Assembly: GCA_017569285.1 (NCBI GenBank)
Contig: CP069419.1
Span: 1,426,001-1,490,000 of the forward strand
Source: Clostridiales bacterium
GTDB taxonomy: Bacteria; Bacillota; Clostridia; Christensenellales; Aristaeellaceae
Direction: 5' to 3'
Length of the DNA: 64,000 nt
Positions 1-64,000 of the stretch are shown piece by piece. Position numbers and translations under genes: made by a program. Numbering within the stretch: the stretch's first letter is position 1; each line of letters starts with the position of its first letter. The notes below the pieces were generated by a model. That model searched no databases and was not told where the DNA came from. It worked only from the letters and a program-made list of their open reading frames with translations.

Positions 1-37
1 CGGCATCCTCCGTGAAGGCTGTATACCGGGACATTGT

Positions 38-67
38 ATTATACCATCATTCCGCAGGCTGTGGCAA
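38..67 (-). promoter_or_regulatory. SigA promoter for a divergent gene off the left edge
   Basis: On the minus strand a TTGCCA -35 (62-67) and a TATAAT -10 (38-43) are 18 bp apart, and TGg precedes the -10 as in extended -10 promoters. A GGAGG lies at 7-11, so the gene it serves probably starts at or just beyond position 1. No coding sequence can be read here. Confidence 0.5.
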
Positions 68-125
68 GGATGCCGCCTCCCATACCGATTCAACGGAACC
101 GGCCGGTTTTTTCTTCCTTTTCCGC

Positions 126-153
126 TTGACAAATCCCCGGAATGGTGTAAAAT
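126..153 (+). promoter_or_regulatory. SigA promoter of clpB
   Basis: TTGACA (126-131) and TAAAAT (148-153) are separated by 16 bp. They lie about 50 bp upstream of clpB and just before the CtsR-type operator, which would cover the transcription start. Confidence 0.75.
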
Positions 154-161
154 GATATCGA

Positions 162-187
162 AGGTCAAAGATAGTCAATATGACCTT
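162..187 (+). promoter_or_regulatory. CtsR-type heat-shock operator
   Basis: GGTCAAA (163-169), the spacer GAT and AGTCAAT (173-179) match the CtsR direct heptad repeat RGTCAAA-NAN-RGTCAAA with one mismatch at the last base. An overlapping inverted repeat, AAGGTCA (161-167) with TGACCTT (181-187), is also present. Its position at the start of the transcript fits repression of clpB by CtsR in unstressed cells. The ctsR gene is not in this window. Confidence 0.7.
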
Positions 188-204
188 CAAAGGGGGAACC
201 GCTT

Positions 205-2799
205 ATGATGAATATGAATCAGTTTACGCAGAAAACCCTGACCGCCCTGCAGCGGTCCCAGGCGCTTGCGGTGGAATACGGGCATCCGGAGGTCCAGCCG
301 GAGCACATGATGCTGGCGCTGACGGAGGACGGAAATGACCTGATTCCCCAGCTGCTCGGCAAGTGCGGCGCCTCCGTTGAGGCGCTCCGCAGCTCGTTGG
401 AGGAGACCCTCAGCCGGATGCCGCACGCGTCCGGTGCCGGGTCTTCCAATGTATACCTCGCCAAGGATACCGAAAAAGCGCTCCTGGAGGCGGAGCGCAC
501 CGCGGAGCAGATGAAGGATGAATACCTGTCCGTGGAGCATGTATGGCTCGGCCTGTGCGCCAGGCCTTCCGCAGGGGCCGGCCGTGCGCTGCAGGCGGCC
601 GGCTACAGCGGGGATGCCTTCCTGAAGGCGCTCAGCCAGGTCCGCGGCGCCGCCCGGGTCACTTCGGACAGCCCGGAGGAAACCTATGACGCGCTGAAAA
701 AATACGGATCGGACCTGGTCGAGATGGCCCGGAAGCAGAAACTGGACCCGGTCATCGGCCGTGACAGCGAAATCCGGAACGTCATCAGGATCCTTTCCCG
801 GAAAACAAAGAACAACCCCGTGCTGATCGGTGAGCCGGGCGTCGGCAAAACCGCCATCGCGGAAGGCCTGGCCCTCCGGATCGTCCGCGGGGATGTGCCG
901 GACAGCCTGAAGGACAAAACCATTTTCTCCCTGGATATGGGCAGCCTGATCGCCGGTGCCAAATTCCGCGGTGAATTTGAGGAACGGCTCAAGGCCGTCC
1001 TGGCGGAAATCAAAAAGAGCGACGGCCGCATCATCCTCTTCATCGATGAACTGCATACCATCGTCGGTGCCGGAAAGGCAGACGGCGCAATGGATGCCGG
1101 CAACCTGCTCAAGCCGATGCTTGCCCGCGGCGAGCTGCACTGTATCGGTGCGACCACGCTGAATGAATACCGGAAATATATTGAAAAAGATGCCGCGCTG
1201 GAGCGCCGTTTCCAGCCGGTCATGGTTGAGGAGCCCACCGTGGAGGATACCATTGCCATCCTCCGGGGGCTGAAGGAGCGCTATGAGGTCTTCCACGGCG
1301 TCAAGATCCAGGACGCCGCCCTGATTGCGGCCGCCACCCTTTCCAACCGGTATATTACGGACCGTTTCCTGCCCGACAAGGCAATCGACCTGGTGGACGA
1401 AGCCTGTGCCATGATCCGCACGGAAATCGATTCGCTGCCGGCCGAACTGGACGATATCCGCCGCCATATCATGCAGCTGGAGATCGAAGAGGCCGCCCTG
1501 AAGAAGGAGGAGGATGCCCTGTCCCGGGCGCATCTGGAGGAAGTGCAGAAGGAACTGGCGGATCAGCGCGACCAGTTCAACTCCATGAAGGCCCGCTGGG
1601 AGGGCGAGAAGGAAGCCATCGCGAAGGTCACCGGCCTGCGGGAGGAAATCGAGCGCGTCAACGCGCAGATCGAGCAGGCGGAGCGTTCCTATGACCTGAA
1701 CCGGGCCGCCGAACTGAAATACGGGGAACTGCCGAAGCTGAAGCAGGAACTGGAAAAGGAGGAGGCCGTCGCCGAGGAAAGCCGCGGGGAAAACAGCCTG
1801 CTCCGGGACAAGGTGACCGAGGAGGAAATCGCCCGGATCATCTGCCGCTGGACCGGTATCCCCGTCGCCCGCCTGATGGAGGGCGAACGGGAGAAGCTGC
1901 TCCACCTGGAAGATACGCTTCACCGGCGCGTAATCGGGCAGGATGAAGCGGTCCGGAAAGTATCCGAAGCTATCCTGCGCAGCCGTGCCGGCATCCAGGA
2001 CCCGAACCGCCCGCTGGGCTCCTTCCTGTTCCTGGGCCCCACCGGCGTCGGCAAAACCGAGCTGGCCAAAGCCCTGGCGCAGGCGCTTTTCGATGATGAG
2101 AAAAACATGGTCCGGATCGATATGTCCGAATACATGGAGAAGTTCAGCGTCTCCCGTCTCATCGGCGCGCCTCCCGGATACGTGGGGTATGACGAGGGCG
2201 GCCAGCTGACCGAAGCGGTCCGCCGCCATCCCTACTGCGTCATCCTGTTCGATGAGGTGGAAAAAGCGCATCCGGATGTGTTCAACATCCTCCTGCAGGT
2301 GCTCGATGACGGCCGGATTACCGACAGCCAGGGGCGGACCGTGGACTTCAAGAACGCCATCCTGATCATGACAAGCAATCTGGGCAGCGAGTATATCCTG
2401 GACGGCATCGAGGACGGTGAAATCAAGCCGGAAGCCCGCAGCGCGGTGGACAAACTGCTGAAAACCCGCTTCCGTCCCGAGTTCCTGAACCGGATTGATG
2501 AAATCGTGTACTACAAGCCGCTCACCCGGAATGAAATCGGCGCAATCGTGCGCCTGATGACCGACAGCCTGAACCGGCGCCTGGAAAGCCGCCAGCTGAA
2601 GGTCCGCCTCACGCCCGCGGCGGAAGACGCCGTGATCAGCCGGGGCTTCGATCCGGTATACGGCGCGCGCCCGCTCAAGCGGTACCTGCAGTCGAAGGTG
2701 GAAACCCTGATCGCCCGGAAGGTGATTGCCGCGGATATCGCGCCCGGCACCGAGCTGATTGTGGATGTGGATGAAAACGGGGAAATCGTAATCCGGTAA
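205..2799 (+). CDS. clpB: ATP-dependent disaggregase ClpB
   Basis: Hexameric AAA+ chaperone that pulls polypeptides out of aggregates with the DnaK system. The 864-residue protein has the normal ClpB length. It shows a Clp N-domain (about 1-145), NBD1 with Walker A GEPGVGKT near residue 209 and the [10 protein letters not shown] region, a coiled-coil middle domain (about 405-525), and NBD2 with GPTGVGKTE near residue 610. The long middle domain and the absence of a ClpP-docking tripeptide loop, as far as I can see, favour ClpB over ClpC or ClpA. The ATG at 205 follows AGGGGG at a good distance, although a second ATG comes next. It is a single-gene unit with its own promoter, CtsR-type box and terminator. 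Confidence 0.96.
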
Positions 2800-2812
2800 T
2801 CCCCTTTCCCAA

Positions 2813-2848
2813 GAAAAAAAGGCCCTGTCCGTTCAGGACAGGGTCGTT
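2813..2848. terminator. Bidirectional terminator between clpB and the acn operon
   Basis: CCCTGTCC (2823-2830), a 5-nt loop and GGACAGGG (2836-2843) form a perfect 8-bp stem. A run of seven A on the left (2814-2820) gives a T-tract for leftward transcripts, and a T-rich stretch follows on the right for clpB. The stop codon of the leftward methyltransferase gene (2833-2835) lies in the loop. Confidence 0.85.
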
Positions 2849-3444
2849 TCATTTTTGGTCGCCTTCAGTACCCAGAAGCCGCCGGACTTCGCGGTCTTTT
2901 CCACCTCCGGGAACAGCGTCTGCAAATACCGGATGCAGCTTTCGGCTCCCTGCTGTTTCCGGATCACCAGGATCAGCGATCCGCCCGGCCGCAGGCATTC
3001 CGCCGCGTCCGCGAACATGCGGTAAATCACCTGCTTCCCGGCCCGGATCGGCGGATTGGTAATCACCGTGTCAAACCGTTCGCCTTTGAGGGCTTCCATT
3101 CCGTCGCTTTCCAGGCAGCGCACCTCCGCGCGGTTCCGCTCCGCGTTTTCCCGCGAAAGCTCCAGCGCCCGCAGGTTGACGTCTGCCATGGTCACCCGGG
3201 TATCCGGCCAGCGCCGGGCCACACAGATCCCGATCACACCCCAGCCGCATCCCAGGTCCAGGACGTCCCCGGCCATCTCCTCCGGCAGGGCTTTCAGCAG
3301 CAGGTCCGTGCCCGCATCCACCTCGCCTTTGGAAAAAACGCCCGCGTCGGTCCGGAATGTCAGCGGGATACCGCGGTATGTGTATTCACATTCCACCGGC
3401 CGGGATTCGCTGGCCGGGTTCCGTGTGTAATAATGATCGTTCAT
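2833..3444 (-). CDS. RsmC-like class I SAM methyltransferase
   Basis: A 203-residue Rossmann-fold methyltransferase of the RsmC/YbxB type. Motif I is DLGCGWGVIG, and the catalytic NPP motif is NPPIRAGK, characteristic of base N-methyltransferases acting on guanine in rRNA. The expected substrate is 16S rRNA, but the exact target cannot be read from sequence. The start chosen, MNDHYYTRN, makes an ATGA overlap with the upstream pseudouridine synthase stop. A longer in-frame extension exists but would lie inside that gene. It is last in a four-gene operon, and its stop codon sits in the loop of the operon terminator. Confidence 0.85.
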   Translation of the reverse strand: MNDHYYTRNPASESRPVECEYTYRGIPLTFRTDAGVFSKGEVDAGTDLLLKALPEEMAGDVLDLGCGWGVIGICVARRWPDTRVTMADVNLRALELSRENAERNRAEVRCLESDGMEALKGERFDTVITNPPIRAGKQVIYRMFADAAECLRPGGSLILVIRKQQGAESCIRYLQTLFPEVEKTAKSGGFWVLKATKNETTLS

Positions 3445-4187
3445 GCTTTTTCTGTCGGATCCTCCATGCAGGCTGCCTGCCTGAGCGCCTTCAGTTCCCC
3501 GTCCGTCAGTTCCCGCCACGCACCTTCCGGCAGTGCCGGATCCAGCTCCAGCGGTCCGAAGGAGCAGCGGTGCAGCATCCGGACCTCATGCCCGGCTGCG
3601 GCAAACATCCGCTTCACCTGGTGGAACTTGCCCTCTGTAACCGTAACCTCCGCCAGGGTTGTGTCCGATTCCGCGTCCGTCCGCAGGATCTCCAGTCGGG
3701 CCGGCAGCGCAGTAAAGTCGCCCAGGTCCATCCCCCGGGCAAAAAGTTCCGTATCCCCGGAGTCCATCTGCCCGGAGGCCAGCGCCCGGTACCGTTTTTC
3801 CACATGGCGTGCCGGGCTCAGCAGGCGGTGGCTCAGTTCCCCGTCACAGGTAAAAACAAGGATACCGGTCGTATCCTTGTCCAGCCGCCCGACCGGCATG
3901 CATCCCATGCTGCGGTATTCCGCCGGCAGCAGGTCCATCACCGTCATCTGGCGCGGATCGCGGGCCGCCGTCAGCACGCCCGCGGGTTTATGCATCATCA
4001 CATGGCGCATGATCCGGCCGTCTTCCGCCTTCCCGCGCAGGGTGAGCGTATCCCGTTCCGGATCGCAGTCGGCCGCGGGATCCCGGACCGTCTGCCCGTT
4101 CACGGCAGCCTGCCCGTCCCGGATGATCTGCCGGACTTCACTGCGGCTTCCCTTACCGAGCGTCGCCAGCCACTTGTCCAGTCTCAT
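3441..4187 (-). CDS. RsuA-family pseudouridine synthase
   Basis: A 248-residue enzyme with an N-terminal S4 RNA-binding domain starting MRLDKWLA and a pseudouridine synthase domain whose catalytic aspartate lies in GRLDKDTTG. The family isomerises one uridine in rRNA (RsuA acts on 16S U516). The ATG at 4187 follows GAGG at a 6-nt spacing and gives the canonical family N-terminus, so it is preferred to a TTG four codons upstream. It overlaps the 3' end of the upstream membrane-protein gene by about 35 bp and is coupled by ATGA to the methyltransferase gene downstream. Confidence 0.9.
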   Translation of the reverse strand: MRLDKWLATLGKGSRSEVRQIIRDGQAAVNGQTVRDPAADCDPERDTLTLRGKAEDGRIMRHVMMHKPAGVLTAARDPRQMTVMDLLPAEYRSMGCMPVGRLDKDTTGILVFTCDGELSHRLLSPARHVEKRYRALASGQMDSGDTELFARGMDLGDFTALPARLEILRTDAESDTTLAEVTVTEGKFHQVKRMFAAAGHEVRMLHRCSFGPLELDPALPEGAWRELTDGELKALRQAACMEDPTEKA

Positions 4188-5004
4188 CTGAATCCTCAAT
4201 CTTCATCACAGCTGCCGTGATCATGCTGCGGACCGGCAGCAGCGGCAGCGTCAGCAGGGCGCCGGCCGCCAGGATCATCAGGGTTTCCCGGGTGGGCGGG
4301 ATCTTCACGGATCCGGTCATCAGGCCGCTCACATCGCGGATCACCGGCAGGTACCGCATCACCGCGATCACAAACGCGGCCAGGACCGGAAGCAGGGTGG
4401 CCTGCGCGCAGATCCAGCCCAGCAGGTTCTTTCCGTGGCGGCCTTTCATCTTCCGGGTGCCTCCCTGGGCCCGCGCGTGCCGCGCGCCGCTGTGGAAACC
4501 GAACCCGATCACCAGGATCAGGATCATTGCCAGCAGGACCAGCAGGAGGTACAGGACTCCCGTCATGAAATCCCCGCCCCCGAACTGCTTGATCATCGCA
4601 AGCAGCGTAAAGCCGTCCACCAGCCCGGAGAAATGACGCCAGGCATAAACGGCCGCCGCGATCAGCGGCGATGCCCACAGGAGCAGGTAACCCGCCCGTT
4701 TCAGCCCGCACAGCACCTTATCCCCCCAGCGGGAAGGATCGGCCAGCCGCCAGCTGAAGAGCCTCCCGTCCCGCAGGCTGTCCTGCATGGCCTCCGCCGC
4801 GTTCATCCGGGCGGGGAACATAATCAGGATCCACATGGGGACAGCCAGCACCGCCAGGTACCGGAGCCCCGCGTCGGCAAGGAACAGCACCGGCGCAAGG
4901 CAGATCAGTACCAGGCAGAGCTCCGTGGCCAGGAACTTCAGCGTGTCCGCCGGATGGCGGAAGCAGATCCGGAACGTGTTCCGGAATGCGGATGAAATAC
5001 TCAT
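4153..5004 (-). CDS. Unknown multi-pass membrane protein
   Basis: I do not recognise this 283-residue protein. It has about five or six hydrophobic segments (roughly residues 27-66 as a double span, 105-122, 147-170, 197-222 and 240-262). A basic loop, GARHARAQGGTRKMKGRHGK, lies between segments. No catalytic motif is visible. The ATG at 5004 is preceded by AGGAGA. It lies 25 bp after aconitase and overlaps the pseudouridine synthase gene, so it is cotranscribed with both. Nothing in its neighbours fixes a function. Confidence 0.7.
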   Translation of the reverse strand: MSISSAFRNTFRICFRHPADTLKFLATELCLVLICLAPVLFLADAGLRYLAVLAVPMWILIMFPARMNAAEAMQDSLRDGRLFSWRLADPSRWGDKVLCGLKRAGYLLLWASPLIAAAVYAWRHFSGLVDGFTLLAMIKQFGGGDFMTGVLYLLLVLLAMILILVIGFGFHSGARHARAQGGTRKMKGRHGKNLLGWICAQATLLPVLAAFVIAVMRYLPVIRDVSGLMTGSVKIPPTRETLMILAAGALLTLPLLPVRSMITAAVMKIEDSDETGQVAGDAR

Positions 5005-5029
5005 CGGGTTTCTCCTGTAACTTGTCTCG

Positions 5030-6958
5030 TCAGGCCTGGTTGCGTGTGTAATTGATCAGTCCGCCCGCCAGGATCATGCCGCGCTGGCGCTCGGTCAGCG
5101 GCAGGCTGACCCGGTAGGACTCGCCTTTCGTTTCATTTCTCAGCTCCAGCTCATCCTGTCCGGCCGCGATCTTTTCCCGGACGCCCGGCAAGCTCAGCGT
5201 GTCCATGGGGTCGATCCGGTCATAGTCCCGCTCATCCAGGAAGGTCAGGGGCATAATTCCGTTGTTGATCAGGTTCGCCTGGTGGATCCGGGCAAAGCTC
5301 TTCGCCGCCACGGCGCGGATACCCAGGTACAGCGGCACCAGCGCGGCGTGCTCCCGGCTGGAGCCCTGGCCGTAATTGGCCCCGGCGACCAGGAAACCGC
5401 CCTTTTCCGCCTTGGCACGTGCGGGGAAGGTTTCATCCACGGGCGTCAGGCAGAAGTCGCTCAGGTGCGGCACGTTGCTGCGGTAGGGCAGCAGCTTCGC
5501 GTTGCTGGGCATGATATGGTCGGTCGTGATATTGTCTTCCATCTTCAGCAGCGCCTTGCCGCTGACCGTGTCCTCCAGGTCATGGCCCAGCGGGAACGGT
5601 TTGATATTCGGGCCGCGGACAACCTCCACTTCGTCCTCCCGTCCTGCTTCCACAGGCGGAATCACCAGGTTGTCGTTCACTTCAAACTGCGCCGGCTGCT
5701 CAACCGTCAGGTCCAGGTCCAGGCACCGGGGGTCTGTCAGCACGCCGGTCAGCGCCGTAACGGCTGCGGTTTCGCAGCTGGTCAGGTAGATTCCGGCAGA
5801 GGCAGTCCCGCTGCGGGCATAGAAGTTCCGGTTGTTGGTCCGGACGGATACCGCGTTGGTCTTCGGGCTCTGGCCCATGCCGATGCAGGGGCCGCAGGCG
5901 CTCTCCAGGATCCGGGCACCGGCGCCGAGCATATCGGCCAGCGCGCCGTTGCGGGCCAGCATCGTCAGCACCTGCTTGGAGCCGGGGCCAATGACGAGGC
6001 TGACGTCCGGATGCACGGTTTTCCCCTTCAGGATCCGGGCCACCCGCATCATATCCTGGTAGCTGGAGTTCGTGCAGCTGCCGATGAATACCTGGTCCAC
6101 CTTGATCGGACCCACGTTCTTCACGGTGTCCACATTGTCCGGCATATGGGGCTGGGCCACCAGGGGCTCCAGCTCATCCAGGCAGATCTCCACGATTTCG
6201 TCGTATTCCGCATCCGGATCCGCTTTCAGCTCGCAGAAATCCGCTTCCCGGCCCTGGGCCTTCAGGAACGCGCGGGTCACCTCATCGCTGGGGAATACGG
6301 AAGTGGTGGCGCCGAGTTCCGCGCCCATGTTCGCGATGGTCGCGCGTTCCGGCACGGTCAGCGTCTTCACACCGTCGCCGATATACTCCATTACCTTGCC
6401 GACGCCGCCCTTGACGGACAGCCGGCGCAGGACCTCCAGGATAATATCCTTGGCCGCCACCGCATAGGGCAGTTTTCCGGTCAGCCGGATGCCGACCACC
6501 TTCGGCCAGGTCAGGAAATACGCGCCGCCGCCCATGGCCACCGCCACGTCCAGGCCGCCCGCGCCGATCGCGATCATGCCGATTCCGCCGCCGGTGGGCG
6601 TGTGGCTGTCACTGCCGAGCAGCGTCATTCCCGGAATGCCGAACCGCTCCAGATGCACCTGGTGGCAGATGCCGTTGCCGGGCTTGGAGCAGAAGATGCC
6701 GTGCTTTTTCGCAACGCTCTGGATATACTGGTGGTCATCCGCGTTTTCAAAGCCGGTCTGCAGGGTGTTATGGTCAATATAGGCGACGCTCTTCTTTGTC
6801 TTGACCCGTCCGATGCCCATGGCTTCGAACTGCAGGTACGCCATGGTACCCGTGGAGTCCTGCGTCAGGGTCTGGTCGATCCGGATGGAGACTTCCTCTC
6901 CGGCTTTCGGGATGCCGCTGACAAGATGCGCGCTCAGGATTTTTTCAGTCAGATTCAT
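5030..6958 (-). CDS. acn: Aconitate hydratase (short, Aquifex/clostridial type)
   Basis: Converts citrate to isocitrate through a [4Fe-4S] cluster. At 642 residues it is much shorter than AcnA (about 890) and matches the compact aconitase of Clostridia and Aquifex. Cluster ligands are visible in IGSCTNSS and SACGPCIGMG (a CxxC). SDSHTPTGGGIGM and the C-terminal swivel-domain motif GQGSSREHAAL are also clear. The ATG at 6958 has GGAGG upstream. It heads the operon acn, membrane protein, RsuA-like, RsmC-like. Its promoter lies after serS, and the leader carries a terminator-like hairpin just before the ribosome-binding site, which suggests attenuation or a stabilising 5' structure. Confidence 0.93.
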   Translation of the reverse strand: MNLTEKILSAHLVSGIPKAGEEVSIRIDQTLTQDSTGTMAYLQFEAMGIGRVKTKKSVAYIDHNTLQTGFENADDHQYIQSVAKKHGIFCSKPGNGICHQVHLERFGIPGMTLLGSDSHTPTGGGIGMIAIGAGGLDVAVAMGGGAYFLTWPKVVGIRLTGKLPYAVAAKDIILEVLRRLSVKGGVGKVMEYIGDGVKTLTVPERATIANMGAELGATTSVFPSDEVTRAFLKAQGREADFCELKADPDAEYDEIVEICLDELEPLVAQPHMPDNVDTVKNVGPIKVDQVFIGSCTNSSYQDMMRVARILKGKTVHPDVSLVIGPGSKQVLTMLARNGALADMLGAGARILESACGPCIGMGQSPKTNAVSVRTNNRNFYARSGTASAGIYLTSCETAAVTALTGVLTDPRCLDLDLTVEQPAQFEVNDNLVIPPVEAGREDEVEVVRGPNIKPFPLGHDLEDTVSGKALLKMEDNITTDHIMPSNAKLLPYRSNVPHLSDFCLTPVDETFPARAKAEKGGFLVAGANYGQGSSREHAALVPLYLGIRAVAAKSFARIHQANLINNGIMPLTFLDERDYDRIDPMDTLSLPGVREKIAAGQDELELRNETKGESYRVSLPLTERQRGMILAGGLINYTRNQA

Positions 6959-6973
6959 GTTTCATCCTCCGGC

Positions 6974-7004
6974 AAAAAGGACGGTCACTCTTTCGGGTGA
7001 CCGT
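6974..7004 (-). promoter_or_regulatory. Terminator-like hairpin in the acn leader
   Basis: On the minus strand ACGGTCAC (6997-7004) and GTGACCGT (6981-6988) pair as an 8-bp stem with an 8-nt loop, followed by CC and a run of five T (6974-6978). It starts about 10 nt after the predicted transcription start and ends about a dozen bases before the acn ribosome-binding site. serS has a separate hairpin at 7080-7094, so this one belongs to the acn transcript. Confidence 0.65.
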
Positions 7005-7021
7005 TCCAGTTGTTCTGATCT

Positions 7022-7050
7022 TATTATCTGCTGTCACGCTTGATTGTCAA
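7022..7050 (-). promoter_or_regulatory. SigA promoter of the acn operon
   Basis: A perfect TTGACA -35 (7045-7050) and an ATAATA -10 (7022-7027) are 17 bp apart on the minus strand, between serS and acn. The predicted start is near 7014. Confidence 0.75.
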
Positions 7051-7074
7051 CGCTTCCGGGATGGAAAGAACACG

Positions 7075-7094
7075 AAAAGAACGGCTGTGCCGTT
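7075..7094 (-). terminator. Terminator of the rpmH-serS operon
   Basis: AACGGC (7089-7094 read on minus), a 3-nt loop and GCCGTT (7080-7085) form a short stem, followed on the minus strand by CTTTTC. It lies 9 bp after the serS stop. Confidence 0.55.
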
Positions 7095-7103
7095 TTCGGC
7101 TTC

Positions 7104-8384
7104 TTATCCGATATGGTCCTTTCCGCCCATGTACATCCGGAGCACTTCGGGGATGGCGACCGTGCCGTCCTCGCGCAGGTTGTTCTCCAGGAAGGCAATC
7201 AGCATCCGGGGCGGGGCCACGCAGGTATTGTTCAGGGTGTGGGCAAAATACTTCTCACCCTTGTCATTGCGGACGCGGATCTGCAGCCGCCGCGCCTGGG
7301 CGTCTCCCAGGTTGGAGCAGGAGCCGACCTCAAAGTATTTCTTCTGCCGGGGAGACCAGGCTTCCACGTCCAGGCTCTTCACCTTCAGGTCCGCCAGGTC
7401 GCCGCTGCAGCACTCCAGCGTGCGCACCGGGATATCGAGCGTGCGGAAGAAATCCACCGTGTTCTGCCACAGCCGGTCAAACCACATCGGGGATTCCTCC
7501 GGCTTGCAGATCACGATCATTTCCTGCTTTTCAAACTGGTGGATCCGGTAGACGCCGCGCTCCTCGATGCCGTGCGCGCCGACTTCCTTCCGGAAGCAGG
7601 GGCTGTAGCTGGTCAGGGTCTTCGGCAGGTCCTTTTCTTCCAGGATCGTATCGATGAACTTGCCGATCATGCTGTGCTCGGAGGTGCCGATCAGGTAGAG
7701 ATCTTCCCCTTCGATCTTGTACATCATGTTTTCCATCTCGGCAAAGCTCATCACGCCGGTCACCACGTCGCCGTGGATCATGAAGGGCGGAATCACATAG
7801 GTGAAACCGCGGTCAATCATGAAATCGCGGGCATAGCTCAGGATGGCGCTGTGCAGGCGCGCGATATCACCCATCAGGTAGTAGAAGCCGTTGCCGCTGG
7901 TTTTCCGGGCCGGATCCAGGTCGATGCCCTGCAGGCGTTCCATGATGTCCACATGGTACGGGATCTCGAAGTCCGGAACGGCCGGCTCGCCGAAGCGCTC
8001 AATCTCGACGTTCTCGCTGTCATCCTTGCCGATCGGGACGCTGTCGTCGATGATGTTCGGGATCACGAGCATCCGCTTGCGGATTTCCGCCTTCAGCTCT
8101 TCTTCCTTCACTTCCAGGGCCGCCAGTTCTTCCGCGATCGCGGCGACCTCCGCCTTGCGCTTCTCGGCTTCTTCCTTTTCGCCCTTTCCCATCAGCACGC
8201 CGATCTCCTTGGAGACCACCTTGCGCCGGTTCCGCAGGGCATCTGCCTGCTGCTGGGCGTCCCGGTATTCCCGGTCAAAACGGATGACCTCGTCCACCAT
8301 CGGCAGCTTCTGGTCCTGGAACTTTTTCCGGATATTCTCCCGGACTTTCTCCGGGTCATTGCGGAGCAGGTTAATATCCAGCAT
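7104..8384 (-). CDS. serS: Seryl-tRNA synthetase
   Basis: Class II aminoacyl-tRNA synthetase that charges tRNA-Ser. The 426-residue protein begins MLDINLLRNDPE, has the N-terminal tRNA-binding coiled coil (about 25-105), and shows motif 2 around SPCFRKEVGAHG and motif 3 around TCVAPPRMLIAFLEN (normally NGSGLA.GR.L.A), a diverged form typical of some Clostridia. GGAGG precedes the ATG. Only 16 bp separate it from khpB, so it is probably the last gene of the rpmH operon. This is not its usual location. Confidence 0.93.
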   Translation of the reverse strand: MLDINLLRNDPEKVRENIRKKFQDQKLPMVDEVIRFDREYRDAQQQADALRNRRKVVSKEIGVLMGKGEKEEAEKRKAEVAAIAEELAALEVKEEELKAEIRKRMLVIPNIIDDSVPIGKDDSENVEIERFGEPAVPDFEIPYHVDIMERLQGIDLDPARKTSGNGFYYLMGDIARLHSAILSYARDFMIDRGFTYVIPPFMIHGDVVTGVMSFAEMENMMYKIEGEDLYLIGTSEHSMIGKFIDTILEEKDLPKTLTSYSPCFRKEVGAHGIEERGVYRIHQFEKQEMIVICKPEESPMWFDRLWQNTVDFFRTLDIPVRTLECCSGDLADLKVKSLDVEAWSPRQKKYFEVGSCSNLGDAQARRLQIRVRNDKGEKYFAHTLNNTCVAPPRMLIAFLENNLREDGTVAIPEVLRMYMGGKDHIG

Positions 8385-8400
8385 AAATCATTCGCCTCCG

Positions 8401-9291
8401 TTATTTCTTGTGGGTAATCACCACATGGCGGTTCGGTTCGTCGCCTTCGGAATGGGTGGTCACACCCTCGTTCTGCTGCAGAGCAAAGTGGATAATCCGC
8501 CGTTCATAGGGATTCATGGGCTCCAGGGAAACCTTCCGGCCCGTGCGCAGCGCGCGGTTCGCCATCCGGTTCGCCAGGCGGATCAGGGTATCCTCACGCT
8601 TGGCGCGGTAGTTTTCCGTATCCAGGGTCACGCGGGTATAGCTGTCACGGCCGCGGTTCACCTTCAGGCTGGTGAGGTACTGCAGCGCGTCCAGCGTCTC
8701 GCCGCGGCGGCCGATCAGGATGCCCAGGGTATCGCCGTTGATGAATCCGTACACGTTGCCCTCGGCGTCCGTGCCCATATCAATGGTCACGTCCACGCCC
8801 ATCAGCTTGGTCAGTTCCCCGAGGAACGCCTTCGCAATCCCGGCCGGGCTTTCCGGATCCAGGTTCTCCGCGGCGATCATAGTCACTTCCGGCTTTTCCA
8901 GCGTCCGGGGTTCCGGATTCTCCGCCGGTTCAGCCTTCTCCGCGGCAGGCTTCTCCGCGGGCTTTTCCTTCTTTTCCTGTTTGGGGACGGGCTTTTTCGC
9001 CGCTTCCTTCTTTTCGGCGGGTTTCTTCGCCGCTTCCTTCTTTTCAGCGGGTTTTTCCGCCGGCTTCTTCGCGGGTTTCTTTTCTTCCAGCAGGTTGCCC
9101 AGCGGATCCTCCTCGGAAGCCTTCACGGTCAGGCACACCTTGGCCATCCGGGATCCGAACAGGCCGAACAGGCCCTTGCTGCCTTCTTCCACGACACGAA
9201 CATCCACATCACCGATGGATACGCCCAGTTCCTGCAGGCCGAGTTCAATCGCCTCTTCCACGGTCCGGGCGGAAGCTTCATACTGTTTCAT
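8401..9291 (-). CDS. khpB: RNA-binding protein KhpB (Jag)
   Basis: A 296-residue protein with three parts: a Jag-N domain (about 1-60, with the KGLFGLFGSR motif), a Lys/Ala/Pro/Glu-rich linker (about 70-140, repeated KKPAEKKEA units), and KH plus R3H domains (about 160-295, including GRRGETLDALQYL and ERRIIHFAL). In Gram-positives KhpB pairs with KhpA to bind RNA and affects cell division and elongation. The start forms an ATGA overlap with yidC, a conserved pairing. The repetitive linker is longer than in most homologues and is probably disordered and positively charged. Confidence 0.93.
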   Translation of the reverse strand: MKQYEASARTVEEAIELGLQELGVSIGDVDVRVVEEGSKGLFGLFGSRMAKVCLTVKASEEDPLGNLLEEKKPAKKPAEKPAEKKEAAKKPAEKKEAAKKPVPKQEKKEKPAEKPAAEKAEPAENPEPRTLEKPEVTMIAAENLDPESPAGIAKAFLGELTKLMGVDVTIDMGTDAEGNVYGFINGDTLGILIGRRGETLDALQYLTSLKVNRGRDSYTRVTLDTENYRAKREDTLIRLANRMANRALRTGRKVSLEPMNPYERRIIHFALQQNEGVTTHSEGDEPNRHVVITHKK

Positions 9292-10280
9292 TTGACGGTC
9301 CCCTCTCCGGCCAGCACGGCCTGTTTTTCGCGGTTGTCAAGGATCTTGTTGATAATCAGGGTCTGGCCCATGCTCACCAGGTTGCCGGCCACCCAGTACA
9401 GGGCGAACGCGGCGCTGTAGCCCAGGCAGATCCACAGGGAGAAGATGGGGAAGAACCACTGCATGAACTTGCCGGTGTTCGGCTGGCCGTTCGCGGCCGG
9501 CTGCTGCGGCTGGTTGCCGGACATGACCTTGGTCATCACGATCTGGCTGACGGCAGACAGGATCGGCAGCAGCAGGTAACCGTTGTACATCACCGGAATG
9601 GTTCCCAGCAGCGGAACGCTGTAGGGTGTATTGGCCACGGCTTTTGCGTAGAACGGCACCTGGGCCTTCATCACATCCACAATGCTCTGGACCGTCGCGC
9701 CCAGGGCGGAGCCCTCAAAGCTGGCTTCCGTCAGGTTCAGGTCCTGCAGCATCGCCGGCAGTCCGGATTCCGACAGTCTCTGGAACCAGGGCAGCCACTG
9801 GTCGGTGGGAATAATGCGCAGGGTGTTCACATCCGGATACGCGGTATTGAAAATGTTGTCCGGCATCCACAGGTTCCTGATCCACAGGAACGGCTCCAGC
9901 GCCGGTTCCTTTCCCTGCAGGATCTGGCCCAGCTGGATCAGCAGCTGCTCGTTGGCGGCCATGCGCATCGCGCCGAACACGGCGATCAGGATCGGCCAGG
10001 TCAGCAGCAGCGGCAGGCAGCTGGACAGCGGGTTGATATGTTCCTTTTTGTACAGTTCGGCAGTCTTGGCATTCAGCTTGTCCTTGTCATTGGCGTACTT
10101 CTTCTGCAGGGCCTGAAGCTGCGGCTGCAGCTTGGTGGTTTTCCGCATGCTGACACGGCTTTTGAAGTCCAGGGGAGAAAGCACCAGCCGGACCAGTACG
10201 GTAAATACGATCATGGCGATGCCCCAGCTCCCGACCCAGCTGTTGATCCAGGCCAGGAAGTTGTAGAGAAATTGGTTCAT
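9288..10280 (-). CDS. yidC: Membrane protein insertase YidC/Oxa1
   Basis: Inserts proteins into the cytoplasmic membrane alone or with Sec. The 330-residue protein has the Gram-positive YidC core: a first transmembrane helix (about 18-38), a cytoplasmic coiled-coil hairpin (MRKTTKLQPQLQALQKKY), the LPLLLTWPIL segment, and later spans around 225-245 and 275-300. A long extracellular insertion lies between the second and third helices (about 125-215). It sits 6 bp after yidD in the conserved rpmH-rnpA-yidD-yidC-khpB block. Confidence 0.94.
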   Translation of the reverse strand: MNQFLYNFLAWINSWVGSWGIAMIVFTVLVRLVLSPLDFKSRVSMRKTTKLQPQLQALQKKYANDKDKLNAKTAELYKKEHINPLSSCLPLLLTWPILIAVFGAMRMAANEQLLIQLGQILQGKEPALEPFLWIRNLWMPDNIFNTAYPDVNTLRIIPTDQWLPWFQRLSESGLPAMLQDLNLTEASFEGSALGATVQSIVDVMKAQVPFYAKAVANTPYSVPLLGTIPVMYNGYLLLPILSAVSQIVMTKVMSGNQPQQPAANGQPNTGKFMQWFFPIFSLWICLGYSAAFALYWVAGNLVSMGQTLIINKILDNREKQAVLAGEGTVK

Positions 10281-10286
10281 TCCGGA

Positions 10287-10529
10287 TTATTCCCTCCTTA
10301 AGGTGGTATTCGGATCCTCCGGTACCGGGTCGTAACCGCCCTTGCTGAACGGGTTGCACCGCAGCAGCCTCCACGCGGCCATCCGCCCGCCCTTCAGTGC
10401 GCCGTACCGTTCGATGGCGGTCACGGCATACTCGGAGCAGGTCGGGATATACCGGCAGGTCGGGTGCTTTTTCCGGCGGCTCAGGTTCCGGCGGTAAAAG
10501 CGGATCATGGCGAGCATGAGCTTTCTCAT
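10287..10529 (-). CDS. yidD: Membrane protein insertion efficiency factor YidD
   Basis: A small 80-residue basic protein with the conserved [11 protein letters not shown] and [13 protein letters not shown] motifs of YidD. It is thought to assist YidC at the membrane through an N-terminal amphipathic helix. Its ATG makes an ATGA overlap with the rnpA stop. Confidence 0.93.
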
Positions 10530-10885
10530 CTGGCGCGATTCCCTTCTGTTCCCTGTTCATGAAGGAATGCCTGCTGCTTTTTCAGCAGATACACGACATC
10601 CTTCCGCAGCGTGTCAAAGGTGGCCTCGGCGGCCGCAGGCCTGGCGACAATGACGTACAGCCCGTTTTTCACATCCCCCAGGTGGGGCCGGAAGCATTCC
10701 CGCAGGCGGCGCTTGACCTTGTTCCGGGTCACGGCGTTGCCCACTTTCTTGCTGACGGAAAAACCGACCTTCTTCTCCCGGCCGGGGGCCAGGAGCAGAA
10801 CCAGGTTCCGGCAGGCGCAGCTATGCCCCTTGCGGTAGACATACTGAAACGCCCGGTTCTTTTGCAGCCGATAGCATCTTTCCAT
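10526..10885 (-). CDS. rnpA: Ribonuclease P protein component
   Basis: A 119-residue protein subunit of RNase P, which matures tRNA 5' ends. The RNR signature is clear as [15 protein letters not shown]. The start [13 protein letters not shown] at 10885 is supported by an upstream AAGGAA. An in-frame extension of 27 codons has no family similarity and is rejected. It lies between rpmH and yidD. The RNA subunit gene is not in the window. Confidence 0.95.
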
Positions 10886-11002
10886 GCTTTCCAATTCCTT
10901 CCGCTTTCTGCGGATGATCCATATAGCGGAAAAGCCCGCCCGGTTCGAAAAACGGGCGGGCCTCATCCTTGCTTAAATGAAGTCAGCTTTCCGGTGCTGA
11001 AA

Positions 11003-11137
11003 TCAGACCGTCAGCTCCTTGCGGCCGCGGCGGCGGCGCGCAGCCAGAACACGACGGCCGTTCCGGGTCGCCATGCGGGCGCGGAAACCGTGGACCTTAT
11101 TGCGCTGACGCTTCTTGGGCTGATAAGTACGAAACAT
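11003..11137 (-). CDS. rpmH: Ribosomal protein L34
   Basis: A 44-residue, very basic protein starting [18 protein letters not shown] and ending GRKELTV, the invariant L34 pattern. A good GAGGAG lies before the ATG at 11137. It is the first gene of the rpmH-rnpA-yidD-yidC-khpB-serS operon, with a consensus promoter about 75 bp upstream. The expected oriC/dnaA neighbour is absent. Confidence 0.97.
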
Positions 11138-11207
11138 TTTGAACACTCCTCATTGATCGACATTCTTCAGGGCCTGCTGCCCCGAAGATTTACAGAACAG
11201 CCTTTAT

Positions 11208-11236
11208 AGTATATCGAAGCGGTTTATGCTTGTCAA
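11208..11236 (-). promoter_or_regulatory. SigA promoter of the rpmH operon
   Basis: TTGACA (11231-11236) and TATACT (11208-11213) have a 17-bp spacer on the minus strand. The -35 is only two bases from the -35 of the divergent pduL promoter. Confidence 0.8.
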
Positions 11237-11238
11237 GC

Positions 11239-11268
11239 TTGATTTTTCATCTCTTCTGGTCATATAAT
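11239..11268 (+). promoter_or_regulatory. Probable SigA promoter of pduL
   Basis: TTGATT (11239-11244) and TATAAT (11263-11268) have an 18-bp spacer. It is back to back with the rpmH promoter. The leader to pduL is about 95 nt, and I saw no clear riboswitch in it. Confidence 0.65.
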
Positions 11269-11368
11269 AAATTGTTGGGTATGAAGCCGGTTCCGCCGAA
11301 TCCCGTTCCGGCAGCAGGCCGGGCGGTCCGGGGAACCCGTTATTATCAAAGGAAGGGGTAACTCTCTC

Positions 11369-11941
11369 ATGAAGCAGATTCTGGTTGAAACCTCCGCCCG
11401 TCACGTGCATGTGACAAAAGAAGATCTCGAAGCCCTCTTCGGCGCCGGCCATGAGCTGACGGTCAAGAGCTGGCTGTCCCAGCCCGGCCAGTTCGCCAGC
11501 GAGGAGCAGGTCGATGTGGTCGGCCCCAAGAACACGCTGAAGCGCGTCCGTATCCTCGGGCCCGTCCGTCCCGCGACCCAGGTGGAGCTTTCCCTGACGG
11601 ATGCCCGTTCCATCGGCGTCACCGCGCCCGTACGTGAATCCGGTGACATCGCCGGCTCCGGCGCCTGCAAGCTGGTCGGCCCGGCCGGTGAAGTGGAAGT
11701 CGCTGAAGGCGTGATCGCCGCGAAGCGCCACATCCACATGACCCCCGCGGATGCCGCGGAATTCGGCGTGAAGGACAAGGACGTCGTGTCCGTCAAGGTG
11801 GACACCAACGGCCGTGCCCTGGTCTTCGGTGATGTCGTGGTCCGCGTCAGCGAAAAATTCTCCCTGGCCATGCATATCGACACCGACGAGAGCAATGCCG
11901 CCTGCGCCGTCAACGGCACCATGGGCGAGCTGATCAAATAA
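11369..11941 (+). CDS. pduL: PduL-type phosphotransacylase
   Basis: Catalyses reversible transfer of an acyl group between CoA and phosphate (acetyl- or propionyl-phosphate). The 190-residue protein contains the two tandem zinc-binding histidine motifs, RHVHVT near residue 12 and RHIHMT near residue 118. No encapsulation peptide precedes the first domain and no microcompartment shell genes are nearby, so this is likely the housekeeping Pta of an acetate-forming anaerobe. No acetate kinase gene is adjacent. GGAAGGGG supports the ATG. It is monocistronic, with a strong terminator. Confidence 0.9.
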   Translation: MKQILVETSARHVHVTKEDLEALFGAGHELTVKSWLSQPGQFASEEQVDVVGPKNTLKRVRILGPVRPATQVELSLTDARSIGVTAPVRESGDIAGSGACKLVGPAGEVEVAEGVIAAKRHIHMTPADAAEFGVKDKDVVSVKVDTNGRALVFGDVVVRVSEKFSLAMHIDTDESNAACAVNGTMGELIK

Positions 11942-11958
11942 TCCCGCCGGAAATCAGA

Positions 11959-11989
11959 ATCCCCGGAGCGAAGGCTCCGGGGATTTTTC
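11959..11989 (+). terminator. Terminator of pduL
   Basis: ATCCCCGGAGC, the loop GAAG and GCTCCGGGGAT form an 11-bp stem followed by TTTTT. Confidence 0.9.
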
Positions 11990-12002
11990 ATTGTTTCGGT
12001 TT

Positions 12003-13178
12003 TCAGACGCCGGCGGCCGCCTTCAGGACATCCGTCATATCTTCCTTCTCCCACGGCAGGTCGATATCCGTCCGGCCGAAATGGCCGTATGAAGCCGTCT
12101 GCCGGTAAATCGGCCGGCGAAGGTTGAGCTTCCGGATAATTTCTGCCGGGCGGAAATCAAACACGCGGCTCACAATCTCCGCCAGCTTTTCATCATCCAG
12201 CTTCCCGGTTCCGAAGGTATCCACCAGCACCGACACCGGCTCCGCCACGCCGATGGCGTAGGCCAGCTGGATCTGGCAGCGGTCCGCAAGTCCCGCCGCC
12301 ACAATGTTCTTCGCGGCGTAACGGGCTGCATAGGCCGCGCTGCGGTCCACCTTGGTCGGGTCCTTGCCGCTGAAGCAGCCGCCGCCGTGGGGGGCGGATC
12401 CGCCGTAGGTGTCCACAATGATCTTCCGGCCGGTCAGTCCGGTATCCCCGGCCGGTCCGCCGATGACGAACCGTCCCGTCGGGTTCACCAGGATGCGGGT
12501 CTTCTCCGTCAGGAGCTCCGCCGGGATAATCGGCCGGATCACTTCCGCGATCACGCCTTCCCGGATCTGCTCCTGGGTCGCGTCCGCCGCGTGCTGGGTT
12601 GAAACCACCACCGTGTCCACCGCCGCGGGTTTTCCGTCGATGTATTCAACGGTCACCTGGGTTTTTCCGTCCGGATACAGGAAGGGCAGGATTCCCTGCT
12701 TCCGCACCTCGGCCAGCCGCCGGGCCAGCCGGTGGCTCAGGGCGATCGGAAGCGGCATTTTCTCCGGGGTCTCATTGCAGGCATAGCCGAACATCATTCC
12801 CTGGTCGCCCGCGCCGGTATCGGCCTCACCGTCCGTGCTCCGGGTTTCCAGCGCGTCGTTTACGCCCATGGCGATATCCGGGCTCTGCTCGTGAATCGCG
12901 GTCATCACGGCACAGGTGTTGCCGTTGAAGGATTTCTCCGGGCTGTCGTAGCCGATGTCCGTCACGGTTTTGCGGACGATGGCGGGAATGTCCACATATG
13001 TGGACGTCGTGATCTCACCCATCACGGTAATCATCCCGGTAGTTGCGAACGTCTCGCATGCCACGCGGGCAGCGGGATCCTGGGCCAGGATCGCGTCCAG
13101 CACGGCATCGGAGATCTGGTCGCACAGCTTGTCGGGATGTCCTTCAGTGACGGATTCGGAAGTAAACAGTCTGCGCAT
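12003..13178 (-). CDS. metK: S-adenosylmethionine synthetase
   Basis: Makes SAM from methionine and ATP. The 391-residue protein starts [17 protein letters not shown], and the family motifs [12 protein letters not shown] and [16 protein letters not shown] are intact. The ATG at 13178 follows GGAGG. A 45-codon in-frame extension upstream is really riboswitch sequence and is rejected. Expression should be controlled by the SAM-I riboswitch and its terminator directly upstream, so high SAM ends transcription before the gene. Confidence 0.97.
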
Positions 13179-13205
13179 CTTGAATCGCCTCCATCTGATA
13201 TTCGC

Positions 13206-13240
13206 AAAAAAACCGCCTGGCTCGCACACAAGCCAGACGG
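13206..13240 (-). terminator. Riboswitch-controlled terminator before metK
   Basis: On the minus strand CCGTCTGGCT (13231-13240) pairs with AGCCAGGCGG (13213-13222), with one mismatch, and is followed by seven T (13206-13212). It is the expression platform of the SAM-I riboswitch. Confidence 0.88.
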
Positions 13241-13261
13241 GAATCAATCGGTACTGATTGT

Positions 13262-13374
13262 CCTTATCTGTCAGCGTTCCGTTTCCGGGTGTGCACGCTG
13301 GGGGATTTGGCACCTTGCTTCCGCCGGTTGCCGTGACGTCATCGGGCCCTTCCCTCGGTCACTCGTGATAAGGG
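13262..13374 (-). ncRNA. SAM-I (S-box) riboswitch
   Basis: Read on the minus strand, the leader starts with CTTATC (P1 left arm), then CGAGTGACCGAGGGA, GGGCCCGATGACG and CGGCAACCG, then GGTGCCAAATCCC, an AGCG...CGCT stem, and closes with GACAGATAAG (P1 right arm). These are the conserved S-box core elements in order. Binding of SAM to this aptamer favours the downstream terminator. It controls metK, the standard target. Confidence 0.92.
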
Positions 13375-13386
13375 TTTTGCGGACAT

Positions 13387-13415
13387 ATATTACAGGCTCG
13401 TGATCGGTTTGTCAA
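13387..13415 (-). promoter_or_regulatory. SigA promoter of the metK riboswitch leader
   Basis: TTGACA (13410-13415) and TAATAT (13387-13392) are 17 bp apart on the minus strand, immediately upstream of the aptamer. Confidence 0.8.
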
Positions 13416-13430
13416 TGCCTGTTTTTGAGG

Positions 13431-13466
13431 AAAAGGAAAAGAGCCGTCCCGAAAGGGAAACGGCTC
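13431..13466 (-). terminator. Terminator of mscL
   Basis: GAGCCGT/ACGGCTC (13441-13447 with 13460-13466), closed by CCC-GAAA-GGG, forms a long stem, followed on the minus strand by TTTTCCTTTTCC. It lies 21 bp after the mscL stop. Confidence 0.8.
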
Positions 13467-13487
13467 TGTCCTGTACCCGGAGCGGGC

Positions 13488-13883
13488 TTATTCCTTCAGC
13501 TCGCTGGTGCAGTGCGGGCAGCGGGTCGCCTTGATATCGATCTCGCTCTGGCAGAAGGGGCACTTCTTGGTGGTCGGTTCCGCGGCGGCTTCTTCCTTCT
13601 TCTTCAGTTCCTTGGCCTTGTTGAAAGCCTTGACGATCAGGAACAGCACCAGTGCGATCACCAGGAACTCAATCAGGATCGCGACGAAGTTCACGACACC
13701 GGTCAGCCAGCCGGCCTGGCCTTCATTGGCAATCTTGATGTTCTCAAGGATCGGGGTCAGGAAGATTTCGATCACGGCGTTGACAACCTTGCTGAACGCG
13801 CCGCCCAGGACCACGGCCACGGCCATGTCGAGGAAATTACCCTTGATTGCAAAATCCTTGAACTCCTTCAGAAACTTCTTCAT
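13488..13883 (-). CDS. mscL: Large-conductance mechanosensitive channel with C-terminal zinc ribbon
   Basis: A pentameric membrane channel that opens on osmotic downshock. The 131-residue protein starts MKKFLKEFKDFAIKGN, has TM1 with the pore motif VAVVLGGAFSKVV (about 20-45), and TM2 around 62-86. After the cytoplasmic helix (KAFNKAKELKKK) there is an added double CxxC module, CPFC and CPHC (about 107-126), which would bind one zinc. Most MscL proteins end without it. The start has GGAGGG. It is probably monocistronic, with its own terminator. Confidence 0.93.
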   Translation of the reverse strand: MKKFLKEFKDFAIKGNFLDMAVAVVLGGAFSKVVNAVIEIFLTPILENIKIANEGQAGWLTGVVNFVAILIEFLVIALVLFLIVKAFNKAKELKKKEEAAAEPTTKKCPFCQSEIDIKATRCPHCTSELKE

Positions 13884-13945
13884 AACCTGTACCCTCCATT
13901 GTTGTAATTGTTTTACGGATCCTGCGGATCCGCGGATCCCGTTGG

Positions 13946-14689
13946 TTACTTTTTGCCGAAGAGGCCGCTGATCACCTTGGTCAGGTTCTTCGTGATGTTG
14001 GTTACGATCTGGCGGGTCGCCGTGGAGATCGCGGTGTTCTTCACGCGGCCGGCAACCGAGTCATTCCGGCGGGCGCGCTCGGCGGCTTCTTCCCGCAGCT
14101 CATCAGCGCGGGCGCGGCGGGCAGCCGCTTCCTCTTCCTTCGCCTGGCGGGCAGCTTCACGGGCAGCCTTTTCGGCGGCCTTCTGCTGCTCGGCAAGGAC
14201 CTTGGGATCCGTCACAACCTGGGGCTGTGCCGCAACGGGCGTATAGGTTCCGGTGGCGGCGTCATACTGGACGGTCATCATCTGCTGGACCAGCTGGCCG
14301 GTCACGGGATCCTGCACCATAACGGGCATCTGCTGCAGCTGGGGCTGCACCTGGATCGTCGGAACCGTCTGTCCGGGCTGGACGATGCCCTGCACCGCCT
14401 GGACCACAGGCTGCGCGGCCTGCTGGACCGCCTGGACAACCGGCTGGGCGGCCTGCTGCACGGCCTGGACCACCGGCTCAGCGGCCTGCTGCACGGCCTG
14501 CACCACGGGCTGGGCCGCCTGCTCCACTGCCTGGACAACCGGCTGCGCGGCCTGTTCCACAGCCTGGATAACCGGCTGCGCGGCTTCGGCTGCCGCCTGG
14601 ACGGCTTCCGCCGGGGCAGTCATGCCTTCGATCTGCTTTTCCACATACGTTCCGGTTGCGGGGTCAAATACCTTGAATGTCTGTGCCAT
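13946..14689 (-). CDS. 11-residue-repeat protein resembling the detached C-terminal tail of HerA-type (DUF853) ATPases
   Basis: A 247-residue protein in three parts. Residues about 33-105 carry six near-identical 11-residue units of the type EQAAQPVVQAV. Residues about 105-160 are Gln/Pro/Val-rich and contain two TGxYV/TGxYT-like pieces. Residues 165-247 are a charged Ala/Glu/Arg helix followed by NDSVAGRVKNT...GLFGKK. That last part resembles, from memory, the tail that normally ends YjgR/DUF853 ATPases. The gene lies 70 bp after a HerA-type ATPase gene that lacks this tail. Ribosome-binding sequence before the ATG at 14689 is weak, so coupling to the ATPase gene is possible. Function is inferred only from this pairing. 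Confidence 0.7.
   Translation of the reverse strand: MAQTFKVFDPATGTYVEKQIEGMTAPAEAVQAAAEAAQPVIQAVEQAAQPVVQAVEQAAQPVVQAVQQAAEPVVQAVQQAAQPVVQAVQQAAQPVVQAVQGIVQPGQTVPTIQVQPQLQQMPVMVQDPVTGQLVQQMMTVQYDAATGTYTPVAAQPQVVTDPKVLAEQQKAAEKAAREAARQAKEEEAAARRARADELREEAAERARRNDSVAGRVKNTAISTATRQIVTNITKNLTKVISGLFGKK
14377..14590 (-). repeat. In-frame 33-bp tandem repeat (six units)
   Basis: The repeated protein unit QPVVQAVEQAA is encoded by 33-bp DNA units that differ mainly at synonymous positions. This suggests protein-level selection on the repeat rather than a very recent DNA expansion. Confidence 0.75.
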
Positions 14690-14759
14690 GTTCTGCTTGC
14701 ACGGTGCTCACCTGCGCCGTGAGAGGGGTCGTGGGGGAAACAGTGACTGCGGGGAATGC

Positions 14760-16175
14760 TCAGCGGGAGACCGGAAGCAGCGTGCCGTTCACGGTAATGT
14801 ACGCCGTCGGATTGACGTAGTTCACCCGCCACAGGATGCCGTTTACCAGATAGAACTGCGGCGCCTGCTGCGGGGCGGCGGGAATGGTTCCCGCCGGCTG
14901 AACCTGTCCCTGCACCCCGGCCGGGGCGGCAGGAGGATCGTACTTGCCCTTGAACGGACTGGCTCCGATCACCTGGGTGCGGATCTCGCCTGAGATCGCG
15001 CCCATATAACTCTGCGGGGGTAGAATGATTGCCCGCTCAACCACGCCCGGGGCTCCGTGCTCATCCAGGAATGAGACCAGCGCCTCCCCTGTCTTCAGGG
15101 TCGTAATCGCTTCTTCTGTATCAAAGGACGGATTCGTCCGGAACGTCTGGGCGGCGACCTTCACCGCTTTCTGGTCCAGCGGTGTGTAGGCCCGGAGGGC
15201 GTGCTGGATCCGGTTTCCCAGCTGGCCCAGGATGGTCATGGGAATATCCGCGGGGCTCTGGGTGATAAAGTAGACCCCCACGCCCTTGGACCGGATCAGG
15301 CGGACCACCTGCTCGATCTTCTCCATCAGGGCCCGCCCGCAGTTGTTGAACAGCAGGTGCGCTTCATCGAAGAAGAAAACGATCAGCGGTTTATCGGCAT
15401 CTCCCCGTTCGGGAAGGTAATCATAAAGCTCTGTCAGCATCCACAGCAGGAAGGTGGAATACATCGTGGGATTGTTGAACAGCCGGTCGGCAGAGAGGAT
15501 GTTGATGGTCCCCTGCCCGTTTGCGGCTGGTCCGAACCAGTCCTCAATATCAATGGCCGGCTCCCCGAAGAAAGTGTCCCCGCCCTGGTCCTCCAGGACC
15601 GCCACCGCGCGCTGGATCGCGCCGACGCTGGCAGAGGAGACGTTGCCGTAATGCAGGGTCAGTTCCTTGGCGTGCTCGCCGATATAGACCAGCATGCGTT
15701 TCAGGTCCAGGATATCCGTCAGCTTCTGTCCGATATCGCGGGCCACGCGGAACAGGATGTTCATCACGCCGCTCTGCGTCTCGTTCAGGGAAAGCATCCG
15801 GCTCAGCAGCAGGGGGCCCATCTTTTCCACCGTCGCGCGGATCGGATGCCCCTGTTCTCCGTACACGTCCCAGAAGACGGTTGGGTAATTCTTGAATTCA
15901 AACTCCCCGGCGGGCACATGGCACTTGTCCAGCCGCTTTTCAATCGCCTCGGTGGGATCCCCGGACAGCACCATACCGCTCAGGTCGCTCTTGATATCGC
16001 TCAGGAACACCGGAACGCCCATGTCGGAAAAGCTCTCCGCCAGGACCTTGAGGGAAACGGTTTTGCCCGTACCCGTCGCGCCGGCAATCAGCCCATGCCG
16101 GTTCGCCATGCCCGGAAGCAGATAAACCGGGGTCTCTCCCGCTGTGCCAACCCAGATTTTTCCTTCATGAAGCAT
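14760..16175 (-). CDS. HerA-type (DUF853/YjgR-like) hexameric ATPase
   Basis: A 471-residue FtsK/HerA-superfamily P-loop ATPase. Residues 15-40 have the family pattern LPGMANRHGLIAGATGTGKT (Walker A), Walker B is VFFFDEAHLLF near residue 273, and YFITQSPADIP follows. Archaeal HerA works with NurA on DNA ends. The bacterial YjgR-like group is poorly characterised. After SPFKGKYD, where homologues continue into a helical tail, this protein ends with a short hydrophobic stretch (FYLVNGILWRVNY). The tail-like sequence is found instead in the next gene. GGGGG precedes the ATG, and a good promoter lies at 16218-16246. Confidence 0.88.
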   Translation of the reverse strand: MLHEGKIWVGTAGETPVYLLPGMANRHGLIAGATGTGKTVSLKVLAESFSDMGVPVFLSDIKSDLSGMVLSGDPTEAIEKRLDKCHVPAGEFEFKNYPTVFWDVYGEQGHPIRATVEKMGPLLLSRMLSLNETQSGVMNILFRVARDIGQKLTDILDLKRMLVYIGEHAKELTLHYGNVSSASVGAIQRAVAVLEDQGGDTFFGEPAIDIEDWFGPAANGQGTINILSADRLFNNPTMYSTFLLWMLTELYDYLPERGDADKPLIVFFFDEAHLLFNNCGRALMEKIEQVVRLIRSKGVGVYFITQSPADIPMTILGQLGNRIQHALRAYTPLDQKAVKVAAQTFRTNPSFDTEEAITTLKTGEALVSFLDEHGAPGVVERAIILPPQSYMGAISGEIRTQVIGASPFKGKYDPPAAPAGVQGQVQPAGTIPAAPQQAPQFYLVNGILWRVNYVNPTAYITVNGTLLPVSR

Positions 16176-16217
16176 CTGCGTTCCCCCAATGGATCTTTGC
16201 CTTTTTATCTTTCAGAT

Positions 16218-16246
16218 ATTCTACATGCTTTCCTTTGTTTCGTCAA
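16218..16246 (-). promoter_or_regulatory. SigA promoter of the HerA-type ATPase gene
   Basis: TTGACG (16241-16246) and TAGAAT (16218-16223) are 17 bp apart on the minus strand, about 43 bp upstream of the start codon. Confidence 0.7.
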
Positions 16247-16299
16247 GCTTTCCGCCGTTTCAGGATGTACTGTTTCTGGTTTTCCGGACCTCCCGGAAA

Positions 16300-17625
16300 T
16301 CAGTTTCCCTGCCCGCAGATTTCCGCCATGATCTGCCGCATTTTTTCACTGGCTTTTGCCCGGTGGCTGACGGCGTTTTTCTCCTCTGCGTTCATCTCGG
16401 CATAGGTCTTGTTCATCGGCTCGTACAGGAACAGCGGATCATACCCGAATCCACCGGTTCCCTGCCGCCGGTAAAGGATCACGCCGGGGCAGGAGCCCTC
16501 CGCTATCAGCGTTTCGCGGCCCGGCAGCTTCAGCGCCAGCGCGCACACAAACTGCGCCGCGCGGTCTTCCCGGCCTTCCATCCGGCTCAGGAGCAGGTCG
16601 TTATTGGCCTCATCGTTTCCGTGTTCTCCGGCATACCGCGCGCTGAGCACGCCCGGTTCCCCGTCCAGCGCGTCCACACAGAGGCCGCTGTCGTCTCCGA
16701 TGGCCGGCAGGCCGGTCGCCTCACAGACCGCTTCCGCCTTGATAGCCGCGTTGCCGGCAAACGTATCCGCGTTTTCGTCAATCGGCCCGCAGAACCCGGC
16801 AGCTGTCATAGGGACCAGCGTATAGTAGTCGCGGAACATCTCCTGCAGCTCCCGCAGCTTATGTTCATTCCCGGTCGCGGCAACCAGCACCGGCTTCGGC
16901 GCGATATGGCGTGCCCGCTCCCCGAGCGCATCCCGCTGCGCCTGCATCAGCTCGGCGATTCCCTTGATGCCGTACCCGGTCAGCATTTCCATTTCATCAT
17001 GACTGAAAGCGCGGCCTTCACCGGTCCCCTGCAGCTCGATAAACTCCTTCTGCTCGTTCATCACGATATTCATATCCACCTGCGCGCTGCTGTCTTCCCG
17101 GTAGCACAGGTCCAGGCACGGAATATCATCCACGATTCCCGCACTGATGGCCGCCACCTGGTGGACAATCGGGCTGGCCAGCAGCTTCTTCTCCCGGATC
17201 AGCCGGTCCACGGCGCAGGTCAGCGCCACCATGGCGCCGGTAATGGACGCGGTCCGCGTTCCGCCGTCCGCTTCCAGTACGTCGCAGTCCAGCGTAATCG
17301 TGCGTTCACCGAGCGCTTTCAGGTCCACTGCCTGGCGCAGGGACCTGCCGATCAGCCGCTGGATCTCCACGCTGCGGCCGTCCTTCTTGATGCCGTCCCG
17401 CTTTTTGCGCTCCGTGGTGGAAGCCGGGAGCATCGCGTATTCCGCCGTAATCCATCCCTGCCCCTTGTCCCGGAGGAACGGCGGGACCGTTTCCTCCACG
17501 CTGGCCGTGCAGATCACCCGGGTGTTTCCCGTGGCAATCAGGCAGCTGCCGTACGCCGTGCGCACAAAATCCGTCTCAATCGTAACCGGCCGTTTCTCAT
17601 CCAGCTGTCTTCCGTCCGCTCTCAT
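16300..17625 (-). CDS. rph: RNase PH fused to XTP/dITP pyrophosphatase
   Basis: A 441-residue fusion. Residues 1-235 are RNase PH, a phosphorolytic 3'-to-5' exoribonuclease that trims tRNA 3' ends (MRADGRQLDEKRP, GNTRVICTAS, QVDMNIVMN). Residues about 243-441 are the RdgB/HAM1 nucleotide pyrophosphatase that removes XTP and dITP (VLVAATGNEHKLRE, GDDSGLCVDAL, GGFGYDPLF, SHRAKA). The two are adjacent genes in many Bacillota, and fusions are known. Both halves keep their signatures, so both should be active. The start at 17625 has GGAGG...AAGGA. A terminator-like hairpin lies in its leader. Confidence 0.94.
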   Translation of the reverse strand: MRADGRQLDEKRPVTIETDFVRTAYGSCLIATGNTRVICTASVEETVPPFLRDKGQGWITAEYAMLPASTTERKKRDGIKKDGRSVEIQRLIGRSLRQAVDLKALGERTITLDCDVLEADGGTRTASITGAMVALTCAVDRLIREKKLLASPIVHQVAAISAGIVDDIPCLDLCYREDSSAQVDMNIVMNEQKEFIELQGTGEGRAFSHDEMEMLTGYGIKGIAELMQAQRDALGERARHIAPKPVLVAATGNEHKLRELQEMFRDYYTLVPMTAAGFCGPIDENADTFAGNAAIKAEAVCEATGLPAIGDDSGLCVDALDGEPGVLSARYAGEHGNDEANNDLLLSRMEGREDRAAQFVCALALKLPGRETLIAEGSCPGVILYRRQGTGGFGYDPLFLYEPMNKTYAEMNAEEKNAVSHRAKASEKMRQIMAEICGQGN

Positions 17626-17644
17626 ATTCCTTTTCCTCCCTGTC

Positions 17645-17679
17645 CGCAAAAAAGGATTTCTCCCCTTATGCGGAGAAAT
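17645..17679 (-). promoter_or_regulatory. Terminator-like hairpin before rph-rdgB
   Basis: On the minus strand ATTTCTCC (17672-17679) pairs with GGAGAAAT (17656-17663) across an 8-nt loop, followed by CC and six T. It sits about 30 bp before the rph-rdgB start and between divergent genes. It could be a leader attenuator, or it could stop leftward antisense transcripts entering from glpK through pgsA. Confidence 0.5.
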
Positions 17680-17714
17680 AGTCATGGATAACATCTGAAA
17701 GAAGCTGACCTGCC

Positions 17715-18293
17715 TTGAAGGACAAAGTCCGTAAACTCTTCTCCCATGTATGGACCATTCCGAACGTGCTCACCATGATCCGGCTCCTGCTGGTGCCGGT
17801 CTTTGTTGTGGTATATTTCCGCACATCCGCTGAACCGAAATACGCAGCGCTTGCAATCTTTGCCGCCGCCAGCCTCACGGATATGCTCGACGGCTACCTG
17901 GCCCGGAAACTGAACCAGATTACCGACTTCGGCAAGCTGTTTGACCCGCTGGCCGATAAGCTCATGGTCCTTTCCGCCCTGGTCTGCCAGGCCGTCACCG
18001 GCGTGTTCCCCTGGGCCGCCGTCATCGTGGTGGCCTGCAAGGAACTGGTTATGGTGCTCGGCGGGCTGTTCATGCTCAGCCGGGATGTGGTCGTTTACAG
18101 CAACATCGTCGGCAAGGCCGCGCAGGTCTGCTTTATCCTGTCGCTGATCCTGTCCTTTTTCCATGTCCCGCTGGCGGAGTGGGGCACCCGGCTGGACCTG
18201 ATCCTGCTGTGGATTACCGTCGGCCTGGCCGTACTGGCCATGGTCGTCTATGCCGCCGAATACCTGCGGAGCCTGAAAAAGCCCCGGGAATAA
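17715..18293 (+). CDS. pgsA: CDP-diacylglycerol--glycerol-3-phosphate 3-phosphatidyltransferase
   Basis: Commits CDP-diacylglycerol to phosphatidylglycerol synthesis. The 192-residue membrane protein shows the CDP-alcohol phosphotransferase motif DG(x)2AR(x)8G(x)3D(x)3D as DMLDGYLARKLNQITDFG and LFDPLADK. The TTG start at 17715 is the only one that keeps the conserved IPNVLTMIRL segment. A weak GAAAG-type site precedes it. Its substrate glycerol-3-phosphate is made by the product of the converging gene glpK, and the two stop codons directly abut. Confidence 0.93.
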   Translation: MKDKVRKLFSHVWTIPNVLTMIRLLLVPVFVVVYFRTSAEPKYAALAIFAAASLTDMLDGYLARKLNQITDFGKLFDPLADKLMVLSALVCQAVTGVFPWAAVIVVACKELVMVLGGLFMLSRDVVVYSNIVGKAAQVCFILSLILSFFHVPLAEWGTRLDLILLWITVGLAVLAMVVYAAEYLRSLKKPRE

Positions 18294-19781
18294 TCATTTC
18301 GCGAAGCCAAGGCTCCGTTCCACTGCCTTATGCCAGCCGCCCAGCTCCATCAGCCGGGTGGCTTCGTCCATTTTGGGGGTAAATTCCAGGTCCTTCTGCC
18401 AGACCGCTGCGGTTTCCGCAAGGCTGCTGTACATTCCGACGCCGAGTCCGGCCAGCAGGGCCGCTCCCAGCGCCGTGGTTTCCAGCACCTTCGGCCGCAC
18501 GACGGGGATTGCGCTGATATCCGCCTGGAACTGCATCAGGAACGCATTGGCGCTTGCGCCGCCGTCCACCTGCAGCCGTTCCGGCTTCTGTCCGCAGTCC
18601 TTTGCCATGGCGTCCATCAGGTCCGCGCTCTGGAAGGCGATTGCTTCCAGCGCCGCACGGACAATCTGCGGCCGGCCGGTTCCCCGGGTCATTCCGATCA
18701 GGGTGCCCCGGCTGTACATGTCCCACCACGGGGCGCCGAGCCCCGTGAACGCGGGAACCAGGTATACGCCGCCGGTGCTGTTGATCGACTGGGCCAGTGC
18801 TTCCGTTTCCGCCGCGTGGGATATGATCTTCAGCTCATCCCGCAGCCACTGGATGGTCGCTCCGCCCATAAACACGCTGCCTTCCAGCGCAAAAACGGGT
18901 TTCCCCCCGATCCGCCACGCCATGGTGGTCAGCAGCCCGTTCCGGCTCTGCACCGGCGTATCGCCGGTATTCATCAGCATAAAGCAGCCGGTGCCGTAGG
19001 TGTTTTTCACGTCTCCGGGATGGAAGCACGCCTGTCCGAATAGGCTGGCATGCTGGTCCCCGGCCATGCCGGTGACCGGGATGCGCCTTCCCAGGATCGC
19101 GGGATCCAGCATGCCGATCGGACCCGATGAATCCACCACCTGCGGCAGGCAGGCCCGCGGAATATCCAGCAGCGCCAGCAGGTCGTCATCCCAGTCCTGG
19201 GTATGCAGGTTGAACATCATCGTCCGGCCGGCATTGGTGGCATCCGTCACATGCGGCCGGTTTTCCAGCAGGTTCCAGCACAGGAAGCTGTCGGCGGTGC
19301 CGAAGCACAGCTCTCCCCGCTCCGCCCGGTCCCGGACGTTGTAGTAATCCAGCATCCATTTCAGCTTCGTGCCGGAGAAATAGGCATCCGGCACCAGGCC
19401 GGTCTTTTCCCGGATCATGTTGCTGCAGCCGCGGCTCACCAGGTCATCCACAATCTGGGATGTCCGCCGGCACTGCCATACAATGGCATTCCCGACGCAT
19501 TCCCCGGTCTTCCGGTCCCAGAGGAAGGTGGTCTCCCGCTGGTTCGTGATTCCGACCGCGGCGATTTCTCCCGGATCCACCCCGCTCAGCTTCACCGCTT
19601 CCCGGAGGCTGGTGATCTGCGTGTCCAGGATGTCCCGCGGATCATGCTCCACCCAGCCGGGCTTCGGGTAATGTTGGGGAAACTCCCGGTTGTACGAGGC
19701 AATCATCTGTCCGTCTTCCGTGAAAATCACAGCCCGTGAGCTGGTCGTTCCCTGGTCCAGTGCCGCCAGATACTTAGCCAT
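18294..19781 (-). CDS. glpK: Glycerol kinase
   Basis: Phosphorylates glycerol to sn-glycerol-3-phosphate. The 495-residue protein has the typical start MAKYLAALDQGTTSSRAVIF, the FGGY signatures, and GDQHASLFGQ and GTGCFMLMNTG. AAAGGA precedes the ATG. No glpF or glpD is adjacent. It follows the beta-propeller gene by 44 bp and may be cotranscribed with it. Its stop abuts the stop of pgsA on the other strand, leaving no room for a terminator between them. Confidence 0.97.
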   Translation of the reverse strand: MAKYLAALDQGTTSSRAVIFTEDGQMIASYNREFPQHYPKPGWVEHDPRDILDTQITSLREAVKLSGVDPGEIAAVGITNQRETTFLWDRKTGECVGNAIVWQCRRTSQIVDDLVSRGCSNMIREKTGLVPDAYFSGTKLKWMLDYYNVRDRAERGELCFGTADSFLCWNLLENRPHVTDATNAGRTMMFNLHTQDWDDDLLALLDIPRACLPQVVDSSGPIGMLDPAILGRRIPVTGMAGDQHASLFGQACFHPGDVKNTYGTGCFMLMNTGDTPVQSRNGLLTTMAWRIGGKPVFALEGSVFMGGATIQWLRDELKIISHAAETEALAQSINSTGGVYLVPAFTGLGAPWWDMYSRGTLIGMTRGTGRPQIVRAALEAIAFQSADLMDAMAKDCGQKPERLQVDGGASANAFLMQFQADISAIPVVRPKVLETTALGAALLAGLGVGMYSSLAETAAVWQKDLEFTPKMDEATRLMELGGWHKAVERSLGFAK

Positions 19782-19825
19782 AGCGATGTCCTTTCTCAGT
19801 CGTCGGTCCTGTGTCTGTGTGCCTG

Positions 19826-22726
19826 TTAACGAATCCGGATTCCGTAGATGTGTTCCGTATCCTTTCCGGTCGTACCGACCACCATGATGTCGTTGTACGC
19901 CGCCGGAGATGCTTCAATATTTCCCTCAACCGTGATTTGGGCAGCCAGTTCCCCGGTCAGCCCGTCCACCATGATAATGCTGCCGTCCCAGGCGCACTGG
20001 ATGATCCGTCCGTTGCCGTCGCCGTCATAAACGGCGATGGGAGAGGATACGCTCCGGTCGCTCAGGCCGTATGCCCATACGATCTTGCCCGTCTCCTTGT
20101 CCAGGGCCGCGAGGGCGGCTTTGGCATCCCCCTTCACGTTCAGCTTCGCCCGCCCGTCGTCGTTCAGGCCGGTCACGGTAAAATAGACCAGGCCGTCCAG
20201 GCGGTTCTCGCCGATCACGGGAGACGCCTTGCATCCGGAGTCCGTCTTGCCCTTGCTGTCCTTCGCCACACCGATCTCGGTGCACCAGATTTCCTTCCCG
20301 CTCAGCGCGTCATACCGCCGGATCTGGGCGCTGCCCCTTTTGCGGTTCACCAGCATGTTGGCCGTGTACAGGTCCAGCTGTTCATCCGCCGGCATATCCA
20401 GTGCGACCGCAGCCATCACGGCATCCCCGGTATTGACAGCCCATACCGGCGCCAGGTGGTCGGTGTCCACGCACCGGAGGATGCCGTCCATGTCCGCGTA
20501 ATACACGTATTTGTCATACATCGCAATGGAGGATTCGACCGCGGTGCGGACATTCTTCTGCCCCTTGGTCTTGGAGATCATCACGATTGTGCTCGGTTTG
20601 GACTTGTAGGAGCCCACCAGGTAGTCAAACTCGCTGTTCAGGTTGATCAGGTACAGCATGCCGTTTGTTCCGGCAGTCACCACACAGTCGCTGGTCCGGT
20701 CGATCAGGGCGGATGTCTCAAAGCTGCCCGCGTCATTGTAAGCGCGGTGCATGGTCCCGTCGAGGCCGTCCACCAGCGTCAGCTCCTTCTGGGTATACAG
20801 GTTATACTGGCGGAGGCCGATTTTCCCGGTCTTGACCTTCATCTTCCGGGCATACTGCCCGACATTCATGTAGGGGAATCCGCCCGGATGCACGCTCGGT
20901 GTACCCCGCATCGGATATCCCAGCTTGATGCTGTTCCGGGTCATGTTCCCGTCTTCCAGGTCCAGGAATCGGATATTGCCGTCCGCGCCGGCGACAATCA
21001 CTTCCTTCAGGCTCTTTACAGACCTTTTGGATTCATCAATATTGCTCAGTTCGCGCACCTGGCGGCTCCACTGGACAATGGCCGGCTGGCCGGTCCATTC
21101 GGTGCCGTAATAGGTCTGTGAGCTTCCCCGGACGCTGCCGGTCTGCACTTCCCAGATCTGCTGCAGCGTATCCGCTGATTCCACGGTCCCGACCGCCCCG
21201 TTCGTCCGGAACGCGTTCCCGCGGAACGTCAGCACGCCCATCTGGACCTTCTTGACATAATCCCAGCCCGCCGGCATCCGGATCACTTCCTTGGCCGCCC
21301 GGCTGAATTCCTTGACCTTCTTGGATCCGTTATACACCACGGTCGTCGCGATCAGGCCCGGCGCCGCCTTCTCATCCGCTTCCGCGGTCAGCGCCGGGGT
21401 CGGGGTCGGCTCCGGTGTCGAGGTCGGTTCGGGCGTCGGTTCCGGCGTCTCGGTCGGCGCAGGGGTTTCGGTTGCTTCCACTTCCGGTTCCCCCGTTTCT
21501 TCCGGCTGTTCCGGCTCATCGGTTCCGTCCGGTACGCCGTCTGCGTCCGCCCCCTCCGGCAGCATGGGGCTCTCCGTCCGGCCGTCCGGTTCTCCGGTCA
21601 GTCCTTCCGGTTCCGCTGTTTCGCCCGTCTCCGGGTTCGCTTCCGGCTGCGTTCCGCTTTCCTCCGGATCCGTCGGCTCCGCAAAAGCCGGCGTCAGGAC
21701 AAGCACCTCCGTGTTGAATTCCGTATCCTGCCAGCCTGCCTCCTCCGAGCGCAGTACCTGCAGGCGGAGTTCGCCCTCATAGCCGTTCTCCACATGCATC
21801 CGGAGGGTCCAGATGTTCTCGTCCGCGTTGTTTTCCCCGGTCGCGATAATATCCGGTGATTCCCCGGATTCATCCACCAGCCGGACGTCCCGGACGTTCT
21901 TGTTGGCGGTGATGGAGAAGGTGACGTCTGCCGGAGCCGTCAGCCCCTGGTCTCCGAATACATTAAACCCGGTAATCCCGGAATCTTCCTGTTTTTCTCC
22001 GCCCAGCAGGCCCTGGATGGCGGCGGCGGCCTTTTCCCGCAGCCCGCTTCCGGCCGGCAGCACCAGCAGCGCCGTCAGGGCCAGGCCGGCAATCACCAGG
22101 ATCGTCACCAGGATATGCAGGGGGGTGATCCTCCGTTGTTCCGCGCCTGCCGGTCCGGTACTTTCCTGCCGGGCCGGCCGGGATGCCGCGTAACTGTATT
22201 CCGGATACTCCCGGACCCGCGCCTGCATCCGGTCATTCTCCGGTGTCTGGACGGTTTCCGGCGCCTGGTTTCTTTCGCTCATCCGGCCCGGTGCGTATCC
22301 GACATGCACACGGGAAGTCATTTCCTCCAGCGGGTGGGAAATGGTATCCTGCCCGTTCTCTGTTCTGTTTCCTCCGCGGTAGGTTTCCCGGACCGGCGGA
22401 TACGCCCGCACGGGGGACGCTCCCTCCGGACGCCGGGCCGCGGTCATCGGCCGGGTTCCGGGGCGGCTGCGCACAGCGCCGCCCGCAGTCCCGTACGGAG
22501 CTGCGCTCATCAGTCGCGCTTCGGCAGGCACACGGCTGTCCGCGCCCTGTACCAGCGGATGCTCCGGGCGTGTTTCCGGTTTCACCGTCTCCCCGGAATC
22601 GGGCATGGCAGCCGGTGTTTCCGGCAGATCCTGCGCGGAAACCGGTGTTTCCATATTTTCTTCTTCTGTGATGCGGACTCTCCGGCGGCGCCGGGGAAGC
22701 TCATTCAGATCATTGCGTTCTTCGTT
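19826..22726 (-). CDS. Membrane-anchored PQQ-like beta-propeller protein
   Basis: A 966-residue protein. A disordered cytoplasmic N-terminus with RRRRR (about 1-200) is followed by one transmembrane helix (LHILVTILVIAGLALTALLV), a beta-rich domain (about 240-345), a Pro/Thr/Glu-rich linker (about 345-455), then a C-terminal domain of repeated blades resembling PQQ/BamB propellers (about 470-966, e.g. GNIRFLDLEDGN and GKIVWAYGLSDRS). The propeller would lie outside the cell. I choose the TTG at 22726, 9 nt after AAAGGAG. A TTG 14 codons upstream has no ribosome-binding site. The substrate or partner is unknown. Confidence 0.75.
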   Translation of the reverse strand, partial: NEERNDLNELPRRRRRVRITEEENMETPVSAQDLPETPAAMPDSGETVKPETRPEHPLVQGADSRVPAEARLMSAAPYGTAGGAVRSRPGTRPMTAARRPEGASPVRAYPPVRETYRGGNRTENGQDTISHPLEEMTSRVHVGYAPGRMSERNQAPETVQTPENDRMQARVREYPEYSYAASRPARQESTGPAGAEQRRITPLHILVTILVIAGLALTALLVLPAGSGLREKAAAAIQGLLGGEKQEDSGITGFNVFGDQGLTAPADVTFSITANKNVRDVRLVDESGESPDIIATGENNADENIWTLRMHVENGYEGELRLQVLRSEEAGWQDTEFNTEVLVLTPAFAEPTDPEESGTQPEANPETGETAEPEGLTGEPDGRTESPMLPEGADADGVPDGTDEPEQPEETGEPEVEATETPAPTETPEPTPEPTSTPEPTPTPALTAEADEKAAPGLIATTVVYNGSKKVKEFSRAAKEVIRMPAGWDYVKKVQMGVLTFRGNAFRTNGAVGTVESADTLQQIWEVQTGSVRGSSQTYYGTEWTGQPAIVQWSRQVRELSNIDESKRSVKSLKEVIVAGADGNIRFLDLEDGNMTRNSIKLGYPMRGTPSVHPGGFPYMNVGQYARKMKVKTGKIGLRQYNLYTQKELTLVDGLDGTMHRAYNDAGSFETSALIDRTSDCVVTAGTNGMLYLINLNSEFDYLVGSYKSKPSTIVMISKTKGQKNVRTAVESSIAMYDKYVYYADMDGILRCVDTDHLAPVWAVNTGDAVMAAVALDMPADEQLDLYTANMLVNRKRGSAQIRRYDALSGKEIWCTEIGVAKDSKGKTDSGCKASPVIGENRLDGLVYFTVTGLNDDGRAKLNVKGDAKAALAALDKETGKIVWAYGLSDRSVSSPIAVYDGDGNGRIIQCAWDGSIIMVDGLTGELAAQITVEGNIEASPAAYNDIMVVGTTGKDTEHIYGIRIR

Positions 22727-22773
22727 CAAGATTGTCGTCTCCTTTGAGTGATCGGAACAATTTTGCAATGTAT

Positions 22774-22802
22774 ATTATACCGGAATCTGCCTTCCTTCTC
22801 AA
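22774..22802 (-). promoter_or_regulatory. SigA promoter of the beta-propeller gene
   Basis: TTGAGA (22797-22802) and TATAAT (22774-22779) are 17 bp apart on the minus strand. Confidence 0.75.
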
Positions 22803-22808
22803 CCTTAT

Positions 22809-22837
22809 TTGCACTTTTGGCCCGCCGGCTCTATAAT
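22809..22837 (+). promoter_or_regulatory. SigA promoter of the radical SAM gene
   Basis: TTGCAC (22809-22814) and TATAAT (22832-22837) are 17 bp apart. The promoter is divergent from the beta-propeller promoter, and 6 bp separate the two -35 elements. Confidence 0.75.
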
Positions 22838-22909
22838 GAAAGCCCGCCGCGGCAGCCCGGGCCGGGCTTTCCGGCGGCGGTATTCCAGCAATCAGGTGAG
22901 GTGATCCGG

Positions 22910-23782
22910 ATGGCCTGTACACTCTGCCCCCGCGGCTGCGGTGCCGACCGCGCTTCCCGCCCCGGCTTCTGCGGCCTGGGAGAAGACATGCGGATTGCCC
23001 GGATCGCGCCCCATCTGTGGGAAGAACCGCCCATTTCCGGGCAGAACGGCACCGGCGCTGTTTTCTTTTCCGGGTGTACGCTCCGCTGCGTATACTGCCA
23101 GAATGCGGAGATATCCCATCACAATGCCGGCCGTGTCTTTTCACCCGCCGAGCTTTCCGACGCGCTGAAGCGCCTGACGGACCTCGGCGTCCATACCATT
23201 TCCCTGATCACCGCCACGCCGTTCATCCCGCGGATCCTGGATACGCTGGAGCTGTGGCGCCCGCCGCTTCCCCTGGTCTGGAACACCTCCGGATATGAGA
23301 CGGTGGAAACGCTGCGCATGCTGGACGGCGTCATCGATGTCTACCTGCCGGACCTGAAGCATTTTTCATCCCGCGCCGGCCGGCTGTGTGCCGGTGCGCC
23401 GGATTATTTCGAATACGCCTCCGCCGCCCTGCGGGAGATGTGCCGCCAGACGGGACCGGCCGTATACGGGGAGGACGGAATCATGCGCCGCGGTGTACTG
23501 GTGCGCCATCTGATCCTGCCCGGTTTCACGGCGGAAAGCATGAAGCTCCTGACCTGGATCCGGGACACGCTCCCCGCCGGAACCCCGGTCAGCCTGATGC
23601 GCCAGTATACCCCCTGCAACGATGTTGCCGTCCCGGGCCTGGACCGGAAAGTCTCGGAAAAAGAATATCGGCGGGTCCGGGACCATATGCTGGCCCTTGA
23701 GCTCCCGGGTTTTCTGCAGGAGCCGGATTCCGCCGATGTTGATTTTATTCCGGTTTTCAACCGGGAGAGCAGCTTTGTCTGA
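22910..23782 (+). CDS. PflX-type radical SAM protein
   Basis: A 290-residue radical SAM enzyme of the PflX group (related to pyruvate formate-lyase activating enzymes; physiological substrate not established). The [4Fe-4S] motif is CTLRCVYC near residue 60. An extra N-terminal Cys cluster, CTLCPRGCGADR...GFCG (residues 3-24), is typical of this group. The ATG at 22910 follows AGGTGAGG. An in-frame upstream extension is rejected because it has no family similarity. It is monocistronic and converges on the E2-like gene with 12 bp between the stops. Confidence 0.85.
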   Translation: MACTLCPRGCGADRASRPGFCGLGEDMRIARIAPHLWEEPPISGQNGTGAVFFSGCTLRCVYCQNAEISHHNAGRVFSPAELSDALKRLTDLGVHTISLITATPFIPRILDTLELWRPPLPLVWNTSGYETVETLRMLDGVIDVYLPDLKHFSSRAGRLCAGAPDYFEYASAALREMCRQTGPAVYGEDGIMRRGVLVRHLILPGFTAESMKLLTWIRDTLPAGTPVSLMRQYTPCNDVAVPGLDRKVSEKEYRRVRDHMLALELPGFLQEPDSADVDFIPVFNRESSFV

Positions 23783-23794
23783 ACCGGGTTCTGG

Positions 23795-24685
23795 TCAGCC
23801 CTTGTTCAGCTTCTCCACATGGTATTCCACGCCTTTGTCATATTTGACGCTCTCCGGGGGAATCTCCAGCTCCTCCGGATGCGCCAGGCCGTGCATCACC
23901 GCCGCGAAAAACGCGGCGTAATGCGCGCCGGAGCAGACCCGCTCATCCGCTGTCATGCCGATCGGCAGGAGGCGGCGCATGCGGGTTTTTCCTTCGCTGT
24001 CCGTAAACGCTTCCTTCAGCACGCTGCCCAGGCCCATAAACAGGCTTACATTGCCGAAGTTATAGATATGGTGCCACACATGGTGCAGGCCGATGGAAGC
24101 GTTATTGGTAATAAACAGGCCGCTGTAGAACGGCAGCTCGTCAATCAGGAATTTCGGCAGCAGGCCGTAGCGGTCCAGCAGCCGGGCCACTCCCACGATG
24201 AAAGTCGTGAAGCCCGGAACCGCCAGCACAAACCTGGCCAGCTTGATCAGGAACTCATCGTCCTTCGCCTCGCGGCATTTTTCCACCGCAGCCGTCATCC
24301 GGTCCCGCACATCAAAAAGCGTATCCGTCGGGTCAAACAGGATCCGCACCGTGGATTCCGGGCTTTCCGGATCCTGCGGGTTTTTCAGGACCGCAAACGA
24401 AATGGAACAGTTGTTGCGGGCAAAATACTGCTTGTTGAAGATGAACCGGTTGACTTCCGGATGCTGGCTGACCGCACGGACGTACGCTGCTGCAATCAGA
24501 TGCATGAAAGTGACCTTCTGGCCTTCCTGCGCTTTCCGGACGATATACCGGCTCAGCATCTCATAATCCAGCTTGTGCTCCAGGAATACCTGGGCATCGC
24601 ACCGCATCGGCATCAGGTAAGGGGTCACCTGGACGATCGGGTCCACGTCACGCACCCGTTTTCCGTCAGGTCTGCGTCCGAACAT
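23795..24685 (-). CDS. CAT/E2-acyltransferase-fold protein with altered active site
   Basis: A 296-residue protein resembling the catalytic domain of 2-oxo acid dehydrogenase E2 and chloramphenicol acetyltransferase. Supporting segments are TFMHLIAAAYVRAV, NRFIFNKQYF and the near-C-terminal MTADERVCSGAHYAAFF. In active E2 enzymes the last block reads DHRxxDGA. Here the histidine is replaced by Glu and the aspartate by Ser, so the usual chemistry is probably lost. No lipoyl or E1/E3 genes are nearby. AGGAGG precedes the ATG. It is last in the hlyD-like/yggS/sepF/divIVA run (25 bp after divIVA), so a structural or division-related role is possible but unproven. Confidence 0.7.
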   Translation of the reverse strand: MFGRRPDGKRVRDVDPIVQVTPYLMPMRCDAQVFLEHKLDYEMLSRYIVRKAQEGQKVTFMHLIAAAYVRAVSQHPEVNRFIFNKQYFARNNCSISFAVLKNPQDPESPESTVRILFDPTDTLFDVRDRMTAAVEKCREAKDDEFLIKLARFVLAVPGFTTFIVGVARLLDRYGLLPKFLIDELPFYSGLFITNNASIGLHHVWHHIYNFGNVSLFMGLGSVLKEAFTDSEGKTRMRRLLPIGMTADERVCSGAHYAAFFAAVMHGLAHPEELEIPPESVKYDKGVEYHVEKLNKG

Positions 24686-24710
24686 GGTCAGCTGCCTCCT
24701 TTATGCCGCG

Positions 24711-25181
24711 TCAGAACAGGTCGGTCGCTTTCTCGAGCGCATCCTGCTGCGCCTGCAGCAGTGCTTCAAACTTCTGGCGGTAATCGGCCGCGGCAGCCTT
24801 CAGCTCTGTGATTTCGCTCTTCAGGGCATCCCGCCGGTCGCTCAGGCCGTCCAGCTGCTCCGTCGCTTCCGTCTGGGCTTTCGCGCGGATCGCTTCAGCG
24901 TCTTCCTTTGCCTTCCGGATTGTATCTTCCTTCACCTGCATGGCCATCTGAAGCACTTCGCGGAAGCTCTTCTCCTGGTCCTCGTTTACGCTGCCGGCGG
25001 CGGCCGGTGCCGCGGGATGAACGACAGTCGTCTTCTGGCGCAGATCCATGATTTCCTTTTCCATCCGCTCCATTTCCTCGCAGATGTCATCCAGGAAATT
25101 ATCCACCTCTGCCTGGTCATATCCCTTGGAAGAAATTGAAAACTCCTTGTGGGCAATCAGATCCACCGTGATCTTTTCCAT
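24711..25181 (-). CDS. divIVA: DivIVA-domain protein
   Basis: A 156-residue coiled-coil protein. The N-terminal DivIVA motif is ITVDLIAHKEFSISSKGYDQ followed by EVDNFLDDI, which binds curved membrane. Two coiled-coil stretches follow (about 30-60 and 90-150), separated by a Pro/Ala-rich gap. It marks cell poles and division sites and organises wall growth. The sepF-divIVA neighbourhood is the conserved division cluster. Confidence 0.9.
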   Translation of the reverse strand: MEKITVDLIAHKEFSISSKGYDQAEVDNFLDDICEEMERMEKEIMDLRQKTTVVHPAAPAAAGSVNEDQEKSFREVLQMAMQVKEDTIRKAKEDAEAIRAKAQTEATEQLDGLSDRRDALKSEITELKAAAADYRQKFEALLQAQQDALEKATDLF

Positions 25182-25207
25182 CCTGTTTCATCCTCCCTTG
25201 CTGTTGA

Positions 25208-26224
25208 TCAATATCCGTACCCGCCAAAGCTGCCGTAAGCGCCGGCCGCCACGGGCATGGTTCCGGTATAGGGATTATAGTTGTTCAGCTGGCCGTTCCG
25301 GGCTGCGTTCCATTCCTCTGCCCGGGCGCCGGTACGCCGTTCCCGCCGGGCAGGCGCCGGTTCCGCCGGCTGGACCTGGGGAGCCGGCGCGGATGTGAAC
25401 ATCGGCATTTCCGGCTGGACCTGGGCCTGTTCCGGCAGGACCTTCACGCCTTCCGGTGCGATCAGCACCAGCCGTCCGCCCTGCAGCATCCGGACGCTGC
25501 AGCCCAGCGTGAACGCCGCGCCGGCCAGCATATCCTGGCAGCGCATGCTCTCGCTTTCATTGGCGATGGCGTCCATCATTACAATCAGGGTTTCTCCGTT
25601 CTTCATGCAGGCAATTGCCTCATAGCAGCTCCGGAGTCCGGTCATGGTCATGATATGTTCCACATGGGTGAAAGACGATCCTGCATCGGGTGAGAATCCC
25701 GGCATATAGGAGATGTTGTTCTGCGGGGCGGGTGTTTCCCGCGGCGGGAACCATCCGCGCTCCGGCCGGGCAGCCGTGCGTCCTTCCGGCTCCGGCGGGT
25801 TCTGGAAATAGGTGTTCTGGGCGCCGAAGGTATTCCGGCTGTCACCGGGAAACGCGTTGTACGGACCGGCCTGCTGCTGCACGTATCCGGTGGTCTGTCC
25901 GTAGGGGTTCGGCTGCCAGGCGGTCTGGTCATAAGCCGCCTGTCCGTAGGCTGTCTGTCCGTAAGCCGTCTGCCCGAATGCGGGATTCCGGCCGGAATCC
26001 TGCACACCGTCGTAGGAAACCGGCGGATTCATCCCGGTAAATCCGGTATGGACGTAAGTCATGGGCTGCTGGTCAGCTTCCTGCCCCTGCATGGCCGGTT
26101 CCTGTGCCGCCCGCCGTTTCAGCGGCCGGTAGCAGCTCGTCCCTCCGTCCGGACGGCGTGTGCCGGTTCCTTCCTTCCGGGAAAGCATGCTCATCACTTT
26201 GTCTTTCCAGTCATTCAGCACCAT
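25208..26224 (-). CDS. sepF: SepF-like division protein with long Y/Q/G-rich linker
   Basis: SepF tethers FtsZ to the membrane and aligns septal growth. The 338-residue protein is about twice the usual length. Residues 1-14 (MVLNDWKDKVMSML) form the membrane-binding amphipathic helix. Residues about 50-185 are low-complexity, with repeated QTAYGQTAYGQAAY and many Tyr, Gln, Gly, Pro and Asn. The SepF core lies at about 188-265 (YEAIACMKNGETLIVMM, DMLAGAAFTLGC, LIAPEGVKV). A Pro/Arg-rich stretch and a second Tyr/Gly-rich tail (GAYGSFGGYGY) end the protein. AGGAGAGG precedes the ATG. It lies between yggS and divIVA, as in other Bacillota. Confidence 0.87.
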   Translation of the reverse strand: MVLNDWKDKVMSMLSRKEGTGTRRPDGGTSCYRPLKRRAAQEPAMQGQEADQQPMTYVHTGFTGMNPPVSYDGVQDSGRNPAFGQTAYGQTAYGQAAYDQTAWQPNPYGQTTGYVQQQAGPYNAFPGDSRNTFGAQNTYFQNPPEPEGRTAARPERGWFPPRETPAPQNNISYMPGFSPDAGSSFTHVEHIMTMTGLRSCYEAIACMKNGETLIVMMDAIANESESMRCQDMLAGAAFTLGCSVRMLQGGRLVLIAPEGVKVLPEQAQVQPEMPMFTSAPAPQVQPAEPAPARRERRTGARAEEWNAARNGQLNNYNPYTGTMPVAAGAYGSFGGYGY

Positions 26225-26246
26225 GTTGATCCTCTCCTGTCTGATT

Positions 26247-26933
26247 TCAGCCTCGCGGCCCGAATATCGCGCTTCCCACCCGGACCATGGTCGCTCCGTG
26301 CCGGGCGGCGATCCGGTAATCCCCGGACATTCCCATGCTCAGTTCTTCCATCCGGATTCCGGGAATATCGGTTTCCCGGATATGTTCGAACAGCTGCCGC
26401 ATCCCGGAAAACAGCCGGTCCAGCAGCTCTGTGTCTTCAGTCAGCGGCATTACCGCCATCAGTCCCTGCACCTGGATTCCGTCCAGCGGTGCAATCTGCC
26501 GCAGAAAGTGTTCCGTTTCCCCGATGGGAACGCCGCCCTTCTGGGCTTCTCCCGCCGGGCTGACCTCCACAAGCACCGGCATCCGGATACCGGCCGCGGC
26601 CGCGCGGAGATGGATTTCCTCCGCCAGCGGAACGGAATCCACCGACTGGATCATGCAGACGTCCTGTACAATCTGCCGGACCTTGTTCCGCTGCAGCCGT
26701 CCGATCAGGTGGATCCGGAAATTTCCGGCCAGCTGCGGCAGCTTTTCCCGCAGCTCCTGGACCCGGTTTTCCCCGATATCGGTAATTCCCGCCGCCTTCA
26801 GCGGCAGGATCATCTCGGGCGGATGGGTTTTCGTTACGGCGATCAGTTTCGGGGCCGGATACCGTCCGTCCGATGCTTCCGCCAGTTCCCGCCGGATCCG
26901 GTCAATCCGCTCAAGCAGTTCTTCTTCCGTCAT
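26247..26933 (-). CDS. yggS: Pyridoxal-phosphate homeostasis protein YggS/PROSC
   Basis: A 228-residue PLP-binding TIM-barrel protein that buffers free PLP and has no known enzymatic activity. The PLP lysine lies in KLIAVTKTHP, and the signature GENRVQELREKLP and the C-terminal phosphate-binding RVGSAIFG are present. The start MTEEELLER at 26933 is preferred to an upstream in-frame ATG-less extension. It sits directly before sepF, the conserved ylmE position. Confidence 0.92.
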   Translation of the reverse strand: MTEEELLERIDRIRRELAEASDGRYPAPKLIAVTKTHPPEMILPLKAAGITDIGENRVQELREKLPQLAGNFRIHLIGRLQRNKVRQIVQDVCMIQSVDSVPLAEEIHLRAAAAGIRMPVLVEVSPAGEAQKGGVPIGETEHFLRQIAPLDGIQVQGLMAVMPLTEDTELLDRLFSGMRQLFEHIRETDIPGIRMEELSMGMSGDYRIAARHGATMVRVGSAIFGPRG

Positions 26934-26958
26934 GGTTGATTTCCCGTCCGTTCCCCGT

Positions 26959-28197
26959 TCAGTTGAACAGCATAACCAGGTCATTCTCTTTCAGCGTACC
27001 CTGCTGGATCGGGGCAATGTAGCACATGCCGTCCCGCTTCTCCTGGATGTTGACCGGAATGAAATGCCTGTAATCATTTTCATCCACCTGCACGATTCCG
27101 ACCATGTTGTCCTGCTCATAAATCGCCCGCGCAGGGACCATCAGGCTGGTCACGTCCTCGCCCAGCACACCCGTGCAGCTGCGGATATACAGTACCGGCA
27201 GCACAGAGGATGATACGCTCAGGCGGACCGCCAGTTCGCCGCCCATGCGGGCGAAGCTGACCACCCGCGCCTTGACGGTGGTGTCCTTGAAATTCTCCAG
27301 CCGCAGCTCATACTCGGTGCCTTCCACCGGGTTCAGCGTGTTGTCCCGGATCAGCATCACCACGTACCAGTAGCCGTCCTGTACCAGGCGGTAGATGGTC
27401 GTCCGGCCTTTCTGGATGGTATCCCGGGGCGGCTTGTTTCCGTTGATCATGTTCCGCACGTCGCCGGGACTGAACTGGTCGTAATTGTTGACGGTCAGTC
27501 CGTATTCATAGCCGTCCGAATAGAAGCTGACCACTCCCGCCCGTACGGTGGTATACTGCTTGGTCCAGCTGTTGATTTTCTGCAGCTGGCTCTGTTCATC
27601 CTCCAGGAGGCGGGTAAGCCGCGGATCATCGGCGTATTTTTCCTTCAGGTACCGCTGCCGGTTCCGGATCGCCTCGTCCAGGAGGGCTTCCTGGTTGCTC
27701 ATATTGCCGCGGGCGCCGCCGATAATATCCCGGACCTCCCGCGCGCGGGTCATCACGTCGCTTTCCAGCTTTTCCATCTGGGCATCCGTGGCAATCTCCT
27801 GGCCCAGCCGTTTCATCTGGTATTCCTTGATCTGGTCGCGGGAATCCTGCAGTGTGGTCAGTTCCCGCGTGGAAAAGCCGGAGGTGTAGACATTGCAGAC
27901 CGTTGCGTGCGCGCCGACCATGGTGCCTTCCTCGGCCACATAGTCAATGCTGGAAACACTTTCCGCATCAAAGGGGGATTCATCGCGGATGATCAGGCAG
28001 TCCCCGTTGTAGCGGGTACCGATGGTGCCCGCCGTAACGTAGGCATACTGATCGGGTTCGGGAGCCAGGGATGTGATCAGGTACCAGACCAGGAAGCCCA
28101 GCGCCGCGACAATCAGCATGATCTGAATCACGCTCATGTGCTTTTTCTCCGGCGGCGGCACAAACTGCGTCGGCTGCGGAGGCATCATATCGTACAC
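26959..28197 (-). CDS. HlyD-like membrane-anchored protein
   Basis: A 412-residue protein with a short cytoplasmic N-terminus, one transmembrane helix (about 21-43), a barrel-sandwich-like region (about 55-105), a helical hairpin (about 110-205) and a beta-rich C-terminal half. This is the layout of HlyD/membrane-fusion proteins. There is no ABC transporter gene beside it. It heads the division cluster and starts at GTG 28197 behind a GGGGGG site. Similar proteins upstream of yggS-sepF in Clostridia are uncharacterised, and a division or wall role is only suggested by context. Confidence 0.72.
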   Translation of the reverse strand: MYDMMPPQPTQFVPPPEKKHMSVIQIMLIVAALGFLVWYLITSLAPEPDQYAYVTAGTIGTRYNGDCLIIRDESPFDAESVSSIDYVAEEGTMVGAHATVCNVYTSGFSTRELTTLQDSRDQIKEYQMKRLGQEIATDAQMEKLESDVMTRAREVRDIIGGARGNMSNQEALLDEAIRNRQRYLKEKYADDPRLTRLLEDEQSQLQKINSWTKQYTTVRAGVVSFYSDGYEYGLTVNNYDQFSPGDVRNMINGNKPPRDTIQKGRTTIYRLVQDGYWYVVMLIRDNTLNPVEGTEYELRLENFKDTTVKARVVSFARMGGELAVRLSVSSSVLPVLYIRSCTGVLGEDVTSLMVPARAIYEQDNMVGIVQVDENDYRHFIPVNIQEKRDGMCYIAPIQQGTLKENDLVMLFN

Positions 28198-28233
28198 ATC
28201 CGTTCCCCCCTTTCCCGCAAATTTTCACCCTTA

Positions 28234-28263
28234 ATCATATCATATCTTCTGCGGGTTTGGCAA
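28234..28263 (-). promoter_or_regulatory. Probable promoter of the division cluster
   Basis: TTGCCA (28258-28263) and TATGAT (28234-28239) are 18 bp apart on the minus strand, upstream of the HlyD-like gene and within the gap after purR. Confidence 0.5.
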
Positions 28264-28285
28264 CGTTTCAGGACGGCGGACGGCT

Positions 28286-29116
28286 TTATTCATCCCGGTC
28301 CCGCATCAGCCATTCCGCCGGGCGGACAGACGCAACCGCCGGATCTCCGTCCTCCACGGTCAGGGTCATCAGCGCCTTCTCACCGGACACGCGTTTTTTC
28401 TCCGGCGACACGGTCGCCATCACAAACGCCATGCCGGTAACCTCCACATTGAATTCCCGCATCAGCTCCACCATGCCCTTGGCGGTGCCGCCGCCCCGCA
28501 GGAAGTCATCCACAATCAGGGCTTTCTGGTTCTCCCGCACCGCGCGCCGGCTCAGGCTCATCATCTCGATGTTGCCGGAACCGGATACATAGTTGATGTT
28601 GACCGCGGATCCCTCATACACCTTGGAGGAATGCCGCGCGATCACCAGCGGGACGCCCAGGGCGTTGGCGGTGGCAAACGCAACGGGGATCCCCTTCGTT
28701 TCCATCGTCAGCACAAAATCCGGCATCCGGTCATAATACTCCGTCGCGATAATCTCGCCCATCCGGTTCACGATGTCCGGCGTGCTCAGGATATCGCTGT
28801 AATAAAGGAATCCGCCGGGCAGCACCCGCCCGGAACCGCTCAGTTCCCGGCACAGCTCCGCGATGGTTTCCCGGGCCTTTTCGCGGCTCACCAGGGGGCG
28901 GTAGCGCACGCCGCCGGCCGCGCCGGTCACGGTTTCCACCTCACCCAGGTCAAAGGACCGGCAGGTTTCCCGCAGCAGGTCCACGTCCTCGCTCATGGTG
29001 GATTTGGCGGATCCGAACATCTCGCAGAAGCTGCTCAGCGTAAAAATCCGGTTCGGCGCCCCGGCCAGCATCCTCATCATCGCGCTCATCCGCTCATTCC
29101 GGCGAATCTTATCCAT
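28286..29116 (-). CDS. purR: Purine operon repressor PurR (Bacillus type)
   Basis: A 276-residue regulator with an N-terminal winged helix (about 1-75) and a phosphoribosyltransferase-fold effector domain. The PRPP-binding loop is ALIVDDFLRGGGTAKG near residue 190. In Bacillus subtilis PRPP binding releases it from PurBoxes. The start at 29116 follows AAGGAGA. An ATG ten codons earlier lacks a site. Tandem inverted PurBox-like sequences overlap its own promoter, so autoregulation is likely. The leader also has a hairpin. Confidence 0.93.
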   Translation of the reverse strand: MDKIRRNERMSAMMRMLAGAPNRIFTLSSFCEMFGSAKSTMSEDVDLLRETCRSFDLGEVETVTGAAGGVRYRPLVSREKARETIAELCRELSGSGRVLPGGFLYYSDILSTPDIVNRMGEIIATEYYDRMPDFVLTMETKGIPVAFATANALGVPLVIARHSSKVYEGSAVNINYVSGSGNIEMMSLSRRAVRENQKALIVDDFLRGGGTAKGMVELMREFNVEVTGMAFVMATVSPEKKRVSGEKALMTLTVEDGDPAVASVRPAEWLMRDRDE

Positions 29117-29135
29117 GGGTTTCGTCTCCTTGGCC

Positions 29136-29182
29136 CAAAAAGGCAAAATGATATTCGGGGGAACGTTCAGTCTCCCCCGAAT
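29136..29182 (-). promoter_or_regulatory. Hairpin at the 5' end of the purR transcript
   Basis: On the minus strand ATTCGGGG (29175-29182) pairs with CCCCGAAT (29154-29161) across a 13-nt loop, followed by ATCATTTTGCCTTTTT. The predicted transcription start is near 29180, so the stem begins at or next to the 5' end of the mRNA. The ribosome-binding site follows the T-rich run. Confidence 0.6.
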
Positions 29183-29186
29183 TCAT

Positions 29187-29215
29187 ATTTTACCATATTT
29201 TCCGAATGTTGAAAA
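29187..29215 (-). promoter_or_regulatory. Promoter of purR
   Basis: TAAAAT (29187-29192) lies 17 bp after TTTTCA (29210-29215, a weak -35) on the minus strand. The downstream PurBox overlaps the spacer and -35. Confidence 0.55.
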
Positions 29216-29242
29216 GAATTTTTTCGTCTATTGTTCGTCTTT
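29198..29242 (-). promoter_or_regulatory. Tandem inverted PurBoxes (PurR operator)
   Basis: Box 1 on the minus strand is AAAGACGAACAATA (29229-29242). Box 2 on the plus strand is TTTTCCGAATGTTG (29198-29211). They are inverted and separated by exactly 17 bp, the arrangement known for Bacillus PurR. Both carry the central CGAA. Box 1 abuts the stop codon of the HPr-like gene. Confidence 0.7.
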
Positions 29243-29482
29243 TCAGGCGTCTGCTTCTTCCATAAAGGGCTGAATGTCCGCCAGGAGCTGTTCGCAGTCA
29301 TCACTGTAAATCTCCAGCGTGATCGGCCGGCTCAGGTCCAGCGAGAAAATGCCCAGGATCGATTTCGCGTCCACCACATGGCGGCCGGCCCGCAGGTCCA
29401 TTTCGAAGGGGTAGCGGGATACGATATTGACAAACTTGTTGACGTTCTCCACAAGGCTCAGGCGAATCATTACGGATTTCAT
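29243..29482 (-). CDS. HPr-like protein lacking the phosphocarrier histidine
   Basis: A 79-residue protein with the HPr fold length. The Ser-46 region is recognisable as DAKSILGIFSLDL. The active-site segment, normally GLHARPA, is ENVNKFVN here, so it cannot carry PEP-derived phosphate on His-15. This resembles Crh-like regulatory paralogues. No PTS genes are adjacent. The ATG at 29482 follows AGGAGG. A promoter lies at 29533-29561. Confidence 0.8.
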   Translation of the reverse strand: MKSVMIRLSLVENVNKFVNIVSRYPFEMDLRAGRHVVDAKSILGIFSLDLSRPITLEIYSDDCEQLLADIQPFMEEADA

Positions 29483-29532
29483 GATCAATGCACCTCCTCT
29501 GCGCTGCACTGTGTGCATCTCAGTGCCGGAAC

Positions 29533-29561
29533 ATTCTAAAGGATTCCGGTAACGATTTCAA
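29533..29561 (-). promoter_or_regulatory. SigA promoter of the HPr-like gene
   Basis: TTGAAA (29556-29561) and TAGAAT (29533-29538) are 17 bp apart on the minus strand. purR may also be read from here. Confidence 0.65.
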
Positions 29562-29604
29562 TTGTCTGTCCGGCAAAAGGCCGCCCATTTCGTCCATGTC
29601 CGGC

Positions 29605-30795
29605 TCAGTCGCTTGCCATTTCAGACGCAACGGGAATCCGAAGCATCAGGGTTTCTTCCTCCGCGTCCCATTCCGCTTCGCCGCCCAGGGCACGGGCCAG
29701 GAAATTCGCGTTGATGAAATGGCCTTCATCCCCGAACGTGAAGTCTGCGGGATCCATGAAGATCTCCTTGCCGTCCACCGTTGCCGCACATCCGGTCACA
29801 TCATTGTACAGGCCGATCGTATGGCCTTCCGCCTCCAGGACCACGGTTCCCTCATCGGTCAGGACCCAGCCTTCCAGGCAGCAGACCAGGTCGTCCAGGC
29901 TGATCCGGATAATGCCGGCGCACTCCTGCAGGCGCGGATAGAATTCCGCGGGAACACCGTCCTTTGTCGCAATCCAGCTCAGCGGCGCGCCGCTTTCGTT
30001 GAAGGCAACCCTCCCCTTCAGCTCCGTAAACTGGTCCAGGTTGAATTCCGTCACGATCAGCTCAGGTTCGGGCGTGGACGTGGGTTCCGCCGTGGGCTCC
30101 GCCGTCGGTTCGGCGGTGGGTTCCGCCGTCGGCTCCGCGGTGGGCTCGGCCGTGGGCTCCGCCGTAGGTTCCGCCGTAGGTTCCGCCGTAGGTTCCGCCG
30201 TCGGCTCGGCGGTTGGTTCCGCCGTAGGTTCCGCCGTCGGCTCGGCAGTCGGTTCGGCGGTGGGTTCTGCCGTCGGCTCCGCGGTCGGCTCCGCGGTCGG
30301 GGCCGGCGTCGGGGCTTCGGTAGGTTCCGGTGTCGGTGTTTCAGACGGATACGGCGCGGCGTCCGGGTTCTCGTACAGGTAGGTCTGCGTCCGCCGTCCG
30401 GCGATGCCGTCCTGCGTCAGTCCGTTGTAATACTGGAACTTCTTCACCGCGTTATATGTCTGCCGTCCGTAAGCGCCGTCCGCGCTGCCTTCCGGCATGT
30501 ATCCAAGTTCAATCAGCCGTTCCTGCAGCTTCCGCACGTCGCTGCCCCGGGCATTCATTCCGATATTGTGGTATGCGGTGTTCGGGGTAATCTCCGGCAC
30601 GGGCGCGGGGGTGATTTCCGGCTCCGGCGTCTTCCCGCTGATAATCCGCATCGTGGGGCTGCTGTCCTCCGCGCTCTCCACCACGGCGGTCGGGGTAACA
30701 ACGGGTTCAGGCGTAACAGACGGCGCAGCCGTGCTCTGGACCGTAACGGCAAACACGGTCGTCATATAGATCAGCAACGTCTTCATAAAGTCCAT
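29605..30795 (-). CDS. Secreted wall protein with PG-binding domain, PTAE repeat stalk and stalk-type C-terminal domain
   Basis: A 396-residue envelope protein. It has an N-terminal hydrophobic segment (KTLLIYMTTVFAVTV), one PG_binding_1 domain (about 80-145, GSDVRKLQERLIELGY and YGRQTYNAVKKFQ), about 18 tandem PTAE tetrapeptides as a rigid spacer (about 160-235), and a C-terminal region ending in a copper-amine-oxidase-N-like stalk motif (FINANFLARALGGEAEWD). It probably holds the C-terminal domain away from the wall. I choose the ATG at 30795 because AGGGGAG sits at the right distance. A GTG three codons upstream lacks spacing. The ligand is unknown. Confidence 0.75.
   Translation of the reverse strand: MDFMKTLLIYMTTVFAVTVQSTAAPSVTPEPVVTPTAVVESAEDSSPTMRIISGKTPEPEITPAPVPEITPNTAYHNIGMNARGSDVRKLQERLIELGYMPEGSADGAYGRQTYNAVKKFQYYNGLTQDGIAGRRTQTYLYENPDAAPYPSETPTPEPTEAPTPAPTAEPTAEPTAEPTAEPTAEPTAEPTAEPTAEPTAEPTAEPTAEPTAEPTAEPTAEPTAEPTAEPTAEPTAEPTSTPEPELIVTEFNLDQFTELKGRVAFNESGAPLSWIATKDGVPAEFYPRLQECAGIIRISLDDLVCCLEGWVLTDEGTVVLEAEGHTIGLYNDVTGCAATVDGKEIFMDPADFTFGDEGHFINANFLARALGGEAEWDAEEETLMLRIPVASEMASD
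30085..30303 (-). repeat. 12-bp tandem repeat coding for PTAE
   Basis: About 18 copies of a 12-bp unit, read on the minus strand as Pro-Thr-Ala-Glu, with synonymous variation among copies. Array length may vary between strains. Confidence 0.85.
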
Positions 30796-30831
30796 ATATG
30801 CCACTCCCCTGACTGTGCCGGAATCATTCCG

Positions 30832-30860
30832 ATTATACCAAACACAGCACTTAATGACAA
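30832..30860 (-). promoter_or_regulatory. SigA promoter of the PTAE-repeat gene
   Basis: TTGTCA (30855-30860) and TATAAT (30832-30837) are 17 bp apart on the minus strand. The -35 occupies nearly the same base pairs as the -35 of the divergent recD2 promoter. Confidence 0.75.
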
Positions 30861-30882
30861 TCCCCGTTTTTTATGGTATGCT
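30854..30882 (+). promoter_or_regulatory. Probable promoter of recD2-comF
   Basis: ATGACA (30854-30859) and TATGCT (30877-30882) are 17 bp apart. It shares its -35 region with the divergent promoter. Confidence 0.5.
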
Positions 30883-30945
30883 TACGGCAAATGCCGCAGA
30901 ACCGCTGCGGCAGAAGCGTTTCAGTAGGAGATTTCCGGAGGGTGT

Positions 30946-33177
30946 ATGGAGCAGCTGGAAGCCGGGATCCTGGGCACCGTTTTTCGCAACGAGGAAAACG
31001 GCTGGTCCGTTATTACCGTTCGGGCCGGCCGGAATGAAACCACGGTCGTGGGAACGCTGCCGGAGCTGAGCCCCGGGGAACAGGCGGTATTTACCGGGGA
31101 ATGGATTGAGCACAAAACCTACGGCCGCCAGTTCCGCTGCGTTTCCTGTGAAATCCGGGTGCCGACCACCCTGCTGGGAATCGAGCGCTACCTGGGCAGC
31201 GGGCTGATCCGCGGGGTCGGTCCTTCCACCGCCGTCCTGATTGTCCGCCATTTCGGGGAAGAAACGCTGACCGTCCTGTCTGAGCATCCGGAACGGCTGA
31301 CCGAAATCCCCGGCATCGGCAAAAAGCGCTGCGCCATGATCTCCGAAAGCTTCCGGGAGCACCAGTCCGCGCGCCGCGCCATGGTATTCCTGCAGTCCTA
31401 CGGAATTCCCCCGGCGCTGGCCGTCAAAATCAGCAAATTCTACGGGGACCAGACCCCCGATATCATCCGCCAGGATCCGTACCGCCTCTGCGATGACCTG
31501 GAAGGCGTCGGTTTCAAAACCGCGGACCGGATCGGCATCGCCCTGGGGGTTGCCCCGGACAGCGACAGCCGGATCAAGTGCGCCATCAAATATATGCTGC
31601 GGGAAGCTGCGGCTTCCTCCGGCCACATCTATCTCCCGGAGGATGAGCTGTGCGCTTCCTCCGCGTCGCTGCTGCAGATCTCCCGGGACCTGTGTGCCCG
31701 GGCGCTGACTTCCCTGCTGCTCAGCCGCTCCCTGATCGGGGAAAGCGACGGGGAGGGGGATCCCCGGCGGGTTTACCTGCCGGCCTTCTGGCATGCGGAG
31801 CAGGAGGTTGCCCTGCGGATCCGGGAGCTGATGTGCGCCATCCGGCCGGATAAGTTTGCCGGTGCCGCCCGCGCAATCTCCGGTTTTGAAAAAAACCACG
31901 GAATCCGGTTTTCCCCCAGCCAGCGCAAAGCCATCACGCAGGCGCTGGAAAACGGGGTTTTCGTAATTACCGGTGGTCCCGGTACCGGAAAAACCACCAT
32001 CATCAACTGTATTCTTGAGCTGCTTTCCGCGGAAAACAGCGTCATTCTCTGCGCGCCGACCGGCCGCGCCGCCAAGCGCATGACGGAAGCGACCGGCTGC
32101 GAGGCAAAGACCATCCACCGCCTGCTGGAATACGGCGGGGACGAGGGGATTTTTGCCCGGAACCAGGACCACCCGCTGGACGCGGACTGCGTCATCGCCG
32201 ACGAAGCCTCGATGATCGACCTGATGCTGATGCGCTCGCTGCTGCGGGCCATTGAACCCGGCTGCCGCCTGATCCTGGTCGGCGATGCCGACCAGCTTCC
32301 CAGCGTAGGACCCGGCAACGTCCTGCGGGACATCCTGGACAGCGGCGCCGTTCCCTGCGTCCGCCTCACGGATATCTACCGGCAGAGCGAAGCCAGCCGG
32401 ATTGTGGTCAACGCGCACCTGATCAACCAGGGGGAGATGCCCCTGCTGAACGAGAAGGGCACCGATTTCTTCTTTGAGCGGAAAACCGCGCTTTCCGATG
32501 CGGCGGATACAATCGTCGGCCTGATGACCCGCCGCCTGCCCGCCTACCTGGGATATCCCGAAAAGGAGGCGGCCGCCCAGGCCATGCGGAACATCCAGGT
32601 GCTGGCCCCCGCGCGCAAGGGGGAATGCGGCGTGAACGTGCTGAATTCCCGTCTCCAGAACGCGCTGAATCCCGCCTCCCCGAAGGTGCCCCAGCTGGTA
32701 TGGGGCGAAACCGTTTTCCGCCGGGGAGACAAGGTCATCCAGACCAAAAACGACTACCAGCTGGAATGGATCCGGAATTCGGGCAGCGGCTGGGAGGAAG
32801 GAACCGGCGTTTTCAACGGGGATGTCGGCTTCATCACGGAGGTGGACACGGAGAGCAGTTCGCTCACCGTCCTGTTCGATGAGGACCGGGAAGTGGTCTA
32901 CGAAGCCGGGGACCTGGAATCCCTGGAGCCGGCCTACTGCCTGTCGGTCCATAAATCCCAGGGCAGTGAATTCCCGGTTGTGATCATGCCGGTCACTCCC
33001 GGTCCGCCGATGCTGCTGACCCGGAACCTGCTGTATACCGCCCTCACCCGGGCCAGGTCCATGGTGGTGCTGGTCGGCAGTGAGGAGGTCATTCGCCGGA
33101 TGGTGGAAAACAACCACGTAGCCCGGCGGTATACCGCCCTGGCCCGGCGTCTGTCGGATGCGGGAGGCGAAGAATGA
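30946..33177 (+). CDS. recD2: RecD2-type DNA helicase
   Basis: A 743-residue SF1B 5'-to-3' helicase with the RecD2 architecture: an OB-like N-terminus (1-75), helix-hairpin-helix repeats (about 80-200, e.g. TEIPGIGKKR and LEGVGFKTADRIG), Walker A GGPGTGKTT near 345, DEASMID, and the C-terminal UvrD-like SVHKSQGSEFP and YTALTRA. Unlike RecD of RecBCD it acts without RecB/RecC. It is implicated in replication-fork repair and stress survival. GGAGGG precedes the ATG. It overlaps comF by ATGA. Confidence 0.95.
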   Translation: MEQLEAGILGTVFRNEENGWSVITVRAGRNETTVVGTLPELSPGEQAVFTGEWIEHKTYGRQFRCVSCEIRVPTTLLGIERYLGSGLIRGVGPSTAVLIVRHFGEETLTVLSEHPERLTEIPGIGKKRCAMISESFREHQSARRAMVFLQSYGIPPALAVKISKFYGDQTPDIIRQDPYRLCDDLEGVGFKTADRIGIALGVAPDSDSRIKCAIKYMLREAAASSGHIYLPEDELCASSASLLQISRDLCARALTSLLLSRSLIGESDGEGDPRRVYLPAFWHAEQEVALRIRELMCAIRPDKFAGAARAISGFEKNHGIRFSPSQRKAITQALENGVFVITGGPGTGKTTIINCILELLSAENSVILCAPTGRAAKRMTEATGCEAKTIHRLLEYGGDEGIFARNQDHPLDADCVIADEASMIDLMLMRSLLRAIEPGCRLILVGDADQLPSVGPGNVLRDILDSGAVPCVRLTDIYRQSEASRIVVNAHLINQGEMPLLNEKGTDFFFERKTALSDAADTIVGLMTRRLPAYLGYPEKEAAAQAMRNIQVLAPARKGECGVNVLNSRLQNALNPASPKVPQLVWGETVFRRGDKVIQTKNDYQLEWIRNSGSGWEEGTGVFNGDVGFITEVDTESSSLTVLFDEDREVVYEAGDLESLEPAYCLSVHKSQGSEFPVVIMPVTPGPPMLLTRNLLYTALTRARSMVVLVGSEEVIRRMVENNHVARRYTALARRLSDAGGEE

Positions 33178-33881
33178 ACCTGAATCCCTTCTTTGCCCCG
33201 CTCGGTGCCAACTGGCCCGCCGTCCGCGGCTTTATCCGGGACCTGGTCTGGCCGGAAGGCGCGGTCTGCTGTGCCTGCGGAAAAATTTCCGACGGAAGCC
33301 CGCTGTGTCCTGCCTGCCGCTCTGCCTTGCGGAGTGACGGATCCATGTTTCGCTGGGAAAAGGAAGACCTCGGCGGCGGATTGACCGCCTGGTGGATGAC
33401 CCCGCATACCGGAATTGCCCGGACACTGGTACTCCGCCTGAAGCATCGCGCGGAAGCCTGCATTGCGAAGGAACTGACAGCGCTGCTGCGTCCCCTGCCC
33501 AAGGATTTCAGCTTCCCGGAGGGAACCGTGGTCACCTGGGTTGCCATGCCGGAAAACCGCCGGCGGGACCGGATGATTGACCACGGCCGCCTGCTTGCGG
33601 AAGCGGTGGCGGAAGAGCTTTCCCTGCCCTGCCGTCCGCTGCTGGTCCGCCGGAAAACCCATGACCGGAACCAGGCCCGCCTGGGCCGTGAAGCCCGGCG
33701 GAAAAACCTGCGGAACGCCTTCCTTCCGGCCGCGGAAATGGATTTCCCCGTCCTGCTGGTGGATGACGTGCTCACCACCGGCACCACCGCCCGCCGCTGT
33801 GCCGAAGCGCTGCGCGCCGGAGGAGCCCCGTCCGTAACGGTCCTGGCGATGACACGCGCCATGGGCGGCAGGCCGGCATAA
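33174..33881 (+). CDS. comF: ComF-family phosphoribosyltransferase-like protein
   Basis: A 235-residue protein with a Cys4 zinc finger (CCACG...CPAC, about 33-50) and a PRTase domain with the PRPP loop VLLVDDVLTTGTTA near 196. In competent bacteria ComF helps import of single-stranded DNA with the ComFA helicase. No comFA is present here. Instead the gene is coupled by ATGA to recD2, giving a helicase-ComF pair. Confidence 0.88.
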   Translation: MNLNPFFAPLGANWPAVRGFIRDLVWPEGAVCCACGKISDGSPLCPACRSALRSDGSMFRWEKEDLGGGLTAWWMTPHTGIARTLVLRLKHRAEACIAKELTALLRPLPKDFSFPEGTVVTWVAMPENRRRDRMIDHGRLLAEAVAEELSLPCRPLLVRRKTHDRNQARLGREARRKNLRNAFLPAAEMDFPVLLVDDVLTTGTTARRCAEALRAGGAPSVTVLAMTRAMGGRPA

Positions 33882-33929
33882 CCGGCCGGCGCCGCGGAGG
33901 CGGACCGGGCCGCCCGGAATCGGAAAATG

Positions 33930-33958
33930 TTGACGAATAAGCGTTCCGGCGGTACAAT
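33930..33958 (+). promoter_or_regulatory. SigA promoter of lysC
   Basis: TTGACG (33930-33935) and TACAAT (33953-33958) are 17 bp apart, about 40 bp upstream of lysC. The leader is too short for a lysine riboswitch. Confidence 0.75.
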
Positions 33959-33997
33959 GGTGGTTGGTCTTGATGTAATGACGATGGAGGGAAACCC

Positions 33998-35320
33998 GTG
34001 CTAGAGTGTATCGTTACCAAGTTCGGCGGCAGTTCTCTGGCCTCCGATGAACAGTTCCGCAAAGTCCGCAGTATCCTGGAGCTTGAGCCCACCCGGCGCT
34101 ATCTGGTCCCCAGTGCCCCGGGCAAGCGCTTCCCCAATGACGAAAAAGTCACCGATCTCCTGTATAAGTGCCATTCCCTGGCCAGCGAAGGCAAATCCTT
34201 CAAGGACGAATTTGCCAAAATCCGCGACCGTTATCTGGATATCGCCCGCGGCCTCCACCTGAAGGTGGATATCGAATCCAGGCTGCAGGAAGTCGAAGAC
34301 GGAATCGCCTCCGGCAAAAACGCGGACTGGTGCGCCAGCCGCGGGGAATACCTGTGCGCGCTGCTGATGGCAGATTATCTGGGCTGGCGTTTCCTGGACG
34401 CCGCCGACGGCATCGTCTTCAACGATGACGGCCAGCTGAATGACGAGAAAACCCAGGAAAAGCTCTCCGCCCTGCTGGCGGACGGCAAATCCACCGTGGT
34501 TCCCGGCTTCTACGGCGCCAAGGAAAACGGGGAAGTGCATACCTTTTCCCGCGGCGGCAGTGATATCACCGGCGCCCTCGTGGCCCGTGCCGCCAATGCC
34601 GATGTGTACGAAAACTGGACGGATGTTTCCGGTTTCCTGATGGCCGATCCCCGGATCATCGAAAACCCGGCCGAAATTTCCTCCATCACGTATAAGGAAC
34701 TGCGCGAACTGAGCCACATGGGCGCGTCCGTCCTGCATGAGGACGCGATGTTCCCCGTTCACCGCGCCGGAATCCCCACCAATATCCGCAACACCAACAA
34801 GCCCTATCATCCCGGTACAATGATCAGCAAGAACGCGCCGCATGAGGTTTCCGTTCCCACCATTACCGGCATTGCCGGCCACAAGGGATACAGCGTCATC
34901 AGCGTGGAAAAGAACATGATGAACAGCGAGGTCGGTTTCGGCCGCAAGGTGCTGTCCGTGCTGGAGGATGCCGGGGTTTCCTTCGAGCATATGCCGACCG
35001 GTATTGACAGCATGTGCGTGGTCGTCAACAGCGTAAGCCTTGCTCCCCACCGGGAGGAAATCCTCGCGAAAATCGAGGAGCTGGTGGACGGCAGCGGCAG
35101 CGTCTCCGTGAACGACAACATGTCCATCATCGCCACGGTCGGCCGCGGCATGGTGCACAACTGCGGTACCGCCGCGCGTCTCTTCTCCGCCATGAGCCGG
35201 GCCCGGATCAATGTCCGGATGATCGACCAGGGCTCCAGCGAACTGAGTATCATCGTCGGTGTCAACGACAGCGATTTTGAAGCAACCATTCACGCGATCT
35301 ACCACGAGTTTGTGGAATGA
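33998..35320 (+). CDS. lysC: Aspartate kinase
   Basis: Phosphorylates aspartate at the entry to the lysine, threonine, methionine and diaminopimelate pathways. The 440-residue protein has KFGGSSLA at the N-terminus, the kinase domain, and two ACT domains from about 310 (GYSVISVEKNMMNSEVGF, MSIIATVGRGM), where feedback inhibitors bind. The start is GTG at 33998 with GGAGGG upstream. It is followed after 10 bp by the rfbD-like gene. Other pathway genes are distant, though lysA is at 58 kb. Confidence 0.95.
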   Translation: MLECIVTKFGGSSLASDEQFRKVRSILELEPTRRYLVPSAPGKRFPNDEKVTDLLYKCHSLASEGKSFKDEFAKIRDRYLDIARGLHLKVDIESRLQEVEDGIASGKNADWCASRGEYLCALLMADYLGWRFLDAADGIVFNDDGQLNDEKTQEKLSALLADGKSTVVPGFYGAKENGEVHTFSRGGSDITGALVARAANADVYENWTDVSGFLMADPRIIENPAEISSITYKELRELSHMGASVLHEDAMFPVHRAGIPTNIRNTNKPYHPGTMISKNAPHEVSVPTITGIAGHKGYSVISVEKNMMNSEVGFGRKVLSVLEDAGVSFEHMPTGIDSMCVVVNSVSLAPHREEILAKIEELVDGSGSVSVNDNMSIIATVGRGMVHNCGTAARLFSAMSRARINVRMIDQGSSELSIIVGVNDSDFEATIHAIYHEFVE

Positions 35321-35330
35321 GGGAAAAGCC

Positions 35331-36179
35331 ATGAAGGTTCTCGTTACCGGTTACCGGGGCCAGCTGGGCTGGGAAGTGGTTCGTCTGCTCGAAGCGCGCG
35401 GGGTTCCCTGCCGCGGGGTGGACCAGGAAGACTTCGACCTGACAAAGCCGGAGGATGTGCTCGCCTACGTCCGGACATATGAACCGGACGTGATCGTCCA
35501 CTGCGCCGCGTATACGAACGTGGACAAGGCTGAAACCGAGCCGGAGATCTGTGCCGCCGTCAATGCCATGGGTACGCTCCACATGGTGCGTGCGGCGCTG
35601 AGCGTCGGCGCGAAGATGGTCTACATCTCCACGGACTATGTTTTCCCCGGGACCGGCGACACGCCGTATGACATCGGTGATGCCTACGGCCCGAAGAACG
35701 TCTACGGGGTCAGCAAGGTCCAGGGCGAGGACGCCGTCCGTTCCCTGGTCAAGCGCTTCTTCATCCTGCGCACCAGCTGGGTCTTCGGGAAGCACGGCAC
35801 CAATTTCGTCCGCACAATGCTGCGCCTCGGCGCCGAGAAAAAGGAGCTGCGCGTGGTCAGCGACCAGGTCGGCTCCCCCACCTACGCCGTGGATCTTGCC
35901 CGGGTGATCTGCGATATGATCCCCACCGAGAAATACGGAATCTACCATGTCCGCAACGAGGGCTTCCTCTCCTGGGCAGATTTCGCGTCCATGATCATGG
36001 AAAAGGCCGGCCTCTCCTGCCGGATCGTTCCGGTTCCCACCTCCGAGTATCCCGCGCTGGCCAGGCGGCCCCTGAACTCCCGGCTGAACGGCAGCAAACT
36101 GCAGGAATCCGGGTTTGCCCCGATGCCGACCGTGGAGGATGCGCTGGACCGGTTCCTGGCGGAACTGAACGAAGACTGA
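35331..36179 (+). CDS. rfbD: dTDP-4-dehydrorhamnose reductase family protein
   Basis: A 282-residue NAD(P)-dependent short-chain reductase of the RfbD type. It has GYRGQLGWEV (nucleotide binding), HCAAYTNVDKAE, the catalytic STDYVF, YGVSK (YxxxK) and the HVRNEG/SW substrate end. It would make dTDP-rhamnose, yet no rfbA, rfbB or rfbC lies nearby. Cotranscription with aspartate kinase is unexpected. The ATG at 35331 after GAGGG is preferred to an upstream in-frame extension lying inside lysC. A very strong terminator follows. Confidence 0.85.
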   Translation: MKVLVTGYRGQLGWEVVRLLEARGVPCRGVDQEDFDLTKPEDVLAYVRTYEPDVIVHCAAYTNVDKAETEPEICAAVNAMGTLHMVRAALSVGAKMVYISTDYVFPGTGDTPYDIGDAYGPKNVYGVSKVQGEDAVRSLVKRFFILRTSWVFGKHGTNFVRTMLRLGAEKKELRVVSDQVGSPTYAVDLARVICDMIPTEKYGIYHVRNEGFLSWADFASMIMEKAGLSCRIVPVPTSEYPALARRPLNSRLNGSKLQESGFAPMPTVEDALDRFLAELNED

Positions 36180-36187
36180 AAACACCC

Positions 36188-36223
36188 GGCGGGAATCCGG
36201 AAAACCGGATTCCCGCCTTTTTT
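36188..36223 (+). terminator. Terminator of lysC-rfbD
   Basis: GGCGGGAATCCGG, the loop AAAA and CCGGATTCCCGCC form a 13-bp perfect stem followed by six T. Confidence 0.93.
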
Positions 36224-36252
36224 ATCCCGGTCCCGCGAAGGAGGTATGCTGT

Positions 36253-36981
36253 ATGGAAACCGTTGCCGGTGAATGGATCATGAAAGGCTGCCGGCGTTCC
36301 GACCCGGAATGCCTGCATTCCCCCGATGACCTGCTCGCTCTGGTCCGGAAGGTCGGTTTCCTGCCCCTTTTCTCCAACGGTATTCCCGGTTTTTCCGTGG
36401 AAGAGCATACCCCGCCGGCCGACTGGTGGACCGGCAGTTCCCTGGACCCGTGGGACTGGCGCCAGCTGCTGGCGCCTCATCCGGACATCGCCTACGGGAA
36501 ATTCTTTGACCGGAAAGCCGGCTTTGTCTCCCGGGAGTGGTTCCCCTGCTTTGCCAATTACCGCCGGGACGGCTATGACTGGGAAGGCATGTACGAGGAC
36601 GGCCGGATGACAAGCCGCTGCAGGCGGATCCTGGATGTGCTTGCCCTGGACGAAAACGCGGCAGGCCGCGCCATGCTGTCCGGGGACCTCCGGAAACAGG
36701 CCGCGCTGGAAAAGGGCTTTGAAGGTGCCCTGACCGACCTGCAGATGAAAACTTTCCTGATCATGGGTTCCTTCCGCCGGCGGCGGAACCGGCTGGGAGA
36801 GGAATACGGCTGGCACGTGGCCGAAATGATGACCCCGGAAACAAAATGGAGTTACGATGAGGTCAACGCCTGCAGTGAAAAGCCGGCGGAATCCTGGGAC
36901 CGGATCACGGAACAGGTCCGGAAGCATTTTCCCGGCGCTTCCGGTCCGGAAATCCGGAAAGCCCTCGGAATCCGGTACTGA
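36253..36981 (+). CDS. Conserved protein of unknown function
   Basis: A 242-residue soluble protein that I can only place tentatively. Distinctive stretches are GFLPLFSNGIPGFSVEEH, DPWDWRQLLA, IAYGKFFDRKAGFVS and WFPCFANYRRDGYDWE. I recall similar clostridial proteins annotated as AlkZ-related (DNA glycosylase-like winged-helix proteins), but I see no catalytic motif that proves this. A clear AGGAGG precedes the ATG. It is flanked by strong terminators on both sides, so it is its own transcription unit. No signal peptide is present. Confidence 0.7.
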   Translation: METVAGEWIMKGCRRSDPECLHSPDDLLALVRKVGFLPLFSNGIPGFSVEEHTPPADWWTGSSLDPWDWRQLLAPHPDIAYGKFFDRKAGFVSREWFPCFANYRRDGYDWEGMYEDGRMTSRCRRILDVLALDENAAGRAMLSGDLRKQAALEKGFEGALTDLQMKTFLIMGSFRRRRNRLGEEYGWHVAEMMTPETKWSYDEVNACSEKPAESWDRITEQVRKHFPGASGPEIRKALGIRY

Positions 36982-36998
36982 CTCCCGATACGTCAAAG

Positions 36999-37028
36999 CC
37001 CGCCTGCGCTGTGCGCAGGCGGGATTTT
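36999..37028 (+). terminator. Terminator between the unknown gene and the nitroreductase
   Basis: CCCGCCTGCGC, the loop TGT and GCGCAGGCGGG form an 11-bp stem followed by ATTTT. It may also act leftward on the pth-nitroreductase operon, although the T-tract there is weak. Confidence 0.75.
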
Positions 37029-37037
37029 GATCTGCCC

Positions 37038-37565
37038 TCAGAAGAAACGGACGGTCTCCGCCAGGTCCTTCCGGGGCCGCGGCGCGGGATTCTCCGCGCG
37101 TTTGCCGACAGCAATCACGGACATGATCTCCTCGTTCTCCGGAATGCCGAGTTTCTCGCGGATCACACCGGCGTCCCGGATCCCCATGATCAGGGTGTCA
37201 TACCCGCGGTTCCGGGCGGCCAGGATCAGGTAGGCGTCGTGCAGCCCCAGGTCATAGGCGCCCCAGCCGTTCCCGATTTCATTGGCGGGCGTTCCGTCAC
37301 TGAAACCCACAATGTTCCGGACGTAGGTGGTCACCACCAGGGAGGCGTTCGCGGAGCTGCTCCGGTTGAAGGACGGAAGCGCCTCCGCGCGCAGCTCTTC
37401 CAGCTTTTCAGGGGTCTCCAGGACATAGCACCGGGACGTCTGCTGGTTTTTCCAGGACGGGGCCTGCCGCGCTTCGGAAAGGATAACCTCCAGTTCCTCG
37501 CGGGGGACTGCGGCTTCATACTTCCGGACACTCCGGCGTTCGGCAATCAGTTCGGTAAACTGCAT
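37038..37565 (-). CDS. Nitroreductase-family protein
   Basis: A 175-residue FMN-dependent oxidoreductase. The N-terminal FMN/substrate motif is RRSVRKYEAAVP, and the C-terminal part has IMGIRDAGVIREKLGIPENEEIMSVIAVG. The ATG at 37565 is preceded by AAGGAGGAAG. A longer frame upstream would overlap rluD in reverse and is rejected. It is 17 bp after rluD, the last gene of the pth-mfd-lspA-rluD operon. The substrate is unknown. Confidence 0.88.
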   Translation of the reverse strand: MQFTELIAERRSVRKYEAAVPREELEVILSEARQAPSWKNQQTSRCYVLETPEKLEELRAEALPSFNRSSSANASLVVTTYVRNIVGFSDGTPANEIGNGWGAYDLGLHDAYLILAARNRGYDTLIMGIRDAGVIREKLGIPENEEIMSVIAVGKRAENPAPRPRKDLAETVRFF

Positions 37566-37582
37566 GGGTTCTTCCTCCTTTT

Positions 37583-38512
37583 TTATTCCTCTCCGGTCGT
37601 ATCCGGCCGGAGTTCGATTCCGTTGCTCTTCAGGCCCTTCCGGAAATCCTCCGGGACCGGCGCGCGGAAGCACAGCTCCCGGCCGGTCCGCGGGTGGACC
37701 AGCCGCAGCGAAAACGCGTGCAGCATCAGGCACGGGACGGCGGCTCCCTTTTCATATCCGTACAGCGGATCGCCGCATACCGGATGGTGGATGCTGCGCA
37801 TATGCACCCGGATCTGGTGGGTCCGCCCGGTCAGGATATGCACGTCCAGCAGGGTGCAGTTCCGCCCCTCCGCCACCGCGCGCCATTCGGTCACCGCTTC
37901 CCGGCCTTCCGGATCCACGGCCATCTTCTTGCGGTCCTTTTTGCTGCGCCCGATCGGCGCTTCCACGCGTCCTTCGGCTTCCTTCAGCGTGCCCTCCACC
38001 AGTGCCAGGTAGTGCTTTTCGATCTTCCGGTCCTTCAGCATTCCGCTCAGCGCTGTCTGGGTGTCGTCATTCTTGGCCACCATCATCAGGCCGCTGGTAT
38101 CCTTGTCCAGCCGGTGCACAATGCCTGGCCGCAGCTCACCGCCGATTCCGCTCAGGGACGACAGCCGCGCCAGCAGCGCGTTGACCAGTGTTCCGTCCTC
38201 ATGGCCCGCGGCCGGATGCACCACCATGCCGCGCGGTTTGACGACCACCGCCAGGTCATCGTCCTCATAGAGCACCTCCAGCGGAATATCCTCCGCCTGC
38301 GGCGCCGCTTCGCGGGGAGCCGGAACCGTCAGCACAACCGTCCGGCCTTCCGCCGCTTTGGTGCCCGCCTTCCGGCACTCCTCGCCGTCCACCCGGCAGT
38401 ATCCCGCCTCCATCAGGGTGGCTGCCCGGCTGCGGCTCAGCCCGGAGGCTTCGCTCAGCTGGATATCCAGCCGCCGTCCGTCGCTCCGGATCCGGATCTC
38501 CTTCTCTTCCAT
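37583..38512 (-). CDS. RluA/RluD-family pseudouridine synthase
   Basis: A 309-residue enzyme with an N-terminal S4-like domain (about 10-70) and the RluA catalytic motif HRLDKDTSGLMM around 132. The nearest well-studied members, RluD and YlyB, modify 23S rRNA. In many Bacillota this gene follows lspA directly, as here (13 bp). A good AGGAG site precedes the ATG. Confidence 0.92.
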   Translation of the reverse strand: MEEKEIRIRSDGRRLDIQLSEASGLSRSRAATLMEAGYCRVDGEECRKAGTKAAEGRTVVLTVPAPREAAPQAEDIPLEVLYEDDDLAVVVKPRGMVVHPAAGHEDGTLVNALLARLSSLSGIGGELRPGIVHRLDKDTSGLMMVAKNDDTQTALSGMLKDRKIEKHYLALVEGTLKEAEGRVEAPIGRSKKDRKKMAVDPEGREAVTEWRAVAEGRNCTLLDVHILTGRTHQIRVHMRSIHHPVCGDPLYGYEKGAAVPCLMLHAFSLRLVHPRTGRELCFRAPVPEDFRKGLKSNGIELRPDTTGEE

Positions 38513-38525
38513 TCCCGACTCCTTT

Positions 38526-38963
38526 TCACTTCGTACGCAGCAGGCTGAGTGCCGTCAGCGCGCAGCCGATACACAGGAACGAATCCGCCACATTGAATAT
38601 CGCGAACCGGACAAACAGCACTTCGATCATATCCGGCACAAAGCCGGTCGCAAACCGGTCCACCATATTCCCGGCCGCGCCGCCCAGCATCATCATCAGG
38701 CCGGTCATCGCCAGCACCGGAATATTTTTCTTCCGCAGGAACAGGAACGCGCCGGCAATGATCAGCAGGCTCAGGACGCCCAGCAGCCATGGATGGCCGC
38801 TCAGCATGGAGAACGCCGCGCCGGTGTTCTCCGCATAGCGCAGCCGGACGACTCCCGGGATCAGGGGGATTCCCTCCGGCGGAATACCGACGGCCAGGAT
38901 CTTTGTCACCCGGTCCGCGGCGAATACCGCCGCGGGAATCAGCCACATGGCTTTTTTCTTCAC
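38526..38963 (-). CDS. lspA: Lipoprotein signal peptidase (signal peptidase II)
   Basis: Cleaves prolipoproteins before the lipidated cysteine. The 145-residue protein has four transmembrane segments. The catalytic aspartates lie in GNMVDR and FNVADS, and the NTGAAFSML signature is intact. It would process the three predicted lipoproteins at 52-56 kb. It overlaps mfd by ATGA. Confidence 0.95.
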   Translation of the reverse strand: MKKKAMWLIPAAVFAADRVTKILAVGIPPEGIPLIPGVVRLRYAENTGAAFSMLSGHPWLLGVLSLLIIAGAFLFLRKKNIPVLAMTGLMMMLGGAAGNMVDRFATGFVPDMIEVLFVRFAIFNVADSFLCIGCALTALSLLRTK

Positions 38964-41900
38964 TGTACGCCTCCGTCCGCCGCAGCGGCCTTCTCTTCAT
39001 TCAGCTTTTCCATCCGGGCGTTCAGCTTCCGCATCACCTTCAGCGATTCAGCCAGCACGTCCCGGTCCTTCAGCGCCGGATCCCGCAGCATCAGGGATAC
39101 CGGCGGCCGCGCCGTCAGTCCCAGCCGGCCGTCCGTTTCGGCGATGGCCTGCAGGAACAGGGCCGGATTCGGGATATACCATTCATCCAGCTTCATCATC
39201 ACGCCGCCCTTCCCGCGGGAGATCTGGCTGATTCCCATCCGGTTGCACAGCCCGCGCAGCTGGCTGACGTCAAGCAGCGTGTTCACCACCGCCGGCATCT
39301 CGCCGTAGCGGTCGATCAGCTCGTCGGTCACGTCCGCCCGCTCCTCGTCGGTCGTCACGGAGGCGATTCGCTTGTACATCTCCATGCGCTGCTTTTCCTC
39401 GGACACGTATTCGCCCGGCAGGAACGCGTCCACCTGCAGGTCCACCCGGGTTTCCAGCTCGCGGGTCACCCGCTTTCCCTGCACCTCCGCCAGCGTTTCC
39501 TCCATCAGGCGGCAGTACATGTCGTAACCGACCGTGGCCAGGTGCCCATGCTGCTCCGGCCCCAGGATGTTCCCGGCACCGCGGATCTCCAGGTCGCGCA
39601 TGGCGATCCGGAAGCCCGCGCCGAACTCCGTGAATTCCCGGATGGCGGTCAGCCGCTGCTGTGCTGTCTCGGAAAGGATCTTGTCCATCCGCACGGTAAA
39701 ATACGCATACGCCTGCCGGTTGCTCCGGCCGACCCGGCCCCGCAGCTGGTACAGCTGGCTGAGGCCGAAGCGTTCCGCGTCATAGACGATCAGGGTGTTC
39801 GCGCTGGGAATATCCAGCCCGTTCTCGATAATGGTCGTACACAGCAGCACGTCGTAGCTGCCGGAGTAGAAGTCCATCATCACGTCCTCGAGTTGGTGCT
39901 CCCGCATCTGCCCGTGGGCAATCCCGATGCGCGCTTCCGGCACCAGCGCCCGCAGGCGCTCGTGGAACTTCTCGATGCTGCGGACCCGGTTGTACAGGAA
40001 ATAGACCTGTCCGCCGCGGCCCAGCTCCCGGAGGATCGCGTCCCGGATCAGCGCGTCGGAATACTCGGTTACCACCGTCTGCACGGGAATCCGTTCCTCC
40101 GGCGGCGTTTCCAGAACGCTCATGTCCCGGATCCCCGTCATGGACATATGCAGGGTCCGGGGAATCGGGGTGGCAGACAGCGTCAGCACGTCCACCTGCC
40201 GCTTCATGTTCTTGATGACTTCCTTGTGGGCCACACCGAAGCGCTGCTCTTCGTCCACGATCAGCAGTCCCAGGTTTTTGAATTTCACGTCCTTCGCCAG
40301 CATGCGGTGGGTGCCCACCAGGATGTCAATATCCCCGGCCGCCAGCTTCTCCAGCACCTCCCGCTGCTGTTTCGGCGTCCGGAAGCGGGACAGGAAATCC
40401 ACCCGCGCGCCGGTATGGCGGAAGCGCTTCACGATCGTGTTGTAGTGCTGCTGCACCAGGATCGTGGTCGGCGCGAGCAGCGCCACCTGCTTGTTGTCCG
40501 CAATGGCCTTGAACGCGGCCCGGAGGCTGACCTCCGTTTTGCCGTAGCCGACGTCCCCGCACAGGAGGCGGTCCATGTTGCGGTCGCTCTCCATGTCCTC
40601 CTTGATCTCCCGGACGGAGCTGGCCTGGTCCGCCGTCAGCTCCCAGGGGAATTCATCCTCAAACTCCCGCTGCCATTCCGTATCCGGGGAGAATGCGTAC
40701 CCGGTGTTCCGGCTGCGCTCCGCATACAGCTCCTTCAGGTCAAAGGCCAGCTCCTTCAGGCTTTCCTTGACCTTGCCCTTCTGCCGCTCCCATTCCCGGC
40801 CGCCCAGCTGGTTCAGCTTCGGCGGCTGGTTTGGGTTGCCGATATACCGCTGCACACGTTCCAGCTGCTCCACCGGCACATACAGCTTGTCGCTGCCCGC
40901 GTACTGGATCAGCAGGTAGTCCCGCCAGGTACCTTCGCTCTGGATCCGGGTGGTTCCCTGGTAGATGCCGACGCCGTGGTCCTCATGCACCACATAATCG
41001 CCGACCTTCAGGTCCGTGAAGGTGGAAATCCGTTCCCCGGAATGCTTCCGGCTCTTGCTCTTCCGGTATCCCTCGCCCCAGATATCCGCGTCGGATACCA
41101 CAACGGTCCCGCTGTCCCGGAGCACGAATCCGCTGCGCAGCGTGATGGGCAGGATCACGGCCTCTCCCGCTGCGGCGCGCCGGCCTTCTTCGCTGAACAC
41201 TGCTTTTTCGCCCAGCTCCGCCAGGCTTTCCTGCAGGCGTTTTCCGCGGGAGGATCCGCCGCTCAGCAGGTAAATCCGGTATCCGGCTTCCCGCCATTTG
41301 GCCAGGTCATTCCGCAGCAGGCGGATCTGTCCGCCGTAGCCGGGCACCCCGGCCGCGTCCAGCGTAATCACGCGTTCCGGCTTGATCCCGCCCAGGGAAA
41401 GCAGCATCTCCGTCAGCAGCGCCACGGGGCGGGTTCCGGTTTCCTTCAGGATCCCGTCCCAGTCCGTCATCAGGGTTTCCTGCTCCGGGACCGCTTCGCC
41501 GCGTTCCATGGCGGATGTCAGGTCCTGCGCGAAACCCTGCAGGCGTTCTTCCACCCGGGTCCGCAGCCGGTCCGGCTCGCACAGCAGCACCAGGTCCGGC
41601 TCAAACCAGTCACAGACGCTGCCCGTCTTTTCCGTCAGCACGGAAATCCACGCCCGCATCCGCCGGAACGGAATACCGCCCTCCAGCTGGTCCGCGTCAT
41701 TCAGCAGCCGTTCCATCCGCCGGGCTTTCTCGCTGTTCTCCGCCTCCCGGTAATTCTTTTCCCGGACGGCAGGCGCCAGCCGGCTGTCAAACAGTTCCGC
41801 GTCATCCTCGTCATCCGGCAGCGGCGGCAGGGAATCCAGCAGGGATTCCGTCACCGCGGGCCGCTGCGCGGCATCCGCGTCCAGCACCTTCCGCATCCGT

Positions 41901-42595
41901 TCCGCCGCGGGAGCATACTCCGCCTCCGCCAGCAGCGTTTCACAGGCCGGGGCAATCCGGGCCTCTGCTGTGTCTCCCAGGCTTCGCTGGCTGATCGCGT
42001 CAAACTCCCTGACGCTGTCAATCTCATCATCAAAGAACTCGATACGCAGTCCCTGGCTGAGCGCCGGCGGGTACACGTCCAGGATGGACCCGCGCAGGGC
42101 AAACTGGCCCTTGCCCTCCACCATGCCGACCCGGTCGTATCCCATCCGCGCCAGGCGCGCGCAAAGAGCGGAGGGAGCGATCACGTCTCCCGCCTTCAGC
42201 GTCATGCATGCCTTCCGGAACGGTTCCGGCCGCGCCATCCGCAGGGCCATGGCCTCCGCTCCGGTACACAGCACGCGGACGTTCCCTGCCGTCACGGCAG
42301 TCAGCGCCTCCAGGCGCCGCCAGCTGCTTTCCTGGCTGCCGACCGCGCGAGTCAGGTCAATTTCCCCGCCGGGCAGGAATGCGCCGTCATCTCCCGTTAT
42401 CTGGCGCACGTCGTCCGCCGCCCGGGCCGCTTTCAGGTCATTCTCCATGACCAGCAGTGCTTTCTTCCCCGCCCGGGCTGCTCCGCAGGCGATCACCGCC
42501 GCCAGGGTCGCGTTCACGCCGCTCAGCGCGACGGTCTTTCCGGCCTTCAATCCGGTCAGCTCATCCAGTCCGGGTATCTGTATCTCTTCCAGCAA
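38960..42595 (-). CDS. mfd: Transcription-repair coupling factor Mfd
   Basis: Removes RNA polymerase stalled at DNA lesions and recruits UvrA. The 1211-residue protein contains the UvrB-like N-terminal region (about 1-330), the RNAP-interacting domain (about 455-525, KVGDYVVHEDHGVGIYQG), the RecG-like translocase with Walker A CGDVGYGKTE near 683 and VDEEQRFG, and the C-terminal TRCF domain. Start is TTG at 42595, which has GAGG at good spacing and follows pth by 9 bp. Confidence 0.96.
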   Translation of the reverse strand: MLEEIQIPGLDELTGLKAGKTVALSGVNATLAAVIACGAARAGKKALLVMENDLKAARAADDVRQITGDDGAFLPGGEIDLTRAVGSQESSWRRLEALTAVTAGNVRVLCTGAEAMALRMARPEPFRKACMTLKAGDVIAPSALCARLARMGYDRVGMVEGKGQFALRGSILDVYPPALSQGLRIEFFDDEIDSVREFDAISQRSLGDTAEARIAPACETLLAEAEYAPAAERMRKVLDADAAQRPAVTESLLDSLPPLPDDEDDAELFDSRLAPAVREKNYREAENSEKARRMERLLNDADQLEGGIPFRRMRAWISVLTEKTGSVCDWFEPDLVLLCEPDRLRTRVEERLQGFAQDLTSAMERGEAVPEQETLMTDWDGILKETGTRPVALLTEMLLSLGGIKPERVITLDAAGVPGYGGQIRLLRNDLAKWREAGYRIYLLSGGSSRGKRLQESLAELGEKAVFSEEGRRAAAGEAVILPITLRSGFVLRDSGTVVVSDADIWGEGYRKSKSRKHSGERISTFTDLKVGDYVVHEDHGVGIYQGTTRIQSEGTWRDYLLIQYAGSDKLYVPVEQLERVQRYIGNPNQPPKLNQLGGREWERQKGKVKESLKELAFDLKELYAERSRNTGYAFSPDTEWQREFEDEFPWELTADQASSVREIKEDMESDRNMDRLLCGDVGYGKTEVSLRAAFKAIADNKQVALLAPTTILVQQHYNTIVKRFRHTGARVDFLSRFRTPKQQREVLEKLAAGDIDILVGTHRMLAKDVKFKNLGLLIVDEEQRFGVAHKEVIKNMKRQVDVLTLSATPIPRTLHMSMTGIRDMSVLETPPEERIPVQTVVTEYSDALIRDAILRELGRGGQVYFLYNRVRSIEKFHERLRALVPEARIGIAHGQMREHQLEDVMMDFYSGSYDVLLCTTIIENGLDIPSANTLIVYDAERFGLSQLYQLRGRVGRSNRQAYAYFTVRMDKILSETAQQRLTAIREFTEFGAGFRIAMRDLEIRGAGNILGPEQHGHLATVGYDMYCRLMEETLAEVQGKRVTRELETRVDLQVDAFLPGEYVSEEKQRMEMYKRIASVTTDEERADVTDELIDRYGEMPAVVNTLLDVSQLRGLCNRMGISQISRGKGGVMMKLDEWYIPNPALFLQAIAETDGRLGLTARPPVSLMLRDPALKDRDVLAESLKVMRKLNARMEKLNEEKAAAADGGVQ

Positions 42596-42604
42596 AGCGC
42601 TTCC

Positions 42605-43183
42605 TCACTTCCTGTTGCCCGTGTTCATCGCCGTATTGATCCCGCTGTGCACCCATACAAGGGCGCTTTCTGCCGCGTGGTCAAATGCCTGCTCCATCCG
42701 TTCCCGTTCTTCCCCTTCGCAGCGGCCCAGCACCCATTCCACCAGGTCCGCCCCCGCGGGCCGGTCCCCGGTCCCGATGCGGATCCGCGGAAAATCCTGG
42801 GTCCCGATGCAGCCGATGATGCTCCGCATGCCGTTGTGCGTGCCGGCTCCGCCGTTTTTCCGGATCCGGATGCTGCCAGGCGCCAGGTCGATATCGTCAT
42901 AGATCACCATCAGCCGTTCCGGAGGGCACCCGTACCGCCGGAGCAGCTGCTTCACACACTCCCCGCTGTGGTTCATATAGGTGGTCGGCTCACACAGGAT
43001 AATCTCCCGGTCCCCGTCCGCCGCCTTTGCGGTCATTCCCTTCAGCAGGAGCCGCTTCCGCAGGGAAACCCCCAGCTTCCCGGCCAGCTTTTCCATCACG
43101 TCAAATCCTGCGTTGTGCCGGGTGTGGGCATACTTTTCCCCCACATTTCCCAGCCCGACAATCAGGTAGATTTCCTTTCCCAT
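42605..43183 (-). CDS. pth: Peptidyl-tRNA hydrolase
   Basis: Recycles peptidyl-tRNA. The 192-residue protein starts MGKEIYLIVGLGNVG. Catalytic His lies in THRHNAGFDV-type sequence (HTRHNAGF), and the YMNHSGE and GGAGTHNGMRS motifs are present. GGGGAGA precedes the ATG at 43183. A 25-codon extension upstream is rejected. It is first gene of the pth-mfd-lspA-rluD-nitroreductase operon. Confidence 0.95.
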   Translation of the reverse strand: MGKEIYLIVGLGNVGEKYAHTRHNAGFDVMEKLAGKLGVSLRKRLLLKGMTAKAADGDREIILCEPTTYMNHSGECVKQLLRRYGCPPERLMVIYDDIDLAPGSIRIRKNGGAGTHNGMRSIIGCIGTQDFPRIRIGTGDRPAGADLVEWVLGRCEGEERERMEQAFDHAAESALVWVHSGINTAMNTGNRK

Positions 43184-43348
43184 ACCATTCTCCCCAAAAA
43201 CACCTTTTGGCGAAGAAGAGCTTCTCCTTCGCTGTGCACAGTTTCTCATGTTTTCCACAACCTGTCAAGAACAGAAGCAGTACTTTCAAAATCCGCCCGT
43301 TGGTGATATGATGCGTACCATAGAAACGCTGAGGCGGGAGGAAGAATC

Positions 43349-44353
43349 ATGAACCTGATCATCCCGAAAGACTACAACCCCGTGCTGGACCTGCGGGATA
43401 CCGAGATTGCCATCAAGCTCGTCAAGGACTTCTTCGAAACGGAGCTGGCCCGTGCCCTGAACCTGACCCGTGTTTCCGCGCCGATCATGGTCACGCCGGA
43501 GAGCGGCCTGAACGATAACCTCAACGGGGTGGAGCGTCCCGTATCCTTCGATGTGCTCGAAACCGGCCGCCAGGTGGAGATCGTCCACTCCCTGGCCAAG
43601 TGGAAGCGGCAGGCGCTGAAGACCTACGGCTTCTCCGTCGGCGAAGGTCTCTATACCGATATGAACGCCATCCGGCGCGATGAGATCACCGACAACATCC
43701 ACTCCATCTTCGTGGACCAGTGGGACTGGGAGCGGATCATGGCGCCTTCCGAGCGCAATGAGGCCTTCCTGCGGGATATCGTCAACCGGATTTACCTGAC
43801 CCTGCGCAAGACCGAGGGCTTTGTCTGCGCCCACTATCCGCACATCAAGCCGGAGCTTCCGGACAATATCACCTTCATCACCACCCAGGAACTCGAAGAC
43901 CGGTATCCGGACCTCTCCTCAAAAGAGCGGGAATATAAGGCAGCCAAAGAATACGGCGCCGTATTCCTGATGCAGGTGGGCGGCGCCCTGCGCAGCGGAA
44001 AACCGCATGACGGCCGCGCCCCGGACTATGACGACTGGAACCTGAACGGCGATATCCTGCTCTACGATCCGCTGCTGGACATCTCCCTGGAGGTTTCCTC
44101 CATGGGGATCCGCGTGGATCCGGAGGCCCTGCGCCGCCAGCTGAAAATCCGCGGCTGCGAGGAGCGTGCAGAGCTGCCCTTCCAGAAGGCGCTGCTGAAC
44201 GGCGAACTGCCCCAGACCATCGGCGGCGGTATCGGCCAGAGCCGCATGTGCGTTTACTTCCTCCGCAAAGCCCATGTAGGTGAAGTGCAGGCCAGCCTCT
44301 GGCCCGAAGATGTCCAGGAAGCCTGCCATAACGCCAATATTCCGCTGCTGTAA
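43349..44353 (+). CDS. asnA: Aspartate--ammonia ligase
   Basis: Makes asparagine from aspartate, ammonia and ATP. It is related to class II aspartyl-tRNA synthetases. The 334-residue protein matches AsnA along its length (DYNPVLDLRDTEIAIK, RVSAPIMVTPESGLND, GLYTDMNAIRRDE, GGGIGQSRMCVYFL). GGGAGGAAG precedes the ATG. It is monocistronic with a strong terminator. I saw no T-box in its short leader. Confidence 0.96.
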   Translation: MNLIIPKDYNPVLDLRDTEIAIKLVKDFFETELARALNLTRVSAPIMVTPESGLNDNLNGVERPVSFDVLETGRQVEIVHSLAKWKRQALKTYGFSVGEGLYTDMNAIRRDEITDNIHSIFVDQWDWERIMAPSERNEAFLRDIVNRIYLTLRKTEGFVCAHYPHIKPELPDNITFITTQELEDRYPDLSSKEREYKAAKEYGAVFLMQVGGALRSGKPHDGRAPDYDDWNLNGDILLYDPLLDISLEVSSMGIRVDPEALRRQLKIRGCEERAELPFQKALLNGELPQTIGGGIGQSRMCVYFLRKAHVGEVQASLWPEDVQEACHNANIPLL

Positions 44354-44366
44354 GCCTGCGGATGCA

Positions 44367-44402
44367 AAAACCAACCGGCGGTTTTCCGCCGGTTGGTTTT
44401 TT
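44367..44402. terminator. Bidirectional terminator between asnA and the L,D-transpeptidase gene
   Basis: AACCAACCGGCGG, the loop TTTT and CCGCCGGTTGGTT form a 13-bp stem with T after it on the plus strand and A before it (T on minus). It lies 4 bp from the stop of the leftward gene. Confidence 0.92.
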
Positions 44403-44405
44403 AAT

Positions 44406-45665
44406 TCACCGGTTGTTTTTCTGATTCACAGTATCAATCGCGGAGTGTCGCAGCTGCGGGGCGCAGTTGGGACACGGCGACAGTTTCCGGTAGGTGGAAT
44501 CCTCCAGCTCGCCATAGGTGAATTCCACGGTTTTCGAAGAACCGCGGATCCGCTCGCATTTCGGGCTGGAATGGTAATAGCTCTTGTCGCGCTTGGCGTT
44601 GTAATACAGGATCAGGCTGTCATCCGGATAGCCGAGTGTCCGTCCGGCGTCATCCCAGATGATCACCTTCGTGAAATCCTGTCCCTTTTTGCTTCCGTTG
44701 CTCAGGTGCTTCCACAGCCATTCATCATTGATGCCCTCCGGCGTCTTTTTCTGCTGCACCCGGATACATCCGTGGCTGGCTTTCTCGCCCAGGTAGCGCT
44801 CGCAGCGGGTATAGCTCCAGGTTGTATTGCCGCTGCTGTCCGTCCGCGGAACCTTCGGAACCTCGTGGATCAGGATCCCGTCATTGATCCGGATGGCGTT
44901 TTCGCAAAGCATATTCGCTTCGCCCTCTTCATCCTTCAGCGTCAGCCTTCCGGTCCAGCTGACCATCAGGAATTCACCCGCGGGTGTTTCGTTCCACGGG
45001 TTCTTTTTCTTGGGATTGTAGAAACCGGTGGAAACAAGCAGGGTGCTCAGCAGTTTTCCTTCCTGGAAAACATACATGCGCTGCTGCTGCTTGTCGATGA
45101 CGATGCCGTAGGTCTGGTCCACCGGCACTTCCTTCAGCAGTTCCGTTTTGACATAGCCCTGGAACAGCGTCGCCCAGACCTTGACCGGGGATCCTTCCAC
45201 GCTGGAGGAATACGCCTCGATCAGCGACCATTCCTCCCCGCGTTCCAGCACATGCACGCCCTGGCTGTCATAGGTCACGCAGCCCACATAGTCCTCGCAG
45301 TCCTCTTCCGGACGGGCCTGGACCTTGTGCTGCTGCCGCTGGTTTCCCGCAAGCACCGTCACCGGCTGGGTCAGCACTTCCCAGATCTCATCTTCGTCCA
45401 TCCAGCCCATCTTCATATTCCAGAAGCAGAGCGGGTGGTCGCATTTGACCGGGCTGTTCTCATTGGCCCGGTGGAATTCGATATCCTCCGCCCAGCCGAA
45501 AATGGTTTTCTCATCCTCGAGGATCACTTCATCCACAAAATCCACACCGAGGAGGTCCGCGATATCAATGTCCGGTTCCTCCGCCGCGGCCGGCAGACTG
45601 CAAAACAGGACAACCCCGGCCGACAAGGCCGCGATTGTCCTGCGGATATTGATGGTATTCTTCAC
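44406..45665 (-). CDS. Secreted L,D-transpeptidase (YkuD) with C-terminal Cys motif
   Basis: A 419-residue exported protein with a signal peptide (residues 1-28, ends PAAAEE), an SH3-like region (about 95-180), and a YkuD catalytic domain (about 185-340) with catalytic SHGCIRV (Cys300) and His267. It would form 3-3 peptidoglycan crosslinks or attach proteins. A C-terminal module with His365, Cys370, Cys398 and Cys401 (HxxxxC...CxxC) looks like a small zinc site. Start GTG at 45665 has GGAGA upstream. It lies 22 bp after the five-repeat wall protein and is cotranscribed. Confidence 0.87.
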   Translation of the reverse strand: MKNTINIRRTIAALSAGVVLFCSLPAAAEEPDIDIADLLGVDFVDEVILEDEKTIFGWAEDIEFHRANENSPVKCDHPLCFWNMKMGWMDEDEIWEVLTQPVTVLAGNQRQQHKVQARPEEDCEDYVGCVTYDSQGVHVLERGEEWSLIEAYSSSVEGSPVKVWATLFQGYVKTELLKEVPVDQTYGIVIDKQQQRMYVFQEGKLLSTLLVSTGFYNPKKKNPWNETPAGEFLMVSWTGRLTLKDEEGEANMLCENAIRINDGILIHEVPKVPRTDSSGNTTWSYTRCERYLGEKASHGCIRVQQKKTPEGINDEWLWKHLSNGSKKGQDFTKVIIWDDAGRTLGYPDDSLILYYNAKRDKSYYHSSPKCERIRGSSKTVEFTYGELEDSTYRKLSPCPNCAPQLRHSAIDTVNQKNNR

Positions 45666-45687
45666 AATCCGTTCTCCGTTCCCCTGC

Positions 45688-47952
45688 TTACTTCATCGCC
45701 TGCGTCGCCGCCCAGCCCTTGTCGATCATTTCCTGGTGGCTGGTCGCGTACGGTCCGATGTTGGTCACCTGCTCCTGCGTCCGGGGGAAGTGGATGCAGC
45801 TGTGGCCGTCAAAGTTGTTGTCCCGGATATGCTGGACTTCATGCGGCATGGAATGGGTGGATGCCATATACACGGAACCGTCTGCGAAAATCACCCATAC
45901 CGGCCGCGGGTTCCAGGTGTTCTTGCCGAATGCCCGCAGCATCTTGGCCGTGTCGTTCGCCGTCAGCGGCTCATTGTCCGCGTGCGCGCCGAGCGAGAAG
46001 ATATGGACCTGCCAGGAAATCCCGGTCTGGTAGTCATAAACGGTGGCATACGGATAGCTGCGGCAGACCGCCTTCACCGTCGTATACCAGTTGGCATAGA
46101 TCACCTTGGATGGATCCGGCCTTCCGGCAATCGTTCCGGTCTGTCCGGCCGGCTTCGGGGTTGCGGTGGCAGCCACGGGGGTCGCCGTCGGGGCGGCGGC
46201 CGTACCCAGCTTCGCCTGCGTCAGGCTGCCCGCGATTCCGTCCGCGGTCAGCTTGTTCTTCTTCTGGAAGGCAGCAACCGCGTCCCGGGTCTGGCTTCCG
46301 TAAACGCCGTCCGCGTTTCCGTTCAGGTACCCCAGGGCAATCAGCTTCCGCTGGAGCTCTTTCACCACGTCGCCGGAATCACCCTTCCGCAGGGTGGTGC
46401 TGACGGTCGTCCCGGATTTCGGGGTTGCGGTCGGTGCCGGGGTGGTTGTTGCCTGTGCGCCCGCACCGTACAGCTTCTTCTGGGTCAGTTCACCGGCCGC
46501 TCCGTCCGCGGTCAGTCCGTTTGCCCGCTGGAAAGCCTTCACCGCGGCAACCGTCTGCTTGCCGTAGTTGCCGTCCGCCTTTCCGGTCAGGTAACCCAGC
46601 TGGATCAGCGCTTCCTGCAGCTGGGCCACATCCTGTCCGGCACTGCCCTTGCGAAGGGTTTTCCAGACAATCGGCGCTTCGGTCACCGGAACGGGTGTAA
46701 CCAGTTCGTATACCGGGGTCGCGGTCGGCACCGGGGTGGCCGTCGGCACGGCCGGAGTGGGAGTCGCCTCCGCTTCCGCCAGCGTCTTCGCCGCGCTGCT
46801 GAACAGGACGTTATAGGTGCTCTTTCCCGCAACGCCGTCCGCCTGCAGGCCGTTCAGCGACTGGAACTTTTTCAGGGCTGCCACGCTGTTCTTTCCGAAT
46901 ATTCCGTCCGTCTTCCCGGTATAGTAGCCCAGGTCCTTCAGGCGCATCTGCACCGTCTTCGCGTCCTTGTTGGATGTTCCGGAGCGCACCGTTCCCTTGG
47001 GAACCGTGTAAACCGGTTCCGGCGTCGCGGTCGGCGTCGGCTTCGGGGTGGGCGTCGGCTTCGGGGTGGGCGTGCTGTCCGCGCTCAGCGCGGAAGTGTC
47101 ATAAATGGCTTTCTGGGTAGCGTCATCGGCAATGCCGGTGACCTTGATCCCGTTCTTCTTCTGGAAAGCCTGCACCGCGGACTTCGTTGCCGCATCAAAT
47201 GTGCTGATAATGGTTCCCTTGTAGAATCCGAGCTCCTGCAGGCGGGCCTGGAGCAGCTCCACTGCCTGGCCCATATTGCCCTGCTTCATGGTGACACCGG
47301 CCGCCGGGCTCAGCGTCTTGATTTTTGTTGCGGTGCCCGATGCGTTCTTGGGGCTGCCGGAATACAGGAACGCCTGGATATTCGCATCCATCAGGCCGGT
47401 ATCCGGATAGTTGTTCGTCCGCTGGAACGCGATCACCGCGTTTTCGGTCGCGGTGCCGAACATTCCGTCTGCGGTCCCCCGCAGGAAACCCAGCTCAATC
47501 AGCGCGTCCTGCAGGGCCCGTACCTCGGCGCCGGAGCTTCCGAGCCGCAGGATCACATATCCGCCGGCATTCTCCTCCGGGGTCAGGGTCGGAATCGGCG
47601 ACGGCGTTGCCGTCACCTTCACCTTGGTTTTCGACACCTTTTTCAGGACGATGAATTCGCTCTTCACATAGCCGGTATACTTGCCGTAATCGACTTCCGC
47701 CCAGTCACCCTTTGTGCCCCGGACGGATATTTCCGCGCCGGAGGGAATTTTCTTCAGAAGGGCGGAACGTGTGGACCGGCTGGCCCGCAGGTTCACCGTA
47801 TCCCGGGTCACCGTGGAATACGGATAGCTTTCGACGACTTCCATCTCTTCCGCTGCCGCCGTGCTGACCGGAATCTCCACTGCCAGGATGCAGATCATCA
47901 GCGCCATTGTCACCGCAAGCGCCGCGCTCATCCATTTTTTCAGCTGAGACAT
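45688..47952 (-). CDS. Secreted SH3/five-repeat PG-binding protein with unusual C-terminal domain
   Basis: A 754-residue exported protein: signal peptide (1-34), SH3 domain (about 45-103), five PG_binding_1 modules separated by Thr/Pro-rich linkers (starting about 130, 220, 325, 435 and 525), then a C-terminal domain (about 615-754). That domain has VYDYQTGISWQVHIFS, a His-rich stretch and GHSCIHF (His718, Cys720, His722). It resembles uncharacterised domains of other Firmicutes wall proteins, from memory. A nearby His and Cys could be a catalytic pair like that of YkuD, but this is a guess. It is cotranscribed with the L,D-transpeptidase. Confidence 0.82.
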   Translation of the reverse strand: MSQLKKWMSAALAVTMALMICILAVEIPVSTAAAEEMEVVESYPYSTVTRDTVNLRASRSTRSALLKKIPSGAEISVRGTKGDWAEVDYGKYTGYVKSEFIVLKKVSKTKVKVTATPSPIPTLTPEENAGGYVILRLGSSGAEVRALQDALIELGFLRGTADGMFGTATENAVIAFQRTNNYPDTGLMDANIQAFLYSGSPKNASGTATKIKTLSPAAGVTMKQGNMGQAVELLQARLQELGFYKGTIISTFDAATKSAVQAFQKKNGIKVTGIADDATQKAIYDTSALSADSTPTPKPTPTPKPTPTATPEPVYTVPKGTVRSGTSNKDAKTVQMRLKDLGYYTGKTDGIFGKNSVAALKKFQSLNGLQADGVAGKSTYNVLFSSAAKTLAEAEATPTPAVPTATPVPTATPVYELVTPVPVTEAPIVWKTLRKGSAGQDVAQLQEALIQLGYLTGKADGNYGKQTVAAVKAFQRANGLTADGAAGELTQKKLYGAGAQATTTPAPTATPKSGTTVSTTLRKGDSGDVVKELQRKLIALGYLNGNADGVYGSQTRDAVAAFQKKNKLTADGIAGSLTQAKLGTAAAPTATPVAATATPKPAGQTGTIAGRPDPSKVIYANWYTTVKAVCRSYPYATVYDYQTGISWQVHIFSLGAHADNEPLTANDTAKMLRAFGKNTWNPRPVWVIFADGSVYMASTHSMPHEVQHIRDNNFDGHSCIHFPRTQEQVTNIGPYATSHQEMIDKGWAATQAMK

Positions 47953-47984
47953 TCTGTCTTCCCCCCGCGTTGCAAAATGGGCAT

Positions 47985-48048
47985 AAAAAACCCGTTGACA
48001 TAAGTATACGCAATAATTTTACCTTCTGTATTGCGGAATGTCAACGGG
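47985..48048 (-). terminator. Terminator of rnc with a promoter in its loop
   Basis: CCCGTTGACAT (minus strand 48048-48038) pairs with ATGTCAACGGG (48001-47991), an 11-bp perfect stem with a 36-nt loop, followed by six T. The left arm contains the TTGACA of the next gene's promoter, and the loop contains its -10. Confidence 0.7.
48016..48044 (-). promoter_or_regulatory. SigA promoter of the two-gene wall-protein operon
   Basis: TTGACA (48039-48044) and TAAAAT (48016-48021) are 17 bp apart on the minus strand, about 65 bp upstream of the five-repeat wall protein. Confidence 0.8.
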
Positions 48049-48093
48049 ATTTATTAACCATTTTGTAATATTCTGTCATCTGACAGAAATATT

Positions 48094-48753
48094 TCAGTTC
48101 TTTCCGGCCTTCAGGTTCTCCAGTGCCCGGACTGCAGCTGCCTGTTCCGCCTGTTTCTTGGTCTTGCCGCTGCCGGTACCGATCACCTGACCTCCGTAGT
48201 ATACCGCCGCTTCGAAGACCGGTGCGTGCGGCGGACCGCTGGTGCCGGTAATGCGGTAGGTCGGGGTTTCGCCTCCGTTTTTCTGCAGTTCCTCCTGCAG
48301 CAGGCCTTTGCTGTCCTGCATGGGGCGGACCACTTCCTCCTCACCCGGCCAGCACCGTTCCATCACCCCGCGGGCAGCTTCCATGCCGCCGTCGAGATAT
48401 ACGGCGGCCAGCACGGCTTCCATCGCGTCGCACAGGACGCTCGGCTTTGTCCGGCCCCCGGTCAGTTCCTCGCCCCGGTCCATGATCAGGGCTTCCCCGA
48501 TCCCCAGCTTTTCCGCGATCTGGCTCAGCGACGCTTCGCAGACCAGCAGCGCCCGCAGGTGGGTCAGGGAGCCTTCGCGGTCTTCCGGATGCCGGCGGTA
48601 CAGCCGGTCGCTCATCAGGTACTGCAGCACCGCGTCGCCGAGGAATTCCAGGCGCTGGTTATCCTGTTTTCCCATGGACGGGTGCGTCAAAGCGCGGCGA
48701 AGCAGCGCTTCGTCGCGGAATGTGTACCCGAGGGCTTTCATGACCTTTTCCAT
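48094..48753 (-). CDS. rnc: Ribonuclease III
   Basis: Cuts double-stranded RNA in rRNA processing and mRNA decay. The 219-residue protein has the RNase III signature NQRLEFLGDAVL, the second acidic site DAMEAVLAAVYLD, and a C-terminal double-stranded RNA-binding domain (about 150-215). The stop of acpP and the start of rnc share one base (TAATG). plsX-acpP-rnc is a conserved order, though smc, which usually follows, is 10 kb away. Confidence 0.96.
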   Translation of the reverse strand: MEKVMKALGYTFRDEALLRRALTHPSMGKQDNQRLEFLGDAVLQYLMSDRLYRRHPEDREGSLTHLRALLVCEASLSQIAEKLGIGEALIMDRGEELTGGRTKPSVLCDAMEAVLAAVYLDGGMEAARGVMERCWPGEEEVVRPMQDSKGLLQEELQKNGGETPTYRITGTSGPPHAPVFEAAVYYGGQVIGTGSGKTKKQAEQAAAVRALENLKAGKN

Positions 48754-48983
48754 TATCCCTTGACTTTCGCGATATACTCCACCACGTCGCCGACGGTCTT
48801 CAGCTTCATGATCTGGTCGTCCTCCACCGTGATGCCGAAGGTGTCTTCCAGGTCCATGATCATTACCATGATGTTCGCGCTGTCGGCCTTCAGGTCTTCC
48901 ATCAGGCGGGATTCGGGCTTGATTTCGGCGGGATCCACCTTCAGCTGTTCAGCGATCATATTCTTGACTTTTTCAAAATCCAT
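48753..48983 (-). CDS. acpP: Acyl carrier protein
   Basis: A 76-residue four-helix carrier for fatty-acid synthesis. The phosphopantetheine serine lies in LKADSANIM, so the usual DSLD reads DSAN here. Acidic helix II (DLEDTFGITVED) is kept. GGAGGAG precedes the ATG. It is between plsX and rnc. Confidence 0.93.
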   Translation of the reverse strand: MDFEKVKNMIAEQLKVDPAEIKPESRLMEDLKADSANIMVMIMDLEDTFGITVEDDQIMKLKTVGDVVEYIAKVKG

Positions 48984-49041
48984 GGCTGCTCCTCCTCAAA
49001 TTCCCTTTTCGTAATATCGGTAACCGGCGGGACCGCCGGGA

Positions 49042-50043
49042 TTACCCCTGTGCCTGTTTGGCAACGCCTTCCTCGATGATCCGGACCACCTGCCCGTCGA
49101 TCATCTTGATGCACTGCCCGATTGCACTGCAGAACGCGTATGCGTTGCTGGAGCCGTGGGCCTTGACGACTGCGCCCTGGACGCCCAGCAGCGGCGCGCC
49201 GCCGATTTCGTCCGAGTCCATCGCCTTCTTTACCCGCCGGAATGCCGGCTTCGCGATCAGCCCGGCAATCTTCCCCCGGGTGTCAGCCATCAGCTCCTGC
49301 TTGATCATTCCCATCAGGGCCTTGGCCAGGCCTTCGGTATACTTCAGGATCAGGTTGCCGCCGAAACCATCCGTCACGACAACGTCCGCCTGGTCCAGCG
49401 GAATGTCCCGGGCTTCCACGTTTCCGACGAAATTGTACGGCGCTTTCTCCATCAGCGGATAGGTTTCCTTGACCAGGGCGTTCCCCTTTTCCGCTTCTGC
49501 GCCGATGTTCACCAGTCCGATACGGGGGTTCTTCATCCCCAGCACGCCCTTCATATAGGCATCGCCCATGATGCCGAACTGCACCAGGTATTCCGGCTTG
49601 CAGTCCACGTTCGCGCCGCAGTCGATCAGCAGAAAATGCCCCTTGCCGTTCGGAACCAGCGGAGCCAGTGCCGGGCGTTCAATACCCGGAATCCGCCCGA
49701 GGCGGAACATGCCGCCCGCCAGGGTTGCTCCGGTGGAGCCTGCGGAAACAAAGCCGTCCGCCTCGCCGCTGCGAACCTTCAGCATGCCCTGGACCGTCGC
49801 GCTGTTCACCTTTTTGCGCACGCCCATCACCGGGCTTTCATGGTTCGTGATGACTTCCGGGGCGTCCTCAATCGTCAGCCGGTCTTTCACGTCATCATAG
49901 TCTCCCAGGAAAGGGGTAATCTCATCCGGTTTCCCCGCCAGGATAATCTCCAGCCCGGGATACTTCCTCAGCGCCGCCAGCGATCCCCGGACCGGTGCTT
50001 CCGGGGCCAGGTCGCCGCCCATGGCATCCACATAAATCTTCAT
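49042..50043 (-). CDS. plsX: Phosphate acyltransferase PlsX
   Basis: Converts acyl-ACP to acyl-phosphate for phospholipid synthesis. The 333-residue protein starts MKIYVDAMGGDLAPEAPVRG and shows GRIPGIERPALA and VVTDGFGGNLILK, all typical. It is followed by acpP after 58 bp. Its position after the envelope cluster suggests possible cotranscription, but a 69-bp gap separates it from the upstream gene. Confidence 0.95.
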   Translation of the reverse strand: MKIYVDAMGGDLAPEAPVRGSLAALRKYPGLEIILAGKPDEITPFLGDYDDVKDRLTIEDAPEVITNHESPVMGVRKKVNSATVQGMLKVRSGEADGFVSAGSTGATLAGGMFRLGRIPGIERPALAPLVPNGKGHFLLIDCGANVDCKPEYLVQFGIMGDAYMKGVLGMKNPRIGLVNIGAEAEKGNALVKETYPLMEKAPYNFVGNVEARDIPLDQADVVVTDGFGGNLILKYTEGLAKALMGMIKQELMADTRGKIAGLIAKPAFRRVKKAMDSDEIGGAPLLGVQGAVVKAHGSSNAYAFCSAIGQCIKMIDGQVVRIIEEGVAKQAQG

Positions 50044-50112
50044 GTCCGTCCCACTCCCGTCATCTGTAAAAACTATCGCAGCCGCATTCCGCGGTCCGCT
50101 TTTTCCGTCTGG

Positions 50113-51300
50113 TTACTGCGGCAGCGAAAGCGAATACATCGTTTCACCGGAAGCCAGCAGCATTTTCCCGTCCGAAGTGATTCCGTAAAACGCCGTAATC
50201 TCCGCGCCGGCTGGTGTGGGGATCTGGTATCCGAAAAAGCGCTGGCTGCTCATGTCCGCCCGGTAGATGGTGTCTCCGGACGCGGCGTAGATATTCCCGT
50301 GGTAGATGGCCGCGCCGACACAGCTGGCCGGCAGGGTATACCGCTTGTCGATGTCCCCTTCCAGCGTACGCAGCTCAGAGATGATCTGTGAACTGCTCGT
50401 CTGCCCGGTCGGAGCCATCAGGATCCGGGCCCGTCCGCGCTCCGGAACCTCCGTGTCGATGACCTTCCATCCATATACGAGCATGGTGGCGTTTGTATCC
50501 TGCATGCCCTTATAGTCATATGTGTATACCTGCTGCGTGGTGAATACGCGGAGCTTCGCGTTTTCATACACCACCTTGTAGGTCAGGTCCTGGCCCAGCG
50601 AAACCCGCTGGTAGTTCATCTTGCCCACCTGGAATGTGTTCATGATGGTGTTTGCCGCGGTACTGTATACATCCAGCGACAGGGTCCACAGGTACTGTCC
50701 CTGGTCGCCGTAGAACCCGGTATCCAGCAGCATCAGCCCCTTGAAGTTCTCCTCCAGGTCCACCGGTGCGCCTTTCAGGTCCTTGATGCTCAGGATCGGC
50801 GAAGTTTCCTCCCCGATCACGACCGCGATATACCGTTCGCCCACGCGGGCAAACTGCACATTGCCTTCCAGCGTTTCATTGTACGTGGCGTTTCCGTTCT
50901 GGTCCACCAGGAAAAGCTGGGCGCCGGCCCAGATGGCCAGGTGGGACGGACCGACACTGAAGGAAATCTCACCGCCTGCCGGAAAACTCCACCGGATGGT
51001 TCCCGAGGAGGACAGGTGATGGATGTACATTCCGTCATAGTAGATCAGGCCGTCCCGGAACGGGGTCACATTCTGGTTGGAATAGCACGGAAGCCGGCTG
51101 ATGGTGATTTCCTTTCCCCGGCCATATCCCCGCAGGAAATGAATCCCCAGCAGAACTGCCACCACGATCGTCACAAGGATGATCCAGCTGCGGATCTGCC
51201 GCCGCCGCTGGTTTTCCTCCGACGCGGCGCGCTCCTCCGCGGCATTCCGGCTCCGGGTTCTGAAAATCTGGTCGTTGATTTTCTGGTTGTCCCTTGCCAT
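50113..51300 (-). CDS. Membrane-anchored beta-propeller-like protein (DUF5711 type)
   Basis: A 395-residue protein with a charged N-terminus, one transmembrane helix (about 37-57, IRSWIILVTIVVAVLLGIHF) and an extracellular all-beta region made of repeated units such as FRDGLIYYDGMYIHHLSSSG and GAAIYHGNIYAASGDTIYRA. It resembles the DUF5711 family known from Clostridia, recalled rather than searched. No function is established. AGAGGAG precedes the ATG. It is 18 bp after mrp. Confidence 0.75.
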   Translation of the reverse strand: MARDNQKINDQIFRTRSRNAAEERAASEENQRRRQIRSWIILVTIVVAVLLGIHFLRGYGRGKEITISRLPCYSNQNVTPFRDGLIYYDGMYIHHLSSSGTIRWSFPAGGEISFSVGPSHLAIWAGAQLFLVDQNGNATYNETLEGNVQFARVGERYIAVVIGEETSPILSIKDLKGAPVDLEENFKGLMLLDTGFYGDQGQYLWTLSLDVYSTAANTIMNTFQVGKMNYQRVSLGQDLTYKVVYENAKLRVFTTQQVYTYDYKGMQDTNATMLVYGWKVIDTEVPERGRARILMAPTGQTSSSQIISELRTLEGDIDKRYTLPASCVGAAIYHGNIYAASGDTIYRADMSSQRFFGYQIPTPAGAEITAFYGITSDGKMLLASGETMYSLSLPQ

Positions 51301-51318
51301 TTTCGGGCTCCTCTTGCG

Positions 51319-52146
51319 TCATTCTTCCAGGGATTCGATCCGGTCCATCACAGGGTTCATCCAGTCTTCATTGAACAGCTCAATCACGCCGGTATCGCAT
51401 GCCCGTGCAAGTGTGGGATCGAGCGGAATCTGCGCCAGGACAGGCAGCCCGTAGGAAAGCGCGACGTCCGCGGTGCGGCTTTCGCCGAACGGGAAGATCT
51501 TCTTTCCGCAGTCCGGGCAGGAAATCCAGCTCATGTTCTCCACAATCCCAAGCACCGGGATGTTCATCATCTTCGCCATATTCACGGCCTTTTCGACGAT
51601 CATCCCGACCAGCTCCTGCGGGCTCGTCACAATGATGATCCCGTCCACCGGCAGGCTTTGGAAAACCGTCAGCGGCACATCGCCGGTTCCCGGAGGCATA
51701 TCCACAAACATAAAGTCCACGTCGCCCCAGATCACATCGGTCCAGAACTGCTTGACCGTTCCGGAAATCAGGCTTCCGCGCCATACCACCGGATCCGTAT
51801 CGTTCTCCAGCAGCAGGTTGACGCTCATCATCTTCACGCCGGTGCGGCTTTCGGCCGGGATAATCCCGTCCTCGCAGCCCATCGCCTTGTCCCGCACCCC
51901 GAACATTTTCGGAATGGACGGTCCGGTGATATCCGCGTCCAGGATCGCGGTCTTCTTCCCGTTCCGGGCAGACAGCGTCGCCATCAGCCCGGTTACCAGG
52001 CTCTTCCCGACACCGCCCTTGCCGCTCATCACGGCGATCACCTTTTTCACGTGGCTCAGTGCGTTCGCGGGTTCCCGGAGGCTTTCCGGTTTCCGGGACG
52101 CACAGTCCACGTGGCAGGTGGAACAGTCATGCGTACATTCAGTCAT
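51319..52146 (-). CDS. mrp: Mrp/NBP35-family iron-sulfur carrier ATPase
   Basis: A 275-residue P-loop protein that holds and transfers Fe-S clusters. The N-terminus has a ferredoxin-like Cys cluster (CTHDCSTCHVDC), Walker A is SGKGGVGKS near 42, and the bridging CxxC is SCPDCGKK near 213. NBP35-like proteins with both N-terminal cysteines and the CxxC are common in anaerobes. It overlaps the caspase-like gene by ATGA. Confidence 0.92.
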   Translation of the reverse strand: MTECTHDCSTCHVDCASRKPESLREPANALSHVKKVIAVMSGKGGVGKSLVTGLMATLSARNGKKTAILDADITGPSIPKMFGVRDKAMGCEDGIIPAESRTGVKMMSVNLLLENDTDPVVWRGSLISGTVKQFWTDVIWGDVDFMFVDMPPGTGDVPLTVFQSLPVDGIIIVTSPQELVGMIVEKAVNMAKMMNIPVLGIVENMSWISCPDCGKKIFPFGESRTADVALSYGLPVLAQIPLDPTLARACDTGVIELFNEDWMNPVMDRIESLEE

Positions 52147-53315
52147 TGTCCTTCGTCTCCTTTTTCTGTCACGGCTGCCGCCGTGATCACACAGCTGCCT
52201 TCCGTCGACGGCTTTCCCGCCGCATCGCGGGAGATCACAATCAGCAGTGATTCCCCGTCTCCCCCGGCGTCTTCTGCGGAAATGCGGATGCTCCTTTTCT
52301 TGTCCCCGGGGGAAAGCCAGCCCCTCCGGGTACCGATCCGCCCGTCATCCGCCTTGGTGGTTCCGCCGTCAAAATCCCATGCCCCGTCCTTCCGGGTGAC
52401 CATGCGGTATTCCATCCGTACCGGGTCTGTCACCGTAAAATGAAAGGACAGGTATACATCATCACCCTTCCGGATAACCGGGTCAAATTCCAGTCCCCGG
52501 ACCGGATGCTGCGTTTCCCCGTGCACGTGGAAAAGCGGCTTCTCCCGGTCTTCCGGATACCCGGCGGCCGTGGATACACCGCATATTGCCCGGATCCGGG
52601 CGGCACACTCCCGGGCGCTGACCGTCCCGCTGCCGTCCGGATCCAGCTGTTCCGGGCTGCTGGCACGAAGCGCGGTATCCAGGGCGGCGGTAAAGTATCC
52701 GTTCCCGGTTTCCGCATACAGGTCCGTTGCGGGAGAAATCCAGAAGAAACTGTCTTCTTCCGGTGCACAGCTGACCAGCAGCTGGTACGCAGGGCCGCGG
52801 AGCGCGGAAACCGCCGCGCCGGAATGGCAGGCATCCAGGATGACCACTTTCCGTCCCGGAACCCCGTCCAGGATTCCGCGCAGCGTTTCCGGCAGCAGTG
52901 CCTCCTCGGACTCTCCGTCGGAGAGCAGCAGCGCCGTCCGGGGTTCTCCGTCCTCATCCCACTGGATTCCGTGCGTACTGATATACAGCCAGCTCGTATC
53001 AGCCGGCCCGGCCTCCCGGAATGTATCCCGGATCAGTTCTTCCAGGCCGCTTACCGTTGCCGGTTCATCTGTCCGCCTGGCCACCGAGATCATATCCGGC
53101 ACAAAGTCCTTTGCAATGTCTGCCATGATGGCGATATTGCCTGCAGAGCAGGGGGATGTGTCCGCCATCGTCACAAACCGGTCATACCCGATCAGGAGCC
53201 CCCGGCTGACACCGGCTTCCTCTCCCTTTTCACGGGGATTCCCCTGGCAGGCGGAAAGCAGGAGGCACAGACAAACGGTCAGCAGTGCCGCCAGCCCCCG
53301 CCGAAAACCTTTCAT
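52143..53315 (-). CDS. Caspase-like (metacaspase-type) lipoprotein with EF-hand loop
   Basis: A 390-residue predicted lipoprotein. A signal peptide ends in the lipobox LSAC (Cys23). The caspase-hemoglobinase fold (about 38-250) shows the catalytic pair His115 in LYISTHG and Cys163 in ILDACHSG. Residues 225-236 read DPDGSGTVSARE, a perfect EF-hand calcium loop (ligand positions D225, D227, S229, T231, S233, E236). A beta-rich domain (about 265-390) follows. Bacterial metacaspases cleave after Arg or Lys and some need calcium. Outside location is unusual for this family. The gene lies 21 bp after the six-repeat lipoprotein and overlaps mrp. Confidence 0.85.
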   Translation of the reverse strand: MKGFRRGLAALLTVCLCLLLSACQGNPREKGEEAGVSRGLLIGYDRFVTMADTSPCSAGNIAIMADIAKDFVPDMISVARRTDEPATVSGLEELIRDTFREAGPADTSWLYISTHGIQWDEDGEPRTALLLSDGESEEALLPETLRGILDGVPGRKVVILDACHSGAAVSALRGPAYQLLVSCAPEEDSFFWISPATDLYAETGNGYFTAALDTALRASSPEQLDPDGSGTVSARECAARIRAICGVSTAAGYPEDREKPLFHVHGETQHPVRGLEFDPVIRKGDDVYLSFHFTVTDPVRMEYRMVTRKDGAWDFDGGTTKADDGRIGTRRGWLSPGDKKRSIRISAEDAGGDGESLLIVISRDAAGKPSTEGSCVITAAAVTEKGDEGQ

Positions 53316-53336
53316 TCATCCTTTTCCTTTACTGAA

Positions 53337-55286
53337 TTAGTATCCGAAAAGCACCACCAGGGTCTTCGATCCGCAGATGCCGTCCGCGTCCAGGCCGTTC
53401 GCCTTCTGGAAGTTGACGACCGCCTGGGTGGTTTTATCATCATAGACGCTGGTGATCTCATCCAGGTATCCCATCTGCTTGAGGCAGTCCTGGATCTGGT
53501 AAACAATATCACCCGTGGCGCCCGGACGCACGGTTTCATATTCCGTGCTGGCCTCCTTCGCCGCGCGGGCCTCGGAGGAATACAGTTTTGCCAGCGTATC
53601 GCTTCCGGCGATTCCGTCCACGCTCAGGTTGTTCTGGATCTGGAACGCACGGACCGCATCCGAGGTGGTCTGGCCGTAATCCCCGTCCATGTTTCCGTCG
53701 TAGTAACCCAGCTCATACAGCGTATACTGCAGGTTCCGGACTGCGGTGCCGGAATCACCCGGGCGCAGCGAGGAGTAGGAAATCGGGGAGTTGCTGCCGG
53801 TGCCGTACAGCTTGCGCTGGGTGGCAGGTCCCGCCTTGCCGTCCACGGTCAGGTCATTCCGCAGCTGGAATGCCATCACGGCTGCTTCGGTCGCGTCACC
53901 GAAGGATCCGTCCGAGCTGCCGGAGTAATATCCGAGCTGTTTCAGCCGCTGCTGGAGGTTCTTGACTGCCGTTCCCTTGGAACCGCTCTGCAGCGTTTCA
54001 TAGCCGGTGGATGCGATTCCGGAAGTGTCCCGGCCGGACTTGTTCTTTTCGGAAGAGTCAATCTTTGCGGAAGATTTGCTCTTGTTGGCCGATCCGGAGT
54101 ACAGCTTGCTCAGCGTGGCGCTGCCGGCTTTGCCGTCCGCGGTCAGGTTGTTGTTCTTCTGGAAGGCGATCACGGCAGCCTGGGTCGCGACGCCGAACTT
54201 TCCGTCCGCCGATCCGCTCAGGTATCCCAGGTCCTTCAGCTTCTGCTGCATCTTCTTGACATCGCTGCCTTCGCTGCCGAACTCCAGGGTTTCGCCGATG
54301 CTGGCCGCTGCCTTGGAGGTGCGGGCCGCCTTCGATGAATACAGGGCGCGCAGGGTCTCGGGACCGGCAACGCCGTCTTCCCACAGGCCGGATGTCTTCT
54401 TCTGGAACGCGCGCACAGCCGCATCGGTGGCCGCGTCAAACTTTCCGGTCACCTTTCCGTCCAGCCAGCCCAGTTCAATCAGCCGGCGCTGCAGCGTTTC
54501 CACCCGTTTCCCGCTGTCGCCGCTGCGCAGGTAATAATCCTTGCTCAGGTTCGGGGTTGCGGTCGCTTTCGGGGTCGCCGTCCTCTTCGGGGTGGCTGTT
54601 GCATGCGCTTCCTTATAGGTAACCGCTTTCTTGGAATTCAGCTTGGCCAGCGTCTTCTCCCCGGCCTTGCCGTCAGCGCTCAGGCCGTTCGCTTTCTGGA
54701 ACTCCTTCACCGCCTTCTCGGTGCCTTCGCCGAAGTCACCGTCCACGCTGCCGGAGTAATAGCCCAGTTCCTTCAGCCGCTTCTGCAGGGCGCGGACAGC
54801 CTCGCTGCCCTTGAAGCCCCTCTGCAGGCTCGGCGGGGTCGGCGACGGAGAAACGGTCGGCGTTACCGACGGGGACAGGGACGGCGATACACTGCTCGTT
54901 ACCAGGCCGATCGTCGAACCGGGTTCGGGGCTGGCGCCTCCGTCCTGTCCGCCCAGGTTGATGGACACACCCATGGGAATCGGCGTGTTGCCCCAGTTGC
55001 TCCAGTCCGGCGATCCGCTGTTGCCGGCAGGCGTCGCGCCGGTCTGGCCGGCAATCGTATTCTGCGCAGCGCCGGGATTGGCCGTGGCCTGCGTTTCATC
55101 CGGGGCGATTCCGGCCGGTGCGGCTGTTGTTGCCACCGGCACGGCGGTAATCACTTCGAAGCTTGGCTTGTTCACTGTCTGGTTGCCGTCGTTGTTCACG
55201 TCATCCGGCGGTACATAGCAGCCGGTCAGCAGCAGGCACAGGGCCAGCACAGCCGTCAAAGCGATGATTTTTCCGTTCCTTTTCAT
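53337..55286 (-). CDS. Lipoprotein with six PG-binding repeats
   Basis: A 649-residue predicted lipoprotein (lipobox LLTGC, Cys23). A Thr/Pro/Ser-rich spacer (about 25-160) is followed by six PG_binding_1 modules (starting near 160, 255, 335, 425, 500 and 580) separated by Ser/Lys-rich linkers. There is no catalytic domain. It probably clamps the wall to the membrane or presents partners. Two ATGs compete: the one at 55292 overlaps the upstream stop as ATGA but touches the AGGAGG, while the one at 55286 has correct spacing, so I chose 55286. It is cotranscribed with the barnase-like and caspase-like genes. Confidence 0.82.
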   Translation of the reverse strand: MKRNGKIIALTAVLALCLLLTGCYVPPDDVNNDGNQTVNKPSFEVITAVPVATTAAPAGIAPDETQATANPGAAQNTIAGQTGATPAGNSGSPDWSNWGNTPIPMGVSINLGGQDGGASPEPGSTIGLVTSSVSPSLSPSVTPTVSPSPTPPSLQRGFKGSEAVRALQKRLKELGYYSGSVDGDFGEGTEKAVKEFQKANGLSADGKAGEKTLAKLNSKKAVTYKEAHATATPKRTATPKATATPNLSKDYYLRSGDSGKRVETLQRRLIELGWLDGKVTGKFDAATDAAVRAFQKKTSGLWEDGVAGPETLRALYSSKAARTSKAAASIGETLEFGSEGSDVKKMQQKLKDLGYLSGSADGKFGVATQAAVIAFQKNNNLTADGKAGSATLSKLYSGSANKSKSSAKIDSSEKNKSGRDTSGIASTGYETLQSGSKGTAVKNLQQRLKQLGYYSGSSDGSFGDATEAAVMAFQLRNDLTVDGKAGPATQRKLYGTGSNSPISYSSLRPGDSGTAVRNLQYTLYELGYYDGNMDGDYGQTTSDAVRAFQIQNNLSVDGIAGSDTLAKLYSSEARAAKEASTEYETVRPGATGDIVYQIQDCLKQMGYLDEITSVYDDKTTQAVVNFQKANGLDADGICGSKTLVVLFGY

Positions 55287-55288
55287 CT

Positions 55289-55825
55289 TCATTCCTCCTG
55301 ACCCGAAGGAAACAGCTCCGTGAATGTCACGTAGTGATCCTCCGTATACCAAACATGTCCGTCACTGGAATAGACGATTCTCGCTGCAGTTCTCTTCCCC
55401 TTCGTATAGTAACAATCCGCTTCAAAGTATTTCCGGCCCTTCACGGTCGGAAGGACGCCCTCATAGTTTCCGAAACGGTCGCCGCCGATACTCTTGCCGG
55501 GCGCAACGTCGCTCACGTAATTGCGGGTACTGTCCCACCCGAGGTCCTGCGCTTCCTTCTTCGTGATGAAGTTGTCCGGCAGCTTTCCGTAGGTAAACAG
55601 GTAGTCCGCAATCGCCTGCGGCTCGATGACCGGCCCGGCCCGTTCCTCCGCCGGCGTGGTTTCCTCCGTCTCCGGAACGGTTTTTTCCGCTTCCGGAACG
55701 GTTTCCGCCAGCGGCAGCTCCGCAATCTCCGCGATTTCCTGGACGACTGCCGGAAGGCTGCAGCCGGTCAGCAGCACCAGCGCCGCCAGCAGCACCAGCG
55801 CGAAGGCTCTGAGTTTTCCTCTCAT
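55289..55825 (-). CDS. Barnase-like ribonuclease lipoprotein
   Basis: A 178-residue predicted lipoprotein (lipobox LLTGC, Cys22) with an acidic spacer (about 30-65) and a barnase-type RNase domain (68-172). Segments match barnase closely: YLFTYGKLPDNFITKKEAQ, DVAPGKSIGGDRF, and TEDHYVTFTEL. The equivalents of barnase Lys27, Glu73, Arg83, Arg87 and His102 are Lys89, Glu135, Arg145, Arg149 and His164, so activity should be retained. No barstar-like gene is present nearby. Its ATG shares a base with the rlmH stop (TAATG). Confidence 0.88.
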   Translation of the reverse strand: MRGKLRAFALVLLAALVLLTGCSLPAVVQEIAEIAELPLAETVPEAEKTVPETEETTPAEERAGPVIEPQAIADYLFTYGKLPDNFITKKEAQDLGWDSTRNYVSDVAPGKSIGGDRFGNYEGVLPTVKGRKYFEADCYYTKGKRTAARIVYSSDGHVWYTEDHYVTFTELFPSGQEE

Positions 55826-56307
55826 TATTTATGGTACCTCTCTCCGGCGATGATCTTCTCCGCCCGGTACAGCTGTTCCAGGAGCATCACCCTGGCCAGC
55901 TGGTGCGGAAAGGTCATCCGTCCCATGGAAAGCTCCTCGTCCGCCCGGCTCAGCACATTCTGCCCGAGTCCGAGGCTTCCTCCGATCACAAACACAATCC
56001 GCCCGGCCCCTCCGCTCCGGAGGCCGCTGATATGGGCCGCCAGTTCGGTTGATGACATTTCCTTCCCCGGAATCGTCAGTGCAATTACCCGGTCCCCGGG
56101 GCGGATCTGCCGGAGGATGCTCTCCCCCTCGCGCTGCCGGACCTGCTCCTCCAGCGCCGGGGAGTTGCCTCCCGGCGGTTCCGGAAGATCCGGAATCTCC
56201 AGTTCCTCAAATTTGCCGTACCGTGTCAGCCGCCGGATATACTCGTCCGCCAGAAGGCGGTGCGGCTTTTCCCGCAGCCGGCCGACACAGACCAGTGCCA
56301 TGCTCAT
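55825..56307 (-). CDS. rlmH: 23S rRNA pseudouridine-1915 N3-methyltransferase
   Basis: A 160-residue SPOUT methyltransferase. The trefoil-knot motifs are intact: FVIGGSLGLGQNVLSRADEELS and the C-terminal MTFPHQLARVMLLEQLYRA. The start overlaps the regulator stop by ATGA. An alternative ATG two codons later is possible. Its stop overlaps the barnase-like start. Confidence 0.95.
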   Translation of the reverse strand: MSMALVCVGRLREKPHRLLADEYIRRLTRYGKFEELEIPDLPEPPGGNSPALEEQVRQREGESILRQIRPGDRVIALTIPGKEMSSTELAAHISGLRSGGAGRIVFVIGGSLGLGQNVLSRADEELSMGRMTFPHQLARVMLLEQLYRAEKIIAGERYHK

Positions 56308-57395
56308 TTGGGTGAAACCCGCGGCAGGCTCTCCCGGTCAATCAGGTTCCAGGGCATATTCACGCTCTTCTCGCGGTCGCCGCTGATCATCCGGAGGATC
56401 TTCTCCGCCGCCAGCACGCCGAATTCTTCCTTCGGATGCGCCAGCGTCGTCAGCCGCGGCTGGATCATCTCGGAGAACGTCGCATTGTCAAATCCGATGA
56501 AGCCGATTTCCTCCGGCAGCCGGACGCCCAGGTTTTTCAGCATGTCCATCAGGGACGTGGCGAAAACATCATTGTAGCAGACCACGCAGTCCGCTTCCCG
56601 CCTCAGCAGCATATTCACAAACTCGGCGCCGTCACCGTGCCGGAACAGGCTCATCCGTTCCTCCGTTCCGAAGCAGAGCAGCCGCTCCGGCGGAACGTCA
56701 AAGCCGCGGGCATGCAGCTCGTCGGTAAAACCGGCCAGCCGCTCCTGTCCCTGCACGTCGTCCGTCTTGAACACGCCGGCCAGCCGCCGGTATCCGCGGT
56801 CCAGCGCGATCTCGGCTGCCGTTTTCCCGCCGGCATAGTCATCCATCTGCAGGTGGGGAATATCATTCATGCCGGGATAGGTCCCGTTCATGAACAGCAC
56901 GGGGATGTTCCGTTCCCGGAACCGGTGGAACAGGTCCGCATTCGGTGAATCCTTCGCGGTCCGGTTGCCTTCAAAGATCAGGCCGTCCACGCCGCCTTCC
57001 AGCATCCGCTCCAGGATATCCCGCTCCGTATTCCGGTCGTTGTATGTCGCGCTCAGCGACATCACCGCGCCCGCCTTGTTCAGTTCGGATTCGATTCCCT
57101 GCAGGATCGACGGGAAAATATAGTCGGTAATATAGGTGGCGACAACACCCACCTGCACCGTCCCCTGGCGGTGGCGCGGTCCGTGGCGTACATAGGTTCC
57201 GCTGCCCCGGCGGCGGTCCACCAGGCCGTCATCCTCCAGCAGCGCAATGGCCTGCCGGATAGTCTGCCTGGATACATCAAAACGAAGGCGAAGTTCCTCC
57301 TCCGTCATCAGCGTTTGTCCGTCACGGAATAAACCCTTTGCGATCTCCTTGCGCAAAGTATCCGCAACCAGCAGGTATTTGGGCTGCCCGGACAT
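56304..57395 (-). CDS. GntR-HTH/LacI-domain transcriptional regulator (AraR type)
   Basis: A 363-residue regulator with an N-terminal GntR winged helix (about 5-70, RLRFDVSRQTIRQAIALLEDD) and a periplasmic-binding-protein-like effector domain (about 78-363, IGFIGFDNATFSEMIQP). This combination is that of Bacillus AraR, usually a sugar-responsive repressor. The start MSGQPKYLL at 57395 is chosen by homology, and an earlier in-frame codon is too far from any site. No sugar-use genes are nearby. It heads the run rlmH, barnase-like, PG-binding, caspase-like, mrp. A palindromic candidate operator lies upstream of its promoter. Confidence 0.88.
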   Translation of the reverse strand: MSGQPKYLLVADTLRKEIAKGLFRDGQTLMTEEELRLRFDVSRQTIRQAIALLEDDGLVDRRRGSGTYVRHGPRHRQGTVQVGVVATYITDYIFPSILQGIESELNKAGAVMSLSATYNDRNTERDILERMLEGGVDGLIFEGNRTAKDSPNADLFHRFRERNIPVLFMNGTYPGMNDIPHLQMDDYAGGKTAAEIALDRGYRRLAGVFKTDDVQGQERLAGFTDELHARGFDVPPERLLCFGTEERMSLFRHGDGAEFVNMLLRREADCVVCYNDVFATSLMDMLKNLGVRLPEEIGFIGFDNATFSEMIQPRLTTLAHPKEEFGVLAAEKILRMISGDREKSVNMPWNLIDRESLPRVSPK

Positions 57396-57430
57396 GAAAA
57401 ACACATCCCTTCCGAATAAAGGTTGTGCCC

Positions 57431-57459
57431 ATTGTACCAGACAACTCGACATTTTTCAA
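57431..57459 (-). promoter_or_regulatory. SigA promoter of the regulator-rlmH-envelope run
   Basis: TTGAAA (57454-57459) and TACAAT (57431-57436) are 17 bp apart on the minus strand, about 36 bp before the regulator start. Confidence 0.75.
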
Positions 57460-57462
57460 GGG

Positions 57463-57485
57463 TTGTTCGAAAAAGGTACGAACAA
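57463..57485. promoter_or_regulatory. Candidate operator for the GntR/LacI regulator
   Basis: TTGTTCG (57463-57469) and CGAACAA (57479-57485) form a perfect inverted repeat with a 9-bp spacer, centred just upstream of the -35. Binding by the adjacent regulator is an inference. Confidence 0.55.
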
Positions 57486-57493
57486 TTGCGGGT

Positions 57494-58228
57494 TTATTTT
57501 TTGTACGCGGTGGTGAATCCGTAAATCGCGATTCCTGCGGCAATCGCCAGGTTCAGGGAATCGACCCGGTCATTGCTCTCAATCCGGACCGGCTGTCCGT
57601 AACCGGAAAACTCCGCCGGCAGGCCGCTGCCCTCATTGCCGAATACCAGGGACCAAGTTTCCGGCAGTTTCCCCCGCAGGACGTCCCCCAGCGGAATGGA
57701 AGCATCCAGCATGAACGGATACAGCTGCCGCGCGGCAAACTCCTGCCGGTATTCTGCATAATTTTCATAGATATGCACCCGCATGCCGAACAGGCTGCCC
57801 ATGCTGGCGCGCACCGTCTTCGGATCGAACAGGTCCACGCAGGGGCGGATCATCGCCAGGTCCTCCACGCCGAATCCCAGCGCCGTGCGGATAATCGTCC
57901 CAACGTTCCCGCCGTCGCCCGGGCAGTGCAGCACCACATGCGGCCGGTCCTCCGCCAGGCGGTCGGAGAACTTCTCGAATACCGCCGCGGCAAAGCAGTT
58001 TTCCTTGCCGCTGATCCGGGCCAGCGCCCGGTCGGCTTCCTCCACGCGGATCCCCAGCCTCTCCGCCTCAGCGGTCAGCTTTCCGACGCCTTCCCGTCCC
58101 GCCGCGGCGGAATGAACCAGGATCCGGCGCACCTTTTCCGGCCGGTGCAGCAGGCATTCCATAGCCGGAAAGATCCCCGGGGCATAGCTGTAATCCAGGT
58201 GGCTCCTGTAACCTTCCAGAGACGGCAT
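57494..58228 (-). CDS. TrmH/SpoU-family RNA 2'-O-methyltransferase
   Basis: A 244-residue SPOUT enzyme with a substrate-binding N-terminal domain (1-90) and knot motifs GNVGTIIRTALGFG, LVFGNEGSGLP and SLNLAIAAGIAIYGF. It is likely to methylate a ribose in rRNA or tRNA, but the target cannot be assigned. A weak GGAG site precedes the ATG. It follows lysA by 7 bp. Confidence 0.88.
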   Translation of the reverse strand: MPSLEGYRSHLDYSYAPGIFPAMECLLHRPEKVRRILVHSAAAGREGVGKLTAEAERLGIRVEEADRALARISGKENCFAAAVFEKFSDRLAEDRPHVVLHCPGDGGNVGTIIRTALGFGVEDLAMIRPCVDLFDPKTVRASMGSLFGMRVHIYENYAEYRQEFAARQLYPFMLDASIPLGDVLRGKLPETWSLVFGNEGSGLPAEFSGYGQPVRIESNDRVDSLNLAIAAGIAIYGFTTAYKK

Positions 58229-58235
58229 ACATTTT

Positions 58236-59495
58236 TCACTCCAATCCGAGTGCCTTCGCCGCCGGATCGATATCCAGCGTAGCGAAATAGTCTTCCGCCC
58301 GTTCCGCGCGGCGGATCAGCCGGTCCGTTCCGTCCGCCTGGTGCAGCACTTCGGCCCCGCGCAGGCGTCCGTTATAGTTGTATCCCATAGCCGAGCCGTG
58401 GGCGCCGGTATCGTGGATCACCAGCAGGTCGCCCAGCCGGATCTCCGGCAGCGGCCGTTCCACGGCAAACTTGTCGTTGTTCTCACACAGGCTGCCGGTT
58501 ACGTCATAGATATGGTCGGCCGGCAGTTCCCGTTTCCCGCATACCGTAATATGGTGGTATGCGCCGTACATGGCCGGGCGGATCAGGTTGACCGCGCACG
58601 CATCCACCCCGATGTAGTCCCGGTAAATCTTCTTCTCGTGTACCGCCCGCGTTACCAGCCAGCCGAAGGGGCCGGTCATCCAGCGCCCGAGCTCGGTCTT
58701 GATTCCCACGCCGCCTTCCGGGAAAACTTCTTCATAGACCCTGCGCACGCCTTCCCCGACTGCCAGGATATCCGTCTTTTTCTCCTCCGGGCGGTACGGA
58801 ATCCCGACGCCGCCGGACAGGTCCGCGAACGCGAACCGGAGACCGGTTTCCCCGGACAGCTTCTTTCCCAGGCGGAAAAGCGTGCCGGCCAGCGCCGGGA
58901 AATAGTTTTCATCCGTTGTGTTGGAAGACAGGAACGCATGCAGGCCGAACGCCTTCACGCCCATGCCGGCCAGCCGCTCCAGCGCTTCCCGGAGCTGGGC
59001 GTCCGTCATGCCGTACTTTGCCTCGCCGGGATTGCCCATGATCGTGTTGCCGATGGAGAACTGTCCGCCGGGATTGTAGCGGAGGCAGACGGTTTCCGGA
59101 ATCCCGCCGTTGTCCCGCAGCAGATCGATATCCGAAATATCATCCAGATTGATGAACGCGCCGAGCGCCCGCGCCTGCGCGAACTCTTCCGGCGGCATTG
59201 CGTTCGCGGACAGGATGACCTCCTCCCCGGAAAAGCCGCACGCTTTGGCCAGCGTCAGCTCCGTGGCCGAAGAGCAGTCCAGTCCGCATCCTTCCTCCTT
59301 CAGGATCCGGAGAATCGCCGGATTCGGCAGCGCTTTCACCGCAAAATACTCCCGGAATGACGGGCACCAGGCGAACGCCTTGTTCAGCAGCCGCGCGTTC
59401 TCGCGGATGCCCTGCTCGTCATACAGGTGGAAGGGCGTCGGAAACTGCTCCGCCGCCCGGATGAAAACTGAATCCGGCAGTGAAAAGTTTGGCAT
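58236..59495 (-). CDS. lysA: Diaminopimelate decarboxylase family protein
   Basis: A 419-residue PLP-dependent fold-III decarboxylase, probably the last step of lysine synthesis. The PLP lysine is in YFAVKALPNP, and GLHAFLSSN, DLSGGVGIPY, ELGRWMTGP and the second active-site GSLCENNDKFA motif are present. The HAFLSSN and ELGRW segments differ somewhat from classic LysA (HIGSQ, EPGR), so a related diamino-acid decarboxylase cannot be excluded. GGAGG precedes the ATG. Confidence 0.85.
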   Translation of the reverse strand: MPNFSLPDSVFIRAAEQFPTPFHLYDEQGIRENARLLNKAFAWCPSFREYFAVKALPNPAILRILKEEGCGLDCSSATELTLAKACGFSGEEVILSANAMPPEEFAQARALGAFINLDDISDIDLLRDNGGIPETVCLRYNPGGQFSIGNTIMGNPGEAKYGMTDAQLREALERLAGMGVKAFGLHAFLSSNTTDENYFPALAGTLFRLGKKLSGETGLRFAFADLSGGVGIPYRPEEKKTDILAVGEGVRRVYEEVFPEGGVGIKTELGRWMTGPFGWLVTRAVHEKKIYRDYIGVDACAVNLIRPAMYGAYHHITVCGKRELPADHIYDVTGSLCENNDKFAVERPLPEIRLGDLLVIHDTGAHGSAMGYNYNGRLRGAEVLHQADGTDRLIRRAERAEDYFATLDIDPAAKALGLE

Positions 59496-59558
59496 GGTGG
59501 TTGTCCTCCTTCGCGCCTGCGGCGGCTGTCCTGCGGCGGCCGCTCCGGCGGATGTGTA

Positions 59559-62500
59559 TTAATCCCGGTAATCCTGCAGGGATACGGATACCATTTTGCT
59601 GACGCCCTGTTCCTCCATGGCTACGCCGTACAGGGCATCGGCCCGTTCCATCGTTCCCTTGCGGTGGGTAATGACCACGAACTGGGTGGATTTTGAGAAG
59701 CTGGAAAGGTAATCGGCGAAGTAGCCGATATTCGCGTCGTCCAGCGCCGCCTCAATCTCATCGAGGATGCAGAACGGCGTCGGTTTCAGCCGCAGGGTTG
59801 CGAACAGGATCGCGATTGCGGTCAGCGTCCGCTCGCCGCCGGACAGCAGGCTCAGCAGCTGCAGCTTCTTGCCGGGCGGCTGGGCATTGATTTCGATTCC
59901 GCAGTTCAGCGGATCCGACGGATCCATCAGGATCAGCTCCGCGTGGCCGCCGCCGAACAGCTGGCTGAATGTCTCGGTAAAGTATTCCTGCAGCATGGCA
60001 AACCGTTCCGTGAATGTATCCCGCATCTGGTTCAGCAGCCGGCTGATCAGTTCCCGCAGGTCCTTTTCCGCCTTCTCCAGATCCTGGCGCTGGGTTTCCA
60101 TCTCATCCGCCCGGGCTTTGGTCGCGGCATATTCCTCCACCGCGTGGACGTTGACCGGGCCGAGCGCCCGGATTTCCGCCGACAGCTGGGCCGCCTGGCG
60201 GTCCGCCTCCGTCGCGTTGAAGTTTTCGGCAATCCGGAACTCCTCCGCACCGGCATAGGTCATCTCGTAGGTATTCCAGATCCGGTCGCGCATGGCTTTC
60301 AGGTCGCCCTCCGTCCGGGACCTGGCCAGCTCCAGGCGGTGCGCCTTGTCGCTGTCCCGGCTGTGGGATTCATGCAGGCCTTCCATTTCGGACAGGATAT
60401 CCCGCAGTGCCTGCTGTTTCCGTGCCCGGTCCTCTTCCAGTGCCTTGGCGACCTGTTCCCGGCCCTCCTGCTCTTTTGCGGCTGTTTCCCGCAGTGCCGT
60501 CAGGCGTTCCGCCTCCGCTTCGTCAGCGGTTTCCTGCTGTTCCAGTTCCTGCAGGGCCTGCCGGCGTTTCTCCTGCTCCTTTGCCGTCTTTTCCTTTTCC
60601 TGGACCAGGCGTTCCCGGTCGCGCCGCAGCGTCTCCAGCTCATGCCGGAGGTCGGCTGCCGCGAGCGTCAGCTGCATCGTCTCCGCAGCGCGCTCCTCCA
60701 GCTTCCGGCGGGCTTCCGCCGCCTCGGCGGCCAGCACCCCGGCCTGTTTTTCCATTTCATCCCGGGTTGCCTCGGTCTTTTCCGTATGGTCATCCGCCAT
60801 GGACAGCTGTTCCTTCATCTGGACCATGGATTCCATCAGCTGTTCCCGGGCGGCTTCCGTCTCATGCAGCCGCATCGCATGGAGCCGCAGTTCATCCTCC
60901 GCGTTCCGGGTATGCTCGGTTTCCCGGGCCACCGCGATTTCCTGCTGGTGCAGCGCCTCCAGCGCGTCCGCGGAACGGGTTTTCAGGGAGTCCTTGGCCG
61001 CCTGGCCGTCCTGCATTTCCTTCAGCAGGCGCTCCAGCTCGTCCTGCCCGGCGGACAGCGCGTCCGTCAGTTCCTTCAGTTCCCGTTCCCGGGAGAACAA
61101 GTTGATTGCCTTGGAGGAAACAGATCCGCCGGTCATCGATCCGCCGGAATGCATCACATCGCCCTGCAGCGTAACCAGGCGGAATTCATGTCCGCCTTTC
61201 CGCATGATCGCAATTCCATGGTCCAGGTTGTCCGCCACCACGGTCCGCCCCAGCAGGTTTTCCACAATCTCCCGGTATTCATTGTCACACCCGACCAGGT
61301 CGGAAGCGATTCCCAGGCAGCCGGGCATGCTGAGCGTTTCCCGCTCCTGCGGCGTCAGCATCCGGGAACGTACGGAAGTCATCGGCAGGAAGGTTGCCCG
61401 CCCCAGCCGGTTTTCCCGCAGGAACTCAATCATCTCCTGCGCGGTTTCCTCGTCTTCCGTCACGATATTCTGCTGCGCGTTGCCCAGCACCATATCCATC
61501 GCGGTTTCATATTCCCGCGGAACGCGGATCAGCTGGCTCAGCGGCCCGCGCACACGGCGGATTCCCCGGTCCCGCGCATACAGTACCACCTTCCGTACGG
61601 CATGCGTATATCCTTCCATCTCCCGGGACATCTCGTCCAGCAGTTTCTGGCGGGATTCCATGTCCCGCATTTCCGCCAGTTTCCGGTCATACTGTTTCCG
61701 GGCCTCGATCACTGCGGCATCTGCGGCGTCCAGCTGTTCCCGGGTTTCCCGCAGCGTTTCGGACAGGCGTTCCTGCGCGGCGGTTTCCTCATCCAGCCGC
61801 AGTTTCGCGTCCGCTGCGTTCTTTTCCAGTTCCGTCCCGGCGTTCCGCATTTCTTCGCATCCGGCGGTGATTTCCTTCAGCCGGGTTTCCATGGTTCCCA
61901 GCATGGTCTTCAGGCGTGTCTGGTCGTTCAGTGCAGCCGCGCGGCGGTTCATCATGTCGATGATCGCGGTCTTCTGCTCTTCCAGCACGCGGTTCTTTTC
62001 CGCCTCTTCCGCGCGGGCTTCCTCTTCCGCCTGCCGGGCCTGTTCCAGCAGTGCTTCCTGCTTTGCCAGGGATTCGGACCGTTCCCCGCTGCCGTCGCCG
62101 GCTTCTGCGGTCAGCCGTTCCATTTCTTCCATCCGCTCCTGTGCGGCGCGGATTTCCTCCGTGATCCGTTCGCGGTTCTCTGCACGCGCACGCCGGCGTT
62201 CCTCCACGGAACGCACGGCATCCTGGGCCTCATGGACGGCTTCCACGCCGGCCATCAGCGCGGTATGCGCCCCGGAAATCTTTTCATCCAGCTCGGCAAT
62301 CTCGTTCTGCCGTCGGTCGCGTTCTTCACTTTTTTCATGAAGGGTAATTTCGGTCTGGTCCAGCACCGCCCGGATTCCCTGCAGGTTCCGGTCCGCTTCC
62401 TGCAGCCGGGCTTCCATCCGGTCGCTCCGGACCAGGAACAGGTTCAGGTCCAGCACTTTCAGCTCGGCCGCCTTATCCAGGTAAACGCGGGCGTTCTTCG

Positions 62501-63125
62501 CCTGCTCCTCCAGCGGGGAAAGCTGCCGTTTCAGCTCGTCCAGGATGTCATTCACCCGGTCCATGTTTTCCAGCGTATGGGCCAATTTCTTGTCCGCTTC
62601 TTCCTTGCGCGCCTTGAATTTGACGATACCCGCTGCCTCTTCGAATACCAGGCGCCGGTCCTCCCCTTTCCTGGAGAGGATTTCGTCAATCCGTCCCTGG
62701 CCGATGATGGAATATCCTTCCTTGCCGATTCCGGTATCCCGGAAAAGGTCCACCACGTCCTTCAGGCGGCAGGATGCACGGTTCAGGTAATACTCGCTGT
62801 CGCCGTTGCGGTAAACACGGCGCGTGACCATAACCTCCGCGTAATCCAGTGCAAGCGCCCGGTCCTCGTTCTCAAAAACCAGGGAAACCTCGCAGTACCC
62901 CAGCGGCTTGCGCTTCTGTGTTCCGCTGAAAATCACGTCCTGCATGCTGGCGCCGCGCAGCGTCTTCGCGCTTTGCTCGCCCAGCACCCAGCGGACCGCA
63001 TCGGCAATATTGCTTTTTCCGGAACCGTTCGGTCCGACAATGCCCGTAATGCCCTGGTTGAAAACGATCTCCGTTCTCTGGGCAAAGGACTTAAAGCCGT
63101 ACAGTTCCAGTCTCTTCAGTCGCAT
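59559..63125 (-). CDS. smc: Chromosome partition protein SMC
   Basis: A 1188-residue condensin ATPase. It has Walker A GPNGSGKSN near 32, a long coiled coil, a hinge domain (about 505-660, with GDVMHSGGSMTGGS), a second coiled coil, and the signature LSGGERTLTAIAI with Walker B PFCILDEIEAALDDAN near 1125. It compacts and separates chromosomes with ScpA and ScpB, which are not in the window. GGAGG precedes the ATG. An extended -10 promoter lies at 63169-63177. Confidence 0.97.
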   Translation of the reverse strand: MRLKRLELYGFKSFAQRTEIVFNQGITGIVGPNGSGKSNIADAVRWVLGEQSAKTLRGASMQDVIFSGTQKRKPLGYCEVSLVFENEDRALALDYAEVMVTRRVYRNGDSEYYLNRASCRLKDVVDLFRDTGIGKEGYSIIGQGRIDEILSRKGEDRRLVFEEAAGIVKFKARKEEADKKLAHTLENMDRVNDILDELKRQLSPLEEQAKNARVYLDKAAELKVLDLNLFLVRSDRMEARLQEADRNLQGIRAVLDQTEITLHEKSEERDRRQNEIAELDEKISGAHTALMAGVEAVHEAQDAVRSVEERRRARAENRERITEEIRAAQERMEEMERLTAEAGDGSGERSESLAKQEALLEQARQAEEEARAEEAEKNRVLEEQKTAIIDMMNRRAAALNDQTRLKTMLGTMETRLKEITAGCEEMRNAGTELEKNAADAKLRLDEETAAQERLSETLRETREQLDAADAAVIEARKQYDRKLAEMRDMESRQKLLDEMSREMEGYTHAVRKVVLYARDRGIRRVRGPLSQLIRVPREYETAMDMVLGNAQQNIVTEDEETAQEMIEFLRENRLGRATFLPMTSVRSRMLTPQERETLSMPGCLGIASDLVGCDNEYREIVENLLGRTVVADNLDHGIAIMRKGGHEFRLVTLQGDVMHSGGSMTGGSVSSKAINLFSRERELKELTDALSAGQDELERLLKEMQDGQAAKDSLKTRSADALEALHQQEIAVARETEHTRNAEDELRLHAMRLHETEAAREQLMESMVQMKEQLSMADDHTEKTEATRDEMEKQAGVLAAEAAEARRKLEERAAETMQLTLAAADLRHELETLRRDRERLVQEKEKTAKEQEKRRQALQELEQQETADEAEAERLTALRETAAKEQEGREQVAKALEEDRARKQQALRDILSEMEGLHESHSRDSDKAHRLELARSRTEGDLKAMRDRIWNTYEMTYAGAEEFRIAENFNATEADRQAAQLSAEIRALGPVNVHAVEEYAATKARADEMETQRQDLEKAEKDLRELISRLLNQMRDTFTERFAMLQEYFTETFSQLFGGGHAELILMDPSDPLNCGIEINAQPPGKKLQLLSLLSGGERTLTAIAILFATLRLKPTPFCILDEIEAALDDANIGYFADYLSSFSKSTQFVVITHRKGTMERADALYGVAMEEQGVSKMVSVSLQDYRD

Positions 63126-63168
63126 AGTTCCTCCAGATTCATTCCGGGCATAAGCTTACGAATATAGA

Positions 63169-63177
63169 ATTATACCA
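63169..63177 (-). promoter_or_regulatory. Extended -10 promoter of smc
   Basis: TATAAT (63169-63174) is preceded by TGg on the minus strand. No good -35 is seen at normal spacing. It lies about 45 bp before smc. Confidence 0.55.
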
Positions 63178-63251
63178 TATTTCCCCGGCAGGAAACACCC
63201 CGCGACACCAAAAAAACACCCGCGCGGCGGATAAAAAAATTTCTGTTCCCC

Positions 63252-63280
63252 TTGCAAATCAACAATCCTTCTGATATAAT
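63252..63280 (+). promoter_or_regulatory. SigA promoter of rpsF-ssb
   Basis: TTGCAA (63252-63257) and TATAAT (63275-63280) are 17 bp apart. Confidence 0.8.
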
Positions 63281-63285
63281 TCTTA

Positions 63286-63340
63286 TTCGGCACATCCTTG
63301 CGCTGCGGATTGCAGCGCCAAAAGTCCGTGAGGAGGTGAA
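63286..63340 (+). promoter_or_regulatory. Structured rpsF leader, possible S6:S18 binding element
   Basis: GCGCTGC (63300-63306) and GCAGCGC (63312-63318) form a perfect 7-bp hairpin with a 5-nt loop. A CCG (63326-63328) lies on its 3' side, and outer bases can pair around it. Known rpsF leaders bound by the S6:S18 complex also place CCG beside an apical hairpin. The match is by eye only. Confidence 0.4.
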
Positions 63341-63343
63341 AGA

Positions 63344-63811
63344 ATGATGAACAGGTATGAAATGATCTACATCATCGACACCGGTCTGGAGGATTCCGCC
63401 CGCAAAGAGCTGGTTGAAAAGGTTTCCGCCCTGATCGCAAACAACGGTGGTGAGATCGAGAAGGTCGATGAAACATGGGGCAAGCGCCGCCTGGCCTATG
63501 CGATCGACTACAAGACCGAGGGCTGGTACGTGCTGGTGACCTTCAAGGCACCCGCTGATCTGCCCCGCGAGCTCGAGCGTAACCTGCAGATTAACGAGAA
63601 CGTTCTCCGTTATCTGGTCGTGAAGCTGGAGGAAAAGCGTTCTGCTGTGAAGCCGCGCGCCAACCGTCCCGCTCCCGTGGCTGCTCCCGTTGAGGAGGAG
63701 GCCGCTCCTGCCGTCGAGGAAGCTCCTGTGGCCGTGGAAGAAGCTGCCGCTCCCGCTGAGGAAGCCGAAGCTCCCGCCGCTGAAGAAGCTGCTCCCGCTG
63801 ACGCGGAGTGA
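63344..63811 (+). CDS. rpsF: Ribosomal protein S6 with acidic tail
   Basis: The first about 100 of 155 residues are normal S6 (MMNRYEMIYIIDTGL, WGKRRLAYAIDYKTEGWYV). A C-terminal extension of about 50 residues is rich in Ala, Glu and Pro (repeats of AAPAEE type). Similar tails occur on S6 of some Clostridia. It starts at the first of two ATGs, 7 nt after GGAGG. It is followed by ssb, the conserved order. Confidence 0.95.
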   Translation: MMNRYEMIYIIDTGLEDSARKELVEKVSALIANNGGEIEKVDETWGKRRLAYAIDYKTEGWYVLVTFKAPADLPRELERNLQINENVLRYLVVKLEEKRSAVKPRANRPAPVAAPVEEEAAPAVEEAPVAVEEAAAPAEEAEAPAAEEAAPADAE

Positions 63812-63833
63812 CGTCTGAGGAGAGGAAAAAGAC

Positions 63834-64000
63834 ATGAATAAGCTGACAATTATCGGAAACCTGACCCGGGATCCGGAACTGAGAACCACTTCTACCGGTG
63901 TGAACGTATGTTCCTTCTCCGTGGCTGTGAACCGCCGCAATCGCCGCGAGGATCAGTCCGGCCAGCCGGAAGCTGATTTCTTCCGTGTCACCGCGTGGCG
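63834..64000 (+). CDS. ssb: Single-stranded DNA-binding protein (5' part)
   Basis: The frame starts MNKLTIIGNLTRDPELR, the typical SSB OB-fold N-terminus, and runs off the window after about 55 residues (FFRVTAW). AGGAGAGGAAA precedes the ATG. It follows rpsF by 22 bp, with rpsR expected next. Confidence 0.95.
   Translation, partial: MNKLTIIGNLTRDPELRTTSTGVNVCSFSVAVNRRNRREDQSGQPEADFFRVTAW

Follow-up and report, generated by a model that had tools for sequence, protein, structure and literature searches.

Escherichia coli YjgR, a member of the DUF853 family of HerA-type ATPases, is called uncharacterised and is described as stabilised by ATP (PMC12819154). In archaeal HerA, a C-terminal brace is reported to stabilise neighbouring subunits of the hexamer (PMC5715905). 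A gene with a second start inside it is described for CRISPR, where the small subunit Cas11b begins at an internal in-frame Met of cas8b, the large-subunit gene (PMC11899642). Here we describe a locus from a Clostridiales bacterium (contig CP069419.1), analysed within a stretch of 64,000 nucleotides (the window), in which the core and the C-terminal tail of a DUF853 protein are encoded by two adjacent genes. In one-piece relatives of the same clade, the position at which the tail gene starts is marked by an in-frame ATG and a constrained nucleotide block.

An ATPase and its detached C-terminus

A sequence-only reading of the locus had proposed that a HerA-type ATPase stops soon after the motif SPFKGKYD, without the tail of DUF853 proteins, and that the next gene supplies it. 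Both open reading frames were found on the minus strand of the window, at 14760-16175 and 13946-14689 (Table 1). The first encodes a DUF853/YjgR-type HerA ATPase of 471 residues, the single ATPase match in its genome. Pfam PF05872 (HerA_C) matches it with E 3.4e-185, over profile positions 9-408 of 502 only, and phmmer aligns its residues 10-415 with the YjgR structure 11kk (E 9.4e-158). By the Pfam profile, the core (about 1-410) is present and the C-terminal region (about 420-502) is absent from the ATPase chain and located in the adjacent gene, so that the early end after SPFKGKYD is borne out. Two motifs of the core, GATGTGKT and FFFDEAH, which we take to be Walker A and Walker B, are intact. 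Judged from these matches, the full DUF853/HerA_C member is the pair of ATPase and tail, not the ATPase alone.

The 58 residues that follow SPFKGKYD lie outside the HerA_C match; they are Pro/Ala/Gln-rich and end in LVNGILWRV...VNGTLLPV. Of the 20 split ATPases in our tree, 19, among them the window's, have a related form of this new C-terminus; none of six inspected fused relatives has it. Its variants contain NG turns (motifs LVNGVLRQVV..YNG.LWPI or INGQWYYF), resembling a small hairpin in place of the lost part.

Table 1. Features of the ATPase-tail locus, in window coordinates
Feature	Position	Strand	Evidence
ATPase core, residues 1-413 through SPFKGKYD	14937..16175	(-)	HerA_C match; phmmer to 11kk
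New ATPase C-terminal extension, residues 414-471 and stop	14760..14936	(-)	Comparison with split and fused relatives
Conserved nucleotide element just 5' of tail start	14690..14735	(-)	Third-position constraint, pair counts, covariance model
Possible hairpin, loop AGGTGA at 14708-14713, 18 nt before ATG	14700-14721	(-)	Stem drawing, pair counts
Tail gene, detached ATPase C-terminus, 247 aa	13946..14689	(-)	ORF, fused relatives, profile tests
First beta-hairpin, FKVFDPATGTYVEK	14630..14689	(-)	Kept in fused and split forms; model strands 4-9, 14-19
11-residue (33-nt) repeat array, 5.9 copies, predicted disordered linker	14390..14584	(-)	TRF; pLDDT <50
Second and third DPxTG-type hairpins, PVMVQDPVTGQLVQQ, TVQYDAATGTYTPV	14237..14338	(-)	Conserved; model strands 118-126, 133-143, 148-151
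Long C-terminal helix, highly conserved RRARADELREEAAERARRNDSVAGRVKNTAISTATRQ, and GLFGKK end	13958..14206	(-)	Model helix 162-244; conservation; HerA_C

The tail gene starts 70 nt downstream of the ATPase gene. Its product has no Pfam family above cut-off (OCRE and BA14K are weak matches below it), and a profile search up to E 0.1 returned no solved structure. The AlphaFold model has a mean pLDDT of 61, with values of about 64-91 in the helix at residues 162-244 and below 50 at residues 21-114. The conserved parts are the DPxTGxYV hairpins and the terminal helix. The DPxTGxYV motifs, two to three in each tail of the genus, resemble short beta-hairpin repeats (tail residues 4-19 and 118-151).

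Six EQAAQPVVQAV units had been read in the tail, and the repeat protein had been proposed to dock on the ATPase hexamer. The array itself stands, with 5.9 copies, and the exact 11-mer occurs only twice, the remaining units being variants. Copies of the 11-mer, counted by pattern, range from 0 to 7 across 31 tails of the genus and are missing from 15 of them, a few of which carry loosely similar units. Since the repeats are lineage-specific and predicted to be disordered, they are unlikely to form the dock, and we abandoned a specific docking module as the lead idea. A membrane anchor is not claimed either, because the hydrophobic moment of the terminal helix falls within the range of shuffled sequences (912 of 2000 shuffles as high for residues 212-247, and 375 of 2000 for residues 208-245).

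The correspondence between the tail and the DUF853 C-terminus is secure by steps through intermediate sequences, not directly. On its own, the last 86 residues of the window tail match HerA_C weakly (profile 419-499, E 0.0051), and the unrelated family IHO1 outscores HerA_C on the same residues (E 0.0022). Seven earlier-branching one-piece relatives (L090, L091, L101, L104, L106, L112 and L115) match HerA_C firmly over positions 421-502, with E between 6e-6 and 1e-4; for the nearer one-piece relatives L096 and L081, E is 0.022 and 0.13. A profile built from 11 intermediates scores 30 genus tails at 57.9-78.3 bits, far above the 860 shuffled decoys (at most 8.9 bits); one of the 31 tails, containing unknown letters, was dropped from this test, and L042, which gave no ORF by pattern, was unused. 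Under a profile of eight ordinary DUF853 C-termini, from which three of 11 with long Gly-rich ends (L035, L038 and L039) were omitted, the window tail reaches 9.9 bits versus a decoy maximum of 11.2, and the median of the 30 genus tails is 19.4 bits. When two basal forms are added to this profile, the window tail scores 15.2 versus a decoy maximum of 10.6, and one hhalign run gives a probability of 83. The profile comparison of both proteins with DUF853 thus agrees with the earlier suggestion that the next gene ends in a DUF853-like tail.

Fused and split relatives

The ATPase is found in 32 of the 37 genomes of the window's genus: 18 in split form, 13 in fused form and one cut by a contig end. 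The five genomes that lack it, three of them less than 90% complete, also lack the tail and the nucleotide element. Searching the collection of genome contigs with the tail profile returned 53 loci, of which 17 are split, 33 fused and three cut by contig ends (L102, L108 and L119). They are titled Clostridia, Clostridiales, Eubacteriales or Christensenella, many from goat, sheep, buffalo or deer gut. The ATPase and tail genes are neighbours in 17 of 17 split loci (gaps of 71-99 nt) and in 18 of 18 split genomes of the genus (gaps of 70-94 nt). The sequence-only reading thus holds for the separation of the ATPase from its own tail, for the fused form that it expected in other genomes, here within the same genus, and for conserved adjacency; neither a tail unlike DUF853 nor genes lying apart in relatives was found. 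Split loci also occur in genomes of few contigs (the window's, of two contigs, and G002, G023 and G036, of one or two contigs each), and therefore are not a sequencing artefact.

These counts bear on the suggestion that the repeat protein lies beside the ATPase but is unrelated to it. In line with that reading, the window tail matches Pfam only weakly when searched directly, but 33 of the 53 loci have this tail fused to this ATPase, the two are jointly missing from five genomes and they are adjacent in the examined split loci. Because fused forms exist, this reading is already refuted, and we give it practically no weight. A phage or plasmid origin was likewise rejected, as no relative of the tail was found in viral contigs and the tail region of the basal relative L104 had no match among plasmids at E 1e-5.

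At the level of the class, six of 391 genomes match the tail profile, the window's own included. Four loci from one distant genus (L123-L126) match positions 20-105 of the profile only, mostly its repeat part, and L127, a frame of 589 codons from another genus of the window's family, matches positions 3-55. On the 3' side of the tail gene, at 13488-13883 on the minus strand, lies a gene that we take to be mscL-like, with a C-terminal CPFC...CPHC extension; a similar frame also follows the fused gene in L025, L026 and L028-L030. In L089 (1622-5033), the open fused frame, of 1137 codons, extends far beyond the ATPase start on the upstream side, and a start giving 995 residues is probably too early.

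Three stages are extant. The first is the ordinary DUF853 protein in one piece; in the second, DPxTGxYV hairpins and a low-complexity linker stand before the tail of a one-piece protein; the third is the split pair. L118 and L121, fused forms at the base, end in the ordinary DUF853 manner except for one or two inserted DPxTG hairpins, and this intermediate structure makes the order readable: the ordinary protein took up the insert, its tail helix then changed, and the split came last. In a maximum-likelihood tree of 64 ATPase cores, comprising 11 ordinary proteins, the fused forms and 20 split forms, the 11 canonical one-piece proteins group outside (100/99) and fused forms are basal. The 20 split and 18 fused forms make up a clade of 38 rows (100/100), with split forms nested in one-piece forms.

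Mapped on this tree, the split label changes three times, and at least two changes are forced by starred branches. In AU tests, joining clade A (L071, L072 and L074) with the window's clade C is not rejected (p 0.27), and a single group of all split forms is only nearly rejected (p 0.057). Clades A and C have the new NG-turn type of ATPase C-terminus in common; L087 lacks it. Split forms probably arose from one-piece forms two or three times, with two events as the best estimate; the count is not firm, and a single origin is possible.

The internal ATG and the block before it

All 18 fused genes of the 38-row clade have an in-frame ATG at the position where the split tail starts, before the first hairpin, and thus share a conserved internal start codon. 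Among the 15 fused genes outside the clade, 13 have no Met there (12 and L118) and L121 has Met without the element; L105 was not parsed and is absent from this count and from the control below. The ATG is preceded by a block of about 45 nt with a consensus of roughly GTTTCCCC-ACGACCCCT-CGGYGCAGGWGA-RCACCG. Split loci keep the block in varying frames, and in all 36 sequences, fused and split, 8-12 nt separate its end from the ATG.

Within the fused genes, the block is constrained in a manner that its protein translation does not explain. The third codon position is identical (1.0) in nine of ten ungapped codon columns of the block in 17 of the 18 fused clade genes (L120 was omitted because of a contig end, and L121 lies outside the clade), while the encoded amino acids vary, for example PLAAQVSTAQ and PEPVQEITG. 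In the rest of these genes, an identity of 1.0 is reached by 26 of 553 columns (non-Met/Trp), and by none of 86 four-fold sites with an invariant residue in the ATPase core (maximum 0.88, mean 0.44). When the genes are scanned in segments of six codons (n=504), the top four overlap the block (0.84-0.89; next best 0.83). As a control, 13 of 14 named earlier fused-type loci without the ATG give 0.21-0.46 over codons -10 to -5, with positions counted by distance and unaligned. Amino acids that change under fixed third positions point to a constraint on the nucleic acid, not on the protein alone.

The likeliest role of the block would be in translation initiation of the tail, because it keeps a near-fixed short distance to the tail start in fused and split loci alike. 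From these comparisons we infer that the internal ATG may serve as a translation start that yields a free tail, and that this start is older than the split.

Could the block instead act as DNA, as a protein-binding site, a promoter or the ATPase's own recognition site? Its exact pattern is unique in the window's genome, a covariance model of it matches once per genome in 39 of the 45 genus genomes, as expected of a single chromosomal site, and the block contains an imperfect inverted repeat. Against this, the 36 sequences hold their spacing to the tail start, G-U pairs occur among the stem variants (6 cells) and the block is absent from the five genomes that lack the gene, the covariance model having zero matches there and in G835. 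A promoter was ruled against, as no sigma-70-type match was found in the intergenic gap. We regard a DNA-level site as quite improbable. Searching Rfam with the block returned no family up to E 1.

Another possibility is that in split loci the two parts are still made as one protein, through frameshift, ribosome bypass or readthrough, in keeping with the short gap and the conserved block between the genes. The 17 gaps, however, are spread over all three frames (6, 7 and 4), a TGA in the tail frame of the window begins 21 nt before the ATG, and the split ATPases have gained a conserved C-terminus of their own. A programmed frameshift was rejected, as the frames between the split genes are not conserved, and we consider this whole group of explanations highly implausible.

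Within the block, each of the 36 clade sequences allows a stem to be drawn under an AGG-type purine loop, mostly over 5-8 positions and commonly with one mismatch. The same search draws weaker stems in L119 and L121, two sequences from outside the clade (score 13, versus 14-19 within it), and both were omitted from the pair counts and from alignment A2, which cover the window and the ATG-bearing loci among L069-L120. Standard pairs make up 79% of these counts, and the covariation of 0.137, versus 0.060 in shuffles, was equalled in 0 of 500 of them; slid controls gave 0.002-0.093 (highest 0.093, 0.069 and 0.058). Column pair 53-79 occurs as CG, GC, AU, GU and UA, and one inner pair is mismatched in 14 of 36 sequences. 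RNAalifold leaves the stem unchosen, and fold energies are no better than those of shuffles (z of 0.55 for the window, and of 0.19, -0.21 and -0.19). A hairpin in the element is possible, with moderate support, and not proven.

No Shine-Dalgarno sequence was found at normal distance before the window tail ATG. The SD-like AGGTGA of the loop forms a weak duplex (-3.9 kcal/mol); among ten neighbouring starts, six have duplex energies of -8.0 to -12.4 and four of -3.1 to -5.3 kcal/mol. In the 36 sequences, the distance from the end of the AGG to the ATG is 17-23 nt, more than is usual for a Shine-Dalgarno interaction. We tentatively propose that the one-piece genes of the clade yield two products, and that this distant SD-like loop drives initiation of the tail and thereby enabled repeated fission at the same place; such a role would be nearly as apt to be right as wrong.

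A simpler account is plain gene fission, in which the tail gene took up a start when the gene broke, and the block of the fused genes has no role in translation, being retained for its peptide or left as a by-product of recombination of fused with split copies. It fits with the abnormal Shine-Dalgarno spacing and unremarkable hairpin energy in the window. It does not fit with block amino acids that differ between fused genes while third positions do not, or with an ATG retained in every fused gene of the clade. The codons flanking the block diverge normally, so that recombination would have had to carry over the same, very short tract in each of the 17 genes. Plain fission is, in our view, unlikely.

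Proposed mechanism and relation to known systems

We hypothesize the following course of events. A one-piece DUF853/YjgR-type HerA protein would have gained DPxTGxYV hairpins and a low-complexity linker between its core and its C-terminal helix. The in-frame ATG and the upstream nucleotide element would then have arisen, at the root of the window's clade, on the 5' side of the first hairpin, and with the internal ATG in use as a translation start, one gene would give both the full ATPase and a free tail consisting of hairpins, linker and terminal helix. The gene would later have broken upstream of this start, perhaps two or three times, leaving an ATPase gene followed by a tail gene. The free tail probably rejoins the ATPase ring through the terminal helix by which it was formerly attached. 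By analogy with the archaeal HerA brace, the tail helix of DUF853 proteins may extend across the ring. The number of tails per ring would no longer be fixed at one per subunit, and the free tail could set it.

As a whole, insertion, nested start, later gene break and rejoining of the tail to the ring make up the best explanation, which we consider probable. A free tail that never rebinds the ring also fits the data. A single-chain model of the fused form has a mean pLDDT of 64 and leaves the tail end unplaced (residues 657-697 below 50), and Foldseek searches with it return HerA-type ATPases.

If the two-product reading is true, an unstudied motor ATPase would have, in this element, an initiation or regulatory signal of a new kind. 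The natural cut at the junction of core and tail, together with uncut relatives that apparently make the tail alone, would offer ready-made two-part reagents for the role of the tail. The locus would also illustrate how a gene may have a nested start before it splits, in a family whose canonical, inserted, nested-start and split forms all still exist.

Among the matches listed, titles and abstract openings describe neither the split nor the inserted hairpins nor the nested start. Within this scope, we take the membership of the ATPase and tail pair in DUF853 as known, and these three features as apparently new. YjgR (PF05872; PDB 11kk, six chains) has an ATPase core of the same family as the window's, which shares 53% identity with that of an order-level relative in G046, and the C-terminal end of YjgR is similar to that of the window tail. 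Unlike in YjgR, core and tail are separate proteins in the window, and DPxTGxYV hairpins and a low-complexity linker precede the tail helix. Archaeal HerA, which acts with NurA, has the HerA fold common to the window's family (structure match to 4d2i at 16% sequence identity); its brace, as described, sits in the same chain, unlike the window tail. Cas8 and Cas11 of type I CRISPR are unrelated to these proteins, and separate-gene forms of Cas11 exist elsewhere. In the window's clade, unlike in Cas8/Cas11, it is nucleotide constraint that points to the internal start; if that start is used, the two systems, as far as Cas8/Cas11 is described, would work alike.
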